From assembly GCF_000817785.2 (NCBI RefSeq), contig NZ_JTCM02000055.1, positions 1 to 43,549 of the forward strand: DNA of 43,549 bases. The letters are read 5' to 3'. Within the stretch, counting starts at the first letter, position 1; the number at the start of each line of letters is the position of its first letter. Below the pieces are notes generated by a model. That model was not told where the DNA came from. It worked only from the letters and a program-made list of their open reading frames with translations, and ran no database searches. The translations under genes were made by a program, and so were the position numbers. Positions 1 to 43,549 of the stretch are shown here, piece after piece. This stretch comes from Hassallia byssoidea VB512170. Its GTDB lineage: Bacteria; Cyanobacteriota; Cyanobacteriia; Cyanobacteriales; Nostocaceae.

Positions 1-77
1 TTACACGCAATTAAAATTGAGTGTAATGAAAGGTTATGCGTCTTAACAAATAGCGGGCAAAATAGTCAAAATTAGCT

Positions 78-124
78 TTATCAATAATCAATAGTTGGCA
101 CATACAACTATTGATTATTGATAA
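78..124. repeat. Perfect 20-bp inverted repeat (hairpin)
   Basis: Two perfectly complementary 20-bp arms (78-97 and 105-124) surround a 7-nt loop. The stem is AT-rich and has no poly-T tail, so it is more likely a dispersed palindrome or remnant of a mobile element than a terminator. The gene-poor stretch 1-298 contains nothing else I can name. Confidence 0.7.
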
Positions 125-298
125 GTTTTCTATCTGATTTGTTCAGCAGTTTCGCACCGCGAACTAGACTAGACTAAACGCAGAAGAAGGGAAGGCAAAG
201 CGACTGAAGATTACGGGTAGAAAAACCAGAGTGCGTTAATTGGAACATTACTGGAGAAGAAAAAGAGTAAAGCACAATTAAAACTCTGCTGTGAAAAA

Positions 299-746
299 CT
301 GTCCATTCGTCCGTTGTCCTTGTGGGATGCTGAGTACGGTTGTGCCAGCTTTGTCAAACTTTCAGCAGATATCGCTGCTGATAAATTGTTCCGTTTGCGC
401 TCGAATCGTCTACTTTACGGTGAACCAGAAGCTTACACAGGGATTGGTCGTCCTTTGTGTTCATGGAGACAAATTCAAGCTCAATGACTCTGAAACTTGG
501 TGGACACCCGACTCCTTAGTAGAAGTCAAAGATCCAAAGTTGGGATGGTTACGACTGCTATGTTGTCATAATCTCAGGCGATGGGTGGAGTTTTATCGGT
601 GATTGGTACACCTGCTGTTGCACCCAAACAAGAGTGGAAAGTTTCCTGGATGGACTGCTGGAAAAACCCGATTGCGTAGAATTCGCTATCCGAAAGTTAA
701 AAAAAGTACTACTAAGCCGAAAAAACAACCAATCAAATCGGCTTGA
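299..746 (+). pseudogene. Degraded IS701-like transposase
   Basis: Three fragments in different frames recall one cyanobacterial transposase. The segment from about 299 reads LSIRPLSLWDAEYGCASFVK. After a frameshift near 455 it continues with HGDKFKLNDSETWWTPDSLV. An internal deletion near 555-590 and another frameshift then lead to the basic tail ending TKPKKQPIKSA and a stop at 744-746. From memory of the family, the WDAEYG / GRGRPRKHG / KFKLNDPETW pattern belongs to DDE transposases related to IS701. The N-terminal half and most of the catalytic core are missing, so it is dead. Family assignment is by recall, without a search. Confidence 0.7.
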
Positions 747-833
747 GCTTTTAGTTGTTCTCGACTGAGGAGTGTACATTGTCAACTCAGTACTGCTGGG
801 TCATTTTGTCATGCCTTAGTCTAAACTTCAGTA

Positions 834-911
834 AGTAACGAACAGTGGGAAAAGCTAAAACCGTTACTACCACCAGAAAAACGGCGAACTCTTAAGCCAA
901 ATATTGGTTAA
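834..911 (+). pseudogene. Fragment of IS5-family transposase N-terminus
   Basis: The frame at 834-911 encodes SNEQWEKLKPLLPPEKRRT followed by LKPNIG and a stop. 'S-x-E-Q-W-x-x-L-x-P-L-L-P-P' is the characteristic start of IS5-family (DUF4096-type) transposases. Nothing of the rest of the protein follows, so only about 25 codons remain. It lies next to the IS701-like relic, which suggests an old insertion hotspot. The flanks (747-833 and 912-1040) show no further coding signal. Confidence 0.6.
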
Positions 912-1052
912 CACTGAAATCTCCTATCTGATTTGCACAAAACAATGAGAATTGTAAAGTGATATTACAAAGCTTGCAAAAATATTTAGAAATCGTCAAC
1001 TATCCAAACATGGCTCTAACCTAGAACCTAGTAGGAGAAACTGGAGGCAACT

Positions 1053-1373
1053 ATGGTGAACATAAATAATATTCAAAAGTATCGGTTTGTCTGTACCCTG
1101 ACCTTTGGCGATATCTACGGGCAAATAATTGTTTGGTTAATCACTATCACTATTAGTTTAGCTGCTGCCTTGGCGCTGATGGGTGCTAGACGACCCGTTT
1201 ATGCTTTAGCTACAGTTGGACTTGTTGTTTTGCTATCGTTGCCTTTCTTGCTTTTTGCCTTCGTGACTACATTGTTAAATCATATTGAATTGTCTCCTGT
1301 AGAAGCAGGAACAAAAATGGAACCAATACCCGGTAATGTTTCCCAGCAACAACCTGTAGAAGCAACCAGCTGA
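1053..1373 (+). CDS. Small two-TM membrane protein, unknown function
   Basis: A 106-residue protein with a good ribosome binding site (GGAGG near 1042, about 6 nt before ATG). Residues about 20-42 and 50-74 are strongly hydrophobic, predicting two membrane helices joined by a short arginine-containing turn (GARRPVYA). The tail is polar and rich in Pro, Gln and Glu. I do not recognise the family. It stands alone between transposase relics and minus-strand genes, with a hairpin and a terminator-like structure downstream. Real coding is supported by the RBS and the clean membrane topology. Confidence 0.65.
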   Translation: MVNINNIQKYRFVCTLTFGDIYGQIIVWLITITISLAAALALMGARRPVYALATVGLVVLLSLPFLLFAFVTTLLNHIELSPVEAGTKMEPIPGNVSQQQPVEATS

Positions 1374-1397
1374 TTCGATTTTAGATTTTGCGAAAAG

Positions 1398-1424
1398 TTT
1401 GAGCGGAGGTTTCCTCCGATCAAA
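1398..1424 (+). other. Stem-loop after the membrane protein gene
   Basis: TTTGA-g-CGGAGG, loop TTT, CCTCCG-a-TCAAA: eleven paired bases with one internal mismatch. It begins 24 nt after the stop codon. No T-run follows, so it may protect the mRNA 3' end rather than terminate transcription. The stretch 1425-1537 is STRR-like (repeats of ATTTTGG / CCAAAAT). Confidence 0.45.
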
Positions 1425-1537
1425 GCGCATTCTCGACGGATTTTGGATTGGAGGTTAGGGACTGGGGACTAGCTAACAAGGTTATTACCAATAGCTTATT
1501 TCTTATCCAAAATCCAAAATCCAAAATTGACCTAACG

Positions 1538-1567
1538 TCCCTGTCGATTGGCAGGGAATTTTTTTTG
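1538..1567 (+). terminator. Rho-independent terminator-like hairpin
   Basis: TCCCTG (1538-1543) pairs with CAGGGA (1552-1557) across an 8-nt loop and is followed at once by ATTTTTTTTG. This is the usual intrinsic terminator form. It would end plus-strand transcription from the small membrane protein gene. Confidence 0.5.
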
Positions 1568-1775
1568 ATGTCTTTACAATAGAACAGCAGTTCTTTTTGC
1601 AGTTGGGGTGTTGATTATGATTCCTAAATCATAGGAGTATTTTTTTATTTATTGTTTATATATCAATACCAAAAAAACTGGTATTAAATAATTCTTAAGG
1701 TTGGTATTGCTATTAATTATAGTTAGTATTTGGTAGGTAAAGAAATAGTGGTGGTAGTACCTTGTGTAAATTACT

Positions 1776-1985
1776 TTAAGTAATTTCATCACCACTACCC
1801 TCTAATTCGCTCAAAGCCCTAGCTATAGCCTGTCTACAGAATTCTGGGTAATTATCGAGAGATTTTACTTTCGCTTCTACTTCCTCTGTCACTCTAAAAG
1901 CTAACCTCCCTGTTAGTGGTTTATCTCTATCAGTAGTAAAACCATGTCCTTTTAAACTTTCAGGATTCCCTTTAGGGTTAGGCAT
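1776..1985 (-). CDS. Small RHH/antitoxin-like protein, copy A
   Basis: A 69-residue protein starting MPNPKGNPESLK, a hallmark start of a small cyanobacterial family. After a charged TTDRDKPL linker, a beta-strand-like segment (GRLAFRV) is followed by two helices (EEVEAKVKSLDNYPEFCRQA and IARALSELE), compatible with a ribbon-helix-helix fold. I infer DNA binding, possibly as an orphan antitoxin; no toxin gene is adjacent. It is a paralogue of the gene at 2138-2341, and the palindrome ATTACTTTAAGTAAT spans its stop codon. Confidence 0.7.
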   Translation of the reverse strand: MPNPKGNPESLKGHGFTTDRDKPLTGRLAFRVTEEVEAKVKSLDNYPEFCRQAIARALSELEGSGDEIT

Positions 1986-2137
1986 TAATTAAGAAATGTA
2001 AAGAAATGTTGTTTGGCTGGTGAACATACCTATAGAGTATTGAATTTCTACTTACCTAGTTAGTAGGTAGTTATAGAGAGTTTGTATAACAGTAAGAGAA
2101 ATTTCACTCTTGTCAGTAGTATATTGTGTAAATTACT

Positions 2138-2341
2138 TTAAGTAATTTCATCCTCACTACCTTCTAATTCACTCAAAGCCTTATAGATAGCCTGTCTTAC
2201 AAATTCAGGGTAATTATTAATAGATTTTAACTTTGCCAATATTGACTCAGGTACTCTTACGGTAAGTTTTCCTATCAATGGTTCATCTCTATCGGTAGTA
2301 AACGGTTGCAAATTATCTGGGTTCCCTTTGGGGTTAGGCAT
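2138..2341 (-). CDS. Small RHH/antitoxin-like protein, copy B
   Basis: A 67-residue paralogue of the neighbouring copy A with the same MPNPKGNP start, TTDRDEPL linker, NYPEF(V)RQAI core and ELEGSEDEIT end. The similarity extends into the 3' flank, where a 15-bp palindrome covering the stop codon is conserved. The pair therefore arose by tandem duplication of a unit of about 362 bp. The cysteine of copy A (FCRQ) is valine here (FVRQ). Function is inferred, not demonstrated: a small ribbon-helix-helix-like regulator. Confidence 0.7.
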   Translation of the reverse strand: MPNPKGNPDNLQPFTTDRDEPLIGKLTVRVPESILAKLKSINNYPEFVRQAIYKALSELEGSEDEIT

Positions 2342-2453
2342 TGATTAAGAAATATAACTAAAGCTTGTTTTACAAGTCGTCGTGTGAATAAACTATTAAT
2401 TGGCAGGGGAATACTTTGCACGGTTCTCCCCTACCAATATCCACCTTTTTAAA

Positions 2454-2843
2454 ATGGACAATTCCATGTTTACACGTTCTGAATTGGAAATCAAAACTCT
2501 GGGGGAACTTAAGGGACTGTGCAAGCAGTACGGACTTAAACCACTGGGGAACCCTGCTTATAAAACTGCTTGGATTGATGCTTTGTTGACCTTTGCGGCT
2601 ATTGCCTTACGTCAGATGAAGGAAGGGGAAGGACTGACAAGAATGACCTTTAAAGGTTATCAGGATTTAGGGCAAGCGTTAGATCAGATGGGACAACCTA
2701 CAGACAAGCTTGCTGCATTAATTAAAGCAACGATGTAAGCAAAGCGTTTAGAGTATCCCCATCGGTACGACCAGGAAGCACTGCTTAACTTGCATAAAGC
2801 TAAGATGCACTTAGAACAAGCGCTTGACTTGTTGAACATGTAA
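2454..2843 (+). pseudogene. SAP-like small protein interrupted by an in-frame stop
   Basis: The frame starts MDNSMFTRSELEIKTLGELK and continues LCKQYGLKPLGNPAYKTAWI, resembling SAP-like helix-extended DNA-binding proteins common in cyanobacteria. A TAA at 2736-2738 stops it after IKATM. The same frame then continues for 34 codons (AKRLEYPHRYDQEALLNLHK, then AKMHLEQALDLLNM) to TAA at 2841-2843, just before a terminator. Relatives known to me carry such a YPxRYDQE tail, so the stop looks like a point mutation (for example GAA or CAA to TAA). The truncated product may still be made; readthrough is possible. Confidence 0.6.
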
Positions 2844-2870
2844 TATAGTTGTAATGTAAAGTAATCGCGA

Positions 2871-2905
2871 AAGACTCTTGCCTACAGGTAGGGGTCTTTT
2901 TTTAT
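2871..2905 (+). terminator. Intrinsic terminator
   Basis: AAGACTCTTGCCTAC pairs imperfectly with GTAGGGGTCT around a 2-nt loop and is followed by a run of seven T. It lies 28 nt after the final stop of the interrupted SAP-like gene, which supports the view that the original gene reached 2843. Confidence 0.7.
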
Positions 2906-2913
2906 TTGTCTCA

Positions 2914-2973
2914 CGCAGAGGAGCCACTGCGTTGCGGGGGTTCCCCCCGTTGTAGCAAGTGGCGTCCGCAGAG
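2914..2973. repeat. Palindromic element nested in another repeat, with 7-bp flanking duplication
   Basis: A GC-rich palindromic block (2921-2966) has arms GCCACTGCGTTGCGGGGG and CCCCCGTTGTAGCAAGTGGC. It is bounded on both sides by CGCAGAG (2914-2920 and 2967-2973). The outer sequence (TCTCACGCAGAG ... TCGCAAAGAG) belongs to the dispersed TTTGCGTCTTTGCGCC family, so one repeat appears inserted in another. The rest of the gap to sdhA (2974-3162) is AT-rich with no gene. Confidence 0.6.
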
Positions 2974-3162
2974 TCGCAAAGAGTAAGAGTTTAAGTAAAA
3001 TAGACAAGGTATCTCTATCAGCATCTGTTGAGCAGGAAATTGAGGTATAAAATTATGCTCAGAAGCCAGACTAAAACATTGAATTTAGGGTATTTGAGCT
3101 TTTAGTGAGCATTAATTAAGGTTTAAAGACTGAAAGTACTGATTTAATAATGTTAATATCTT

Positions 3163-4890
3163 ATGCTTGAACATGATGTGATTATTATCGGGGGGGGATT
3201 GGCAGGATGTCGCGCAGCAGTGGAAATTGCCAGAACCGATCCTAGCTTGAATGTAGCTGTGGTGGCGAAAACTCACCCGATTCGTTCGCACTCGGTAGCT
3301 GCCCAAGGTGGGATGGCAGCGTCGCTGAGAAACGTCGATACAGAAGATAGCTGGGAAGCACACGCTTTCGATACTGTCAAGGGTTCCGATTATTTAGCAG
3401 ACCAAGACGCGGTAGAAATTCTTACCCGTGAAGCACCGGATGTGGTGATTGACCTAGAACACATGGGTGTTTTATTCTCTCGCTTAAATGATGGTCGCAT
3501 TGCCCAACGCGCTTTTGGCGGACATTCTCACAATCGTACTTGCTATGCTGCCGATAAAACCGGTCACGCAATTTTGCACGAACTGGTGAATAATTTGCGC
3601 CGTTCAGGTGTGCAAATTTATCAAGAGTGGTACGTAATGCGCCTGATATTAGAAGAAGGTCAGGCGAAAGGTGTAGTGATGTACCACCTTTTGGATGGGC
3701 AAATAGTCGTGGTGCGGGCTAAAGCGGTGATGTTTGCTACAGGTGGGTATGGTCGCGTTTATAACACCACTTCTAATGATTACGCTTCTACGGGTGATGG
3801 TTTGGCGATGACAGCGATCGCCGGTTTGCCACTGCAAGATATGGAATTTGTCCAGTTCCACCCCACTGGATTATATCCCGTCGGGGTGCTAATTTCCGAA
3901 GCGGTGCGCGGGGAAGGAGCGTATTTGATTAACTCTGAAGGCGATCGCTTTATGGCGAATTACGCTCCCAGTCGTATGGAACTTGCCCCGCGTGATATTA
4001 CCTCACGAGCGATCGCTTACGAAATTCGCGCCGGTCGTGGCGTTCATCTTGATGGCAGTGCAGGCGGACCGTTTGTCTATCTCGACTTGCGTCACATGGG
4101 CAAAGAAAAAATTATGAGCCGCGTTCCCTTCTGTTGGGAAGAAGCACACCGCTTAGTTGGTGTTGATGCGGTAACGCAACCGATGCCAGTGCGTCCAACG
4201 ATTCACTATTGTATGGGTGGTATCCCCGTTAACACTGATGGTCAAGTCCGCAGTAGTGGTGAAGGGCTTGTTGAGGGCTTCTTTGCCGCTGGGGAGACAT
4301 CTTGTGTATCCGTACATGGAGCGAATCGTTTAGGTAGTAATTCGCTGTTGGAGTGCGTGGTTTATGGAAAGAGAACCGGAAGTGCGATCGCTCGATTTGT
4401 GCAAAACCGCAAGTTACCCACAATAGACGAGCAAACTTACATCAAAGATGCAAAGCAACAAATTCAAGCTTTGCTAGATCAGCCTGGGCAGTATCGCATT
4501 AACCAAGTGCGTCAAGCCTTCCAAGATTGTATGACAGAATATTGCGGTGTTTTCCGCACCCAAGAATTAATGCATCAAGGTTTAGAAAAAATACAAGAAT
4601 TACAACAAAAAGCTTCGCAGATATACTTAGATGACAAAGGCAATTCTTGGAATACAGAAATTGTCGAAGCCTTGGAAATGCGAAGTTTAATGGTAGTAGG
4701 ACAAACAATTCTTTCCTCAGCCTTGAATCGTCAAGAAAGTCGTGGGGCACATTTCCGCGAAGATTATCCGCAACGCGATGATGAAAACTTCCTCAGACAC
4801 ACATTGGCTTATTATTCACCGGCAGGAATTGATATTCAATATCGTCCGGTGACGATTACCATGTTTGAGCCAAAAGAGCGGAAATACTAA
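3163..4890 (+). CDS. sdhA: Succinate dehydrogenase/fumarate reductase flavoprotein subunit
   Basis: A 575-residue catalytic subunit of complex II, oxidising succinate to fumarate and passing electrons via FAD toward the quinone pool of the thylakoid or plasma membrane. The N-terminus has the dinucleotide motif GGGLAG (10-15) and [10 protein letters not shown], whose His43 is the expected covalent FAD ligand. Active-site signatures are FVQFHPTG (His233), [12 protein letters not shown] (Arg277) and PTIHYCMGG (His348). Length is normal for the family. No sdhB or membrane anchor gene is nearby, as is usual in cyanobacteria where the subunits are scattered. The start has only a weak RBS. A palindromic repeat follows the stop. 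Confidence 0.95.
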
Positions 4891-4902
4891 AATATTTACA
4901 CA

Positions 4903-4931
4903 GTAGAGACGTTCCGGTGGAACGTCTCTAC
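4903..4931. repeat. Dispersed palindrome GTAGAGACGTTCC family
   Basis: GTAGAGACGTTCC, loop GGT, GGAACGTCTCTAC: a perfect 29-bp palindrome 12 nt after sdhA. Relatives occur at 13400-13424, 18595-18622, inside tetR (22288-22316) and more distantly at 27162-27220. It could cap the sdhA mRNA, but no T-run follows. Confidence 0.75.
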
Positions 4932-5054
4932 TGATTTACAACGTGGTAATTTACGCTGGCATCGTTACAAAGAATTGGTATCGGTTTTCTTCAGGCTTTA
5001 GCTAACTAGCTTACGATCAATTAAGATCGTCGTCGTTGCCATTGTAGAAACATT

Positions 5055-5258
5055 ATGCTGAAAACCGTGTGGGCTACTGTTCGTCAAGGCAAAATCGAGT
5101 TGCTAGAACCAACAGAACTTCCTGAAGGTACAAGAGTATTAGTAACACTTCTGCTCGATGATGAGTCTGAGTTTTGGCTTCAGACAAGTCAAGTCTCAGT
5201 TGATGCCATTTGGGATAATACTGAGGATGATGTCTATGCCCAGCTACTCGAAAAATGA
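5055..5258 (+). CDS. Type II antitoxin of a PemK/MazF-like module
   Basis: A 67-residue protein starting MLKTVWATVRQGKIELLEPT, an N-terminal beta-rich pattern (x-V-x-A-x-V-R-x-G-K-I-x-L) typical of small cyanobacterial antitoxins, followed by an acidic C-terminal part (DAIWDNTEDDVYAQLLEK) suited to masking a toxin. Its 3' end overlaps the start of a PemK/MazF-like reading frame by about 30 nt, the usual antitoxin-toxin arrangement. Because the toxin frame is broken, this antitoxin may now be an orphan. Which antitoxin family it belongs to is not settled from sequence alone. Confidence 0.75.
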   Translation: MLKTVWATVRQGKIELLEPTELPEGTRVLVTLLLDDESEFWLQTSQVSVDAIWDNTEDDVYAQLLEK

Positions 5259-5566
5259 CATCATCTTGGTTAGGTATCCTTTTTCGGATTTATCCGGCTC
5301 AAAAGTAAGACCCGCAGTCGTTGTGAGTGCATCGCATGTATCTCAAGACATTTTCATTGTTCCATTAACTAGCAAAACCACACCGTTACTGGCTGGCTTT
5401 CTTTGTGCTTTTTGATTGGGTCGCAGCCGGACTTAACGTTTCAACGGCGGTTAAACGAGGTTTGTACACAGTACATCAGAGCTTAGTTGTTACAATTATT
5501 GGCAAACTAACTGATGCCGATATTGAGCAGTTAGAACAATCTTTGCGCGATTGGTTAGGGCTGTGA
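5227..5566 (+). pseudogene. PemK/MazF-like toxin with a frameshift
   Basis: The frame from 5227 or 5236 reads MPSYSKNDIILVRYPFSDLS and KVRPAVVVSA, the signature start of PemK/MazF endoribonucleases (the segment that packs around the RNA site). It runs out at a stop after LLAGFLCAF (5413-5415). Shifting by one base near 5399-5402 restores FVLFDWVAAGLNVSTAVKRG and then the helical end TDADIEQLEQSLRDWLGL, with a stop at 5564-5566. The restored length, about 110 residues, is normal. A single indel has thus inactivated the toxin, unless it is a sequencing error. Confidence 0.8.
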
Positions 5567-5584
5567 TACAAACGTCATCAACCT

Positions 5585-5659
5585 TATAGTTATTGTCTAG
5601 ATTAAGGAACAACTTTAATGAGTGCGGCAGGAATTCATTTGTTTTTGTGGAGCGATCGC
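5585..5659 (+). repeat. Direct repeat, upstream copy (flanks DUF6888-DUF6887)
   Basis: Starts with a 20-mer (TATAGTTATTGTCTAGATTA) identical to 6126-6145, continues with ATGAGTGCGGCAGGAATTCA (16-18 of 20 shared) and ends on a HIP1 octamer, GCGATCGC. The second copy has the same order and spacing. Confidence 0.75.
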
Positions 5660-5711
5660 ATTACATCCTTTCTGATAAGCTACGGTTGGTGTGTTTGTTT
5701 GGAGTTGTTAG

Positions 5712-5894
5712 TTGCCGACACAGAAACAATCGGATACAGCGATATACCTTTGCCAGTTACTATCTAATTTTTATCAGCCGATTCAAATTTTCCGCTACGA
5801 CCAAAAGTTGAAAACGCTCTATATTCAAGCTGGTGTAACTGATGAAATTGTAGTCATAATTGATCAAGATCGAAATTGGGACTTTGTTCTATGA
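5712..5894 (+). CDS. DUF6888 family protein
   Basis: A 60-residue protein of unknown function: MPTQKQSDTAIYLCQLLSNF, then YQPIQIFRYDQKLKTLYIQA and GVTDEIVVIIDQDRNWDF. It matches my recollection of the cyanobacterial DUF6888 family (MPT start, C-LLSNLYQPI-IFRYD, LYIQAG). The start codon is TTG at 5712, supported by the conserved MPT and by GGAG at 5701-5704, seven bases upstream. It overlaps the next gene by 4 nt (ATGA), so the two are translationally coupled. The conserved pairing with DUF6887 hints at a two-component small module, role unknown. Confidence 0.75.
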   Translation: MPTQKQSDTAIYLCQLLSNFYQPIQIFRYDQKLKTLYIQAGVTDEIVVIIDQDRNWDFVL

Positions 5895-6100
5895 CGCAGA
5901 ACTTACACCAAATGACAAATACTGAACTAAAACAGTATATTTCAAAACATAGAAATGATGAAGAAGAATTTCGGGCTGCATTGGAAGTTTTGATGAGTCG
6001 TCGCGATCCTTCTACACAGCAACCTTATCCCTTTGATCTTGCCGACCCTGACAGCGAGGTAAAAGCTTTGTTAATAGAAAAGCTGAAAAAAGCTGAATAG
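5891..6100 (+). CDS. DUF6887 family protein
   Basis: A 69-residue acidic protein starting MTQNLHQMTNTELKQYISKH, then RNDEEEFRAALEVLMSRRDP and a conserved PYPFDLADPDSEVKALLIEK end. This matches my recollection of DUF6887, the regular partner of DUF6888. The first half should be helical (T-x-x-E-L-K-x-Y). The ATG overlaps the stop of the upstream gene (ATGA at 5891-5894), fixing the start. Function is unknown; the coupling and small sizes are antitoxin/toxin-like, but that is inference. Direct repeats lie on both sides of the pair. Confidence 0.75.
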   Translation: MTQNLHQMTNTELKQYISKHRNDEEEFRAALEVLMSRRDPSTQQPYPFDLADPDSEVKALLIEKLKKAE

Positions 6101-6125
6101 CACCCATCGGACGAATACAAGATCC

Positions 6126-6199
6126 TATAGTTATTGTCTAGATTACTTAGAGTTTTGATGAGTGTGGCAGCAATTCAAGGTTCTTTGTAGTGCGATCGC
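6126..6199 (+). repeat. Direct repeat, downstream copy (flanks DUF6888-DUF6887)
   Basis: Second copy of the 75-bp unit seen at 5585-5659: identical first 20 nt, the block ATGAGTGTGGCAGCAATTCA, and a terminal GCGATCGC. It sits 47 nt before the DUF29 gene. The copies may be promoter regions of related cassettes or the scars of a duplicated gene. Confidence 0.75.
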
Positions 6200-6245
6200 G
6201 CTTTTGCCGCACAAACTACAATCAGAGTAAACGATCAAAACTGCC

Positions 6246-6698
6246 ATGTCTTCCCTAAAAGCGCATTCCCAAACGCTATATGATACTGACTACTTGCAAT
6301 GGATAGAAACGACTGTGGAAAAATTGCAAAGTCAGGACTACGCGAACGTAGACTGGGAAAACCTCATCGAAGAAATGGCGGACATCGGAAAAAGTGAGCG
6401 TCGCAGCCTCAAGAGTAATTTTATTGTAATTTTGGTGCATTTGCTCAAATGGCAGTTTCAGCCGCAAAAGCAAAGCGGTAACTGGGAAGCAAGCATTATT
6501 GAGCATCGTAGACGTGTTAAAGAAGCTGACGATGATTCGCCTAGTCTCAAATCTTATCTTGAAAGCGTCTTTGCAGAGTGTTATGCACAAGCAGTTAAGC
6601 AAGCAAAAGCCGAAACTAATTTGCCAGTAGAGTTTTTTCCTGTGATGTGTCCATACGAGCTAGCAGAAGTGACAAATGATGAGTTTTTACCTCAGTAA
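6246..6698 (+). CDS. DUF29 family protein
   Basis: A 150-residue protein with the order typical of DUF29: LYDTDYLQWIETTVEKLQSQ near the N-terminus, then VDWENLIEEMADIGKSERRS, then a helical region with HLLKWQFQP and WEASIIEHRRRV. Members are abundant and multicopy in cyanobacteria; no activity is established. The protein is probably soluble and all-helical. It follows the second direct repeat and precedes the riboswitch-controlled exporter on the same strand. The start is plausible from family alignment, with only a weak RBS. Confidence 0.85.
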   Translation: MSSLKAHSQTLYDTDYLQWIETTVEKLQSQDYANVDWENLIEEMADIGKSERRSLKSNFIVILVHLLKWQFQPQKQSGNWEASIIEHRRRVKEADDDSPSLKSYLESVFAECYAQAVKQAKAETNLPVEFFPVMCPYELAEVTNDEFLPQ

Positions 6699-6804
6699 AC
6701 ACCACGCAGCCCAATTCAACCGTTATACAGAAACGAAATTATTCAAACTTCTTCATTTTTCCTTTGTTGACTTTTAGCTGGGAAAGATGTATAATGAGAT
6801 TCGC

Positions 6805-6990
6805 ATAGAAGGGGAGTAGCTGCTGGCAAAAAGACTTTAAAGAAAGCCAGCGCATCTGAATCAACATACTGGTGATAAACCTGGTTCAGATGGCAAGTAT
6901 TTAGATATTTGATAGCGAGACCTTCACTGAGTTCACACAAAAAAGTGTGAAGCTTAGTGAAGTTTCGCAACTCTCATTTAGCTTCACACA
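6805..6990 (+). promoter_or_regulatory. yybP-ykoY Mn2+ riboswitch with alternative downstream hairpins
   Basis: Signature pieces of the yybP-ykoY aptamer occur in order: AAGGGGAGTAGC (6809-6820), ATCAACATACTGG (6860-6872), CCTGGTTCAGATG (6880-6892) and GCGAGACCTTCACTGA (6915-6930). Two competing structures follow. TTCACAC (6932-6938) with outer TTCACT (6923-6928) can pair with GTGTGAA (6945-6951) and AGTGAA (6956-6961). Alternatively GTGTGAAGCT (6945-6954) pairs over ten bases with AGCTTCACAC (6980-6989), close to the ribosome binding site. It lies upstream of a GDT1/Mnx-type Mn exporter, the expected target. Switching mechanism (translation or termination) is inferred. Confidence 0.85.
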
Positions 6991-7018
6991 GGAAAAAAAT
7001 CCTTAGGAGCTTGAGAGA

Positions 7019-7639
7019 GTGCTAACAGCTTTTACCGCAGGTTTATTATTAATCACAGTTTCCGAATTAGGAGATAAAACTTTTTTTATCGCCGCAATTT
7101 TAGCGATGCGGCACTCGCGACGGCTGGTATTAATCGGTGTGACAGCGGCTTTAGCTGCGATGACAATAATTTCTGTGGTAGCGGGACAAGCGGTATCTTT
7201 CTTGCCAAAGCTTTATATTCATTACGCAGAAATTGTTTTATTTATCGGCTTTGGTATCAAGCTGCTGTATGATGCAAATCGGATGTCGGCTTTGAGTTGT
7301 GATGCAGAAGTAGTAGGAGAGGCTAAAGAGGCGGTAGAACAAGCAGAGAAGCAACTACCCAAGAAAAAAACGCCACTGTCAATTATAGCAGAAGCCTTTG
7401 TATTAACATTTATGGCAGAGTGGGGCGATCGCACACAATTTGCCACCATTGCTCTAGCCGCTAGCAACAACCCTTTTGGCGTAACCGTCGGTGCCATATT
7501 AGGACATTTCATTTGTGCAGTCATCGCCGTAAGTTGTGGACGAATGATATCCGGACGAATCTCCGAACGCCAACTTACCCTAATTGGTGGATGCTTATTT
7601 ATCGTGTTTGGTGTACTTGCAGCGATGGAAGGGAGTTAG
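7019..7639 (+). CDS. GDT1/TMEM165 (UPF0016) Mn2+ exporter, Mnx-like
   Basis: A 206-residue integral membrane protein with the family's two repeated motifs, ELGDKTFFIAAILAM (about 16-30) and EWGDRTQFATIALAA (about 138-152), which line the cation path. Six or so hydrophobic segments and an acidic, lysine-rich central loop (about 95-120) fit UPF0016. Cyanobacterial members (Mnx) move Mn2+ across the thylakoid or plasma membrane and prevent Mn toxicity. The start is GTG at 7019 with TAGGAG at 7004-7009. The upstream Mn2+ riboswitch strongly supports Mn as substrate. An STRR tract follows the stop directly. Confidence 0.9.
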   Translation: MLTAFTAGLLLITVSELGDKTFFIAAILAMRHSRRLVLIGVTAALAAMTIISVVAGQAVSFLPKLYIHYAEIVLFIGFGIKLLYDANRMSALSCDAEVVGEAKEAVEQAEKQLPKKKTPLSIIAEAFVLTFMAEWGDRTQFATIALAASNNPFGVTVGAILGHFICAVIAVSCGRMISGRISERQLTLIGGCLFIVFGVLAAMEGS

Positions 7640-7646
7640 GAGGAGC

Positions 7647-7800
7647 GTGGATAGTGGATAGTGGATAGTGGTTAGTGGTTAGTGGTTAGTGGTTAGTTGT
7701 CCCCCTTGTCCCCCTTGTCCCCTTGTCCCCCTTGTCCCCCTTGTCCCCCTTGTCCCCCTTGTCCCCCTTGTCCCCACTCCCCATTCCCCACTCCCCACTC
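7647..7800. repeat. STRR tract (GTGGATA/GTGGTTA then CCCCCTTGT)
   Basis: Three GTGGATA-type and four GTGGTTA-type heptamers are followed from about 7696 by roughly nine units of the 9-mer TTGTCCCCC and by CCCCACT/CCCCATT heptamers. It fills the whole gap between two convergent genes (Mn exporter and TPR protein). Confidence 0.9.
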
Positions 7801-7802
7801 CC

Positions 7803-8672
7803 TCACGGCTTAGGAGAAGCCGTCGGGCTGGGTGAGGCTGTTGCTTGTTGGTTAATTTGGTCTTTATATTGAGCGGGTGCTAAAGTGGCAGCTTTGTCAA
7901 ATAAAGGTTTTGCCTCTTCAATTTTGCCTTGTTCTTTGACGAGCAATGCCTTTGCCAAAACCGGGCGAAAATCTTTAGCATCGCTTTTAATTGCTTGATC
8001 GTAAATAGAGATAGCTTGAGTGTAGCGTTTTTGGGAGGCGTAGACGTTGCCTAAAAGTACTTGGACAGCGATCGCATCCACACTTCCCGGTTGAATTTTA
8101 TTTGCCTGCGTTGAGGTAGTCAGCGTATCTTGCAGCAAACCGATCGCCGCTTCCGGGCGTTTTTGAGATACCAAAAGAGCCACCATGCCTTGTAAAGCTT
8201 CGATATCCCCTGGTTTCGTTGCCAAAACAGAACGATAAGCTTGAGCTGCTCCTTCTTTGTCGCCTATTTGCTGTTTTGCTTGCGCTAGTAGCACCGCGTA
8301 TTTCGTTTGTTCTGGATTCAGCTTGACTAATTTTTCTAAAGGTTCGATTACAGCAGTAATGTCAGCTGGTTGAATTTCACCTTTTCCTTTTTGACTCAGC
8401 AGCTGTAACCTAGCTTGTAATAACCCTTTAAGCGCGGCTTGATTTTCTGGTTCGCGTTGCAAAACCAATTCATAACCCCGTACTTCGTCTTCTACCTTTG
8501 ATTTTGGGTCAGAAGCAGGCGAAGTGGCGACTTTGGCGCTACTGGTGTTTTGAGTTGGGCGTTGCGTATCATTAAATGCCGTAATTAAGGGAACCAGAGA
8601 AACCCCGACAAAAGCAACTACTGCCAGCAACAGCACTACTTTAACCATCCAACGATTGCCTTGTTTAGACAC
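7803..8672 (-). CDS. Membrane-anchored TPR protein
   Basis: A 289-residue protein. A short basic N-terminus (MSKQGNRWMVK) and a hydrophobic helix (about 11-33) form a signal anchor, followed by a Ser/Thr/Pro linker (40-60). From about 65 to 270 there are repeated tetratricopeptide units, for example YELVLQREPENQAALKGLLQ and YRSVLATKPGDIEALQGMVA. The tail is low complexity (TASPSPTASPKP). Such proteins act as scaffolds; the partner is not identifiable. It converges on the Mn exporter across an STRR tract. The 340-bp region upstream (8673-9013) has no gene or recognised motif. Confidence 0.85.
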   Translation of the reverse strand: MSKQGNRWMVKVVLLLAVVAFVGVSLVPLITAFNDTQRPTQNTSSAKVATSPASDPKSKVEDEVRGYELVLQREPENQAALKGLLQARLQLLSQKGKGEIQPADITAVIEPLEKLVKLNPEQTKYAVLLAQAKQQIGDKEGAAQAYRSVLATKPGDIEALQGMVALLVSQKRPEAAIGLLQDTLTTSTQANKIQPGSVDAIAVQVLLGNVYASQKRYTQAISIYDQAIKSDAKDFRPVLAKALLVKEQGKIEEAKPLFDKAATLAPAQYKDQINQQATASPSPTASPKP

Positions 8673-9037
8673 AAAACCGTCCTTCTTCTGAATAATGACA
8701 CTATCAGTAACGTTAAAAATTTTAAAAAGTTTGCGGAATACGGGTATTAAGCTGTGAAATTTATAACAATTAGCAATTTACACTGCTAAAGTAGGTGATG
8801 ACTTTGGGGGAAATCCTCTGAAATTGTAGCTATCTTAAGCTGCCGAAACTAGTGTAAAAGCGTTAAATTACACATTTAGTATCTAAATGGTAAGTTTAGC
8901 GTTTAGAGTATCACACAGAGCGCTCTTTCGCGTGGCTAACTTGAAAGAAATATACTTTTAAGCGCCGCACAAACGCTCTTTTCAGCTGCCTTAGTAAAAT
9001 CCCACAATGGGATGTGTCTCCGCCGCAAGGAGTTTAT

Positions 9038-10048
9038 ATGAATTCCGACCTGATGCCGTCGTCCGAACCGTCCAAATCTGCCTCTAATCAAGAGCCAACT
9101 AGCCTAGAAGCAGCAAATCAAGTTGAAAAACCAGTCCAATCTAAACCTGAGAATTCTTCCGTTGAACCCAGCGAGACTGCCTCAGATGCAAACTTAGGCA
9201 ATCGGCAGCAACCGATTCCCCCTCCCAGCGAACCGATGCAATATCGAGCGATCGGCTTAGTCCGAGGTCGCTACGTTGCTAGTGATGAACAATTCACTCA
9301 AGGAATGCTGGTGACTACAGATGGTGTAGAACTCAATGCCGTCCTTCTTGGTCGGATAATGAGTTTAGTTAAGAATCATTTAGATTTAGAAAAAGAACAT
9401 TTGTGGGTAGTATATCCGCGTACAAGGCAAGAAAATGATGCACTGCACCTACAAATTGTCGGGGTTTGGGAGCCAGAAAACCTGGCGAAACATTCCATAG
9501 AAGATGAAGATCAAGACTCAAAGTCAGAAGAATTAGTTTCTACTAATGAAGCTTCATCAGAATCCGCAGAAACTACCAGCGCTCTTACACCTTCATCAGA
9601 AATTACAGATGGTGGTTTTTCGGTTCGTGGTGAAGTAGTTTACCAATCTTTTGACGCTAAAAGCTTAGTGGTCAAGATTAAACAAGCCCCTCGCAAGACA
9701 GATGACAAACCCAAGTATTTCAAGTTGAAACTTACGGGTGTACTTGGTACTAAAGCTGTCGGTAAGTTTTGGGACTTCCAAGCGAAGCGAGAAGCTGATT
9801 TATTGATGATCGAAAACGCTACGGCGATCGCTGATTTGCCCAAAAAACGCAGACCACCTGAAAAAGGCGGTTTCCGTGGTGGCGGTGGCGGTCGCGGTGG
9901 CGGTGGTGGCAGAAAACCATATCCGCCCAGACGCAGTAGCGGCGAAACCCCCCGCCCAATCAAGAAAGGCGAGTCATCGCCAATGCCAAATCCCATACCC
10001 AAAGCACCCGCTCCTAAGCCAATAAAACGACCGAAGCCGCAGCAGTAG
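9038..10048 (+). CDS. Cyanobacterial protein with central beta-domain and RGG-like tail
   Basis: A 336-residue protein of unrecognised function. The start at 9038 is set by AAGGAG at 9027-9032. Residues 1-75 are low complexity (Ser, Glu, Pro, Gln). A compact domain follows (about 75-150: QYRAIGLVRGRYVASDEQFT, then LLGRIMSLVKNHLDLEKEHL and VVYPRT), an acidic linker, and a second folded part (about 195-270) with VRGEVVYQSFDAKSLVVKIK. The C-terminus is Arg/Gly-rich (GGFRGGGGGRGGGGGRKPY) and then Pro/Lys-rich. RGG tails bind RNA, so an RNA-related role is a reasonable inference. Confidence 0.8.
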   Translation: MNSDLMPSSEPSKSASNQEPTSLEAANQVEKPVQSKPENSSVEPSETASDANLGNRQQPIPPPSEPMQYRAIGLVRGRYVASDEQFTQGMLVTTDGVELNAVLLGRIMSLVKNHLDLEKEHLWVVYPRTRQENDALHLQIVGVWEPENLAKHSIEDEDQDSKSEELVSTNEASSESAETTSALTPSSEITDGGFSVRGEVVYQSFDAKSLVVKIKQAPRKTDDKPKYFKLKLTGVLGTKAVGKFWDFQAKREADLLMIENATAIADLPKKRRPPEKGGFRGGGGGRGGGGGRKPYPPRRSSGETPRPIKKGESSPMPNPIPKAPAPKPIKRPKPQQ

Positions 10049-10224
10049 TAGGGAATTGGTAATTGGTAATTGGTAATTGGGAATTGGTAATTGGTAATTG
10101 GTAATTGAGAATTGGTAATTGGTAATAGTGATGTGCGTTTCTTCCATTACCCATTACCCATTACCCATTACCCATTCCCCATTACCCATTACCCATTACC
10201 AATTACCCATTACCCATTACCCAA
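10049..10224. repeat. STRR tract with opposite-strand arms
   Basis: About ten heptamers of the AATTGGT type (10053-10126) are followed by about ten CCCATTA heptamers (10146-10222). The second block is close to the reverse complement of the first, so the tract can form a long imperfect hairpin between two convergent genes. Confidence 0.9.
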
Positions 10225-10226
10225 TA

Positions 10227-11396
10227 TCAAAACTCTGTCCAGCGGTCTTGGGGCAAAAACGATCGCTCCATTGGAATTGGAGAAACTGCTTCTGTCAGGG
10301 TAAATGTGCCGGCTTCAATCCACTGTTTCAATTCTTGTGCCACTAGTCTGGAAAGATACATACTTGCAAGGGGAGCAACACGCACTGTTTTACCTTCAAT
10401 AGTGATTCGCCCAGATTTAAGTTGGGCGTAACTCACTAACCCAAAGGTGGGACGGACGCGCCGAGGGATGGAAAAGTCTACTATCGGCGCTACTAAGTCT
10501 TTGTCAGTCACGCAAGCGCGTTCTACGACTTGTTCGTTTAATACCGGAAGTGGTACGCCTACGCCTAACATTAAGGAAGGTCCGTAACTTTTGAAGTAAC
10601 AACCGCGTACCCAACGCGCATCCATTTGTTTGGCATCACCAATTAACGCTAAAGTGGCGGCAGGACCGATAGGTGTATGATTGGGCAATCGCTTTTGTAA
10701 GGGAAAGTGCTGAGTACCTTCCCATGATACATAGCCAACACCACCACCTAAGAAAATTCGCGTACCAATGCCGATAAGTTGTAGTTCCGGGTCGTTGAGT
10801 AAAGGGGAAATCGCACCTGGGTTAGAGTAAACTGCATTCCCCAAACGCGGTTGTAGTGGACCGAGATAAGTGAAAAGTGGGCGATCGCCTCCATTCACCC
10901 CCACGATAAAATTTTGATAAAGATTGCGCGGATTAAATAAATAAAACTGATTTATTGTTTCACGGGTAATTGTCGTTTCAAAGGTGGCACGGGGGTAACA
11001 ATCTGTTACCTGTCCTTGTGCGCGTACATGTACGGGTTTGCCGGCGATTAAATCTTCAATTACATGTCCACCACCGCGTTCCCGGACTTCTTCGCCGTCG
11101 GTGACTTCCACGGCACAGCTTGCACCAATGTATAAATCTACTGCCCCAAAACCGGAATATACGGGGACACTATCTAACCAAGCGCGGCGAATTTTAATTG
11201 GTGGGTCGGTGTGTCCTAAGTTAATAATCGCACCTGATGATTCCATCGGTTCAAATGTGCCGGTGGTAATGACATCAGTTTCTTTGGCAACTTGAGTAAC
11301 GCCGACTTCTGCAACTCGTGCTTTGAGTTCTTCAACAGTTAAGACTACAGCACGTTTGCGGGTAATTTTATCGTTAATTTCAGCAAGCGATCGCAT
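10227..11396 (-). CDS. Homocysteine biosynthesis protein (DUF39)
   Basis: A 389-residue soluble protein of the DUF39/HcyBio family, whose archaeal and bacterial members insert sulfur into aspartate semialdehyde on the way to homocysteine. Family landmarks are ITTGTFEPMESSGAIINLGH, DLYIGASCAVEVTDGEEVRE (a conserved cysteine), and GGVGYVSWEGTQHFP. I start it at MRSLAEINDKITRKRA (11396). The seven codons further upstream (MPNSQSN) are encoded by STRR sequence and are probably not native. It runs opposite to the RGG-tail gene and lacks an adjacent ferredoxin or NIL-domain partner. Confidence 0.85.
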   Translation of the reverse strand: MRSLAEINDKITRKRAVVLTVEELKARVAEVGVTQVAKETDVITTGTFEPMESSGAIINLGHTDPPIKIRRAWLDSVPVYSGFGAVDLYIGASCAVEVTDGEEVRERGGGHVIEDLIAGKPVHVRAQGQVTDCYPRATFETTITRETINQFYLFNPRNLYQNFIVGVNGGDRPLFTYLGPLQPRLGNAVYSNPGAISPLLNDPELQLIGIGTRIFLGGGVGYVSWEGTQHFPLQKRLPNHTPIGPAATLALIGDAKQMDARWVRGCYFKSYGPSLMLGVGVPLPVLNEQVVERACVTDKDLVAPIVDFSIPRRVRPTFGLVSYAQLKSGRITIEGKTVRVAPLASMYLSRLVAQELKQWIEAGTFTLTEAVSPIPMERSFLPQDRWTEF

Positions 11397-11399
11397 ATT

Positions 11400-11540
11400 G
11401 GACTGGGAATTGGGCAATGGGCATTGGGCAAATCAAGAGGGGGAAAGGGTAAAGGGAAAAGGGAAAAGGTAAAGAAAGAAGAAATATTTTTCCCTTCCCC
11501 TTTCCCCCTTTCCCTTTTCCCCTCTTTAAAATCCCGATGC
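11400..11540. repeat. STRR tract with purine-rich and pyrimidine-rich arms
   Basis: After GGGCAATGGGCATTGGGC, a GGGAAAAGGGAAAAGG-type block (11429-11480) faces a complementary CCTTCCCCTTTCCCCCTTTC block (11490-11525), giving a long imperfect hairpin between the DUF39 gene and the hybrid kinase. Confidence 0.85.
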
Positions 11541-11546
11541 CCTTTA

Positions 11547-13127
11547 TTATGATGCCCTATTATGAAGTGGCAACCTAACTGTAAAGTTTGCACCTTGTCC
11601 TTCACCGTCACTCGCTGCGGTAATAGTACCATTGTGCATTTCCACCAAACTACGGACGATCGCAAGTCCTAGTCCCAATCCCTTATGCCTTGCTGTATAT
11701 TGGTTATCAGCTTGACGAAATTGCTCGAATACATAAGGCAAAAAGTCAGGACTAATACCAATGCCTGTATCACTGACGGTGATTTGGGCTTCAGACTCAA
11801 CTCGCTCTAACCAAATTGCGATCTGTCCTTCCTCTGGTGTAAATTTAATCGCATTCGTCAGTAAATTCCACATAACTTGCTGCAATCGATTGGCATCGCC
11901 GAAAACTTCGCCGATTGTAAATTCAAGTGCTGACTCAATGGCAATGCTTTTAGCATCAGCTAATGGACGGACTACATCAATTGCGGCATTAATTATTTGT
12001 GTCAAATCAACTGGGCACAGTTCAAGACGAAGTTTACCTTGTGTGATGCGGGAAAAGTCTAAGAGGTCTTGAATTAACTCGTTTTGTAACTTGGCGTTAC
12101 GCTCAATTGTTGCAAGTGCGCGTGCAGTAGCCAAGTCGTCTAACTTGCCACCTTGAATTAACTTTGTCCAACCGAGTATAGCATTAAGAGGCGATCGCAA
12201 TTCATGAGATATAATTGCCAAAAACTGATCCTTGGTGCGGTTGATTGCTTCTGCTTCAGCGCGGCAAGCTTTTTCTTGTGCTAACAGTTGTTGCTTTTCT
12301 GCTTCGGCTTCTTTGCGTTCGCGAAGCGCGGCTTGCTGTTCGCTGATGTCGCGTTGCACAAAAATAAAATTAGTGCATTCCCCTGATTCGTCAAGCATCG
12401 GGGTAATATTAACTTCTGACCAAAACTCCGATCCGTCTTTGCGGTAGTTAATTAGTTCTACTTTTAGTGGCTGATAATTAGCCATTGCCTGACTAATTTC
12501 CTTTAGTACTTTTGGATCGGTTTTCAGTTTGTTCAGGATACTCGGTGTTTTGCCTAAAACCTCCTCAGCACTGTAACCAGTCATGTGAGTGAATGCTGCA
12601 TTCACATAGACAATCCGCGCTTTAATTTCATCAATCAACTTGACTTCAGCAACCATAACTGCATCGGTTACTTGAGATAAAATATAAGACTGAAATTTTA
12701 ATTGCTCTTGAGTGAGGTTGAGTTTCCACAGCAGTTCTACTTTTTCGAGAGCGTGCTGAAGGGTTGAAAGCAAATTTTCTGCTGTGAGCTGTTCTTTGGT
12801 GAGATAGTCGGTAGCTCCTTTTTTCATTGCTTGGACAGCGATCGCTTCATTACCGCAAGCTGTCAGCATCACCACGGGAATATCTACCTGATTGGTTGCG
12901 TTTCTGAATTTATCGAGAAACTCAAGACCATCCATATCAGGTAGAGAGTAATCGACTACAACACAATCTGGCTGCAAAATCTTGCACAATTCTAGCGCTT
13001 GTTCGCCATACTCTGACTCAATGACACTATATATGTAGTTCGAGGCTTGGTGTAAATAACGGCGGAAAGTTTGCCTGTCTTCGTGACAATCATCAACAAT
13101 TAGAATACTGCGTCGCTTGTGTGCCAT
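11547..13127 (-). CDS. Hybrid REC-PAS-histidine kinase
   Basis: A protein of about 526 residues. A receiver domain comes first (RRSILIVDDCHEDR; phospho-Asp in CVVVDYSLPDMDG), then a PAS domain with PAC (VYVNAAFTHMTGYSAEEVLG; NFIFVQRDISEQQ), a coiled-coil linker, the dimerisation box FLAIISHELRSPLNAILGW, and an HATPase with N-box NLLTNAIKFTPEEG, G1 VSDTGIGIS and G2 KGLGLGLAI. All catalytic motifs are intact. I start at MAHKRRS, preceded by GGGTGG; an ATG 63 nt upstream (13190) or TTG at 13217 is also possible. No membrane segment, so a cytoplasmic sensor, first gene of a minus-strand signalling island by coordinate. Confidence 0.92.
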   Translation of the reverse strand: MAHKRRSILIVDDCHEDRQTFRRYLHQASNYIYSVIESEYGEQALELCKILQPDCVVVDYSLPDMDGLEFLDKFRNATNQVDIPVVMLTACGNEAIAVQAMKKGATDYLTKEQLTAENLLSTLQHALEKVELLWKLNLTQEQLKFQSYILSQVTDAVMVAEVKLIDEIKARIVYVNAAFTHMTGYSAEEVLGKTPSILNKLKTDPKVLKEISQAMANYQPLKVELINYRKDGSEFWSEVNITPMLDESGECTNFIFVQRDISEQQAALRERKEAEAEKQQLLAQEKACRAEAEAINRTKDQFLAIISHELRSPLNAILGWTKLIQGGKLDDLATARALATIERNAKLQNELIQDLLDFSRITQGKLRLELCPVDLTQIINAAIDVVRPLADAKSIAIESALEFTIGEVFGDANRLQQVMWNLLTNAIKFTPEEGQIAIWLERVESEAQITVSDTGIGISPDFLPYVFEQFRQADNQYTARHKGLGLGLAIVRSLVEMHNGTITAASDGEGQGANFTVRLPLHNRAS

Positions 13128-13399
13128 TTTTTCCACCCTTAGCGGCAATTCATTTGTGCTTGCTTCCTTAATTGGTTTATTTATTTGCATATAATTTTTT
13201 TTAATCCCAAGAGTCAAGCGATCGCCTGACTCCTATTAAGCTTTTACTGCCTTTACAGCAGATATTCTTAATTTCCCTTTGCACAAGCAAGGTTATCTCT
13301 CAAAACTGAGCAAATTATGAACTTATAATAATTTCTATCTAAAGATAGATAGATAATTCCAGATTAGCGATTATAAATAATTGTATTACCCATTCCCCT

Positions 13400-13424
13400 A
13401 GAGACGTTCCATTGGAACGTCTCT
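13400..13424. repeat. Dispersed palindrome GTAGAGACGTTCC family
   Basis: AGAGACGTTCC, loop ATT, GGAACGTCTCT: perfect 11-bp arms. It lies just past the stop of the CheY-like gene. The rest of the 13219-13429 gap is AT-rich and featureless. Confidence 0.7.
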
Positions 13425-13429
13425 CCCCC

Positions 13430-13801
13430 CTAACTCCAACCCAGGATTTTTGCCACTTGATCTGCCAGCTTCAAAGGGTCAAAGGGCTTGGCAATGACTC
13501 CTGCTACACCTAAGTTAGCAAACTGATTCGGTTCGGCAAACTGTATTTTCGCACTCAGCAAAATGACTGGAATCGATTGGGTATCAGGTTTTTCTTGTAG
13601 ATGATGAAATAAAGTAATACCATCCATTTCCGGCAGCATCACATCTAGCAAAATGGCATTTGGCTGTTCAATTTCCGCTATGAGTAACCCTTCATTAGCG
13701 GTAGTAGCGATGAGTACTTCCCAACCTCCTAAGGTTTCTAAGCAAGTCTGAACTACTTCGCTCAAACGTTCTTCGTCATCAATCAGCAGAATTCGTCGCA
13801 T
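13430..13801 (-). CDS. Single-domain response regulator (CheY-like)
   Basis: A 123-residue lone receiver: RRILLIDDEERLSE (acidic pair), phospho-Asp in AILLDVMLPEMDG, Ser in VILLSAK, and the conserved Lys in IAKPFDP. All residues needed for phosphorylation are present and there is no output domain. It sits between two histidine kinases on the same strand (gaps of about 300 and 140 bp) and probably relays phosphate from the downstream-coordinate PAS kinase. Sequence 13802-13941 carries a partial copy of the GAAGTCGGGTTTCT palindrome family. Confidence 0.92.
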   Translation of the reverse strand: MRRILLIDDEERLSEVVQTCLETLGGWEVLIATTANEGLLIAEIEQPNAILLDVMLPEMDGITLFHHLQEKPDTQSIPVILLSAKIQFAEPNQFANLGVAGVIAKPFDPLKLADQVAKILGWS

Positions 13802-13941
13802 TACCCAAAGGAGTATTTTAATAAGCGGTAAAGTTAGCCTACTTTGGCAGGCTCTACTCCTCTTCTAGCCGTGGTGGTAATCTAAAGGTAGATTTTATTT
13901 AAGTCCTTCAGAAACCCAACAACTCATGCGAAGTCGGGTTT

Positions 13942-15699
13942 CTACAGCGGTAAGGTGAAATAGAAGGTACTGCCTTCACCGACAACGCTTTCTGCCCAAA
14001 TTTTTCCGTTATGCTGCTGCACAATAGTGCGACATATAGCTAATCCTAGTCCAGTACCGCAGGAATTGCGAGAGTCTGAAGCATCAACTTGCTCAAACCT
14101 ACCAAAAATACTTTCTAGTTTATCAGCAGGAATACCCCGCCCTTGGTCTTTGACTTTGAATAGGAGATGGGGAGTGGGGAGTGGGGAGTGGGGAGTGGGG
14201 GGAGTGGGAGTGGGGGGGGACAAGGGAGAGGGGGGGGACAAGGGAGACAAGGGGGAGGGGGGGGACAAGGGAGAGGGGGGAGACAAGGGAGACAAGGGAG
14301 ATGAGGGAGACAAACTCCCCCTGCCCCCTGCCCCCTGCCCCCTGCCCCCTGCCCCCTTGTCCCCCTTATCCCCCTTGTCCTTTTGAACTTCTGCACTCAG
14401 AATAACAGTACTCCCCGAAGGCGAAAATTTAACGGCGTTTGCTAGCAGGTTGACAAGAGTTTGAATGATGCGATCGCGATCGGCACATATCTCAACAGAT
14501 AGGGGAAAAACTGTTAGGTTGATGTTGGCTTCTTCGGCAAAGCATTGCACAGCGTCTATTGCTTGCTGCATTAAAGTAGCAGCATTACATGGATGTTTTG
14601 CCAAGACAATTTTGCCTGATTCGAGTCGCTCTAAATCAAGAACTTGATTGACCAAACGTACTAAGCGTTCGGTGTCAAGCGCGGCAATTTCTAACATGCG
14701 TCGCGCTTTTTGCGGTTGGTTGTCGAGTCGTCCGGAAGCAAGCAATCCTAAAGAACCGCGAATCGAAGCTAATGGTGTTCGCAATTCGTGGCTGACAATC
14801 GAAATAAACTCGCTTTTCATCTTTTCTATAGCTCGCATTTCGGTGATGTCTTCAACGGTTCCGACATGACCGATTAATTCTTTTTGGTCAGAAAAAATAG
14901 GAGCTGTTTTCAGCCGACAAAAACGTATAGTTCCGTCTCGATGAACAGAACGCACTTCTCCAATAAATTCTTGAGTTGCTGTTACTGCTTGTAACCAACG
15001 AGAAAAATAAAGCTGACGATCTTCTGGGTGAACGAACTTGACCCAGCCATGTCCTAAAGCTTCTTCAAAAGTGTAGCCGCAAATTGCTTGAGCGCGAGGA
15101 TTGGTGTAGATACATCCTCCTTGGGGATTTACTCGAAAGATGCCGACTGGGGAAGCTTCGCTTAAAGCGCGAAATTCGTCTTCGCAGCAGCGTAAGGCTG
15201 ATAATGCAAGTTTGCGATCGCGAAGTGCGGCAACGCGTTCACGAAGTGTGCCGCAGGTATCGCTAATATCCCGTCCTTCAGAAATTAGTAATACTATTTT
15301 GCCGGTTTCATCTAAAACTGGTTTGAGGGAAAAGTCAATTGTTTGCACTATTTCTCCCGCACCGATTATATCTACTTCGTAGCGAACAAATTCACCTTTT
15401 GCGGCTTGAGCGATCGCGCTAAATAATTGCGTTTGTGTTTCTTGAGACATCCACCATCGCGCTTGCCAAAATGGATGTCCAACTACATCTGTTGATTGCA
15501 ATCCGCCAAAATTCAGTGCTGTTTGATTAGCTTCTAAAAGTGTACCATCCAGTTTTAAAAGCCACATAAATTGAAATGTCTGGTCAAAGATTGCGCGAAA
15601 TCGTCTTTCACTTTCTTGCAATGCGGCTTGTGTTTGTTTGCGTTGCGTAGCTTGCCGATAGGCATCGGTGATATCCTGAATTTGTTCTCTAGTATGCAT
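13942..15699 (-). CDS. PAS-PAS histidine kinase with STRR-encoded insert in the ATPase domain
   Basis: 585 residues: PAS 1 (about 27-150, RRFRAIFDQTFQFMWLLKLD), PAS 2 with PAC (about 170-290, EDEFRALSEASPVGIFRVNP; HVGTVEDITEM), the H-box EFISIVSHELRTPLASIRGS, N-box NLLANAVKFSPSG, G1 FKVKDQGRGIP and G2 CGTGLGLAI. Between the strand ending LSAEVQ and the strand LLFKVKD, residues 440-511 are pure low complexity (KGDKGAGGRG, then LSPPSPLSPP repeats), encoded by an STRR tract like those in intergenic regions. Without it the domain would have normal size, and the frame is kept. The insert falls in a loop that varies in this fold, so activity may survive. Confidence 0.92.
   Translation of the reverse strand: MHTREQIQDITDAYRQATQRKQTQAALQESERRFRAIFDQTFQFMWLLKLDGTLLEANQTALNFGGLQSTDVVGHPFWQARWWMSQETQTQLFSAIAQAAKGEFVRYEVDIIGAGEIVQTIDFSLKPVLDETGKIVLLISEGRDISDTCGTLRERVAALRDRKLALSALRCCEDEFRALSEASPVGIFRVNPQGGCIYTNPRAQAICGYTFEEALGHGWVKFVHPEDRQLYFSRWLQAVTATQEFIGEVRSVHRDGTIRFCRLKTAPIFSDQKELIGHVGTVEDITEMRAIEKMKSEFISIVSHELRTPLASIRGSLGLLASGRLDNQPQKARRMLEIAALDTERLVRLVNQVLDLERLESGKIVLAKHPCNAATLMQQAIDAVQCFAEEANINLTVFPLSVEICADRDRIIQTLVNLLANAVKFSPSGSTVILSAEVQKDKGDKGDKGAGGRGQGAGGRGSLSPSSPLSPLSPPSPLSPPSPLSPLSPPSPLSPPTPTPPTPHSPLPTPHLLFKVKDQGRGIPADKLESIFGRFEQVDASDSRNSCGTGLGLAICRTIVQQHNGKIWAESVVGEGSTFYFTLPL
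14167..14382. repeat. STRR tract inserted in a histidine kinase gene
   Basis: About 216 bp of GGGGAGTG heptamer/octamer units, GGGGGGACAAGGGAGA units and CCCCCTGC heptamers, ending in TTGTCCCCC-type 9-mers. The same units fill intergenic gaps at 7700, 29380 and 30950. Here they are translated in-frame as 72 residues. Confidence 0.92.
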
Positions 15700-15732
15700 T
15701 TCTTTTACATGGAATGTGCAGCTATTGCGTTC

Positions 15733-15782
15733 AGATACCCGACTTCTTCAGATACCCGACTTCTTTAAGAAGTCGGGTATCT
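15733..15782. repeat. AGATACCCGACTTCTT direct repeat plus 33-bp palindrome
   Basis: AGATACCCGACTTCTT (15733-15748) is repeated at 15750-15765 and then mirrored as AAGAAGTCGGGTATCT (15767-15782) around a single T. It lies 33 bp upstream of the PAS kinase start codon, so it may affect transcription or the 5' leader of that gene. Confidence 0.8.
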
Positions 15783-15833
15783 TATCTTGCTTTTTCTTAT
15801 ATTTAATAATTATTTATTAATTTTTTCTTTTTT

Positions 15834-16280
15834 TTAAGTATCAGGTAGACTGATTACTCCAAACCAGTATTTACTAAAAATTTCGATTGTCATTTTCAAT
15901 TTATGGACATCAATTGGTTTAAGAATATAACTATTTACACCATATTCATAACAAGCTTCAATATCTTTAGGATTTGACGATGTAGAAAATACCACTACAG
16001 GAATCATTTTCAGACTATCATCCTGCTTGAGTTGGTGTAGAATTTCTCGCCCATCTGTACCTGGCAAATTGAGGTCGAGTAAAATTAAAGATGGACGGGG
16101 TGCTGTTTTGTTGTCTATGTATTTGCCAGTATGATAAAGAAAGTCTAAAGCGTCATCGCCATCAGTACAACGTTCAACTCGGTGAGGAAGAGATGCACCC
16201 TTCATCATGCGTTGTAAAGCAACAAAATCTTCATCGCTATCTTCAATAACCAATAATGTTGGAGTTTGCTGTCCAAACAT
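15834..16280 (-). CDS. rcpB: Phytochrome-partner response regulator (Rcp family)
   Basis: A 148-residue receiver with the Rcp-type features: LLVIEDSDEDFVALQRMMKG, an extended loop FLYHTGKYIDNKTAPRPSLI, phospho-Asp in LILLDLNLPGTDGREIL, and a long C-terminal extension after KPIDVHKLKM that serves dimerisation in Rcp proteins. It lies 13 nt downstream of the phytochrome gene on the same strand, the standard cph-rcp operon. It should accept phosphate from that kinase. The symbol follows the CphB/RcpB type of Calothrix; the assignment rests on the partner phytochrome being CphB-like. Confidence 0.9.
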   Translation of the reverse strand: MFGQQTPTLLVIEDSDEDFVALQRMMKGASLPHRVERCTDGDDALDFLYHTGKYIDNKTAPRPSLILLDLNLPGTDGREILHQLKQDDSLKMIPVVVFSTSSNPKDIEACYEYGVNSYILKPIDVHKLKMTIEIFSKYWFGVISLPDT

Positions 16281-16293
16281 TTACTTACTTACC

Positions 16294-18543
16294 TCAACTT
16301 GGTAATGTGAAATAGAAAGTGCTACCTTCCCCATAAGTAGATTCTACCCAAATTTTGCCCCCGTGGCGCTCGACAATTTTTTTGGCAATAGTTAAGCCGG
16401 CGCCGGTACCACCACCATATTGACTTGCTGCGTGCAGACGTTTGAAAATGCGAAAAACATTATCTAGATGTTTTTGCCTAATTCCTATACCATTGTCTCG
16501 CACATAGAAAGTGATTGTGGGTTGGTTTGTTGTTTCTTGGTCTAAAAAGCCAATTTCTACTGATTTATTCGCTTTATCGTTGTATTTAATCGCATTGCTG
16601 ATTAAATTACTAAATACTTCGCTCATCTGGATGCGATCGCATTTCACATCTGGTAATCGTCGGCAAATGCAAATATCTACATTAGACGTTTCTTTTAGGC
16701 TAATTTTTAATATTTCTATCACACTTTCTACTAATTCGTTCAAGTTAGTTCGTCGCATTACTAGTTCGACTCGTCCTAAACGAGAAAAATGCAGTAGAGA
16801 ATTAATCAAATCTTCCATTCGCTGAGTCAGACGCACCAGAGTTTGCAGTTTGGAAACTCCATCTTCATTTAGCGAATCAGCGTAATCTTCAATCAGAAAT
16901 GTTGAGTAGTTGTGAATTCCTCGTAGCGGTTCTTTTAAATCATGAGAAGCAATGTAAGCAAAAGCATCTAATTCTCTGTTACTGCGTTCTAATTCGACAT
17001 TAATTTTTGCTAATTCATCCGCTTTTTTGAGTACCATTGCTACAATAGCGCTTTTAAGTTCTAAAGCACCATCAATTTCACATTTTCTCCAAGGTAAAGA
17101 CTTAAATCGTACCGTTTCTTGCCACATTTTAAAAGATTTACGCGGTGATAAATGCAAACTACCATTTTCGTCAACTTCCACTGGTTTGTTGGGATTACCC
17201 CCCCATTTTAAAGTTTGAATCACTTCTGGACGAAACCACAAAATCCAATGTTTTTGACTTTGAGCAATGGCAAGTGCTAACATTCCACTAGCAACATCTT
17301 GAAAATTTTCTGATGCGGGATAAACTTTTACTAGTGAATCTGTATAAAAAACGTTATCATTATTAATTGGCGTCGCTAACCAGTTTATTAAGTCTTGAAT
17401 TTCCGCTTTTAATGGTGTTTTGCCAAATAATAGCAATTCTTGATTCAAGCAGACAGCAACACCTTCAGCGCTGACTAATTCTAATAATTCATTTTTCTGC
17501 TCAATTAAAGCATCTACCAAATTTTTGGTTTCGGAAATAGCCTCAACAAACTTCGATTGAATTGTCTTGAGTTTGAGTTTGTAATCTAAGTCTTCATTTT
17601 CTTCTTTTGTCCCAATGTCTAAAGACATTACATGTCCCAAAAATTCGCAGGCAGTGCGTATATAATAAGGTACATACTTAGGTGTATTATTGTGACAGGC
17701 AATCAATCCCCATAATTTTTTATTTTTGATTAAAGAAATTGACATCGAAGCGGTAACGCCCATATTCTGCAAATACTCAACATGTATGGGAGAAACACTC
17801 CTCAAGACTGAATAACTTAAATCTACTGGTTCATTAGTAACTGGATTATGAGTGGGAATCAGTTCTACTGGTTGATAATTAACATTAGGAATTAACCGCA
17901 GCCAATTTAGAATGTATAATTGCTTTGCTTGTTTGGGAATATCTGATGCAGGATAGTGTAAACTCAAATAAGGAGCCAAATCTTCTAATTTATCTTCGGC
18001 TATGACCTTACCAGCGCCTTCCTCATCAAATCGATAGATCATAACTCGGTCAAATTCTGTAATTGTTCGCACTTGTTTGGCTAAAACTTGACATAAATCT
18101 TGTAAAGTCAGTGTATTTTGTATTTGCTTAAGAGGGGCTTTGACTAACTGATAGAAAGTAAAAAAATCTTGATTATCTTGTGATGTAACAGGCAATAATT
18201 CCAGAATTACAACATCTTGAGAATGATGTATAATTCCATCAAAGAAGAAAGTATTATTTGGAGTTGCCAAAGATATTTTTACGGGATTGATGCTTTCAAA
18301 ATCGGTAGAAAAACATTGTTTAATATGAGAAATTTGCTCGACATCCAGTAATTCTTTAAGTTGTTTGCCTAGCAATTCTTGGGGATGAATACCAATCAAA
18401 TCAAAAGTATTTTTGCTAACTTGTAAAATAGTAAATTCTGGTTCTTGTAAAACAAAAAGAATACCGTATGGTTGAATTAAACCTGGAATGTGAATTTGTT
18501 CGCGATCGCAGTTAGTTAAATCTACATTTATCTGCATAATCAT
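16294..18543 (-). CDS. cphB (phytochrome): CphB-type bacteriophytochrome histidine kinase
   Basis: 749 residues: PAS (about 15-120), GAF (140-310), PHY (320-500) and histidine kinase (H-box AYIASHDLKEPL, His534; N-box NLISNAIKYND; G1 VRDNGIGI). Chromophore-pocket residues are present: PASDIP (198-203), His254 and His284, and the PHY tongue motif SPRKSF. The GAF cysteine of Cph1-type proteins is Ile253 (RSVSPIHVEYL), while an N-terminal cysteine in DLTNCDREQIHIPG (Cys12) is kept. This predicts biliverdin attached at the N-terminus, as in CphB/BphP proteins. Second start ATG two codons in is equally possible. Followed at once by its Rcp regulator. Not to be confused with cyanophycinase, also called cphB. 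Confidence 0.93.
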   Translation of the reverse strand: MIMQINVDLTNCDREQIHIPGLIQPYGILFVLQEPEFTILQVSKNTFDLIGIHPQELLGKQLKELLDVEQISHIKQCFSTDFESINPVKISLATPNNTFFFDGIIHHSQDVVILELLPVTSQDNQDFFTFYQLVKAPLKQIQNTLTLQDLCQVLAKQVRTITEFDRVMIYRFDEEGAGKVIAEDKLEDLAPYLSLHYPASDIPKQAKQLYILNWLRLIPNVNYQPVELIPTHNPVTNEPVDLSYSVLRSVSPIHVEYLQNMGVTASMSISLIKNKKLWGLIACHNNTPKYVPYYIRTACEFLGHVMSLDIGTKEENEDLDYKLKLKTIQSKFVEAISETKNLVDALIEQKNELLELVSAEGVAVCLNQELLLFGKTPLKAEIQDLINWLATPINNDNVFYTDSLVKVYPASENFQDVASGMLALAIAQSQKHWILWFRPEVIQTLKWGGNPNKPVEVDENGSLHLSPRKSFKMWQETVRFKSLPWRKCEIDGALELKSAIVAMVLKKADELAKINVELERSNRELDAFAYIASHDLKEPLRGIHNYSTFLIEDYADSLNEDGVSKLQTLVRLTQRMEDLINSLLHFSRLGRVELVMRRTNLNELVESVIEILKISLKETSNVDICICRRLPDVKCDRIQMSEVFSNLISNAIKYNDKANKSVEIGFLDQETTNQPTITFYVRDNGIGIRQKHLDNVFRIFKRLHAASQYGGGTGAGLTIAKKIVERHGGKIWVESTYGEGSTFYFTLPS

Positions 18544-18594
18544 TAAACTTTTAACATTGAAATAGGATTAGTATAGCGTTTTTAGATCAGCAAT

Positions 18595-18622
18595 GTAGAG
18601 ACGTTTCATGAAAAGTCTGTAC
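18595..18622. repeat. Degenerate GTAGAGACGTTCC-family palindrome
   Basis: GTAGAGACGTTTC, ATG, then AAAAGTCTGTAC: same frame of arms as the copies at 4903 and 22288 but with several mismatches. It lies about 50 bp upstream of the phytochrome start codon. Confidence 0.5.
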
Positions 18623-18749
18623 GATAAATTTTACGCTCTTATTTTTGATAATATAGCTATTCGATGTTAGTCAAAGACTGTTTCTCATTGCCAATCAAAG
18701 CAAGATTAATTTTAAATTAACAATTAATAATATAAATAATATCACTACG

Positions 18750-18898
18750 AGTGCTGAGAGCAGAGTTAGAGTATTAAGTGTTAACTATTAAGTGTTGAGT
18801 ATTGAGTGTTAAGTTAAATAAATTAGTCAAAATTTAAAACTCAAGACTCAGAACTCAAGATTTCTAAACTTTCTCCGACTCGTAACTCAGGACTCAAA
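18750..18898. repeat. STRR tract between phytochrome and multi-domain regulator genes
   Basis: Imperfect heptamers of the AGTGTTA/AGTATTG type (18770-18815) are followed by ACTCAAG/ACTCAGA-type units (18840-18895), again complementary blocks. The remaining gap from 18544 is AT-rich with no gene. Confidence 0.7.
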
Positions 18899-18906
18899 AG
18901 TTTCTT

Positions 18907-20739
18907 TTACCACAGTTGTACCCGTTTTAAACGGCTGATAATCCGAGTAATAAGTTCTGGTTCCACAATCGGTTTACCTACATAATCATCTGCACCTGCG
19001 GCAAATACTTCACGTATCGTATCAGCATTTGTGTCAGATGTCAGTACGACGATGGGTAGATCTCCCCAATGAGGATCTTGACGTACCACTTGACAAAGAA
19101 CTATGCCGCTGAAGGTAGGCATAGAAGCGTCTAAAATTAGTAGGTCGGGAACTGTGGTAGTTAGCACTTCCCAGAAATTTTGCGGATCTTCTAAAGTTGT
19201 GACATCAAGTCCCCAAGGTTGTAGTAAATCGCTTAAGGTTGTCAGTACTTGGGGATCATCATCCACGATTAAAACTCTGGCTTCAGTTGCGGTAGCTTGA
19301 TTGAGTATCTGGGTGACAGCTTTGAGGATTTGCTCTGGGTCTATAGGCTTGTGTAAAAAGGCACGAGCGCCTAAACGAGCTACTTCAACTCGGTCAAGCA
19401 AGCTACCCCTGATGGTCAATACTAACACCGGGATTGGAGATTTACTTTGTGCGAGTTCAGCCAGTAGCGTCAGTCCATTCTCATTGGTGTTAGCAAAAAT
19501 CAGATTGAGCAAAATCGCGTCCGGGGGATTTTGAGCGATCGCTTCTCTACCAGCAGCCAAAGAATTCGCTACTTCTACGCGCAAATTTAAGGCGTATGCC
19601 GATTGGGTGAGTTGTTCAATTAATGAGCGATCGTCATCAATTATCAGTATTAAAGCAGATTGCTCCTCCAAAACAGGTGCAACAGCACTTAAAGTTGGTG
19701 GCTTTTCTAGTTCTTGTTGCAATAAACTAACTAGTTGCTGTAGTTGTGTTGCTTGTTGTTTTATTGCTTCACTTTCTAGCAACTGTTCAATCTCGCGTGC
19801 TAATCTCGAACCTTCATTAAAGCCAAAAGAACCCAATGAACCAGCCATTTTATGAGCTTCTAGCTTTGCTGAGTGTTGGATTTGCAAGGTGATGGTGTCT
19901 GTCATCAAAGCTGCAACCACCTGCTCAAATAATGCCACCTGACAAGTAAAACTCTCCTTGTTGCGCTGCCAAATAGTGTTAACAGATTCTATCACCATAT
20001 TTTCAGCCTGTTGCCTGTCGGCATCAGTAGAAGCTGCGGACGACTCAGGTGCAGGTGTCTGTTCTGGTGGAGGTAAAAGGCGATATCCTAAGCCGTAGAT
20101 TGTTTCAATTAAATCAGCAGTCATTCCTGCTGCTTTTAATTTCTGGCGAAGTTTTTTGATGTGAGTTGTCACCGCATCTTCACCCGGATACTCGGCAATC
20201 GACCAAAGGCGGTCTAAAATCATACTCCGGCTAAATATACGTTGCGGATTTCGCAAAAAAAGATGTAATAAACGATATTCTGTTGCTGTCAGTCGTAAAA
20301 GCCTCCCTTCATAAACAACTTTGCTGCTACTGGTGTCAAGTTGTAGTTTTCCCCAAGTCAGTACGGTCGCTAAAATATTACTTCCTCGTCGCAATAAAGC
20401 GCGAACGCGGGCGATTAATTCTGACACGTCAAAAGGTTTGACCATGTAATCATCAGCACCTGCATCTAAGCCCATCGCCTTATCAGTGCTGCTATCTTTG
20501 ACAGTTAATAGCAGAATCGGCATTTGATACCCGCTAGATCGCAATTGACGACAAACACTAATACCATCCAACCCAGGCAAAACTATATCCAGAACGATCA
20601 GATCGTATGCAAAGCCTCGCACTAGTTGCAAAGCTGTTTGACTTTCGGCGATCGTATCAACTATATAGTTATGGGATCTGAGTACTTCTGACACCATCGA
20701 AGCAGTAGGCTGATCGTCCTCCACTACTAGAATTTTCAT
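18907..20739 (-). CDS. Multi-domain response regulator REC-wHTH-HPt-REC-REC
   Basis: About 610 residues. REC1 (KILVVEDDQPTA; Asp in IVLDIVLPGLDG; KPFD) is joined to an OmpR-type winged helix (LTATEYRLLHLFLRNPQRIF; TTHIKKLRQKLK; YGLGYRL). An HPt domain (EAHKMAGSLGSFGF) follows, then two further receivers. REC2 has the acidic pair (IIDDDRS) and KPID but the phospho-Asp position reads AILLNLIF, Asn instead of Asp. REC3 has a normal Asp (LLILDASMP) and KPI. I use the ATG at 20739, preceded by CGGAG at six bases; another ATG at 20754 is possible. Likely a DNA-binding hub with internal phosphorelay; target genes unknown. Confidence 0.9.
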   Translation of the reverse strand: MKILVVEDDQPTASMVSEVLRSHNYIVDTIAESQTALQLVRGFAYDLIVLDIVLPGLDGISVCRQLRSSGYQMPILLLTVKDSSTDKAMGLDAGADDYMVKPFDVSELIARVRALLRRGSNILATVLTWGKLQLDTSSSKVVYEGRLLRLTATEYRLLHLFLRNPQRIFSRSMILDRLWSIAEYPGEDAVTTHIKKLRQKLKAAGMTADLIETIYGLGYRLLPPPEQTPAPESSAASTDADRQQAENMVIESVNTIWQRNKESFTCQVALFEQVVAALMTDTITLQIQHSAKLEAHKMAGSLGSFGFNEGSRLAREIEQLLESEAIKQQATQLQQLVSLLQQELEKPPTLSAVAPVLEEQSALILIIDDDRSLIEQLTQSAYALNLRVEVANSLAAGREAIAQNPPDAILLNLIFANTNENGLTLLAELAQSKSPIPVLVLTIRGSLLDRVEVARLGARAFLHKPIDPEQILKAVTQILNQATATEARVLIVDDDPQVLTTLSDLLQPWGLDVTTLEDPQNFWEVLTTTVPDLLILDASMPTFSGIVLCQVVRQDPHWGDLPIVVLTSDTNADTIREVFAAGADDYVGKPIVEPELITRIISRLKRVQLW

Positions 20740-20763
20740 GTCATACTCCGTCATAGCCGAGTA

Positions 20764-21366
20764 TTAACTCATTTGCTGGACTGTTAATTCTGATAAAGTG
20801 TCAAGGGTGGAAAATTGAGGAATCAAAGAAAGGGATCGCACATTTTTCGAGTAAAAGTAAGGATAATAAGTAGAAGCTTGCTTACTCTTACCCTGTAGCG
20901 TTACCCTTTCTCTCTCGATATCCCCCTCAAGAGTCCCTGTCGTCAGGTAAACTGCTATTTCATGGCACTTTTGAGCTAATGACTGAATCGCTAATAAAGC
21001 TTCTGGAATCACTGCAAATAACGAAGGCTTATTAGGAAAAACAACCGGATCAAAGTACCACCAATTGGCAATATTTTTCATTAGTCCTAAATGCTGAAAA
21101 GCAAGTCGCTTACTTAGGCTTTTCAGGATTTTTAACTCAGGACTAAGATTTATAATCTTAGCGATCTCTAACTGGGTGCTGCTATTTACCCGCACAGACA
21201 AAAGTAGTCTCAGCAATTTAGTAGAGTTTTTAGCCCTGCAATAACCCACGACAAATGTGGACAGGCTTGTTTTGTAGATCCGCAACCACCCACGAGTATT
21301 TTTGATGAAGCCTGTCCACATTTGTCTAGGGAAGACTTCGCCCACTGAAACACATAAGCCGTTCAT
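20764..21366 (-). CDS. Unknown protein carrying an embedded inverted-repeat element
   Basis: A 200-residue frame starting MNGLCVSVGEVFPRQMW, with AAGAGG six bases before the ATG. Its stop lies about 25 bp before the multi-domain regulator, so the two may be co-transcribed. The middle (SSTQLEIAKIINLSPELKIL, then KNIANWWYFDPVVFPNKPSL and AVIPEALLAIQSLAQKCHEI) reads like a folded, mostly helical domain, but I recognise no family. Residues about 14-39 are encoded by a 75-bp element with perfect 17-bp inverted ends. The same frame is open further upstream to 21570, through STRR sequence that I regard as non-coding. It may be a decayed or chimeric gene. Confidence 0.45.
   Translation of the reverse strand: MNGLCVSVGEVFPRQMWTGFIKNTRGWLRIYKTSLSTFVVGYCRAKNSTKLLRLLLSVRVNSSTQLEIAKIINLSPELKILKSLSKRLAFQHLGLMKNIANWWYFDPVVFPNKPSLFAVIPEALLAIQSLAQKCHEIAVYLTTGTLEGDIERERVTLQGKSKQASTYYPYFYSKNVRSLSLIPQFSTLDTLSELTVQQMS
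21251..21325. repeat. 75-bp element with perfect 17-bp inverted ends
   Basis: Left end ACAAATGTGGACAGGCT (21251-21267) and right end AGCCTGTCCACATTTGT (21309-21325) are exact reverse complements around a 41-bp centre (TGTTTTGTAGATCCGCAACC and onward). A related left half occurs at 43475-43511. Size and ends resemble a miniature inverted-repeat element. Confidence 0.7.
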
Positions 21367-21479
21367 AGAAAACCTCTTACTTGAGTAAGTTGTCATCTCC
21401 CGAAAGCTAGAGGATAAAAATGAGGAAATGATGAAGAGTCGAAGATAAAGCTTGAGATTATGTGGGAAAACTTTTCGAT

Positions 21480-21645
21480 CTCGGTAATTGGTAATCGGTA
21501 ATCGGTAATAGCTAATTGGTAATGCGGAAGAAAGAATTGGAGACAAGGAGACAAAAAGACAAGCAGACAAAAAGACAAGCAGACAAGGGGACTTAGAAAA
21601 TTCTCCTTGTCCCCCCTCCCCCTTGTCTCCCCCTCCCCCCTTCCC
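21480..21645. repeat. STRR tract upstream of tetR
   Basis: TAATTGG/TAATCGG heptamers (21485-21525), then GACAAGCA/GACAAAAA octamer-like units (21540-21590), then a pyrimidine block of TTGTCCCCC-type units (21603-21645). It separates the divergent signalling island and export operon. Confidence 0.8.
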
Positions 21646-21651
21646 GTTTCC

Positions 21652-21707
21652 TTGACAACACTGTAAAAAGCATATTATATTTATAAATAACGACCGTTCG
21701 ATATAAA
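21652..21707 (+). promoter_or_regulatory. tetR promoter with operator-like 22-mer
   Basis: TTGACA (21652-21657) and TATATT (21676-21681) are spaced by 18 bp. Immediately downstream, AATAACGACCGTTCGATATAAA minus its ends forms a 22-mer (21686-21707) that recurs with 18 of 22 matches at 23643-23664 in the same operon. The position over the predicted transcription start is right for autorepression by the TetR protein. Confidence 0.55.
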
Positions 21708-21716
21708 AAAAGACTA

Positions 21717-22325
21717 ATGCCGAAAATTGTTGACCATGACCAATATCGCAAAGAACTACTTAGCAAATGCTTTGATTTATTTGCCGAGAAAGGTTATGGC
21801 TCAATTACCATGCGCCAAATTGCCGAAGGCTTAAGAGTTTCCACGGGGACGCTGTATCATTATTTTCCCAGCAAGCAAGCTTTATTTGAGCAATTAATGG
21901 AAGAAATATGTCAACAAGATGTGTCGATGGCAACGGCTGAGTTGTCAGGAACGCAAACGCTGCCAGAACAGCTGGAAATTATTGGCAAATTCATCATCAA
22001 AAAAGAGGATTACTTGATTAAATGGACTTATTTATTAGTTGATTTTTGTCAGCATCAAAACTTTAAAGGTATGGAAAATGTTGACGCATTTAATCGCATA
22101 AACGAGAGATATAAGCAAGCAATATATGATTTTTTAGGTATTCAAGATCCAGTAATTGCCGCCTTTATCTACTCGTTTATTGATGGCTTAATCTTCGAGC
22201 GTCTCTTGAATAATGAAATGGTTTCGATTCCCGAACAATGCGCTTTATTGGGCAAGATGCTAACTGCATATTTAGAGAAAGAAAATAGTAGAGACGTTCC
22301 GGTGGAACGTCTGTACGAAAGTTAG
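21717..22325 (+). CDS. TetR/AcrR family transcriptional regulator
   Basis: 202 residues. The N-terminal DNA-binding domain is clear: CFDLFAEKGYGSITMRQIAE, then GLRVSTGTLYHYFPSKQALF, a canonical TetR helix-turn-helix. The rest is a helical ligand-binding domain. The last 12 residues (SRDVPVERLYES) are encoded by a GTAGAGACGTTCC palindrome, so the native C-terminus was replaced or extended. It is the first gene of the exporter operon (10 nt before the DevB-like gene) and probably represses it. A shared operator-like sequence is found upstream of this gene and before the fourth reading frame of the operon. The inducer is unknown. Confidence 0.93.
   Translation: MPKIVDHDQYRKELLSKCFDLFAEKGYGSITMRQIAEGLRVSTGTLYHYFPSKQALFEQLMEEICQQDVSMATAELSGTQTLPEQLEIIGKFIIKKEDYLIKWTYLLVDFCQHQNFKGMENVDAFNRINERYKQAIYDFLGIQDPVIAAFIYSFIDGLIFERLLNNEMVSIPEQCALLGKMLTAYLEKENSRDVPVERLYES
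22288..22316. repeat. GTAGAGACGTTCC palindrome inside the 3' end of tetR
   Basis: GTAGAGACGTTCC, GGT, GGAACGTCTGTAC: differs from the perfect copy at 4903-4931 by one base in the right arm. It supplies the codons for SRDVPVERLY at the end of the TetR protein. Confidence 0.85.
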
Positions 22326-22334
22326 GGAAAAATT

Positions 22335-23624
22335 ATGAGTACAAATCTTTTATTCAAAGCTGCAAATCGTCACTGGTTGATTGGTATAATAGTTGCTGCA
22401 AGTGCGATCGCAGGCGGAATAGCTCTTTATGGTGTTTCTCAATTTGGGGTTGCTGACAATTCTACATCTAGTAAAGTAGAAACTATACCTCGCGCTCAAA
22501 AAGTAACAGCGTTAGCACGACTTGAACCAGAAGCAGAGGTAATTAAGTTGTCTGCACCTCTAGCTTTAGATGGCGATCGCATTGCCAAAATATTGGTTAG
22601 AGTTGGTGATACTGTGAAAGCAGGACAAGTTGTGGCAATTCTCGATTCACGCGATCGCTTGCAAGATGCTTTGCAACAAACTCAACAACAAATAAATGTA
22701 GCTTCATCGAAACTCGCACAAGTGAAAGCTGGCGCAAAAACCGGAGAAATTCAAGCACAACAGGCAAATGTTGAGCGGTTGCAGGCGCAATTGCAAGGTG
22801 ATAAAATCGCTCAAGTTGAAACTATAGCTCGATTAAAAGCGCAATTACAAGGAGACAACATCGCCCAACAAGCAACAATTAGAAAACTTGAAGCAGAACT
22901 TAATAACGCCGAAGCTGAATATCAGCGCTATCAACAATTATATAAAGAAGGTGCAATTTCTAACTCTTTGTTTGATAGCAAGCGCTTGAGTGTAGAAACT
23001 AGCAAACAGCAACTAAACGAAGCGAAAGCCGTTTTCAACCGAATCAACGCAACTGGTAACAAGCAAATCAGCGAAGCCAAAGCCACACTCAACCGAATTA
23101 ACGCTACTGGTGACAAACAAATTAGCGAAGCCAAAGCCACATTTAATAGTATTGCCGAAGTTCGTGCGGTAGATGTGCAAGCAGCGCAAACAGAAGTTGA
23201 TAATGCGATCGCTTCAGCCAAACGTGCCAAAACCGACTTAGAAGCAGCTTATATCAAAGCACCAATAACAGGAAAGATTCTCAAAATTAACACGCGAATC
23301 GGAGAAAAGATTAATGATGCTGGCATTGCAGACTTAGCGCAAACTGACAAGATGGTTGCAGTTACAGAAGTTTATCAAACCGATATTAGTAAAGTTAAAC
23401 TCGGACAGCAAGCTATAATTACCAGTCAGGCGTTTTCTGGTAAACTGCGCGGCACCGTTTCTCAAATTGGCTTGCAGGTAAATCGGCAAAACGTGTTCAG
23501 TAATCAGCCAGGAGAAAATTTAGATCGCCGCGTAATTGAAGTAAAAATTCGCCTTCAAAGAGAAGATAGTCAGCGAGTTGCAGGTTTTACTAACTTGCAA
23601 GTGCAGACAGCAATTGAGTTGTAA
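22335..23624 (+). CDS. HlyD/DevB-like membrane fusion protein
   Basis: 429 residues: a short cytoplasmic start, one membrane helix (about 15-37), the ALARLEPEAEVIKLSAP lead typical of DevB, a biotinyl-lipoyl half (VRVGDTVKAGQVVAILD), a long coiled coil (about 115-295), the returning lipoyl half (YIKAPITGKILKINTRIGEK) and beta-barrel end. The coiled coil contains an 18-residue (54-bp) repeat, EAKAxxNRINATGxKQIS, present twice fully and once in part (about 23019-23160), and a shorter repeat around AQLQGDKIAQ. It bridges the inner-membrane ABC permease to an outer-membrane channel (TolC/HgdD type), which is not encoded here. Confidence 0.92.
   Translation: MSTNLLFKAANRHWLIGIIVAASAIAGGIALYGVSQFGVADNSTSSKVETIPRAQKVTALARLEPEAEVIKLSAPLALDGDRIAKILVRVGDTVKAGQVVAILDSRDRLQDALQQTQQQINVASSKLAQVKAGAKTGEIQAQQANVERLQAQLQGDKIAQVETIARLKAQLQGDNIAQQATIRKLEAELNNAEAEYQRYQQLYKEGAISNSLFDSKRLSVETSKQQLNEAKAVFNRINATGNKQISEAKATLNRINATGDKQISEAKATFNSIAEVRAVDVQAAQTEVDNAIASAKRAKTDLEAAYIKAPITGKILKINTRIGEKINDAGIADLAQTDKMVAVTEVYQTDISKVKLGQQAIITSQAFSGKLRGTVSQIGLQVNRQNVFSNQPGENLDRRVIEVKIRLQREDSQRVAGFTNLQVQTAIEL
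23019..23160 (+). repeat. 54-bp in-frame tandem repeat in the DevB-like coiled coil
   Basis: Units beginning GAAGCGAAAGCC / GAAGCCAAAGCC recur at 54-bp spacing and encode EAKAVFNRINATGNKQIS, EAKATLNRINATGDKQIS and a truncated EAKATFNSIAE. Expansion or loss of units would change the length of the periplasmic hairpin. Confidence 0.8.
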
Positions 23625-23642
23625 ATTTTCAATAAACTGATT

Positions 23643-23664
23643 TATAACGAATGTTTGATATAAA
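23643..23664 (+). promoter_or_regulatory. Second operator-like 22-mer in the exporter operon
   Basis: TATAACGAATGTTTGATATA and two further A match the sequence over the tetR promoter at 18 of 22 positions. It lies between the DevB-like stop and the RBS of the DUF2834 gene, suggesting an internal promoter controlled by the same repressor. Confidence 0.5.
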
Positions 23665-23678
23665 TGGAGGAGTTTAAT

Positions 23679-24002
23679 ATGCTTCAAAGTTTCTACTTAA
23701 TACTTTGCATCCTTGGTTTTGTTTTGCCCTATTCTCAGTTCGTTCCGTTTCTTTTAGAACATGGACTTGATATAAAGCTGTTTTTTGAACAGCTTTTTGC
23801 TAACCGAATTTCTGGATTTTTTGGCATGGATGTTGCGGTGTCATCCCTAGTCCTCTGGACATTTGTATTTTGGGAAGGAACACGTTTGAAAATGCGATAT
23901 CTCTGGGTTTACGTTGTCTGCAATCTTTTGGTTGGCGTTTCGTTTGGTTTGCCATTGTTTCTATTAATTCGACAGCGCCAAGTTGAACAGCAAACTGACT
24001 AA
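23679..24002 (+). CDS. DUF2834 membrane protein
   Basis: 107 residues starting MLQSFYLILCILGFVLPYSQ; start fixed by GGAGG at 23666-23670. Three hydrophobic segments are predicted (about 3-20, 47-67, 78-98). The pattern LPYSQFVPFLLEHGLDIKLF and NRISGFFGMDVAVSSLVLW matches DUF2834, a small membrane family of unknown function. It sits inside the exporter operon between membrane fusion protein and permease, preceded by its own operator-like site. It could be an accessory of the transporter or a stress-response membrane protein regulated together with it. Confidence 0.85.
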   Translation: MLQSFYLILCILGFVLPYSQFVPFLLEHGLDIKLFFEQLFANRISGFFGMDVAVSSLVLWTFVFWEGTRLKMRYLWVYVVCNLLVGVSFGLPLFLLIRQRQVEQQTD

Positions 24003-24004
24003 TT

Positions 24005-24038
24005 GTAGTCGGCGCTTCAGCGCTGAAGCGCCGACTAC
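24005..24038. repeat. Perfect 34-bp palindrome
   Basis: GTAGTCGGCGCTTCAGC followed by its exact reverse complement, with no loop. It begins two bases after the DUF2834 stop and ends 28 bp before the permease gene. It may be a transcript-processing or attenuation point, or a mobile palindrome. Confidence 0.9.
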
Positions 24039-24065
24039 GAAGTTATCAAAATTTAGGATTATAAT

Positions 24066-25232
24066 ATGCTTTCCAAACTATTTCGGAAAACTCCGCTAGC
24101 GTGGCGGCAGTTAATGAAAGAAAAAACTCGTCTGATAATTGCAGCGGCTGGGATCGCCTTTGCAGACATGTTAATGTTTAGTCAATTGGGCTTACAAGAC
24201 TCGCTTTATGACAGCGCTACGCTACCGCATAGCTTACTACAAGCAGATTTAGTAGTTATTAATCCCCAATTTCAAACTTTAGCCTCACCGAAAAGCTTTC
24301 CTAGAGAACGATTGTATCAAACATTAGCTTCGGAAAATGTTGAAGCAGTCAGTTCAATTTATATTGGTATGGGACAATGGAAAAATGCTCAGACTCGCTT
24401 AAATCGGGCGATTCTAATATGGGGAATAGAACCTGAAGCCCCCAGCTTTAAACTACCAGAAGTTAGACAAAATGCGACAGAGTTAAAACTTCTAAATAAC
24501 GTATTATTCGATCGCGCTTCTCGTCCCGAATATGGGGCGATCGCCAACAATAAGCAAAAGCATGAGACAATAGAAACAGAATTGAATAACCAAAACATTC
24601 AAGTAACAGGACTCTTTACTCTTGGGACATCCTTTGGTGCTGATGGTAACGTTATTACCAGCGATTCCACATTTTTGAAGTTGTTTCCCGAACGTCAACC
24701 GCATCAAATAGACGTAGGTTTAATCCAACTGAAATCAGGTATAAATCCTAACATAGCTAAAGTGCAGCTTATTGCCGCCCTGCCGAACGATGTCAAAGTT
24801 TTGACTCGCGAAGACTTTATTGCAGTTGAGAGATATTACTGGGAAAGCCAAGGCACAATAGGCTTTATTTTCGGACTTGGTGTAGTAGTCGGCTTTATCG
24901 TCGGTATTGTGATTGTTTATCAAATACTCTACACCGACGTGACAAATCATTTACCAGAATATGCCACATTAAAAGCAATGGGTTATAGCGATCGCTACCT
25001 CCTCGGTGTCTTGTTACAAGAAGCACTGCTGTTAGCAGTATTAGGGTATATTCCCGGATTTGCGATATCCATCGGACTTTATCAACTGACTTATGCAGCG
25101 ACACTCCTACCGATTGGGATGACACTCAGTCGCGCCATCAGTGTATTTATTTTAACCGTAGTCATGTGTAGTGCATCTGGTGCGATCGCCATGCGAAAAC
25201 TACAAGCCGCTGATCCCGCCGATATCTTCTAA
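24066..25232 (+). CDS. DevC-like ABC transporter permease
   Basis: 388 residues, FtsX/MacB-type. One N-terminal helix follows the amphipathic start (TPLAWRQLMKEKTRLIIAAA), then a periplasmic domain (about 50-260), then three C-terminal helices (FIFGLGVVVGFIVGIVIVYQ; a loop with YATLKAMGYSDRYLLGVLLQ; two more hydrophobic stretches). SQLGLQDSLYDSATLPHSLL and the ILWGIEP motif are typical of DevC. The coupling segment LKAMGYSDRYL should contact the ATPase. Neighbours are the DevB-like fusion protein and DevA-like ATPase, completing a tripartite exporter probably for a lipid or other hydrophobic compound. Confidence 0.93.
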   Translation: MLSKLFRKTPLAWRQLMKEKTRLIIAAAGIAFADMLMFSQLGLQDSLYDSATLPHSLLQADLVVINPQFQTLASPKSFPRERLYQTLASENVEAVSSIYIGMGQWKNAQTRLNRAILIWGIEPEAPSFKLPEVRQNATELKLLNNVLFDRASRPEYGAIANNKQKHETIETELNNQNIQVTGLFTLGTSFGADGNVITSDSTFLKLFPERQPHQIDVGLIQLKSGINPNIAKVQLIAALPNDVKVLTREDFIAVERYYWESQGTIGFIFGLGVVVGFIVGIVIVYQILYTDVTNHLPEYATLKAMGYSDRYLLGVLLQEALLLAVLGYIPGFAISIGLYQLTYAATLLPIGMTLSRAISVFILTVVMCSASGAIAMRKLQAADPADIF

Positions 25233-25237
25233 CTTAC

Positions 25238-25270
25238 CTTCTTCCTTTGCGTCTTTGCGCCTTTGCGTGA
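25238..25270. repeat. Dispersed TTTGCGTCTTTGCGCC repeat
   Basis: CTTCCTTTGCGTCTTTGCGC followed by CTTTGCGTGAG, between permease and ATPase genes. The same family, on the other strand and split by an insertion, surrounds 2914-2973. Confidence 0.65.
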
Positions 25271-25280
25271 GAAAAATTCC

Positions 25281-25967
25281 ATGTCAACACAAAGAGTCAT
25301 CTCCGTCCAAAACCTCAACCATTACTTTGGTAGTGGAGAACTTCGCAAACAAGCATTATTCGACATTAACTTAGAAATTTATGCAGGCGACATAGTAATT
25401 ATGACAGGTCCAAGTGGTTCCGGAAAAACCACACTATTGTCCCTGATGGGTGGACTGCGTTCTGCTCAAGAAGGTAGCCTAAAAATATTATCAGAAGAAA
25501 TGTGCAAGGCAAACAAAAAGCAGTTAACTCAAATTCGGCGGCAGATTGGCTATATTTTCCAAGCGCATAACCTGATGACATTCTTGACAGCCAAAGAAAA
25601 CGTGCGAATGTCACTAGAGTTACATGACGAAATGTTAAATCAAGATATAGATGGCAAAGCGCTTGCCATGTTAGAAACAGTAGGTTTGGGAAATCGTGCG
25701 AATTATTACCCAGAAAATCTCTCAGGTGGACAAAGACAAAGAGTAGCGATCGCTCGTGCCTTGATCAGCCAACCTAAAATAGTTTTAGCAGACGAACCCA
25801 CCGCTGCACTCGACAAAAAATCTGGACGCGATGTCGTCGAATTGATGCAAAAGCTAGCAAAAGAACAAGGCTGTACAATTTTGCTGGTTACTCATGACAA
25901 CCGCATCCTTGATATTGCCGATCGCATCATTTATATGGAAGATGGTCAACTAAAAGATGAAGGATGA
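25281..25967 (+). CDS. DevA-like ABC transporter ATPase
   Basis: 228 residues starting MSTQRVISVQNLNHYFGSGE. Walker A is GPSGSGKT (43-50), the Q-loop lies in IGYIFQAHNL, the signature is LSGGQRQRVAIARAL, Walker B is IVLADEPTAALD, and the switch histidine is in LLVTHDNRI. This is a complete MacB/LolD/DevA-type nucleotide-binding protein that drives the permease and membrane fusion protein encoded upstream. A dispersed TTTGCG repeat separates it from the permease gene. The upstream six in-frame codons (MREKNS) come from that repeat and are not counted. Confidence 0.95.
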   Translation: MSTQRVISVQNLNHYFGSGELRKQALFDINLEIYAGDIVIMTGPSGSGKTTLLSLMGGLRSAQEGSLKILSEEMCKANKKQLTQIRRQIGYIFQAHNLMTFLTAKENVRMSLELHDEMLNQDIDGKALAMLETVGLGNRANYYPENLSGGQRQRVAIARALISQPKIVLADEPTAALDKKSGRDVVELMQKLAKEQGCTILLVTHDNRILDIADRIIYMEDGQLKDEG

Positions 25968-26032
25968 TCCATCATATGCTATAAAGCAATCTGTTACTCT
26001 AGGTGTGCATTGATTCGTTCTAAAAACAGCTG

Positions 26033-26686
26033 ATGGCAATTAATAATATATTTACAGCAGGTGGCGTGGTTATGTTACCCCTGCTGGGGTTTAGCGTGTT
26101 GGCGGTGGCGTTGATTATTGAGCGTATGAGGTTTTGGGTAATATTGGTTAGCCGCCAACGCCGGATGGTGCAAGAAGTGCTGAATTTTTATCGTCTGAAT
26201 AATGTAGTTAGTGCGATCGAGACATTACGGCAAAATACTAACTTGCCCATCGCCCGCATTTTTTTAGCAGCTTTAGAATTAGAAGAAGCCACACCAGAAG
26301 ACTTTCGTTTAGCATTAGAAACAGCAGCGCAAGCCGAGATACCTTTACTCAAACGATTTCAAAACATCTTCGACACAATTATTAGCCTTGCACCTTTGTT
26401 AGGTCTTTTGGGAACCGTTTTAGGATTAATTGCTTCTTTTGCCTCTTTAAATATTGGTGATGTGGGAGGTTCTCAAACAGCGGGTGTTACCAGTGGGATT
26501 AGTGAAGCTTTAATTTCTACCGCATCAGGCTTAGTAGTTGCTATCTTTACACTGTTATTTGCTAACACCTTCCGAGGACTTTACCAGCGACAAATCGCCA
26601 TGATTCAGGAGAATGGCGGACAGTTAGAATTGCTTTACCGTCGTCGCTATGAACGAGGAGAAAAGCCTTATGCACCTTCAATATGA
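26033..26686 (+). CDS. exbB: ExbB/TolQ/MotA family proton channel protein
   Basis: 217 residues with three membrane helices: about 8-28 (GGVVMLPLLGFSVLAVALII), about 115-140 (TIISLAPLLGLLGTVLGLIA) and about 158-182 (LISTASGLVVAIFTLLFANT). The helix 2-3 pattern, including LLGLLGTVLG and the Thr-Ser region, is the ExbB/TolQ signature. ExbB assembles as a pentamer around ExbD and harvests proton flow to energise TonB-dependent uptake. The usual downstream partner exbD begins in overlap (ATG at 26670) but is broken after 11 codons, so this ExbB must use a partner encoded elsewhere or be non-functional. Confidence 0.9.
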   Translation: MAINNIFTAGGVVMLPLLGFSVLAVALIIERMRFWVILVSRQRRMVQEVLNFYRLNNVVSAIETLRQNTNLPIARIFLAALELEEATPEDFRLALETAAQAEIPLLKRFQNIFDTIISLAPLLGLLGTVLGLIASFASLNIGDVGGSQTAGVTSGISEALISTASGLVVAIFTLLFANTFRGLYQRQIAMIQENGGQLELLYRRRYERGEKPYAPSI

Positions 26687-26705
26687 ACCAGATTTGCCAT
26701 CTTAA
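26670..26705 (+). pseudogene. exbD: Remnant of exbD
   Basis: ATG at 26670 overlaps the end of exbB and encodes MHLQYEPDLPS followed by TAA, then in frame ATC AAC (I-N). ExbD proteins in cyanobacteria commonly begin M-x-L-x-x-E-P-(E/D)-x-P-x-Q-I-N, so the TAA fits a CAA to TAA change at the conserved Gln. All sequence after that is an STRR tract, so the membrane helix and periplasmic domain are gone. Coupling to exbB and spelling support this reading; confirmation needs comparison with relatives. Confidence 0.55.
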
Positions 26706-26712
26706 ATCAACA

Positions 26713-26823
26713 GGGTATTGGGCATTGGTCATTGGTAATTGGTCATTGGTAATTGGTAATTGGTCATTCCCCATTCCCCCATTACCCATTCCCCATTCCC
26801 CATTCCCCATTCCCCATGCCCCA
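26713..26823. repeat. STRR tract after exbB
   Basis: GGTCATT/GGTAATT heptamers (26726-26767) switch to CCCCATT heptamers (26768-26822), opposite-strand types back to back. Confidence 0.9.
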
Positions 26824-26884
26824 TCTCGTAGTATTCTAAAATGACAAATTCCTTTTTTAGCAAAAGATTTTGAGAGGATACACC

Positions 26885-27091
26885 ATGACTATTTGGGTAA
26901 ACGAGCAAATTGATCCGTCTGGCATGATTCATGCTTGTATAGCCTGTTGTGATGAGTCCCAAGCAAAAGATTGTCATGAATCTTTTGAGAATAATTTGAC
27001 TCAGATGCAAAAAGCAACTGGTTGGCTAGCGCGATTGCGAACAGTTGATTCTTGGGATGAAGTTCCTGTCAATGCTTTAAAACTGAATTAA
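26885..27091 (+). CDS. Conserved small cyanobacterial protein, unknown function
   Basis: 68 residues starting MTIWVNEQIDPSGMIHACIA, with GAGAGG eight bases before the ATG. It contains a cysteine cluster (HACIACCDESQAKDCHESFE) that could bind metal or form disulfides, followed by a helical, polar end. No membrane segment. I recall similar short proteins in Nostocales but no function. It stands alone after an STRR tract; 27092-27378 downstream holds only an inverted repeat. Confidence 0.65.
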   Translation: MTIWVNEQIDPSGMIHACIACCDESQAKDCHESFENNLTQMQKATGWLARLRTVDSWDEVPVNALKLN

Positions 27092-27161
27092 TTTACTTGC
27101 TCTTATCCAAGGAATGCTTTTTTTTTCATCCATTATCAGGTGTGTGCTGTGAATGCGTGGA

Positions 27162-27220
27162 GTTAGAGATGCATCGCTTCGCTTATGATGAAGGCAAAGT
27201 TATCCATGAGCGTCTCTAAC
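27162..27220. repeat. Inverted repeat, distant GTAGAGACGT relative
   Basis: GTTAGAGATGC (27162-27172) and GCGTCTCTAAC (27210-27220) pair at 10 of 11 positions around a 37-nt loop. No gene is seen in 27092-27378. Confidence 0.5.
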
Positions 27221-27378
27221 TATATAGCGTTGTATAAATCCGGAAATTGCCTCGGAATATAAGTAAGTACTATCAGAAGAAGTTAAGAAACGATAAAAGT
27301 GCGATTAAAAATTTAGATTTTAGTAACAATGAATCCAAAGAAACATAACATATTATGTAAAATTGATGATTTTTATGA

Positions 27379-28020
27379 ATGTTTAAGAGTTATCATCGAA
27401 ACCAAGGATTTAAATACAAAACTTGCAAAAACCGAATAAATGTAGTGAACTACCCCAACGTTTACACTTCGGAGCAAGGCTGTCCCATTAATTTAGTTGG
27501 CAAACCGGGACAAGCAGTTCAGATTTCGATTCATTTGCCCAGTCAGTATATCTGTGCCAACCGCGAACGGATATTACCAGATTGGAAAAACCAGCCGTCT
27601 TTTTGGGTGGTGATTGTCTTACAGCGATCGCGATATCAATTAGTAGAAAGTACGAATACAATAGAGAAAGAAAAAGAACGCTTGCGGGAAAAATTTATGA
27701 GGTTTGGCTGTGACGTTGCTTTTAATTTGCGCGATCGGAGTTATCTCACAGACATAATCGACCCCCGCACCGGCTATCCCTTACTTTCCCATCCCGGACA
27801 AATTCCCCACGACGACACTGCCGTTGTCAAAGCTTTACTTAACTATCCAGTGCTGAAGAATAAATGCCGTGTCTTAATTCATCCCAATTGGGGTATGGCA
27901 GTTTATCCAAGTATTTTAATATCAGAAGCTCCCCCAACGCTCATCGAATCAGTAACTAAAAGCATAGCCCCCATGCATGGTTGGCAAGAGGTCGGTCAAG
28001 AGTCATTAGTTAGTAGTTAG
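27379..28020 (+). CDS. CblD-like (MMADHC family) protein
   Basis: 213 residues, annotated in cyanobacteria as methylmalonic aciduria and homocystinuria type D protein. Landmarks are QISIHLPSQYICANRERILP, KFMRFGCDVAFNLRDRSYL, IDPRTGYPLLSHPGQIPHDD and NKCRVLIHPNWGMAVYPSIL. Human MMADHC directs cobalamin to its enzymes; whether bacterial members handle B12 is unproven. It is not near the cbiT gene of this window (about 15 kb away). The exact start is uncertain: an internal start closer to QISIHLP is possible. The final codons (ESLVSS) merge into an STRR tract, so the C-terminus may have been altered. Confidence 0.75.
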   Translation: MFKSYHRNQGFKYKTCKNRINVVNYPNVYTSEQGCPINLVGKPGQAVQISIHLPSQYICANRERILPDWKNQPSFWVVIVLQRSRYQLVESTNTIEKEKERLREKFMRFGCDVAFNLRDRSYLTDIIDPRTGYPLLSHPGQIPHDDTAVVKALLNYPVLKNKCRVLIHPNWGMAVYPSILISEAPPTLIESVTKSIAPMHGWQEVGQESLVSS

Positions 28021-28110
28021 TGGTTAGTTGTTAGTGGTTAGTTGCTAGTGGTTAATTGTTAGTGGTTAGTTGCTAGTGGTTAGTTGCTAGTGGTTAGTTG
28101 TTAATTGTTG
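28005..28110. repeat. STRR tract (GTTAGTG / TTGCTAG units)
   Basis: Fourteen-base units built on AGTTGCTAGTGGTT recur about six times, starting inside the last codons of the CblD-like gene and followed by a CCCCCACTCCTCCACA block to about 28170. Confidence 0.85.
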
Positions 28111-28177
28111 ATTATTTTTGTCTCCCTCATCTCCCCCACACCCCCACTCCTCCACACCCCCACTCCTCGACTCCTCA

Positions 28178-29242
28178 TCAGCTATTTTTCGGTTTACGCA
28201 CTTTCTGAGAACCAATTGGTCCGAGAATTTGGTTTAGGCTACGCAATTGTTCAGCTGTACCCATGCAAATCAGCAAATCTCCAGGTAATAAAATAGTATC
28301 GCCTGTGGGACCGCCGATGAGAGTGCCATCGGTGCGACGAATTGCCAGAATTAATGCCCCAGTTTGCGATCGCAATCTTGCTTTCTGCAAAGTTTCACCG
28401 AGATACGGACAAATTGCCGGATCGAGCAAAACTTCTTCCATATATAGTTGTCGGTCTGCACCTGTGAGAATACCATCAACAAAATCCATTACCTGCGGTC
28501 TGAGGGCAGCTGCTGCCATTCTTTTACCCCCAGTAATATAAGGAGAAATCACCGCATCAGCACCCCCACGTTGTAATTTTTGCACAGCTTCTTCTGTACT
28601 GGCGCGGGCGATCGCCCTAATATTTGGATTCAGTGTTTTTGCTGAAAGTACTGTATATAAATTTTCGGCATCAGAAGGCAGTGCTGCGACAATACAAATT
28701 GCCCGTTCAATGCCAACCTTATAGAGAGTTTCATCCAACGTGGCATCGCCTTGGTATAATGTAAAACCTTCCGATTGTGCTTTTCGCACCGATTCAATCT
28801 CCGAATCAATAATTACAAAAGGTACGCCTTCTGCCCGAAACTCTTTGGCAATTTGACGACCAGTTCGACTAAATCCACAAAGGATGTAATGTTCTGACAA
28901 GGATTCCATTAAACGCCGGTGTTGTCGTAATCGAATTCCTTCTTGAAAATAACCTTGAATTACAGCTTCTGTAAATCTATTGACGATATAACCGATTGCG
29001 ATCACACCCATTAAAATTAAGGCGATCGTAAACAACCGTCCTCGGTTTCCTAAGGGGTGTGTCTCACCATAGCCCACAGTAGCTAAGGTGATCACCGTCA
29101 TATAAGCTGCATCTTCCCAACTCCACTTTTCTACTAAGCTGTACCATAAAGTCCCAATGATGAAGATACCACCGAGGGCAGCGATTCCTGCCATCAACTC
29201 TTTTTGGATGCGACGATATTTTTGCTCAAGCGTTGAATACAC
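28178..29242 (-). CDS. Two-TM K+ channel with RCK (TrkA-N/TrkA-C) domains
   Basis: 354 residues. Helix 1 (about 18-36), the pore loop with selectivity filter TLATVGYGE (53-60) and helix 2 (about 70-88) form a KcsA/MthK-type pore. The RCK Rossmann domain starts at YILCGFSRTGRQIAKEF; the first glycine motif reads G-F-S-R-T-G rather than the common G-x-G-x-x-G, so nucleotide binding may be altered. A TrkA-C domain (about 265-345, ending LLPGDLLICMGTAEQL) completes it. Tetrameric K+ channel of the plasma or thylakoid membrane, gated by ligands such as Ca2+ or nucleotides. Flanked by STRR tracts. Confidence 0.93.
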   Translation of the reverse strand: MYSTLEQKYRRIQKELMAGIAALGGIFIIGTLWYSLVEKWSWEDAAYMTVITLATVGYGETHPLGNRGRLFTIALILMGVIAIGYIVNRFTEAVIQGYFQEGIRLRQHRRLMESLSEHYILCGFSRTGRQIAKEFRAEGVPFVIIDSEIESVRKAQSEGFTLYQGDATLDETLYKVGIERAICIVAALPSDAENLYTVLSAKTLNPNIRAIARASTEEAVQKLQRGGADAVISPYITGGKRMAAAALRPQVMDFVDGILTGADRQLYMEEVLLDPAICPYLGETLQKARLRSQTGALILAIRRTDGTLIGGPTGDTILLPGDLLICMGTAEQLRSLNQILGPIGSQKVRKPKNS

Positions 29243-29261
29243 AGTTTTTCACCATTTGGGG

Positions 29262-29475
29262 CATTGGGCAAGGGGCAATGGGCAATGGGTAATTGGTAAT
29301 TGGTAATCGGTAATCGGTAATTGGTAATCGGTAATTGGTAATCGGTAATTGGTAATTGGTAATCGCAAAAAAAGAATTGTCCCCCTTGTCCCCCCACTCC
29401 CCACTCCCCACTCTCCACTCCCCACTCCCCCACTCCCCCACTCGCCACTCCCCAATGCCCAATGCCCAATTCCCA
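29262..29475. repeat. STRR tract with opposite-strand arms, upstream of argD
   Basis: About fourteen GGTAATT/GGTAATC heptamers (29286-29364) are followed by TTGTCCCCC and about ten CCCCACT-type heptamers (29392-29455). It lies between divergent genes, so both promoters must work beside it. Confidence 0.92.
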
Positions 29476-29559
29476 AATAATAAGAAATTTTTCGTAATTT
29501 CTATCAAACTAGTAAATGACTATACGATAAAAAACTTTCAGGAGTGGCGAAGCGTAAGT

Positions 29560-30831
29560 ATGCAAACTTTACAACAAACAACACCCCCACACTCAAGTTC
29601 TGCACAATCTAGCCCCTTTGATACAGATAGCTTCGATCAAGTCGTCATGTCCACTTATGCGCGGTTTCCCCTAGCCTTAGAAAAAGGTGCAGGATGCCGC
29701 GTTTGGGATACACAAGGGCGCTCATATCTGGATTTTGTCGCCGGAATTGCTACTTGCACCCTAGGACATGCCCACCCAGTATTAGTAGAAGCGGTGACAA
29801 AGCAAATTCAAAAGCTGCACCACGTTTCTAATTTGTACTACATCCCCGAACAAGCGGAATTAGCAAAATGGATCGTTGAACATTCTTGTAGCGATCGCGC
29901 GTTTTTCTGCAATTCCGGCGCGGAAGCAAATGAAGCTGCAATCAAACTTGCGCGAAAATACGCACATACTGTGTTGCATATTGACAAACCAATAATTCTC
30001 ACAGCTCATGCCAGTTTCCACGGAAGAACTTTGGCGACAGTTACCGCTACGGGACAGCCGAAGTATCAAAAAAACTTTGACCCCTTGATGCCGGGATTCC
30101 ACTATGTACCTTACAACGATATTGCCGCAGTCGAAGCTGCAATTAGCGAACTTGATGAAGGTGATTATCGCGTGGCGGCGATTTTAATTGAGCCATTGCA
30201 AGGAGAAGGCGGTGTGCGTCCGGGTGACGTTACTTACTTCCAAAAACTGCGGAAAATATGTGATGAAACCGGCATTTTGCTGATTTTCGATGAAGTGCAA
30301 GTCGGGATGGGACGCAGCGGTAAATTATGGGGTTACGAAAATCTTGGCGTTGAGCCAGATATTTTCACCAGTGCTAAAGGCTTAGGTGGTGGTATCCCCA
30401 TCGGCGCAATGATGAGCAAGTCATTTTGCGATGTTTTCCAACCTGGGGAACATGCTAGCACCTTCGGTGGCAATCCTTTTGCCTGTGGAGTCGCGCTCTC
30501 CGTTTGTCAGACATTAGAACAAGAGAATATTTTACAGAATGTGCAAGATCGGGGCGAACAATTGCGAGATGGATTGAAAGCGATCGCCACCAAATATCCC
30601 CATATAATTACCGAAGTACGCGGTTGGGGTTTAATCAACGGGATGGAGTTGCAAGCAGATATTCAGCTAACCGCAGGTGATATCGTCAAAGCCGCAATGG
30701 ACGAAGGCTTATTACTCGTACCCGCAGGACCCAAAGTTCTCCGCTTTGTTCCACCCTTGATTGTGACAGAAAAAGAAGTAGAAATAGCTATGCTTGCTCT
30801 TGAAAAGGCGATCGCAACTGTAACCGCATAG
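29560..30831 (+). CDS. argD: Acetylornithine aminotransferase
   Basis: 423 residues, a class III PLP aminotransferase that converts N-acetylglutamate semialdehyde to N-acetylornithine in arginine synthesis. Motifs: SGAEANEAAIKLARKYA, SFHGRTLATVTATGQ, EPLQGEGGVRP, LIFDEVQVGMGRSGKL, and FTSAKGLGGGIPIGAM with the PLP lysine near 273. The start ATG at 29560 is chosen because upstream in-frame codons are STRR-encoded. The first 25 residues (MQTLQQTTPPHSSSAQSSPF) are variable. Arginine supply connects functionally to cyanophycin synthesis encoded 7 kb downstream. Confidence 0.93.
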   Translation: MQTLQQTTPPHSSSAQSSPFDTDSFDQVVMSTYARFPLALEKGAGCRVWDTQGRSYLDFVAGIATCTLGHAHPVLVEAVTKQIQKLHHVSNLYYIPEQAELAKWIVEHSCSDRAFFCNSGAEANEAAIKLARKYAHTVLHIDKPIILTAHASFHGRTLATVTATGQPKYQKNFDPLMPGFHYVPYNDIAAVEAAISELDEGDYRVAAILIEPLQGEGGVRPGDVTYFQKLRKICDETGILLIFDEVQVGMGRSGKLWGYENLGVEPDIFTSAKGLGGGIPIGAMMSKSFCDVFQPGEHASTFGGNPFACGVALSVCQTLEQENILQNVQDRGEQLRDGLKAIATKYPHIITEVRGWGLINGMELQADIQLTAGDIVKAAMDEGLLLVPAGPKVLRFVPPLIVTEKEVEIAMLALEKAIATVTA

Positions 30832-31050
30832 GGCATGGGGCATTGGGCATAGGTTTGGCTGTGCGTTGCGCGGGTTAAGAGCGCTATCTGCACCTGCCGT
30901 CCGAAGGGCATTGGGCATTGGGCATTGGTAATAATTCTTTCCCTTTCCCCTTGTCCCCTTGTCCCCTTGTCCTCCTTGTCCCCCCTGTCCCCCTTGTCCC
31001 CCCTGTCCCCCTTGTCCCCCCTCTCCCCCACTCCCCCAGTCCAAGCGTCC
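30832..31050. repeat. STRR tract with an embedded palindromic element
   Basis: GGGCATT heptamers (30832-30853) are interrupted at about 30856-30906 by a GC-rich block (TGTGCGTTGCGCGGGTTAAG ... CACCTGCCGTCCG) related to the element at 2921, then resume, and pass to about ten TTGTCCCCT/TTGTCCCCC 9-mers (30951-31025). Confidence 0.85.
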
Positions 31051-31830
31051 CTAATCCCCAGTCCCCAACTTATTCGCAGTCCGCAAAATCTGCCCTGCTA
31101 AAACTGCTGCACCAAAGCCATTATCAATATTCACTACCCCAACTCCCGCAGCACATGAATTGAGCATTGTCAAGAGGGGCGCTAACCCACCAAAACTTGC
31201 ACCGTAACCGATGCTAGTGGGAACGGCAATTACCGGACAATCTGCCAAACCCGCGACTACACTGGGTAAAGCGCCTTCCATCCCCGCCACGACAATTAAC
31301 ACCGAAGCCGATTCGATGACATGGCGGTTATTCAGCAAGCGGTGAATACCGGCAACACCGACATCCCAAAGGCGTTCTACGCGGAAACCAGAAAGTTCAG
31401 CGGTGACAGCAGCTTCTTCAGCCACAGGTAGATCGGCAGTACCAGCCGAAAGAATGCCAATATTACCAGAATACTGAGGTTCAATAGTCGGGGGAATTAT
31501 AGCACAAATTCGCGCCAAGTCGAAGTATCGCAAACCGGAAATTTTTGCTTTAAGTGCAGTGTAAACTTCTGGTTCAATTCGCGTAGCCATCACTACCGGG
31601 TTACGCAAGCGCATCACTTCCATAATTTGGGCAATTTGAGCCGGAGTTTTGCCAGGTCCCCAAATCACCTCTGGAAAACCGGTTCTTAGTTGACGATGGT
31701 GATCGATTTTGGCAAACTCACCAACAGGCTCATAAGTCAAGTTTTTCAGTTTGTCTAACGCCACATTTGGAGTAACGTTACCATTGGCAACAGATTCTAA
31801 AAGCGATCGCAAATCTTTTTCATCGGTCAT
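31051..31830 (-). CDS. larB: LarB-like AIR-carboxylase family protein
   Basis: 259 residues. The C-terminal PurE-like half has NIGILSAGTADLPVAEEAAV, DVGVAGIHRLL, ASVLIVVAGMEGALPSVVAG and PVIAVPTSIGYGASFGGLAP, characteristic of LarB. LarB carboxylates and hydrolyses nicotinic acid adenine dinucleotide in making the nickel-pincer cofactor. larC, larE and a lactate racemase are not in the window, and cyanobacteria often keep larB alone, so the role here is open. It is convergent with argD across an STRR tract. Confidence 0.9.
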   Translation of the reverse strand: MTDEKDLRSLLESVANGNVTPNVALDKLKNLTYEPVGEFAKIDHHRQLRTGFPEVIWGPGKTPAQIAQIMEVMRLRNPVVMATRIEPEVYTALKAKISGLRYFDLARICAIIPPTIEPQYSGNIGILSAGTADLPVAEEAAVTAELSGFRVERLWDVGVAGIHRLLNNRHVIESASVLIVVAGMEGALPSVVAGLADCPVIAVPTSIGYGASFGGLAPLLTMLNSCAAGVGVVNIDNGFGAAVLAGQILRTANKLGTGD

Positions 31831-31832
31831 TG

Positions 31833-32012
31833 GTCATTGGTAATTGGTAATTGGGCATGGGGCATAGAACATTGGGTATGGGGCATTGGGGAGCCAGTGC
31901 GTTGGGCGGGGATGCCGACTTGAAGCATAGCCGCGTCATAGGGCATTGGTAGTTATTTCCATTCGCCATTCGCCATTCCCTATTCCCCATTCCCCATTCC
32001 CCATTACCCATT
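31833..32012. repeat. STRR tract with embedded GAGCCAGTGCGTTGG element
   Basis: GGTAATT and GGGCATT/GGGCATG heptamers (31836-31890), then a palindromic block (31890-31939: GAGCCAGTGCGTTGGGCGGG ... GACTTGAAGCATAGC) of the same family as 2921-2966, then TTCGCCA and CCCCATT heptamers (31964-32010). Confidence 0.85.
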
Positions 32013-32014
32013 CC

Positions 32015-33805
32015 CTAATTAGTAACTTTCAATTCGTAGAGGTTCCAGAACGGACCACCAAGAGCAGTGTACTTGACACCAGAGAAGCGATCGCGCACTG
32101 CTTGCAAATTCAACCGTTCCACCAAATGAATAAACGGCAACTGTTCCGAAGCGATGCGCTGATATTCGTAATAATATTGCTTGCGCTTGTTTTCATCAAC
32201 TTCCTGCGCTCCCTTAATATAAAGGCGGTCAATTTGCTTTTCCCAGTCAGCAGCTTCCCAACCAGTTATCCCCGACTTTCCCGGTTGTGGAGCAATATTA
32301 AATGCGTGAGATGCGCCATTAAGTCTCCAGATATTGCTAGCAGAATGAGGTTCAATTCCTCCTCCAGCAAAACCACCAAGGTAACAATCCCAATTTTGGG
32401 CGACTTTCAGTTTATCTAAATAAGCGTTGAAACTGAGAATTTGCAAATCAACTCTAATCCCTAGTTTCGCCAAATCCCGTCTGATTTGCGCTGCCATATC
32501 TCCTCTAACTTTCCTTTCGGAATTTGTTAGCAAAGTGAATCGAACTTGATTACCGTCAGCATCAACTAATTGATTTGCCGAGTTATATTTGAAGCCTGCT
32601 TGTAAAAGTAATTTCTTCGCTTTTTCTGGATCGTGATTGTAAACCTTTAAGCCTTTTTCTGGTGGTAAGAAGAAAGGACTTTTGACATAAACAAAGGAAT
32701 TTTGCAGTTCACCCAATCCCCGAAAAGCGTTTGTTTTCATCGTTTCGCGGTCAAGAGCATAAGCTATGGCTTGCCTAAATTCTTTTTTATTAAACCAGCG
32801 AGACTTAATTGGATCTACAAAAGGCTGACCCTGAGCATTTTTAGCTTTACTTAAATTGAAAGCAATAAAAGTTGTACTCGTATCTGGTCCACCGTTATAT
32901 ATTTGAAATTTCGCTCGCTTTTCCTCTCGCTTCAGCAAACTAAACCCTTCCGGAGCTACTTCCAAATCATCCAATTGTCCAGAACGAAAACTAATTAACT
33001 GGTTATCAGTAGATTCAATAATTTGGTAAACAACTCGCTCAATATAAGGTTGAGGATTACCTTGAGCATCTTTGCGCCAATAGTAAGGGTTGCGCTTAAA
33101 AATCACTCGCTGACTGGGAGTATAGCTTTCCATTACATAGGGACCGTTACCGACAATTTCTTTAAGATTGGTTCCTGTTGTCCACATTGAGAGAAACTGG
33201 AGATTGCCATCAGATCCCTTGGTTTGGGTAGATTTTTTGAGAATATGAGCCGGCAAAATTTCTATTCCACCTACCAAGTTCAAGAAAGGAGCAAACGGTT
33301 CCGGTACTCTAAATTCTACTCGGCGATCGTCGAGTTTTTTCACTGTCGGCAATTTACCGCTTTCACCAATTCTCAAAGCATCTTTGCTGGGTGCAGGTAT
33401 CTTTGGGTTTAGGTAAACATCGTTGTAAGTAAAAAGAATATCATCAGCCGTCATTGGTTGACCATCTGACCACTTAAGTCCTGGTCGTAAGGTAATTACA
33501 ATCCGCTGTCCATTATCAGTAACTTGCCAAGACTCAGCTAAAGCAGGTTCTAGCTTAGTGGTGAGGGGGTTTAGCGAAATCAATGAGTCAAAAATAAAAC
33601 CAAAAACGCTATATGCCGACTCATTCAGCGCTGGGTTAAAAGTTGAAGGTTCACCCAATGCAGCGCTGACAAGTTGCGGGACTTGCGCTGCTTCGGTTTT
33701 AAAATTAGCCGGGTTACAGGCACTAACTGTAAATGCTGTAATTAAAGCCAAAATCACTGATAAACGAAAACGCCTGATTATGGAAAAGATGCTCGAAAAT
33801 TTCAT
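32015..33805 (-). CDS. ABC transporter oligopeptide-type substrate-binding lipoprotein
   Basis: 596 residues. A basic start, hydrophobic core and lipobox FTVSAC (Cys30) mark a lipoprotein anchored outside the plasma membrane. The rest is the SBP_bac_5 fold: ESWQVTDNGQRIVITLRPGL, KWSDGQPMTADDILFTYNDV, GNGPYVMESYTPSQRVIFKR, and NKKEFRQAIAYALDRE. It delivers peptides or similar solutes to an ABC importer, but no permease or ATPase gene is close. I start at ATG 33805; an upstream TTG (33853) would add 16 residues with no signal-peptide logic. STRR sequence follows the stop within a few bases. Confidence 0.92.
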   Translation of the reverse strand: MKFSSIFSIIRRFRLSVILALITAFTVSACNPANFKTEAAQVPQLVSAALGEPSTFNPALNESAYSVFGFIFDSLISLNPLTTKLEPALAESWQVTDNGQRIVITLRPGLKWSDGQPMTADDILFTYNDVYLNPKIPAPSKDALRIGESGKLPTVKKLDDRRVEFRVPEPFAPFLNLVGGIEILPAHILKKSTQTKGSDGNLQFLSMWTTGTNLKEIVGNGPYVMESYTPSQRVIFKRNPYYWRKDAQGNPQPYIERVVYQIIESTDNQLISFRSGQLDDLEVAPEGFSLLKREEKRAKFQIYNGGPDTSTTFIAFNLSKAKNAQGQPFVDPIKSRWFNKKEFRQAIAYALDRETMKTNAFRGLGELQNSFVYVKSPFFLPPEKGLKVYNHDPEKAKKLLLQAGFKYNSANQLVDADGNQVRFTLLTNSERKVRGDMAAQIRRDLAKLGIRVDLQILSFNAYLDKLKVAQNWDCYLGGFAGGGIEPHSASNIWRLNGASHAFNIAPQPGKSGITGWEAADWEKQIDRLYIKGAQEVDENKRKQYYYEYQRIASEQLPFIHLVERLNLQAVRDRFSGVKYTALGGPFWNLYELKVTN

Positions 33806-33828
33806 AGTTTCAATATTTGAGTCTTTTG

Positions 33829-34436
33829 CTAAAGTAATTGAGATTGTAGCCAACCGAGGAAGTTTTGAGTTTTGCTAAAATACTCGATACCACTATTTTG
33901 TAATATTTCTACAACTTCCCGTTTACCAAATTCTTTGGAATTGCTACTTAAAAATACTTTTGTTTCACTAGTATGTAAGCGTGTATGGTGAATTATACAC
34001 TCTAAAATCAATTTATCCATAATGTGTTTATCCAAAATATTTGTATTTAGATTCCCCTGAATAATCTCAGTATTTAATGTAATTATTTTTTGTCTTTATT
34101 AAGCTGATTAAACGCTGTATCAAAACGTTCTTTAATATCGTTTATTCGATCCAGAAATTTCACTCTAGATTGGTTTAGCAAGGAACGTAGTAACCTTGAC
34201 TTTTCTGAAGTTTTATCTGGCTCGGCTTCATTAATTTGGATATCTAACCTGCGGAGGAAATCTTCGTTGTATTTTTCCTTTTGCTCCAATGTTGTAAGAG
34301 CTTCAACATAACAAATACTCGGTATTACTATAGCGATAGAAGTAGGCGTATTCAGCAGTAAATTTTGTGCTTGCGGATCTTGTCCTTTAGCAATGCCCAT
34401 CAAAAAATTAGTTTCAATGTAAAGTATCACTGGCAA
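33829..34436 (-). pseudogene. PIN-domain-like protein split by a 1-nt frameshift
   Basis: The first part (34436 down to 34083) starts MPVILYIETNFLMGIAKGQD and continues with VIPSICYVEALTTLEQKEKY, the acidic-residue pattern (D/E-x-N ... E) of a PIN-type nuclease. It ends NQLNKDKK-stop. In the next frame the sequence continues without break as IITLNTEIIQGNLNTNILDK, then LILECIIHHTRLHTSETKVF and LSSNSKEFGKREVVEIL to GWLQSQLL. The frames join at a run of six A (minus strand; 34086-34091): one extra A would give a single protein of about 202 residues. Could be inactivation, a phase-variable tract, or a sequencing error. Preceded by a nuclease-like gene. Confidence 0.7.
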
Positions 34437-34439
34437 TTG

Positions 34440-34904
34440 CTAATAAGCTTGAGTAGTTCCGTCTTCTAATAGTTGTAATAAACCAATATTTGCCATCTGT
34501 TTTGTAAAAGGTGGTATTTCCAATTTCCAATGATAAGCTAAGTCACGCAGCCAAGCTTCTGTCAGTCCTCTCAGATAAAGATTATATATTTTTTTATTGC
34601 TGAATTCTGGTTCGTAATGACTCAGCACATCAGGAGTATTAAGACAAAGAATCGGTTCTGATAAATGTTTTCCGTCCCATTTAAAAATCATAAGATTTTC
34701 TACGTCAACAAGCATGGCAAAAGGAATCAACGTTTTTGCAGCTTGCAAGTAATCACTAAGTTGCGAGATAGCATTTTCTTTTGCCCTTTTTGTTTTGAAG
34801 TAAAATGGAAAACCTTGGACTTCAGCTATGAGAATAACTTGCCTATCTTTGTCTAAAGCAACGAAATCAGGGAAGTCTACATCTTCTAAGTTTGTAGCTT
34901 GCAT
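34440..34904 (-). CDS. Putative PD-(D/E)XK-like protein paired with a PIN gene
   Basis: 154 residues starting MQATNLEDVDFPDFVALDKD. The stretch DFVALDKDRQVILIAEVQGF has the spacing of a PD-(D/E)XK nuclease core (Asp, then Glu-x-Gln in place of Glu-x-Lys), followed by a helix (ENAISQLSDYLQAAKTLIPF) and a strand (AMLVDVENLMIFKWDG), as in restriction-endonuclease-like folds. The end is helical. The stop is 3 nt before the PIN-like gene, so both form one operon. Assignment is by pattern only; a defence or RNA-processing role is speculative. No signal peptide or membrane helix. Confidence 0.6.
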   Translation of the reverse strand: MQATNLEDVDFPDFVALDKDRQVILIAEVQGFPFYFKTKRAKENAISQLSDYLQAAKTLIPFAMLVDVENLMIFKWDGKHLSEPILCLNTPDVLSHYEPEFSNKKIYNLYLRGLTEAWLRDLAYHWKLEIPPFTKQMANIGLLQLLEDGTTQAY

Positions 34905-34985
34905 TGTTCTAATTTCCTACCAAGTTCAAGTTTGTTTTATACGATCGCACTCTTTAATTCCCATCCTAACTACTGTTAAATAAAG

Positions 34986-35468
34986 TTACTCAGCCATTAA
35001 CAAAACAACAGCATAAGCACAAATACCTTCTTCGCGTCCCACCGGACCTAATTTTTCATTTGTAGTGGCTTTGATACCAACTTGATTCGGTGAAAGATGC
35101 AAAACACCTGCTAGTTTGTCGCGCATTTTCTCAATATGTGGTTTTAACTTTGGACGTTCTGCGACTACTACCGAATCAATATTGCCAATTTGCCAACCGC
35201 GATCGCGTATCAGTTTATCTACTTGAGCTAATAACATTAAACTATCAGCCCCCGCCCATTGAGCATCGCTAGGGGGAAAATAATGTCCAATATCCCCCAA
35301 AGACAAAGCACCCAACATCGCGTCCATAATCGCGTGCGTCAGGACATCAGCATCACTATGTCCCAACAAACCAACTTCGTGAGGAATCTTAACACCACCC
35401 AAAATCAAAGAGCGATCGCTCACCAGTCGGTGAATATCATAACCGTTACCAATGCGAATATTAGTCAT
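34986..35468 (-). CDS. ispF: 2-C-methyl-D-erythritol 2,4-cyclodiphosphate synthase
   Basis: 160 residues. IspF closes the cyclic diphosphate in the MEP pathway for isoprenoids. Metal ligands are in GNGYDIHRL (Asp10, His12) and the later [20 protein letters not shown]; other motifs are [11 protein letters not shown] and [19 protein letters not shown]. Length is standard. It is co-directional with trmD, separated by an STRR tract of about 270 bp. It supplies precursors for carotenoids, chlorophyll and hopanoids. No unusual features. Confidence 0.95.
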
Positions 35469-35497
35469 TTGTTAGTTGATGGTTGTTAGTTGATAGT

Positions 35498-35733
35498 TGA
35501 TGGGGAATGGGGGAATGGGTAATGGGTAATGGGTAATGGGTAATGGGTAATGGGTAATGGGTAATGGGTAATGGGTAATGGGTAATGGGTAATGGGTATG
35601 GAAAAGAAAGAATTATCTCGCTTGTCTGCCTTGTGCTCCTTGTCTCCTCATCCCCCCATCCCCCCCTCTCCCCATCCCCCCATCTCCCCATTCCCCCCAA
35701 CCCCACTTCGTGGGGACCCCAAAGCCCCCCATT
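35498..35733. repeat. STRR tract: 12-13 perfect GGGTAAT units, then C-rich block
   Basis: GGGTAAT repeats at 35516-35596 with almost no mismatch, the most regular tract in the window, followed after a 45-bp spacer by a CCCCATCC-type C-rich block (35645-35735). High identity suggests recent expansion. Confidence 0.93.
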
Positions 35734-35735
35734 CC

Positions 35736-36416
35736 CTACTCCCCCGAATTCAGCAAATCGGGACGGCGATCGCGTGTTCTTTTGAGTTGTTGTTCATAAC
35801 GCCACTTGGCGATCGCTGCATGATTACCGCTAAGTAACACATCAGGTACTTTCCAACCGCGAAAATTCGCCGGACGGGTATACTGAGGATAGTCTAATAA
35901 TCCTTCCTCAAAACTTTCTGATTGTAAAGACTCGGCTTTACCCACAGTTCCGGGAAGCAGCCGCATCACTCCATTAATCAAAGCCATTGCCGGAATTTCT
36001 CCACCAGTGAGAACAAAATCACCCAAAGAAACCTCGCGGGTAACTAAATGCTGCACCCGCTCATCTACTCCTTCATAATGTCCGCAAATGACAATTAACT
36101 GGTCATAATTTGTCGCCAGTTCTCGTAACAGCGGTTGATTTATCGTTTGACCTTGAGGACTCATCAAAATAACCTCTCTGCGGGGTAAAATCGGCAGCGA
36201 CTCCACAGCCTTAAAAATGGGTTCTGGCTTCATCAGCATTCCCACTCCACCGCCATATGGTTCATCATCCACCTTTCGGTGCTTGTCGGTGGTAAAGTCT
36301 CGTGGATTAACCAAATTAATTTCGGCAATTTTTTTGGCTAAGGCTTTACCCAGCAGCCCAGAACTGAGAACAGAAATAAACGAGTCAGGAAATAGCGTAA
36401 CTATATCAAAGCGCAC
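35736..36416 (-). CDS. trmD: tRNA (guanine37-N1)-methyltransferase
   Basis: 226 residues, SPOUT-class. TrmD makes m1G37 next to the anticodon and prevents +1 frameshifting. Motifs: RFDIVTLFPDSF, DEPYGGGVGMLMKPEPIF, VICGHYEGVDERV, and the knot region VSLGDFVLTGGEIPAMALIN followed by RLLPGTVG. The end (RTRDRRPDLL) is normal. It is not part of a rpsP-rimM-trmD-rplS operon here. The gene is bounded by STRR tracts on both sides. Confidence 0.96.
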   Translation of the reverse strand: MRFDIVTLFPDSFISVLSSGLLGKALAKKIAEINLVNPRDFTTDKHRKVDDEPYGGGVGMLMKPEPIFKAVESLPILPRREVILMSPQGQTINQPLLRELATNYDQLIVICGHYEGVDERVQHLVTREVSLGDFVLTGGEIPAMALINGVMRLLPGTVGKAESLQSESFEEGLLDYPQYTRPANFRGWKVPDVLLSGNHAAIAKWRYEQQLKRTRDRRPDLLNSGE

Positions 36417-36465
36417 AGTAATTCGTATTCAAGGACACTAATCTTAAATTGGCATGTCTGGGAAA

Positions 36466-36592
36466 AGAGGGGGAAAGGGGAAAGGGGAAAAGGGGAAAGG
36501 GGAAAGGGAAAAGAATTATTACCAATGCCCCCTGCCCCCTGCCCCCTGCCCCCTGCCCCATGCCCCATGCCCCTTGCCCGTTGCCCTTTTTT
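36466..36592. repeat. STRR tract with purine and pyrimidine arms
   Basis: GGGGAAA heptamers (36470-36511) face CCCCCTG/CCCCATG heptamers (36527-36590). The gap 36593-37104 that follows has no convincing gene; a CTGAAGG/CCTTCAG hairpin lies at about 36916-36948. Confidence 0.85.
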
Positions 36593-37104
36593 CGACTGAT
36601 GTTGCGTCAAAGACTTATGGAGCTTCATCAATAGTATCTAAAAGTACCAGAGAAGATTGGATTTTCTGCACCAGCAAAAGTTTTTCTAATTACTTAATTT
36701 ATGTTTAAATATTGTGACAACTACATTTAAATTAATAATCGAAGCAAGTTAACAACTTCCACCTGATGCATCAAGCCAGCCTCAGAAAAAAGCGTGCGCT
36801 CCACCTGCTTTCCCCAAGCGGTATTTTGCCAGTCTGGAAAATTAGGACAGGTGAAAAACACTCTTCTTTGCGCTCTCGAAACGGCAAGGGACACTACCGC
36901 TCGTTGAAGTACGATCTGAAGGAAGCATCAATTTCTCCCTACCTTCAGGGCGTGTCTACTACGTCAAGCAACAGAGCAAAGTTGGCAGCAAAAGCCGCAA
37001 CAAGAGCACCTGTTTAAGTGTCCTCCTTTGAAGCGAAGCGGGAACATCATCAGAAAAAATGAACCTTGTTTTATTCATCCGAGGTTGTTGACAGGAGAAA
37101 CACA
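36593..37104. other. 512-bp leader region of cyanophycinase without a recognised gene
   Basis: No reading frame here looks like a protein; one of 83 codons (36766-37017) has a basic, unstructured composition. There is a short hairpin near 36916-36948 and, just before cphB, CAGGAG at 37092-37097. The length suggests a long 5' leader or several promoters for the cyanophycin genes. Confidence 0.5.
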
Positions 37105-37968
37105 ATGCCGCAATTAAAAGCTAAATCGCTGGAAATGAGGACACCATCTGCAACTAAGACCGCCGTTCTGGTTATCGGAGGCGCAGAAGACAAAGTTCAC
37201 GGACGTGAGATCCTCAGAACTTTTTTTGCACGTGCCGGTGCTAGCAATGGCTATATTACAATAATTCCATCAGCCTCCCGCGAACCTGCCATCATTGGTG
37301 GTCGGTATACCCGGATTTTTGAAGAAATGGGTGCTAAAAAGGTTGAGATATTAGACATTCGGGAACGGGATCAGTGTGAAAGCGCGGAGACAAAAGCATC
37401 CTTAGAAGCCTGTAGCGGGGTGTTTTTGACAGGGGGGGATCAATTGCGCCTTTGTGGTGTGTTGGCGGATACGCCAGCAATGGAAATTATCAGGCAACGA
37501 GTAAGGGCAGGGCAGCTTACCTTAGCAGGCACTTCGGCAGGGGCAGCAGTGATGGGGCATCATATGATTGCTGGCGGTGGTAGTGGTGAGACACCAAAAC
37601 GTTCTCTAGTTGATATGGCAACAGGTTTGGGATTTATTCCTGAGGTGATTGTCGATCAACACTTTCACAATCGCAATCGAATGGGAAGGTTAATTAGCGC
37701 GATCGCCGCACATCCCGATCGCCTGGGCATTGGCATTGATGAAGATACTTGTGCCATGTTTGAAAGGGATGGTTGGCTGCAAGCTATGGGCAAAGGCAGT
37801 GTCACAATTGTCGATCCCACAGAAGTTACTCACACTAACGAACCCCATGTGGGAGCCTCAGAACCGCTAACGGTGCATAATTTGCGACTGCATATCCTCA
37901 GTCATGGCGATCGCTTTCACCTCTACCAACGCACCGTCCTGCCCGCTGTACACCGTATTTCCAGCTGA
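37105..37968 (+). CDS. cphB: Cyanophycinase
   Basis: 287 residues. Cyanophycinase is a serine peptidase (family S51) that cuts cyanophycin into beta-Asp-Arg dipeptides. The nucleophile is Ser144 in LAGTSAGAAVMG; other conserved parts are VLVIGGAEDKVHGREIL, GVFLTGGDQLRL (Gln113) and VDQHFHNRNRMGRL. The start at 37105 has CAGGAG seven bases upstream; 13 further codons upstream are open but lack a site. It precedes cyanophycin synthetase by 182 bp on the same strand, the usual cphBA order. Both enzymes are cytosolic and handle the nitrogen reserve polymer. Confidence 0.96.
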   Translation: MPQLKAKSLEMRTPSATKTAVLVIGGAEDKVHGREILRTFFARAGASNGYITIIPSASREPAIIGGRYTRIFEEMGAKKVEILDIRERDQCESAETKASLEACSGVFLTGGDQLRLCGVLADTPAMEIIRQRVRAGQLTLAGTSAGAAVMGHHMIAGGGSGETPKRSLVDMATGLGFIPEVIVDQHFHNRNRMGRLISAIAAHPDRLGIGIDEDTCAMFERDGWLQAMGKGSVTIVDPTEVTHTNEPHVGASEPLTVHNLRLHILSHGDRFHLYQRTVLPAVHRISS

Positions 37969-37977
37969 CGGAATAGA

Positions 37978-37991
37978 GTATCTAAGGTTAC
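37978..37991 (+). promoter_or_regulatory. NtcA-binding-site candidate upstream of cphA
   Basis: GTATCTAAGGTTAC fits the NtcA consensus GTA-N8-TAC exactly and lies 160 bp before the cphA start. A TAATTT hexamer follows at 38006-38011, only 14 bp away, closer than the usual 20-24 bp, so the true -10 element may differ. Nitrogen control of cph genes by NtcA is known in Anabaena. Confidence 0.45.
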
Positions 37992-38150
37992 ACTGTGTTG
38001 ACCGCTAATTTCTCGCTAGCTGGAGAAAAATAACAATCATACCATGTAAAAAGAAAAAACTGTTTGCAATGAACAGTTTAGCGGTCAATTCCAGTATGAA
38101 ACTAATAGAAAACTAGAATTTAGGTTCCGAATCTCCATCTACCTATTCCC

Positions 38151-40853
38151 ATGAGAATCCTCAAGATCCAGACATTACGCGGCCCCAATTACTGGAGCAT
38201 TCGACGCCACAAGCTCATAGTCATGCGCCTCGACTTGGAAAATCTCGCCCTTGCGCCCTCGAATGAAATTCCTGGCTTCTATGAAGGATTAGTTGAGGCA
38301 CTGCCAAGTTTGGAGGGTCATTATTGCTCCCCTGGCTGTCGTGGTGGCTTTTTGTTACGGGTTCGCGAAGGCACCATGATGGGTCACATCGTCGAACACG
38401 TAGCCTTAGAACTCCAGGAATTATCCGGAATGCAGGTAGGCTTTGGTCGGACTCGCGAAACCGCCACACCTGGGGTTTACCAGGTAGTAATTGAATACCT
38501 GAATGAAGAAGCCGGACGCTATGCTTCCCGCGCAGCAGTGCGGTTGTGCCAAAGCATAGTTGATCGAGGTCGCTATCCTAAAGCCGAATTAGAGCAAGAC
38601 TTACAAGACTTAAAAGAATTGTGGCGTGATGCTTCCTTAGGACCCTCAACAGAAGCGATTGTTAAAGAAGCTGAAAAAAGAGGTATTCCCTGGATGCCTT
38701 TGCCGGCACGCTTTTTGATTCAGCTCGGCTACGGCGCCAACCAAAAGCGGATGCAAGCCACAATGACCGATAATACCGGCATTTTGGGCGTAGAACTCGC
38801 TGGCGACAAAGAAGCCACCAAACGCATCCTCGGTGCATCAGGAGTGCCAGTCCCCAGAGGCACGGTAATCAACTTCTTGGACGATTTGGAAGAAGCTATT
38901 GAACACGTTGGCGGCTTTCCCATCGTCATCAAGCCTTTAGATGGCAATCACGGACGCGGGATCACCATTGATATCCGCACCAGAGAAGAAGCTGAAGCCG
39001 CTTACGATGCCGCAAGACAAGTTTCTCGCGCAATCATTGTTGAGCGCTATTATGTTGGTCGCGACCATCGAGTATTAGTGGTAAACGGCAAAGTCGTAGC
39101 AGTAGCTGAACGCGTGCCAGCTCATGTAGTTGGTAATGGCAGATCCACTGTAGCCGAACTAATTGACGAAACCAATCAAGACCCAAATCGCGGTGAAGGA
39201 CATGATAACGTCCTGACAAAAATTGAACTAGACCGCACCAGTTATCAGCTACTAGAAAGACAAGGCTACACCCTCAACAGCGTGCCAAATAAAGGTGAAA
39301 TGTGTTATCTACGGGCAACTGCTAACCTCAGTACAGGTGGTATAGCCGTAGACCGCACCGACGAAATCCACCCAGAAACCGTTTGGCTAGCACAACGGGT
39401 AGTCAAAATTATCGGTTTGGATATTGCCGGACTTGATGTTGTCACCACCGATATTAGCCGTCCTTTGCGCGAAGTTGATGGCGTAATTGTCGAAGTTAAC
39501 GCTGCCCCTGGTTTCCGGATGCACGTTGCCCCCAGCGTTGGCATTCCCCGCAACGTTGCCGGCGCAGTGATGGATATGCTGTTTCCCAACGACCAAGCCA
39601 GCAGCATTCCCATCCTCACTGTGACGGGTACGAACGGCAAAACCACCACTACTCGCCTGCTAGCACACATTTGCAAGCAAACAGGTAAAGTTGTAGGTTA
39701 TACAACTACAGATGGAACTTACATCGGTGATTACTTAGTGGAAACGGGAGACAATACAGGTCCCCAAAGCGCTCACTTAATTTTGCAAGACGCAACTGTA
39801 GAAGTAGCAGTGCTGGAAACGGCTCGCGGCGGTCTTCTCCGCTCAGGATTAGGCTTTGAATCCGCAAATGTGGGTGTAGTATTAAATGTTGCCGCTGACC
39901 ATTTAGGCATAGGTGACATTGATACTATCGACCAATTGGCTAATCTTAAGAGTGTGGTAGCCGAATCTGTTTATCCTGATGGCTATGCAGTACTCAACGC
40001 CGATGATGTGCGCGTCGCAGCGATGGCAGAAAAAACCAAAGCGAATATTGCTTACTTCACCATGAACCCGGATTCGGATCTGGTGCGAAAGCACATCCAA
40101 AAGGGTGGAGTCGCAGCAGTGTATGAAAATGGCTATTTGTCAATAGTCAAAGGTGATTGGACGCACCGTATAGAAAGGGCAGAAAATATACCTCTGACAA
40201 TGGGGGGACGTGCGCCGTTTATGATTGCTAATGCTTTAGCAGCTTCTTTGGCGGCGTTTGTGCAAAATGTGACAATTGAACAGATTCGGGCTGGGTTAAA
40301 AACCTTCCGCGCTTCGGTGAGTCAAACACCAGGACGAATGAATTTGTTTAATTTGGGGAATCACCACGCTTTGGTAGATTATGCCCATAACCCGGCTAGT
40401 TACGAAGCTGTGGGTTCTTTCGTCCGCAACTGGAATACAGGACAACGAATTGGCGTAGTTGGTGGACCAGGCGATCGCCGTGACGAAGACTTTGTTACTT
40501 TAGGTAAACTGGCAGCAGATATTTTCGACTACATCATCGTCAAAGAAGATGATGACACAAGGGGGCGTCCACGAGGTTCAGCAGCAAGTTTGATTACCCA
40601 AGGTATCACCCAAGTTAAGCCTAATTGCCGCTATGAAGTCGTTATGGACGAAACGCAAGCAATTAACAAAGCTTTAGATATGGCTCCCGATAACAGTCTG
40701 GTGGTGATTCTACCAGAAAGTGTCAGCCGCGCTATTAAGTTAATTAAACTGCGCGGTCTGGTTAAAGAGGAGTTGCATCAACAAAATACTACAACTAATC
40801 CTGTAGATTCCCAGATAGGGGTGACATCTTCTGTGTTAAATAAGCTGTTATGA
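38151..40853 (+). CDS. cphA: Cyanophycin synthetase
   Basis: 900 residues, full length. It polymerises aspartate with arginine side groups using ATP. The N-terminal domain (1-160; GPNYWSIRRHKLIVMRLDLE) precedes an ATP-grasp domain (about 215-480; GFPIVIKPLDGNHGRGITID and the metal-binding end VDGVIVEVNAAPGFRMHVAP) that adds Asp. The C-terminal Mur-ligase-like domain has the P-loop VTGTNGKTTTTRLL near 490 and LVDYAHNPASYEA, and adds Arg. Motifs are intact. It forms the cphB-cphA locus. The dimer or tetramer acts in cytosolic granules, and in heterocyst formers at the polar plugs. Confidence 0.97.
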   Translation: MRILKIQTLRGPNYWSIRRHKLIVMRLDLENLALAPSNEIPGFYEGLVEALPSLEGHYCSPGCRGGFLLRVREGTMMGHIVEHVALELQELSGMQVGFGRTRETATPGVYQVVIEYLNEEAGRYASRAAVRLCQSIVDRGRYPKAELEQDLQDLKELWRDASLGPSTEAIVKEAEKRGIPWMPLPARFLIQLGYGANQKRMQATMTDNTGILGVELAGDKEATKRILGASGVPVPRGTVINFLDDLEEAIEHVGGFPIVIKPLDGNHGRGITIDIRTREEAEAAYDAARQVSRAIIVERYYVGRDHRVLVVNGKVVAVAERVPAHVVGNGRSTVAELIDETNQDPNRGEGHDNVLTKIELDRTSYQLLERQGYTLNSVPNKGEMCYLRATANLSTGGIAVDRTDEIHPETVWLAQRVVKIIGLDIAGLDVVTTDISRPLREVDGVIVEVNAAPGFRMHVAPSVGIPRNVAGAVMDMLFPNDQASSIPILTVTGTNGKTTTTRLLAHICKQTGKVVGYTTTDGTYIGDYLVETGDNTGPQSAHLILQDATVEVAVLETARGGLLRSGLGFESANVGVVLNVAADHLGIGDIDTIDQLANLKSVVAESVYPDGYAVLNADDVRVAAMAEKTKANIAYFTMNPDSDLVRKHIQKGGVAAVYENGYLSIVKGDWTHRIERAENIPLTMGGRAPFMIANALAASLAAFVQNVTIEQIRAGLKTFRASVSQTPGRMNLFNLGNHHALVDYAHNPASYEAVGSFVRNWNTGQRIGVVGGPGDRRDEDFVTLGKLAADIFDYIIVKEDDDTRGRPRGSAASLITQGITQVKPNCRYEVVMDETQAINKALDMAPDNSLVVILPESVSRAIKLIKLRGLVKEELHQQNTTTNPVDSQIGVTSSVLNKLL

Positions 40854-40867
40854 GACGCGGAGTCAGT

Positions 40868-40981
40868 CAAAAAGTCCATAGTCCATAGTCAAAAAGTCCA
40901 TAGTCCATAGTCCATAGTCAAAATATTGACTGTTGACTTTTAACTTTTGACTCTTGACTTTTGACCCTTGACTGTTGACTC
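40868..40981. repeat. STRR tract (GTCCATA / TTGACTT units)
   Basis: AGTCCAT and AGTCAAA units (40868-40925) are followed by TTTTGAC/TTGACTG-type units (40925-40980), complementary blocks between convergent cphA and tatA. Confidence 0.85.
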
Positions 40982-41158
40982 CTAACTTTTGACATCTTCT
41001 TCCGGACTGGTTTCGTCACTGGGATTTTTTATTTCATCTTTAAACCCCCTGAGGGTTTTGCCCAGTGCGCTTCCTAGTTCCGGAATTTTTTTTGGTCCAA
41101 AAATTAAAATAGCAACTATAGCGATTACACCCACTTCCGTCCATCCCAGTCCAAACAT
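40982..41158 (-). CDS. tatA: Sec-independent translocase protein TatA/E
   Basis: 58 residues on the minus strand: MFGLGWTEVGVIAIVAILIF, then GPKKIPELGSALGKTLRGFK and a polar, acidic tail. The single short helix (7-20), the FGPKKIPELG hinge and the amphipathic helix are diagnostic of TatA/B/E. TatA oligomers form the passage for folded twin-arginine proteins in the thylakoid and plasma membranes. The start is followed from GGAGACGCC upstream. Its partner tatC is not in the window. The tail is encoded right up to an STRR tract. Confidence 0.93.
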   Translation of the reverse strand: MFGLGWTEVGVIAIVAILIFGPKKIPELGSALGKTLRGFKDEIKNPSDETSPEEDVKS

Positions 41159-41243
41159 AGGCGTCTCCTGTCAACTCTTGTTTATTAACTATAGATAAAA
41201 GTAGTAAGCGTTTTAACGCTTAATGAAAGGACTGAAGTCCTTA

Positions 41244-42647
41244 CTACTCTTCTAGCGTAATCGGTATCCCTAACCAATCGCTTAATTCATGCGCTAGCCA
41301 TTCGAGTTCAACTTCAGATTTGACAATACCATTATTAATACCTATTTCATACTTCTGGACTCCTGCCCAAATTTCTAATTGCGCCGGCACTTGAAAGCGG
41401 TTTCCTTGAGAGTCTTTAGTAAAGTGGCTGTCAGTGTAAACCAACTTAGTAATATCTTGTGTTAGCGATGGACGTTGATAAAATTTAAATCCAAATATCT
41501 TTGTAGTGAAGGCAATTTGCTGCTTTGTCAAGCGCAATCCGGTACTTTTGAATAAAGGAAACAGTAGCAAAGATGCCAGATGAAAGCCAGCACCCCAAAA
41601 AGGAAGGGAGAATAAGCCAAAGATAACATTGACAGGAAAAGGAGCGGCAAGAGCGGCAGTTGTCCAAAAAAAGATAAATGAATTCCAGGCGATCGCAAAC
41701 AAACCCGTGAACACCATTGATGACTGAAAGCCTGTCGGCGGAATGAGAATTAAAAGCGAATCTCTATCTTTAGTAAGTTGAATTTTACTACCACTTGGTT
41801 TAGTTAAAGCACTGATTCTTGGTTGTGAATCATCCAAAGCTGCAAGTGCTTCAACAGCAGAACTCAAACGCTTTTCTAAACTCGGTTCAGTCATCCAGCG
41901 CAACCAATCAGTGAAAGCGGGACTGAGATTAGCGATATGCTCAAAGGAAATGCGAAAATCTTTTTGGGGTAAATCTGCTGGGTGTAAACCCGTGACCAAG
42001 TAAATTAACGTTGCACCTAAACTATAAAGGTCAGAAGCGCACTTTGTGCGATCGCCAAATTGTTCAGGTGGCATATAACCATATGTTCCTACTACAGTGC
42101 GAGTTCCGCTTTCTTTGGCAACAGTCTGCACCGAGCCAAAATCTACAAGGTACACAAGACCTGCTGTATTACCAGTGCGTTGGCGTAGCCCGCCGTAGGC
42201 ATCGCCCAATAAAATATTGCTAGGCTTAATATCGCGGTGAATTACAGACGGATGCAGCCCATGCAAGTAAATCAAAATTTCTAAAAGCTCTTTAGCAATT
42301 TCTTTTACTTCCGCTTCCGTAAAACTACGTCCTGCTTTTAAATATTGCTCTAAAGTTTGTGCTGGGATATAAGACTGTACTAAAGCAAATCCTTTAATAG
42401 AAGGTGAATTTACCTCAAAATAATCTAAATAACGCGGAATACAGGGATGAGACAAAGATTTTAATGTTTCGGCTTCTCGTTCAAACAGCTTGAGATCGTC
42501 CCATTCAAAATCACTGTTAAAAGAAAGTAACTTTATTACAACTAATTCCTCAGTTTCCAAGTTACGGGCTAAGAGCGATCGCCGTCCTGCCTTTTTTCCT
42601 AACTGTTGTTGAATTTGATAGCGATCGCCTAATATTTGACCATTCAT
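41244..42647 (-). CDS. Serine/threonine protein kinase with C-terminal membrane segments
   Basis: 467 residues. The kinase domain (about 8-275) has Lys39 (VVIKLL), Glu58, catalytic VIHRDIKPSN (Asp139, Asn144), DFG (169-171), and MPPEQF in place of APE. The glycine loop is atypical (LGKKAGRRSLLA), as in a known cyanobacterial subgroup. Residues 150-156 (AYGGLRQ) come from a 21-bp palindromic-repeat insertion between HRD and DFG. After 300, two to three hydrophobic segments (about 315-375) anchor it, followed by a soluble beta-rich domain (about 385-460). Active-site residues are present, so it is probably a functional kinase. Confidence 0.93.
   Translation of the reverse strand: MNGQILGDRYQIQQQLGKKAGRRSLLARNLETEELVVIKLLSFNSDFEWDDLKLFEREAETLKSLSHPCIPRYLDYFEVNSPSIKGFALVQSYIPAQTLEQYLKAGRSFTEAEVKEIAKELLEILIYLHGLHPSVIHRDIKPSNILLGDAYGGLRQRTGNTAGLVYLVDFGSVQTVAKESGTRTVVGTYGYMPPEQFGDRTKCASDLYSLGATLIYLVTGLHPADLPQKDFRISFEHIANLSPAFTDWLRWMTEPSLEKRLSSAVEALAALDDSQPRISALTKPSGSKIQLTKDRDSLLILIPPTGFQSSMVFTGLFAIAWNSFIFFWTTAALAAPFPVNVIFGLFSLPFWGAGFHLASLLLFPLFKSTGLRLTKQQIAFTTKIFGFKFYQRPSLTQDITKLVYTDSHFTKDSQGNRFQVPAQLEIWAGVQKYEIGINNGIVKSEVELEWLAHELSDWLGIPITLEE
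42177..42206. repeat. Dispersed GCGTAGCCCGCCGTAGGC repeat inside the kinase gene
   Basis: GCGTTGGCGTAGCCCGCCGT followed by AGGCATCGCC. This palindromic repeat type is frequent in Nostocales genomes. Reading 42180-42200 as an insert leaves the flanking residues GD and RTGNT joined as in relatives of the kinase. Confidence 0.7.
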
Positions 42648-42659
42648 GACAAAAAAGAA

Positions 42660-42795
42660 GAGTAAAGGGCAATCATGGTCAGGTTGAAAGGGAAAAGGGT
42701 CAGGTTGAAAGGGAAAAATTCTTCTTCCTTTACCCTTTACCCTTTAACCTTTTCCCCTCATGAAATTCACCATTCCCTATTCCCCATTCCCCTTT
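42660..42795. repeat. STRR tract upstream of cbiT and the kinase
   Basis: A duplicated block GGTCAGGTTGAAAGGGAAAA (42677 and 42696 regions), then TTTACCC heptamers (42727-42750) and TTCCCCA-type units to 42793. It separates divergent kinase and cbiT genes. Confidence 0.8.
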
Positions 42796-42812
42796 TAGTT
42801 TAGTAAAATTCT

Positions 42813-43415
42813 ATGCCCTCCCAACTTTGGCCCTACATTACTCCTGGTATTCCTGATGAGTTGTTTGAAAGCCTACCGGGAATTCCTCTTTCACAGCGCG
42901 AAATTCGCCTGCTGTTGATAGCTCAACTGCGTCTGTTACCCAATTCAGTGTTGTGGGATATTGGCGCGGGAACAGGTACAATTCCGGTAGAAGTGGGGTT
43001 GTTGTGTCCTGAGGGGCAGATTATCGCAGTGGAAAGAGATGAAGAAGTAGCCAACTTAATTCGGCGTAACTGCGATCGCTTTGAGGTAAAGAATGTTGAA
43101 GTGATTGAAGGTAGTGCCCCAGAGTGTTTGCACAATTTGAAAGAGAAACCCCATCGCGTCTGCATCGAAGGAGGACGTTCCATCCAAGAAATTTTGCAAG
43201 CAGTTTGGAATTATTTACCTTTATCCGGTCGAGTTGTCGCCACAGCTGCTAGTCTAGAAACTCTGTATGCTATTTCTCAAAGCTTTTCTCAACTGCAAGC
43301 TCGCAATGTTGAAGTTGTTCAATCGGCAATAAATCGCTTAGAAACACGCGGCTATTCGCAAACCTTTGCAGCCGTCGATCCCATTTTTATCCTCAGTGGT
43401 GAGAAACTAGACTAA
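42813..43415 (+). CDS. cbiT: Precorrin-6Y C15-methyltransferase/decarboxylase subunit CbiT
   Basis: 200 residues. CbiT methylates C15 and decarboxylates the acetate side chain in corrin-ring (vitamin B12) synthesis. The start PYITPGIPDELFESLPGIPL with TQREIR-like SQREIRLLLI is typical, followed by the SAM-binding motif LWDIGAGTGTIPVEVGLL and acidic AVERDEE. The CIEGGRSIQEIL and VATAASLETL segments complete the Rossmann methyltransferase. It is separate from the CbiE domain, which is fused in other bacteria (CobL). No cobalamin riboswitch was seen upstream; an STRR tract lies there. Confidence 0.93.
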   Translation: MPSQLWPYITPGIPDELFESLPGIPLSQREIRLLLIAQLRLLPNSVLWDIGAGTGTIPVEVGLLCPEGQIIAVERDEEVANLIRRNCDRFEVKNVEVIEGSAPECLHNLKEKPHRVCIEGGRSIQEILQAVWNYLPLSGRVVATAASLETLYAISQSFSQLQARNVEVVQSAINRLETRGYSQTFAAVDPIFILSGEKLD

Positions 43416-43422
43416 ATCCGAT

Positions 43423-43456
43423 AGATTTTAGATTTTAGATTTTAGATTTTAGATTG
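43423..43456. repeat. AGATTTT tandem heptamers
   Basis: Almost five perfect copies of AGATTTT directly after cbiT. Confidence 0.9.
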
Positions 43457-43474
43457 GGTTTCACACTCATGTAG

Positions 43475-43511
43475 ACAAAAATGGACAGGCTTGTTTTAAA
43501 GATCCTCAACA
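43475..43511. repeat. Related half of the 75-bp inverted-end element
   Basis: ACAAAAATGGACAGGCTTGT followed by TTTAAAGATCCTCAAC aligns with the left half of the element at 21251-21325 (ACAAATGTGGACAGGCTTGT). The right inverted end is not present before the window ends at 43549. Confidence 0.6.
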
Positions 43512-43549
43512 CGATAGCGAGTCACAAAGGATGTTCGCGCTTCGCGTCT

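Follow-up and report, generated by a model that had tools for sequence, protein, structure and literature searches.

Repeated sequences embedded in functional genes have been described in several systems, summarized here from excerpts of the cited papers. Coding palindromes are present in Rickettsia (RPE), in Wolbachia and, as REPs, in O. terrae; many unrelated genes carry them as in-frame insertions, as a rule in segments without structure (PMC2996958, PMC3733652). In nematomorph mitochondria, long perfect inverted repeats occur in protein-coding genes and are reportedly actively kept (PMC6649704). As regards cyanobacteria, the STRR heptamers of heterocystous species are 7-bp tandem repeats, hairpin-forming, present in many copies and located between genes (PMC2670836); G4-forming heptamers (GGGNATC and GGGGA(C/T)T) are known from Xanthomonas and Nostoc PCC 7120, 68% of those of the latter being intergenic, with a notable intragenic share (PMC4692102). 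Paired convergent (inverted) copies have been disclosed in Xanthomonas, with few inverted pairs in Nostoc, and the excerpts of that paper contain neither an analysis of protein loops or reading frames of the heptamers nor a histidine kinase (PMC4692102). Lastly, the P6b stem of the Nostoc tRNA-Leu intron contains base-pairing heptanucleotide repeats (PMC3488679).

The stretch of DNA analysed here (the window) is 43,549 nucleotides long, belongs to Hassallia byssoidea VB512170 and harbors a histidine kinase gene containing a tract of such repeats. As far as the excerpts allow a comparison, the tract shares with the elements of Rickettsia, Wolbachia and O. terrae the palindromic structure and the in-frame location in many unrelated genes; however, its arms are tandem arrays of 7-9 bp units, variable in sequence and with the G-rich arm first, and they have one preferred structural site, i.e., the hairpin of the HATPase domain. 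RPEs and REPs possess family consensus sequences, whereas the units described here vary from loop to loop and from species to species without any family consensus. Since the units differ in this way, the tract does not belong to the RPE family, although its repeats work like the Rickettsia coding palindromes. Tandem 7-bp units and many genomic copies are also typical of STRRs, even though the tract is mixed and its longest array has units of 9/18/27/45 bp. Unlike STRRs, described as intergenic, the repeats lie in frame inside conserved domains, combine 7/8/9-bp units and more often have frame-safe ones; being in frame in a conserved domain rather than intergenic, the tract is a coding variant of STRR-type repeats. 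It resembles the heptamers of Nostoc PCC 7120 in having G-rich 7-mers with a partly intragenic location, but the Hassallia genome has more inverted G-to-C tracts than tracts of any other class. As in the tRNA-Leu intron, a hairpin of a functioning gene tolerates being extended by paired heptamer arrays, with the difference that the intron hairpin is an RNA stem and the present one a protein beta-hairpin. Long inverted repeats inside protein-coding genes are shared with nematomorphs, but the arms are here imperfect arrays differing between species. In the consulted part of the open-access literature, we found no description of repeats landing recurrently at the HATPase hairpin, which is weak evidence of absence.

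The kinase and its repeat tract

The kinase gene, its parts and the neighboring receiver gene are the following.

13942..15699, minus strand: sensor histidine kinase ORF, 585 aa (open frame; two PAS, HisKA and HATPase_c by Pfam)
14770..14793, minus strand: H-box SHELRTPL, with the phospho-accepting His 304 (alignment columns S24-L31 invariant)
14425..14451, minus strand: N-box NLLANAVKF (alignment)
14383..14409, minus strand: predicted beta strand preceding the insert, residues 431-439 (AlphaFold2 model residues 152-160)
14167..14382, minus strand: insert of 72 codons, a palindromic tandem-repeat tract, open in frame and predicted to be disordered
14314..14382, minus strand: first arm on the coding strand, G-rich, with 9-mers of the GGGGGACAA type and 7-mers CAGGGGG
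14167..14313, minus strand: second arm on the coding strand, C-rich, with 9/18-mers of the CCCTTGTC type, then ACTCCCC heptamers
14149..14169, minus strand: predicted beta strand following the insert, residues 511-517 (AlphaFold2 model residues 232-238)
14131..14148, minus strand: G1 box DQGRGI (alignment)
14041..14058, minus strand: G2 box GTGLGL (alignment)
13430..13801, minus strand: single receiver-domain ORF, 123 aa, just downstream of the kinase, its probable partner

Translation of 13942-15699 on the minus strand yields a single open frame of 585 aa with the order PAS-PAS-HisKA-HATPase, and both the domains and the H, N, G1 and G2 boxes, whose columns are kept across 27 aligned kinases, place the protein in the HisKA/HATPase_c class. 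The flanks of the tract are those of a normal HATPase, as the sequence-only reading had claimed: residues 511-585 match positions 37-109 of the Pfam HATPase_c profile (E 1.2e-25). AlphaFold2 predicts a normal kinase fold around the insert and locates the tract exactly in a beta-hairpin turn, the corresponding model residues (161-231) having pLDDT blocks of 45-65 and no secondary structure. The pairing with the receiver ORF is probable: a same-strand receiver is present within 1.5 kb downstream in 25 of the 27 related loci holding the C-terminal half of the kinase (L011 and L012 left out), 21 of these receivers being apparently separate and 4 fused, and the other two loci have none.

The tract consists of 72 stop-free codons, in frame between the N-box and the G1 box; its coordinates, strand, frame and composition are as previously read, and translation gives K/D/G repeats followed by S/P/L repeats at residues 440-511. 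Tandem Repeats Finder recognized three arrays, at 14163-14215 (unit GGAGTGG), 14206-14313 (units of 9/18/27/45 bp) and 14317-14357 (unit CCCCCTG, 100% matches). An aspect that goes beyond the sequence-only reading is the palindromic character: the tract is an imperfect inverted repeat, in which, on the coding strand, the G-rich arm comes first and the C-rich arm second. Its predicted RNA fold has an energy of -115.3 kcal/mol (z -4.17, none of 200 dinucleotide shuffles as good), and for the DNA fold z is -2.35, with 2 of 200 shuffles as good. The repeats are of the intergenic type, as had been stated, since units of like kind occupy the intergenic gaps of the window (Tandem Repeats Finder), and three copies of GGGGAGT in a row have 264 exact, partly overlapping sites in the genome versus 0 for a mirrored control. 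Another repeat, a 54-bp unit in tandem duplicate, is located at 23035-23141 of the window, within the ORF 22335-23624.

Polarity and distribution of the repeats

A 1.17 Mb sample of the Hassallia genome, made up of 61 partly overlapping stretches around HATPases (the window and L069-L128), contains 310 tandem tracts, 188 of which are at least 60 bp long. Among these 188, 100 tracts are G-rich and then C-rich, 2 have the reverse order, 53 have one polarity and the rest are unclear. G-to-C tracts were also found in the congener G001 (2), in G008 (5) and in named Nostocales (6), and C-to-G tracts in none of them. Tracts of one polarity (GG or CC) number 5, 13 and 5, respectively, being commoner than bipartite ones in G008 (13 vs. 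5) and in G001 (5 vs. 2). Pairing between the arms, computed for 20 in-frame polar tracts, is stronger than after arm-wise shuffling (z from 0.0 to -9.7, median -3.6), so that polarity counts, folding and arm pairing all mark the tracts as palindromic in the same sense as the RPE-type elements.

Of the 310 tracts, 63 lie within an open frame that extends for 60 codons or more ahead of the tract and 50 or more beyond it, and 10 of these 63 are located in HATPase hairpins. Restricting the count to tracts of at least 60 bp in ORFs, 7 of 30 lie in hairpins against 0.32 expected (P 5e-8), if hairpins are taken as about 1.07% of ORF DNA (136 x 24 codons assumed). In the same HATPase-centred sample, hairpins hold 0.71 tracts per kb, as compared with 0.62 for non-ORF DNA and 0.025 for the remaining ORF DNA; thus, hairpins carry tracts at about the density of non-ORF DNA, 28 times that of other ORF DNA.

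The in-frame colonization of coding DNA by intergenic-type repeats, proposed on the basis of this kinase, is borne out and reaches beyond it. Pfam was run on 18 tract-bearing ORFs, one of which had no family above the cut-off; according to our reading of the domains, tracts lie within or between the domains of many unrelated proteins, i.e., an aminotransferase, a GFO/IDH/MocA oxidoreductase, an AAA-vWA chelatase-like subunit, a GH65-HAD fusion, Omp85, two PMT-like glycosyltransferases, MutL, RsmB-like and RlmN-like methyltransferases, SMC, pyruvate:ferredoxin oxidoreductase and a heavy-metal P-type ATPase, as well as in the linkers of four further histidine kinases. The tracts of MutL, RlmN, SMC and RsmB are short (12-23 residues), and an unstructured placement, as in RPE-type elements, is predicted for the window kinase only.

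Some of these genes show features of their own. The MutL tract (L074:10933-12642) is made of heptamers and is located in the linker before MutL_C, at residues 382-393; unit slippage in it could lead to a reversible mismatch-repair defect. The pyruvate:ferredoxin oxidoreductase ORF (L124:3143-7024) harbors four separate in-frame repeat tracts, and a 21-bp tandem array coding for ISANSET/ISANSNT (L084 7462-7640) sits in an open frame of 2035 codons holding HATPase domains.

Recurrence at the HATPase hairpin and conservation of the frame

The Hassallia genome has 136 matches to PF02518, and in ten domains the match is interrupted at one and the same position of the profile. A motif search of the DNA fetched from this genome returned 73 N-box-to-G1 loops, 28 of which measure 24 aa and 12 of which measure 45 aa or more. 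In three genomes, 32 matches to the C-terminal half were retrieved, 28 of which are preceded by an N-box and have a loop of 43 aa or more (the four without an upstream N-box were excluded from the frame count), and 27 of these 28 are in frame; adding the locus L010, 28 of 29 long inserts at this turn are in frame, and the printed loops contain no stops. By eye, at least 4 of the 29 long loops are without these arrays (G000:C94 and those at 3607737, 2801621 and 5560694 of G008). A different repeat, coding for peptides like DRFSASPRL, also occurs in HATPase hairpin loops of G008 (L217, L218, L221 and L226). Outside cyanobacteria, 43 of 56 loops are exactly 24 aa long and 5 reach 40 aa, so that the spot is tolerant elsewhere too, although seldom filled.

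A misjoining of repeats inside genes during assembly might be suspected: the contig of G003 terminates in the tract, and the kinase of G004 (Plectonema radiosum NIES-515) is divided, with its halves on separate contigs, of which one has repeats at its end and the other starts at the last residue of the tract. However, in G008, consisting mainly of one 6.7-Mb contig, all 12 long loops are in frame with their N-box (one N-box, missed by the motif search, is readable in the printed frame and was counted, and the stop listed for one kinase is its terminal stop). Moreover, nine named Nostoc and Calothrix genomes harbor loops of the same kind, 42-68 aa long and all different in sequence, in kinases with the flank FTQTGG. 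An assembly artefact is therefore extremely improbable.

The only insert out of frame is found in G001 (G001:C83), where a loop of 139 nt breaks the frame between the conserved halves, the downstream one being identical to that of the Hassallia genome at 73 of 75 residues. The locus (L211, G001:C83 19473-19887) codes for a hybrid kinase whose frame is broken exactly at the loop tract, with both halves kept, and reflects an error of the assembly or else an allele that is switched off. Such an allele, together with the fact that every heptamer gained or lost shifts the frame, is what one would look for in a contingency locus, in which heptamer gain and loss turn the kinase off and on within a population. 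Nevertheless, this explanation appears very unlikely in the light of the 28 inserts of 29 that are in frame, of the single exception coming from a draft assembly of 140 contigs, and of the commoner occurrence of frame-safe units in coding tracts: unit lengths divisible by three account for 11 of 27 in genes vs. 13 of 128 (P 3.5e-4), a figure that is partly due to construction, in-frame tracts having been chosen for being open. The same holds for the number of open frames in in-frame polar tracts, where 43 of 60 antisense frames and, for the other two sense frames, 27 of 40 are open; since most frames are open, the tracts kept in genes would be those whose units are poor in stops in most frames. 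In non-ORF G-to-C tracts, 87 of 480 frames (about 18%) are open.

The same counts bear on the possibility that ribosomes bypass the mRNA hairpin and the tract never becomes protein. The predicted hairpin of the window tract is very stable (about -115 kcal/mol), and bypassing has a precedent in Magnusiomyces mitochondria, according to the excerpt of the source (PMC6649704). Bypassed elements need neither to keep the frame nor to be free of stops, yet the inserts, apart from G001:C83, are in frame and the printed loops are without stops. The mark of bypassing is that some elements are out of frame or contain stops; on these grounds, we regard this explanation as highly improbable, and the loop would be translated.

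Loop length among orthologues and the origin of the insert

The kinase was searched for in 59 genomes, including that of Hassallia, and matches were obtained in 28 of them at E 1e-60. An alignment of orthologues might have revealed an equally long conserved sequence at this position; the outcome was the opposite, since in the tree built without the loop columns the six kinases of the sister clade have a bare turn of 8 residues. On that tree, a minimum of five changes between short and long loops is needed over 27 rows. The G001 orthologue has an in-frame loop of 53 aa (from the end of the N-box to G1), made of different repeats, vs. 92 aa in Hassallia. Five pairs of orthologous in-frame loops of the two genomes measure 87/48, 73/67, 46/61, 77/64 and 109/62 aa (Hassallia/G001), with flanks 77-97% identical; all five pairs differ in loop length, while the pair G000:C34/G001:C35 (49539) was left out of the comparison because its flanks are just 55-67% identical. 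Thus, as for the variable-length disordered loop proposed earlier, disorder stands as an AlphaFold2 prediction, and length variation is observed at the species level only.

The reading that we prefer, with a probability of roughly 0.72, is one of tolerance, in which palindromic arrays are widely formed or inserted and selection retains those that keep the frame at permissive turns. The genome would make palindromic tandem-repeat elements, each composed of two complementary arrays of 7-9 bp units, the G-rich one preceding the C-rich one; these elements would appear anywhere the DNA tolerates them, whether grown by slippage or inserted. The beta-hairpin turn between the N-box and G1 may tolerate almost any in-frame, stop-free insert and, being tolerant, would collect elements much like an intergenic gap. 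Because the G-rich part comes first whichever strand is read, the loop begins with a segment rich in Gly/Gln/Asp/Lys and continues with one rich in Ser/Pro/Leu, which explains the Gly-rich-then-Ser/Pro-rich order noticed by the sequence-only reading. The loop would be translated as a nearly neutral, disordered segment protruding from an intact kinase, and its length would shift by gain and loss of units, with frame-breaking changes purged by selection. Points that weigh against this reading are the out-of-frame insert G001:C83, the long loops lacking such arrays, the considerable number of tracts with one polarity, and a tract density in the loop that exceeds what simple neutral arrival predicts.

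Alternatively, the loop might be functional and under selection, its Gly/Asp/Lys- and Ser/Pro-rich segments tuning ATP binding, dimer contacts or partner choice, with an adaptive variation of length. It is located directly before the G1 box, and the five orthologous loops retain a tract between congeners. Furthermore, since few non-ORF tracts are open and in frame, simple neutral arrival predicts only about 0.04 tracts per kb in the loop (our own arithmetic, from about 18% open frames and one third of lengths keeping the frame), and the 0.71 found is about 19 times denser; to account for this gap, one has to assume either stepwise growth in frame or a benefit. On the other hand, neither the sequence nor the length of the loop is kept between species, the sister clade does without it, similar tracts are present in unrelated enzymes and linkers, and the composition follows from the DNA palindrome, all of which makes a selected function unlikely. 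A bolder reading, in which the hairpin turn of cyanobacterial HATPases is an evolved expansion site whose palindromic heptamer arrays serve as fast-evolving dials and, by slippage of single units, as reversible frame switches, with about ten kinases per strain differing between filaments in loop length or in being on or off, seems decidedly unlikely.

These observations have some practical and biological consequences. Short-read contigs can break in such kinases, and domain profiles can split there. An intergenic-type repeat family would be a source of new protein sequence in a cyanobacterium, at one structural site common to many paralogues, and the natural series of kinases differing mainly in this loop offers a direct way of testing an old question, namely whether selfish repeats in frame are useful or neutral.
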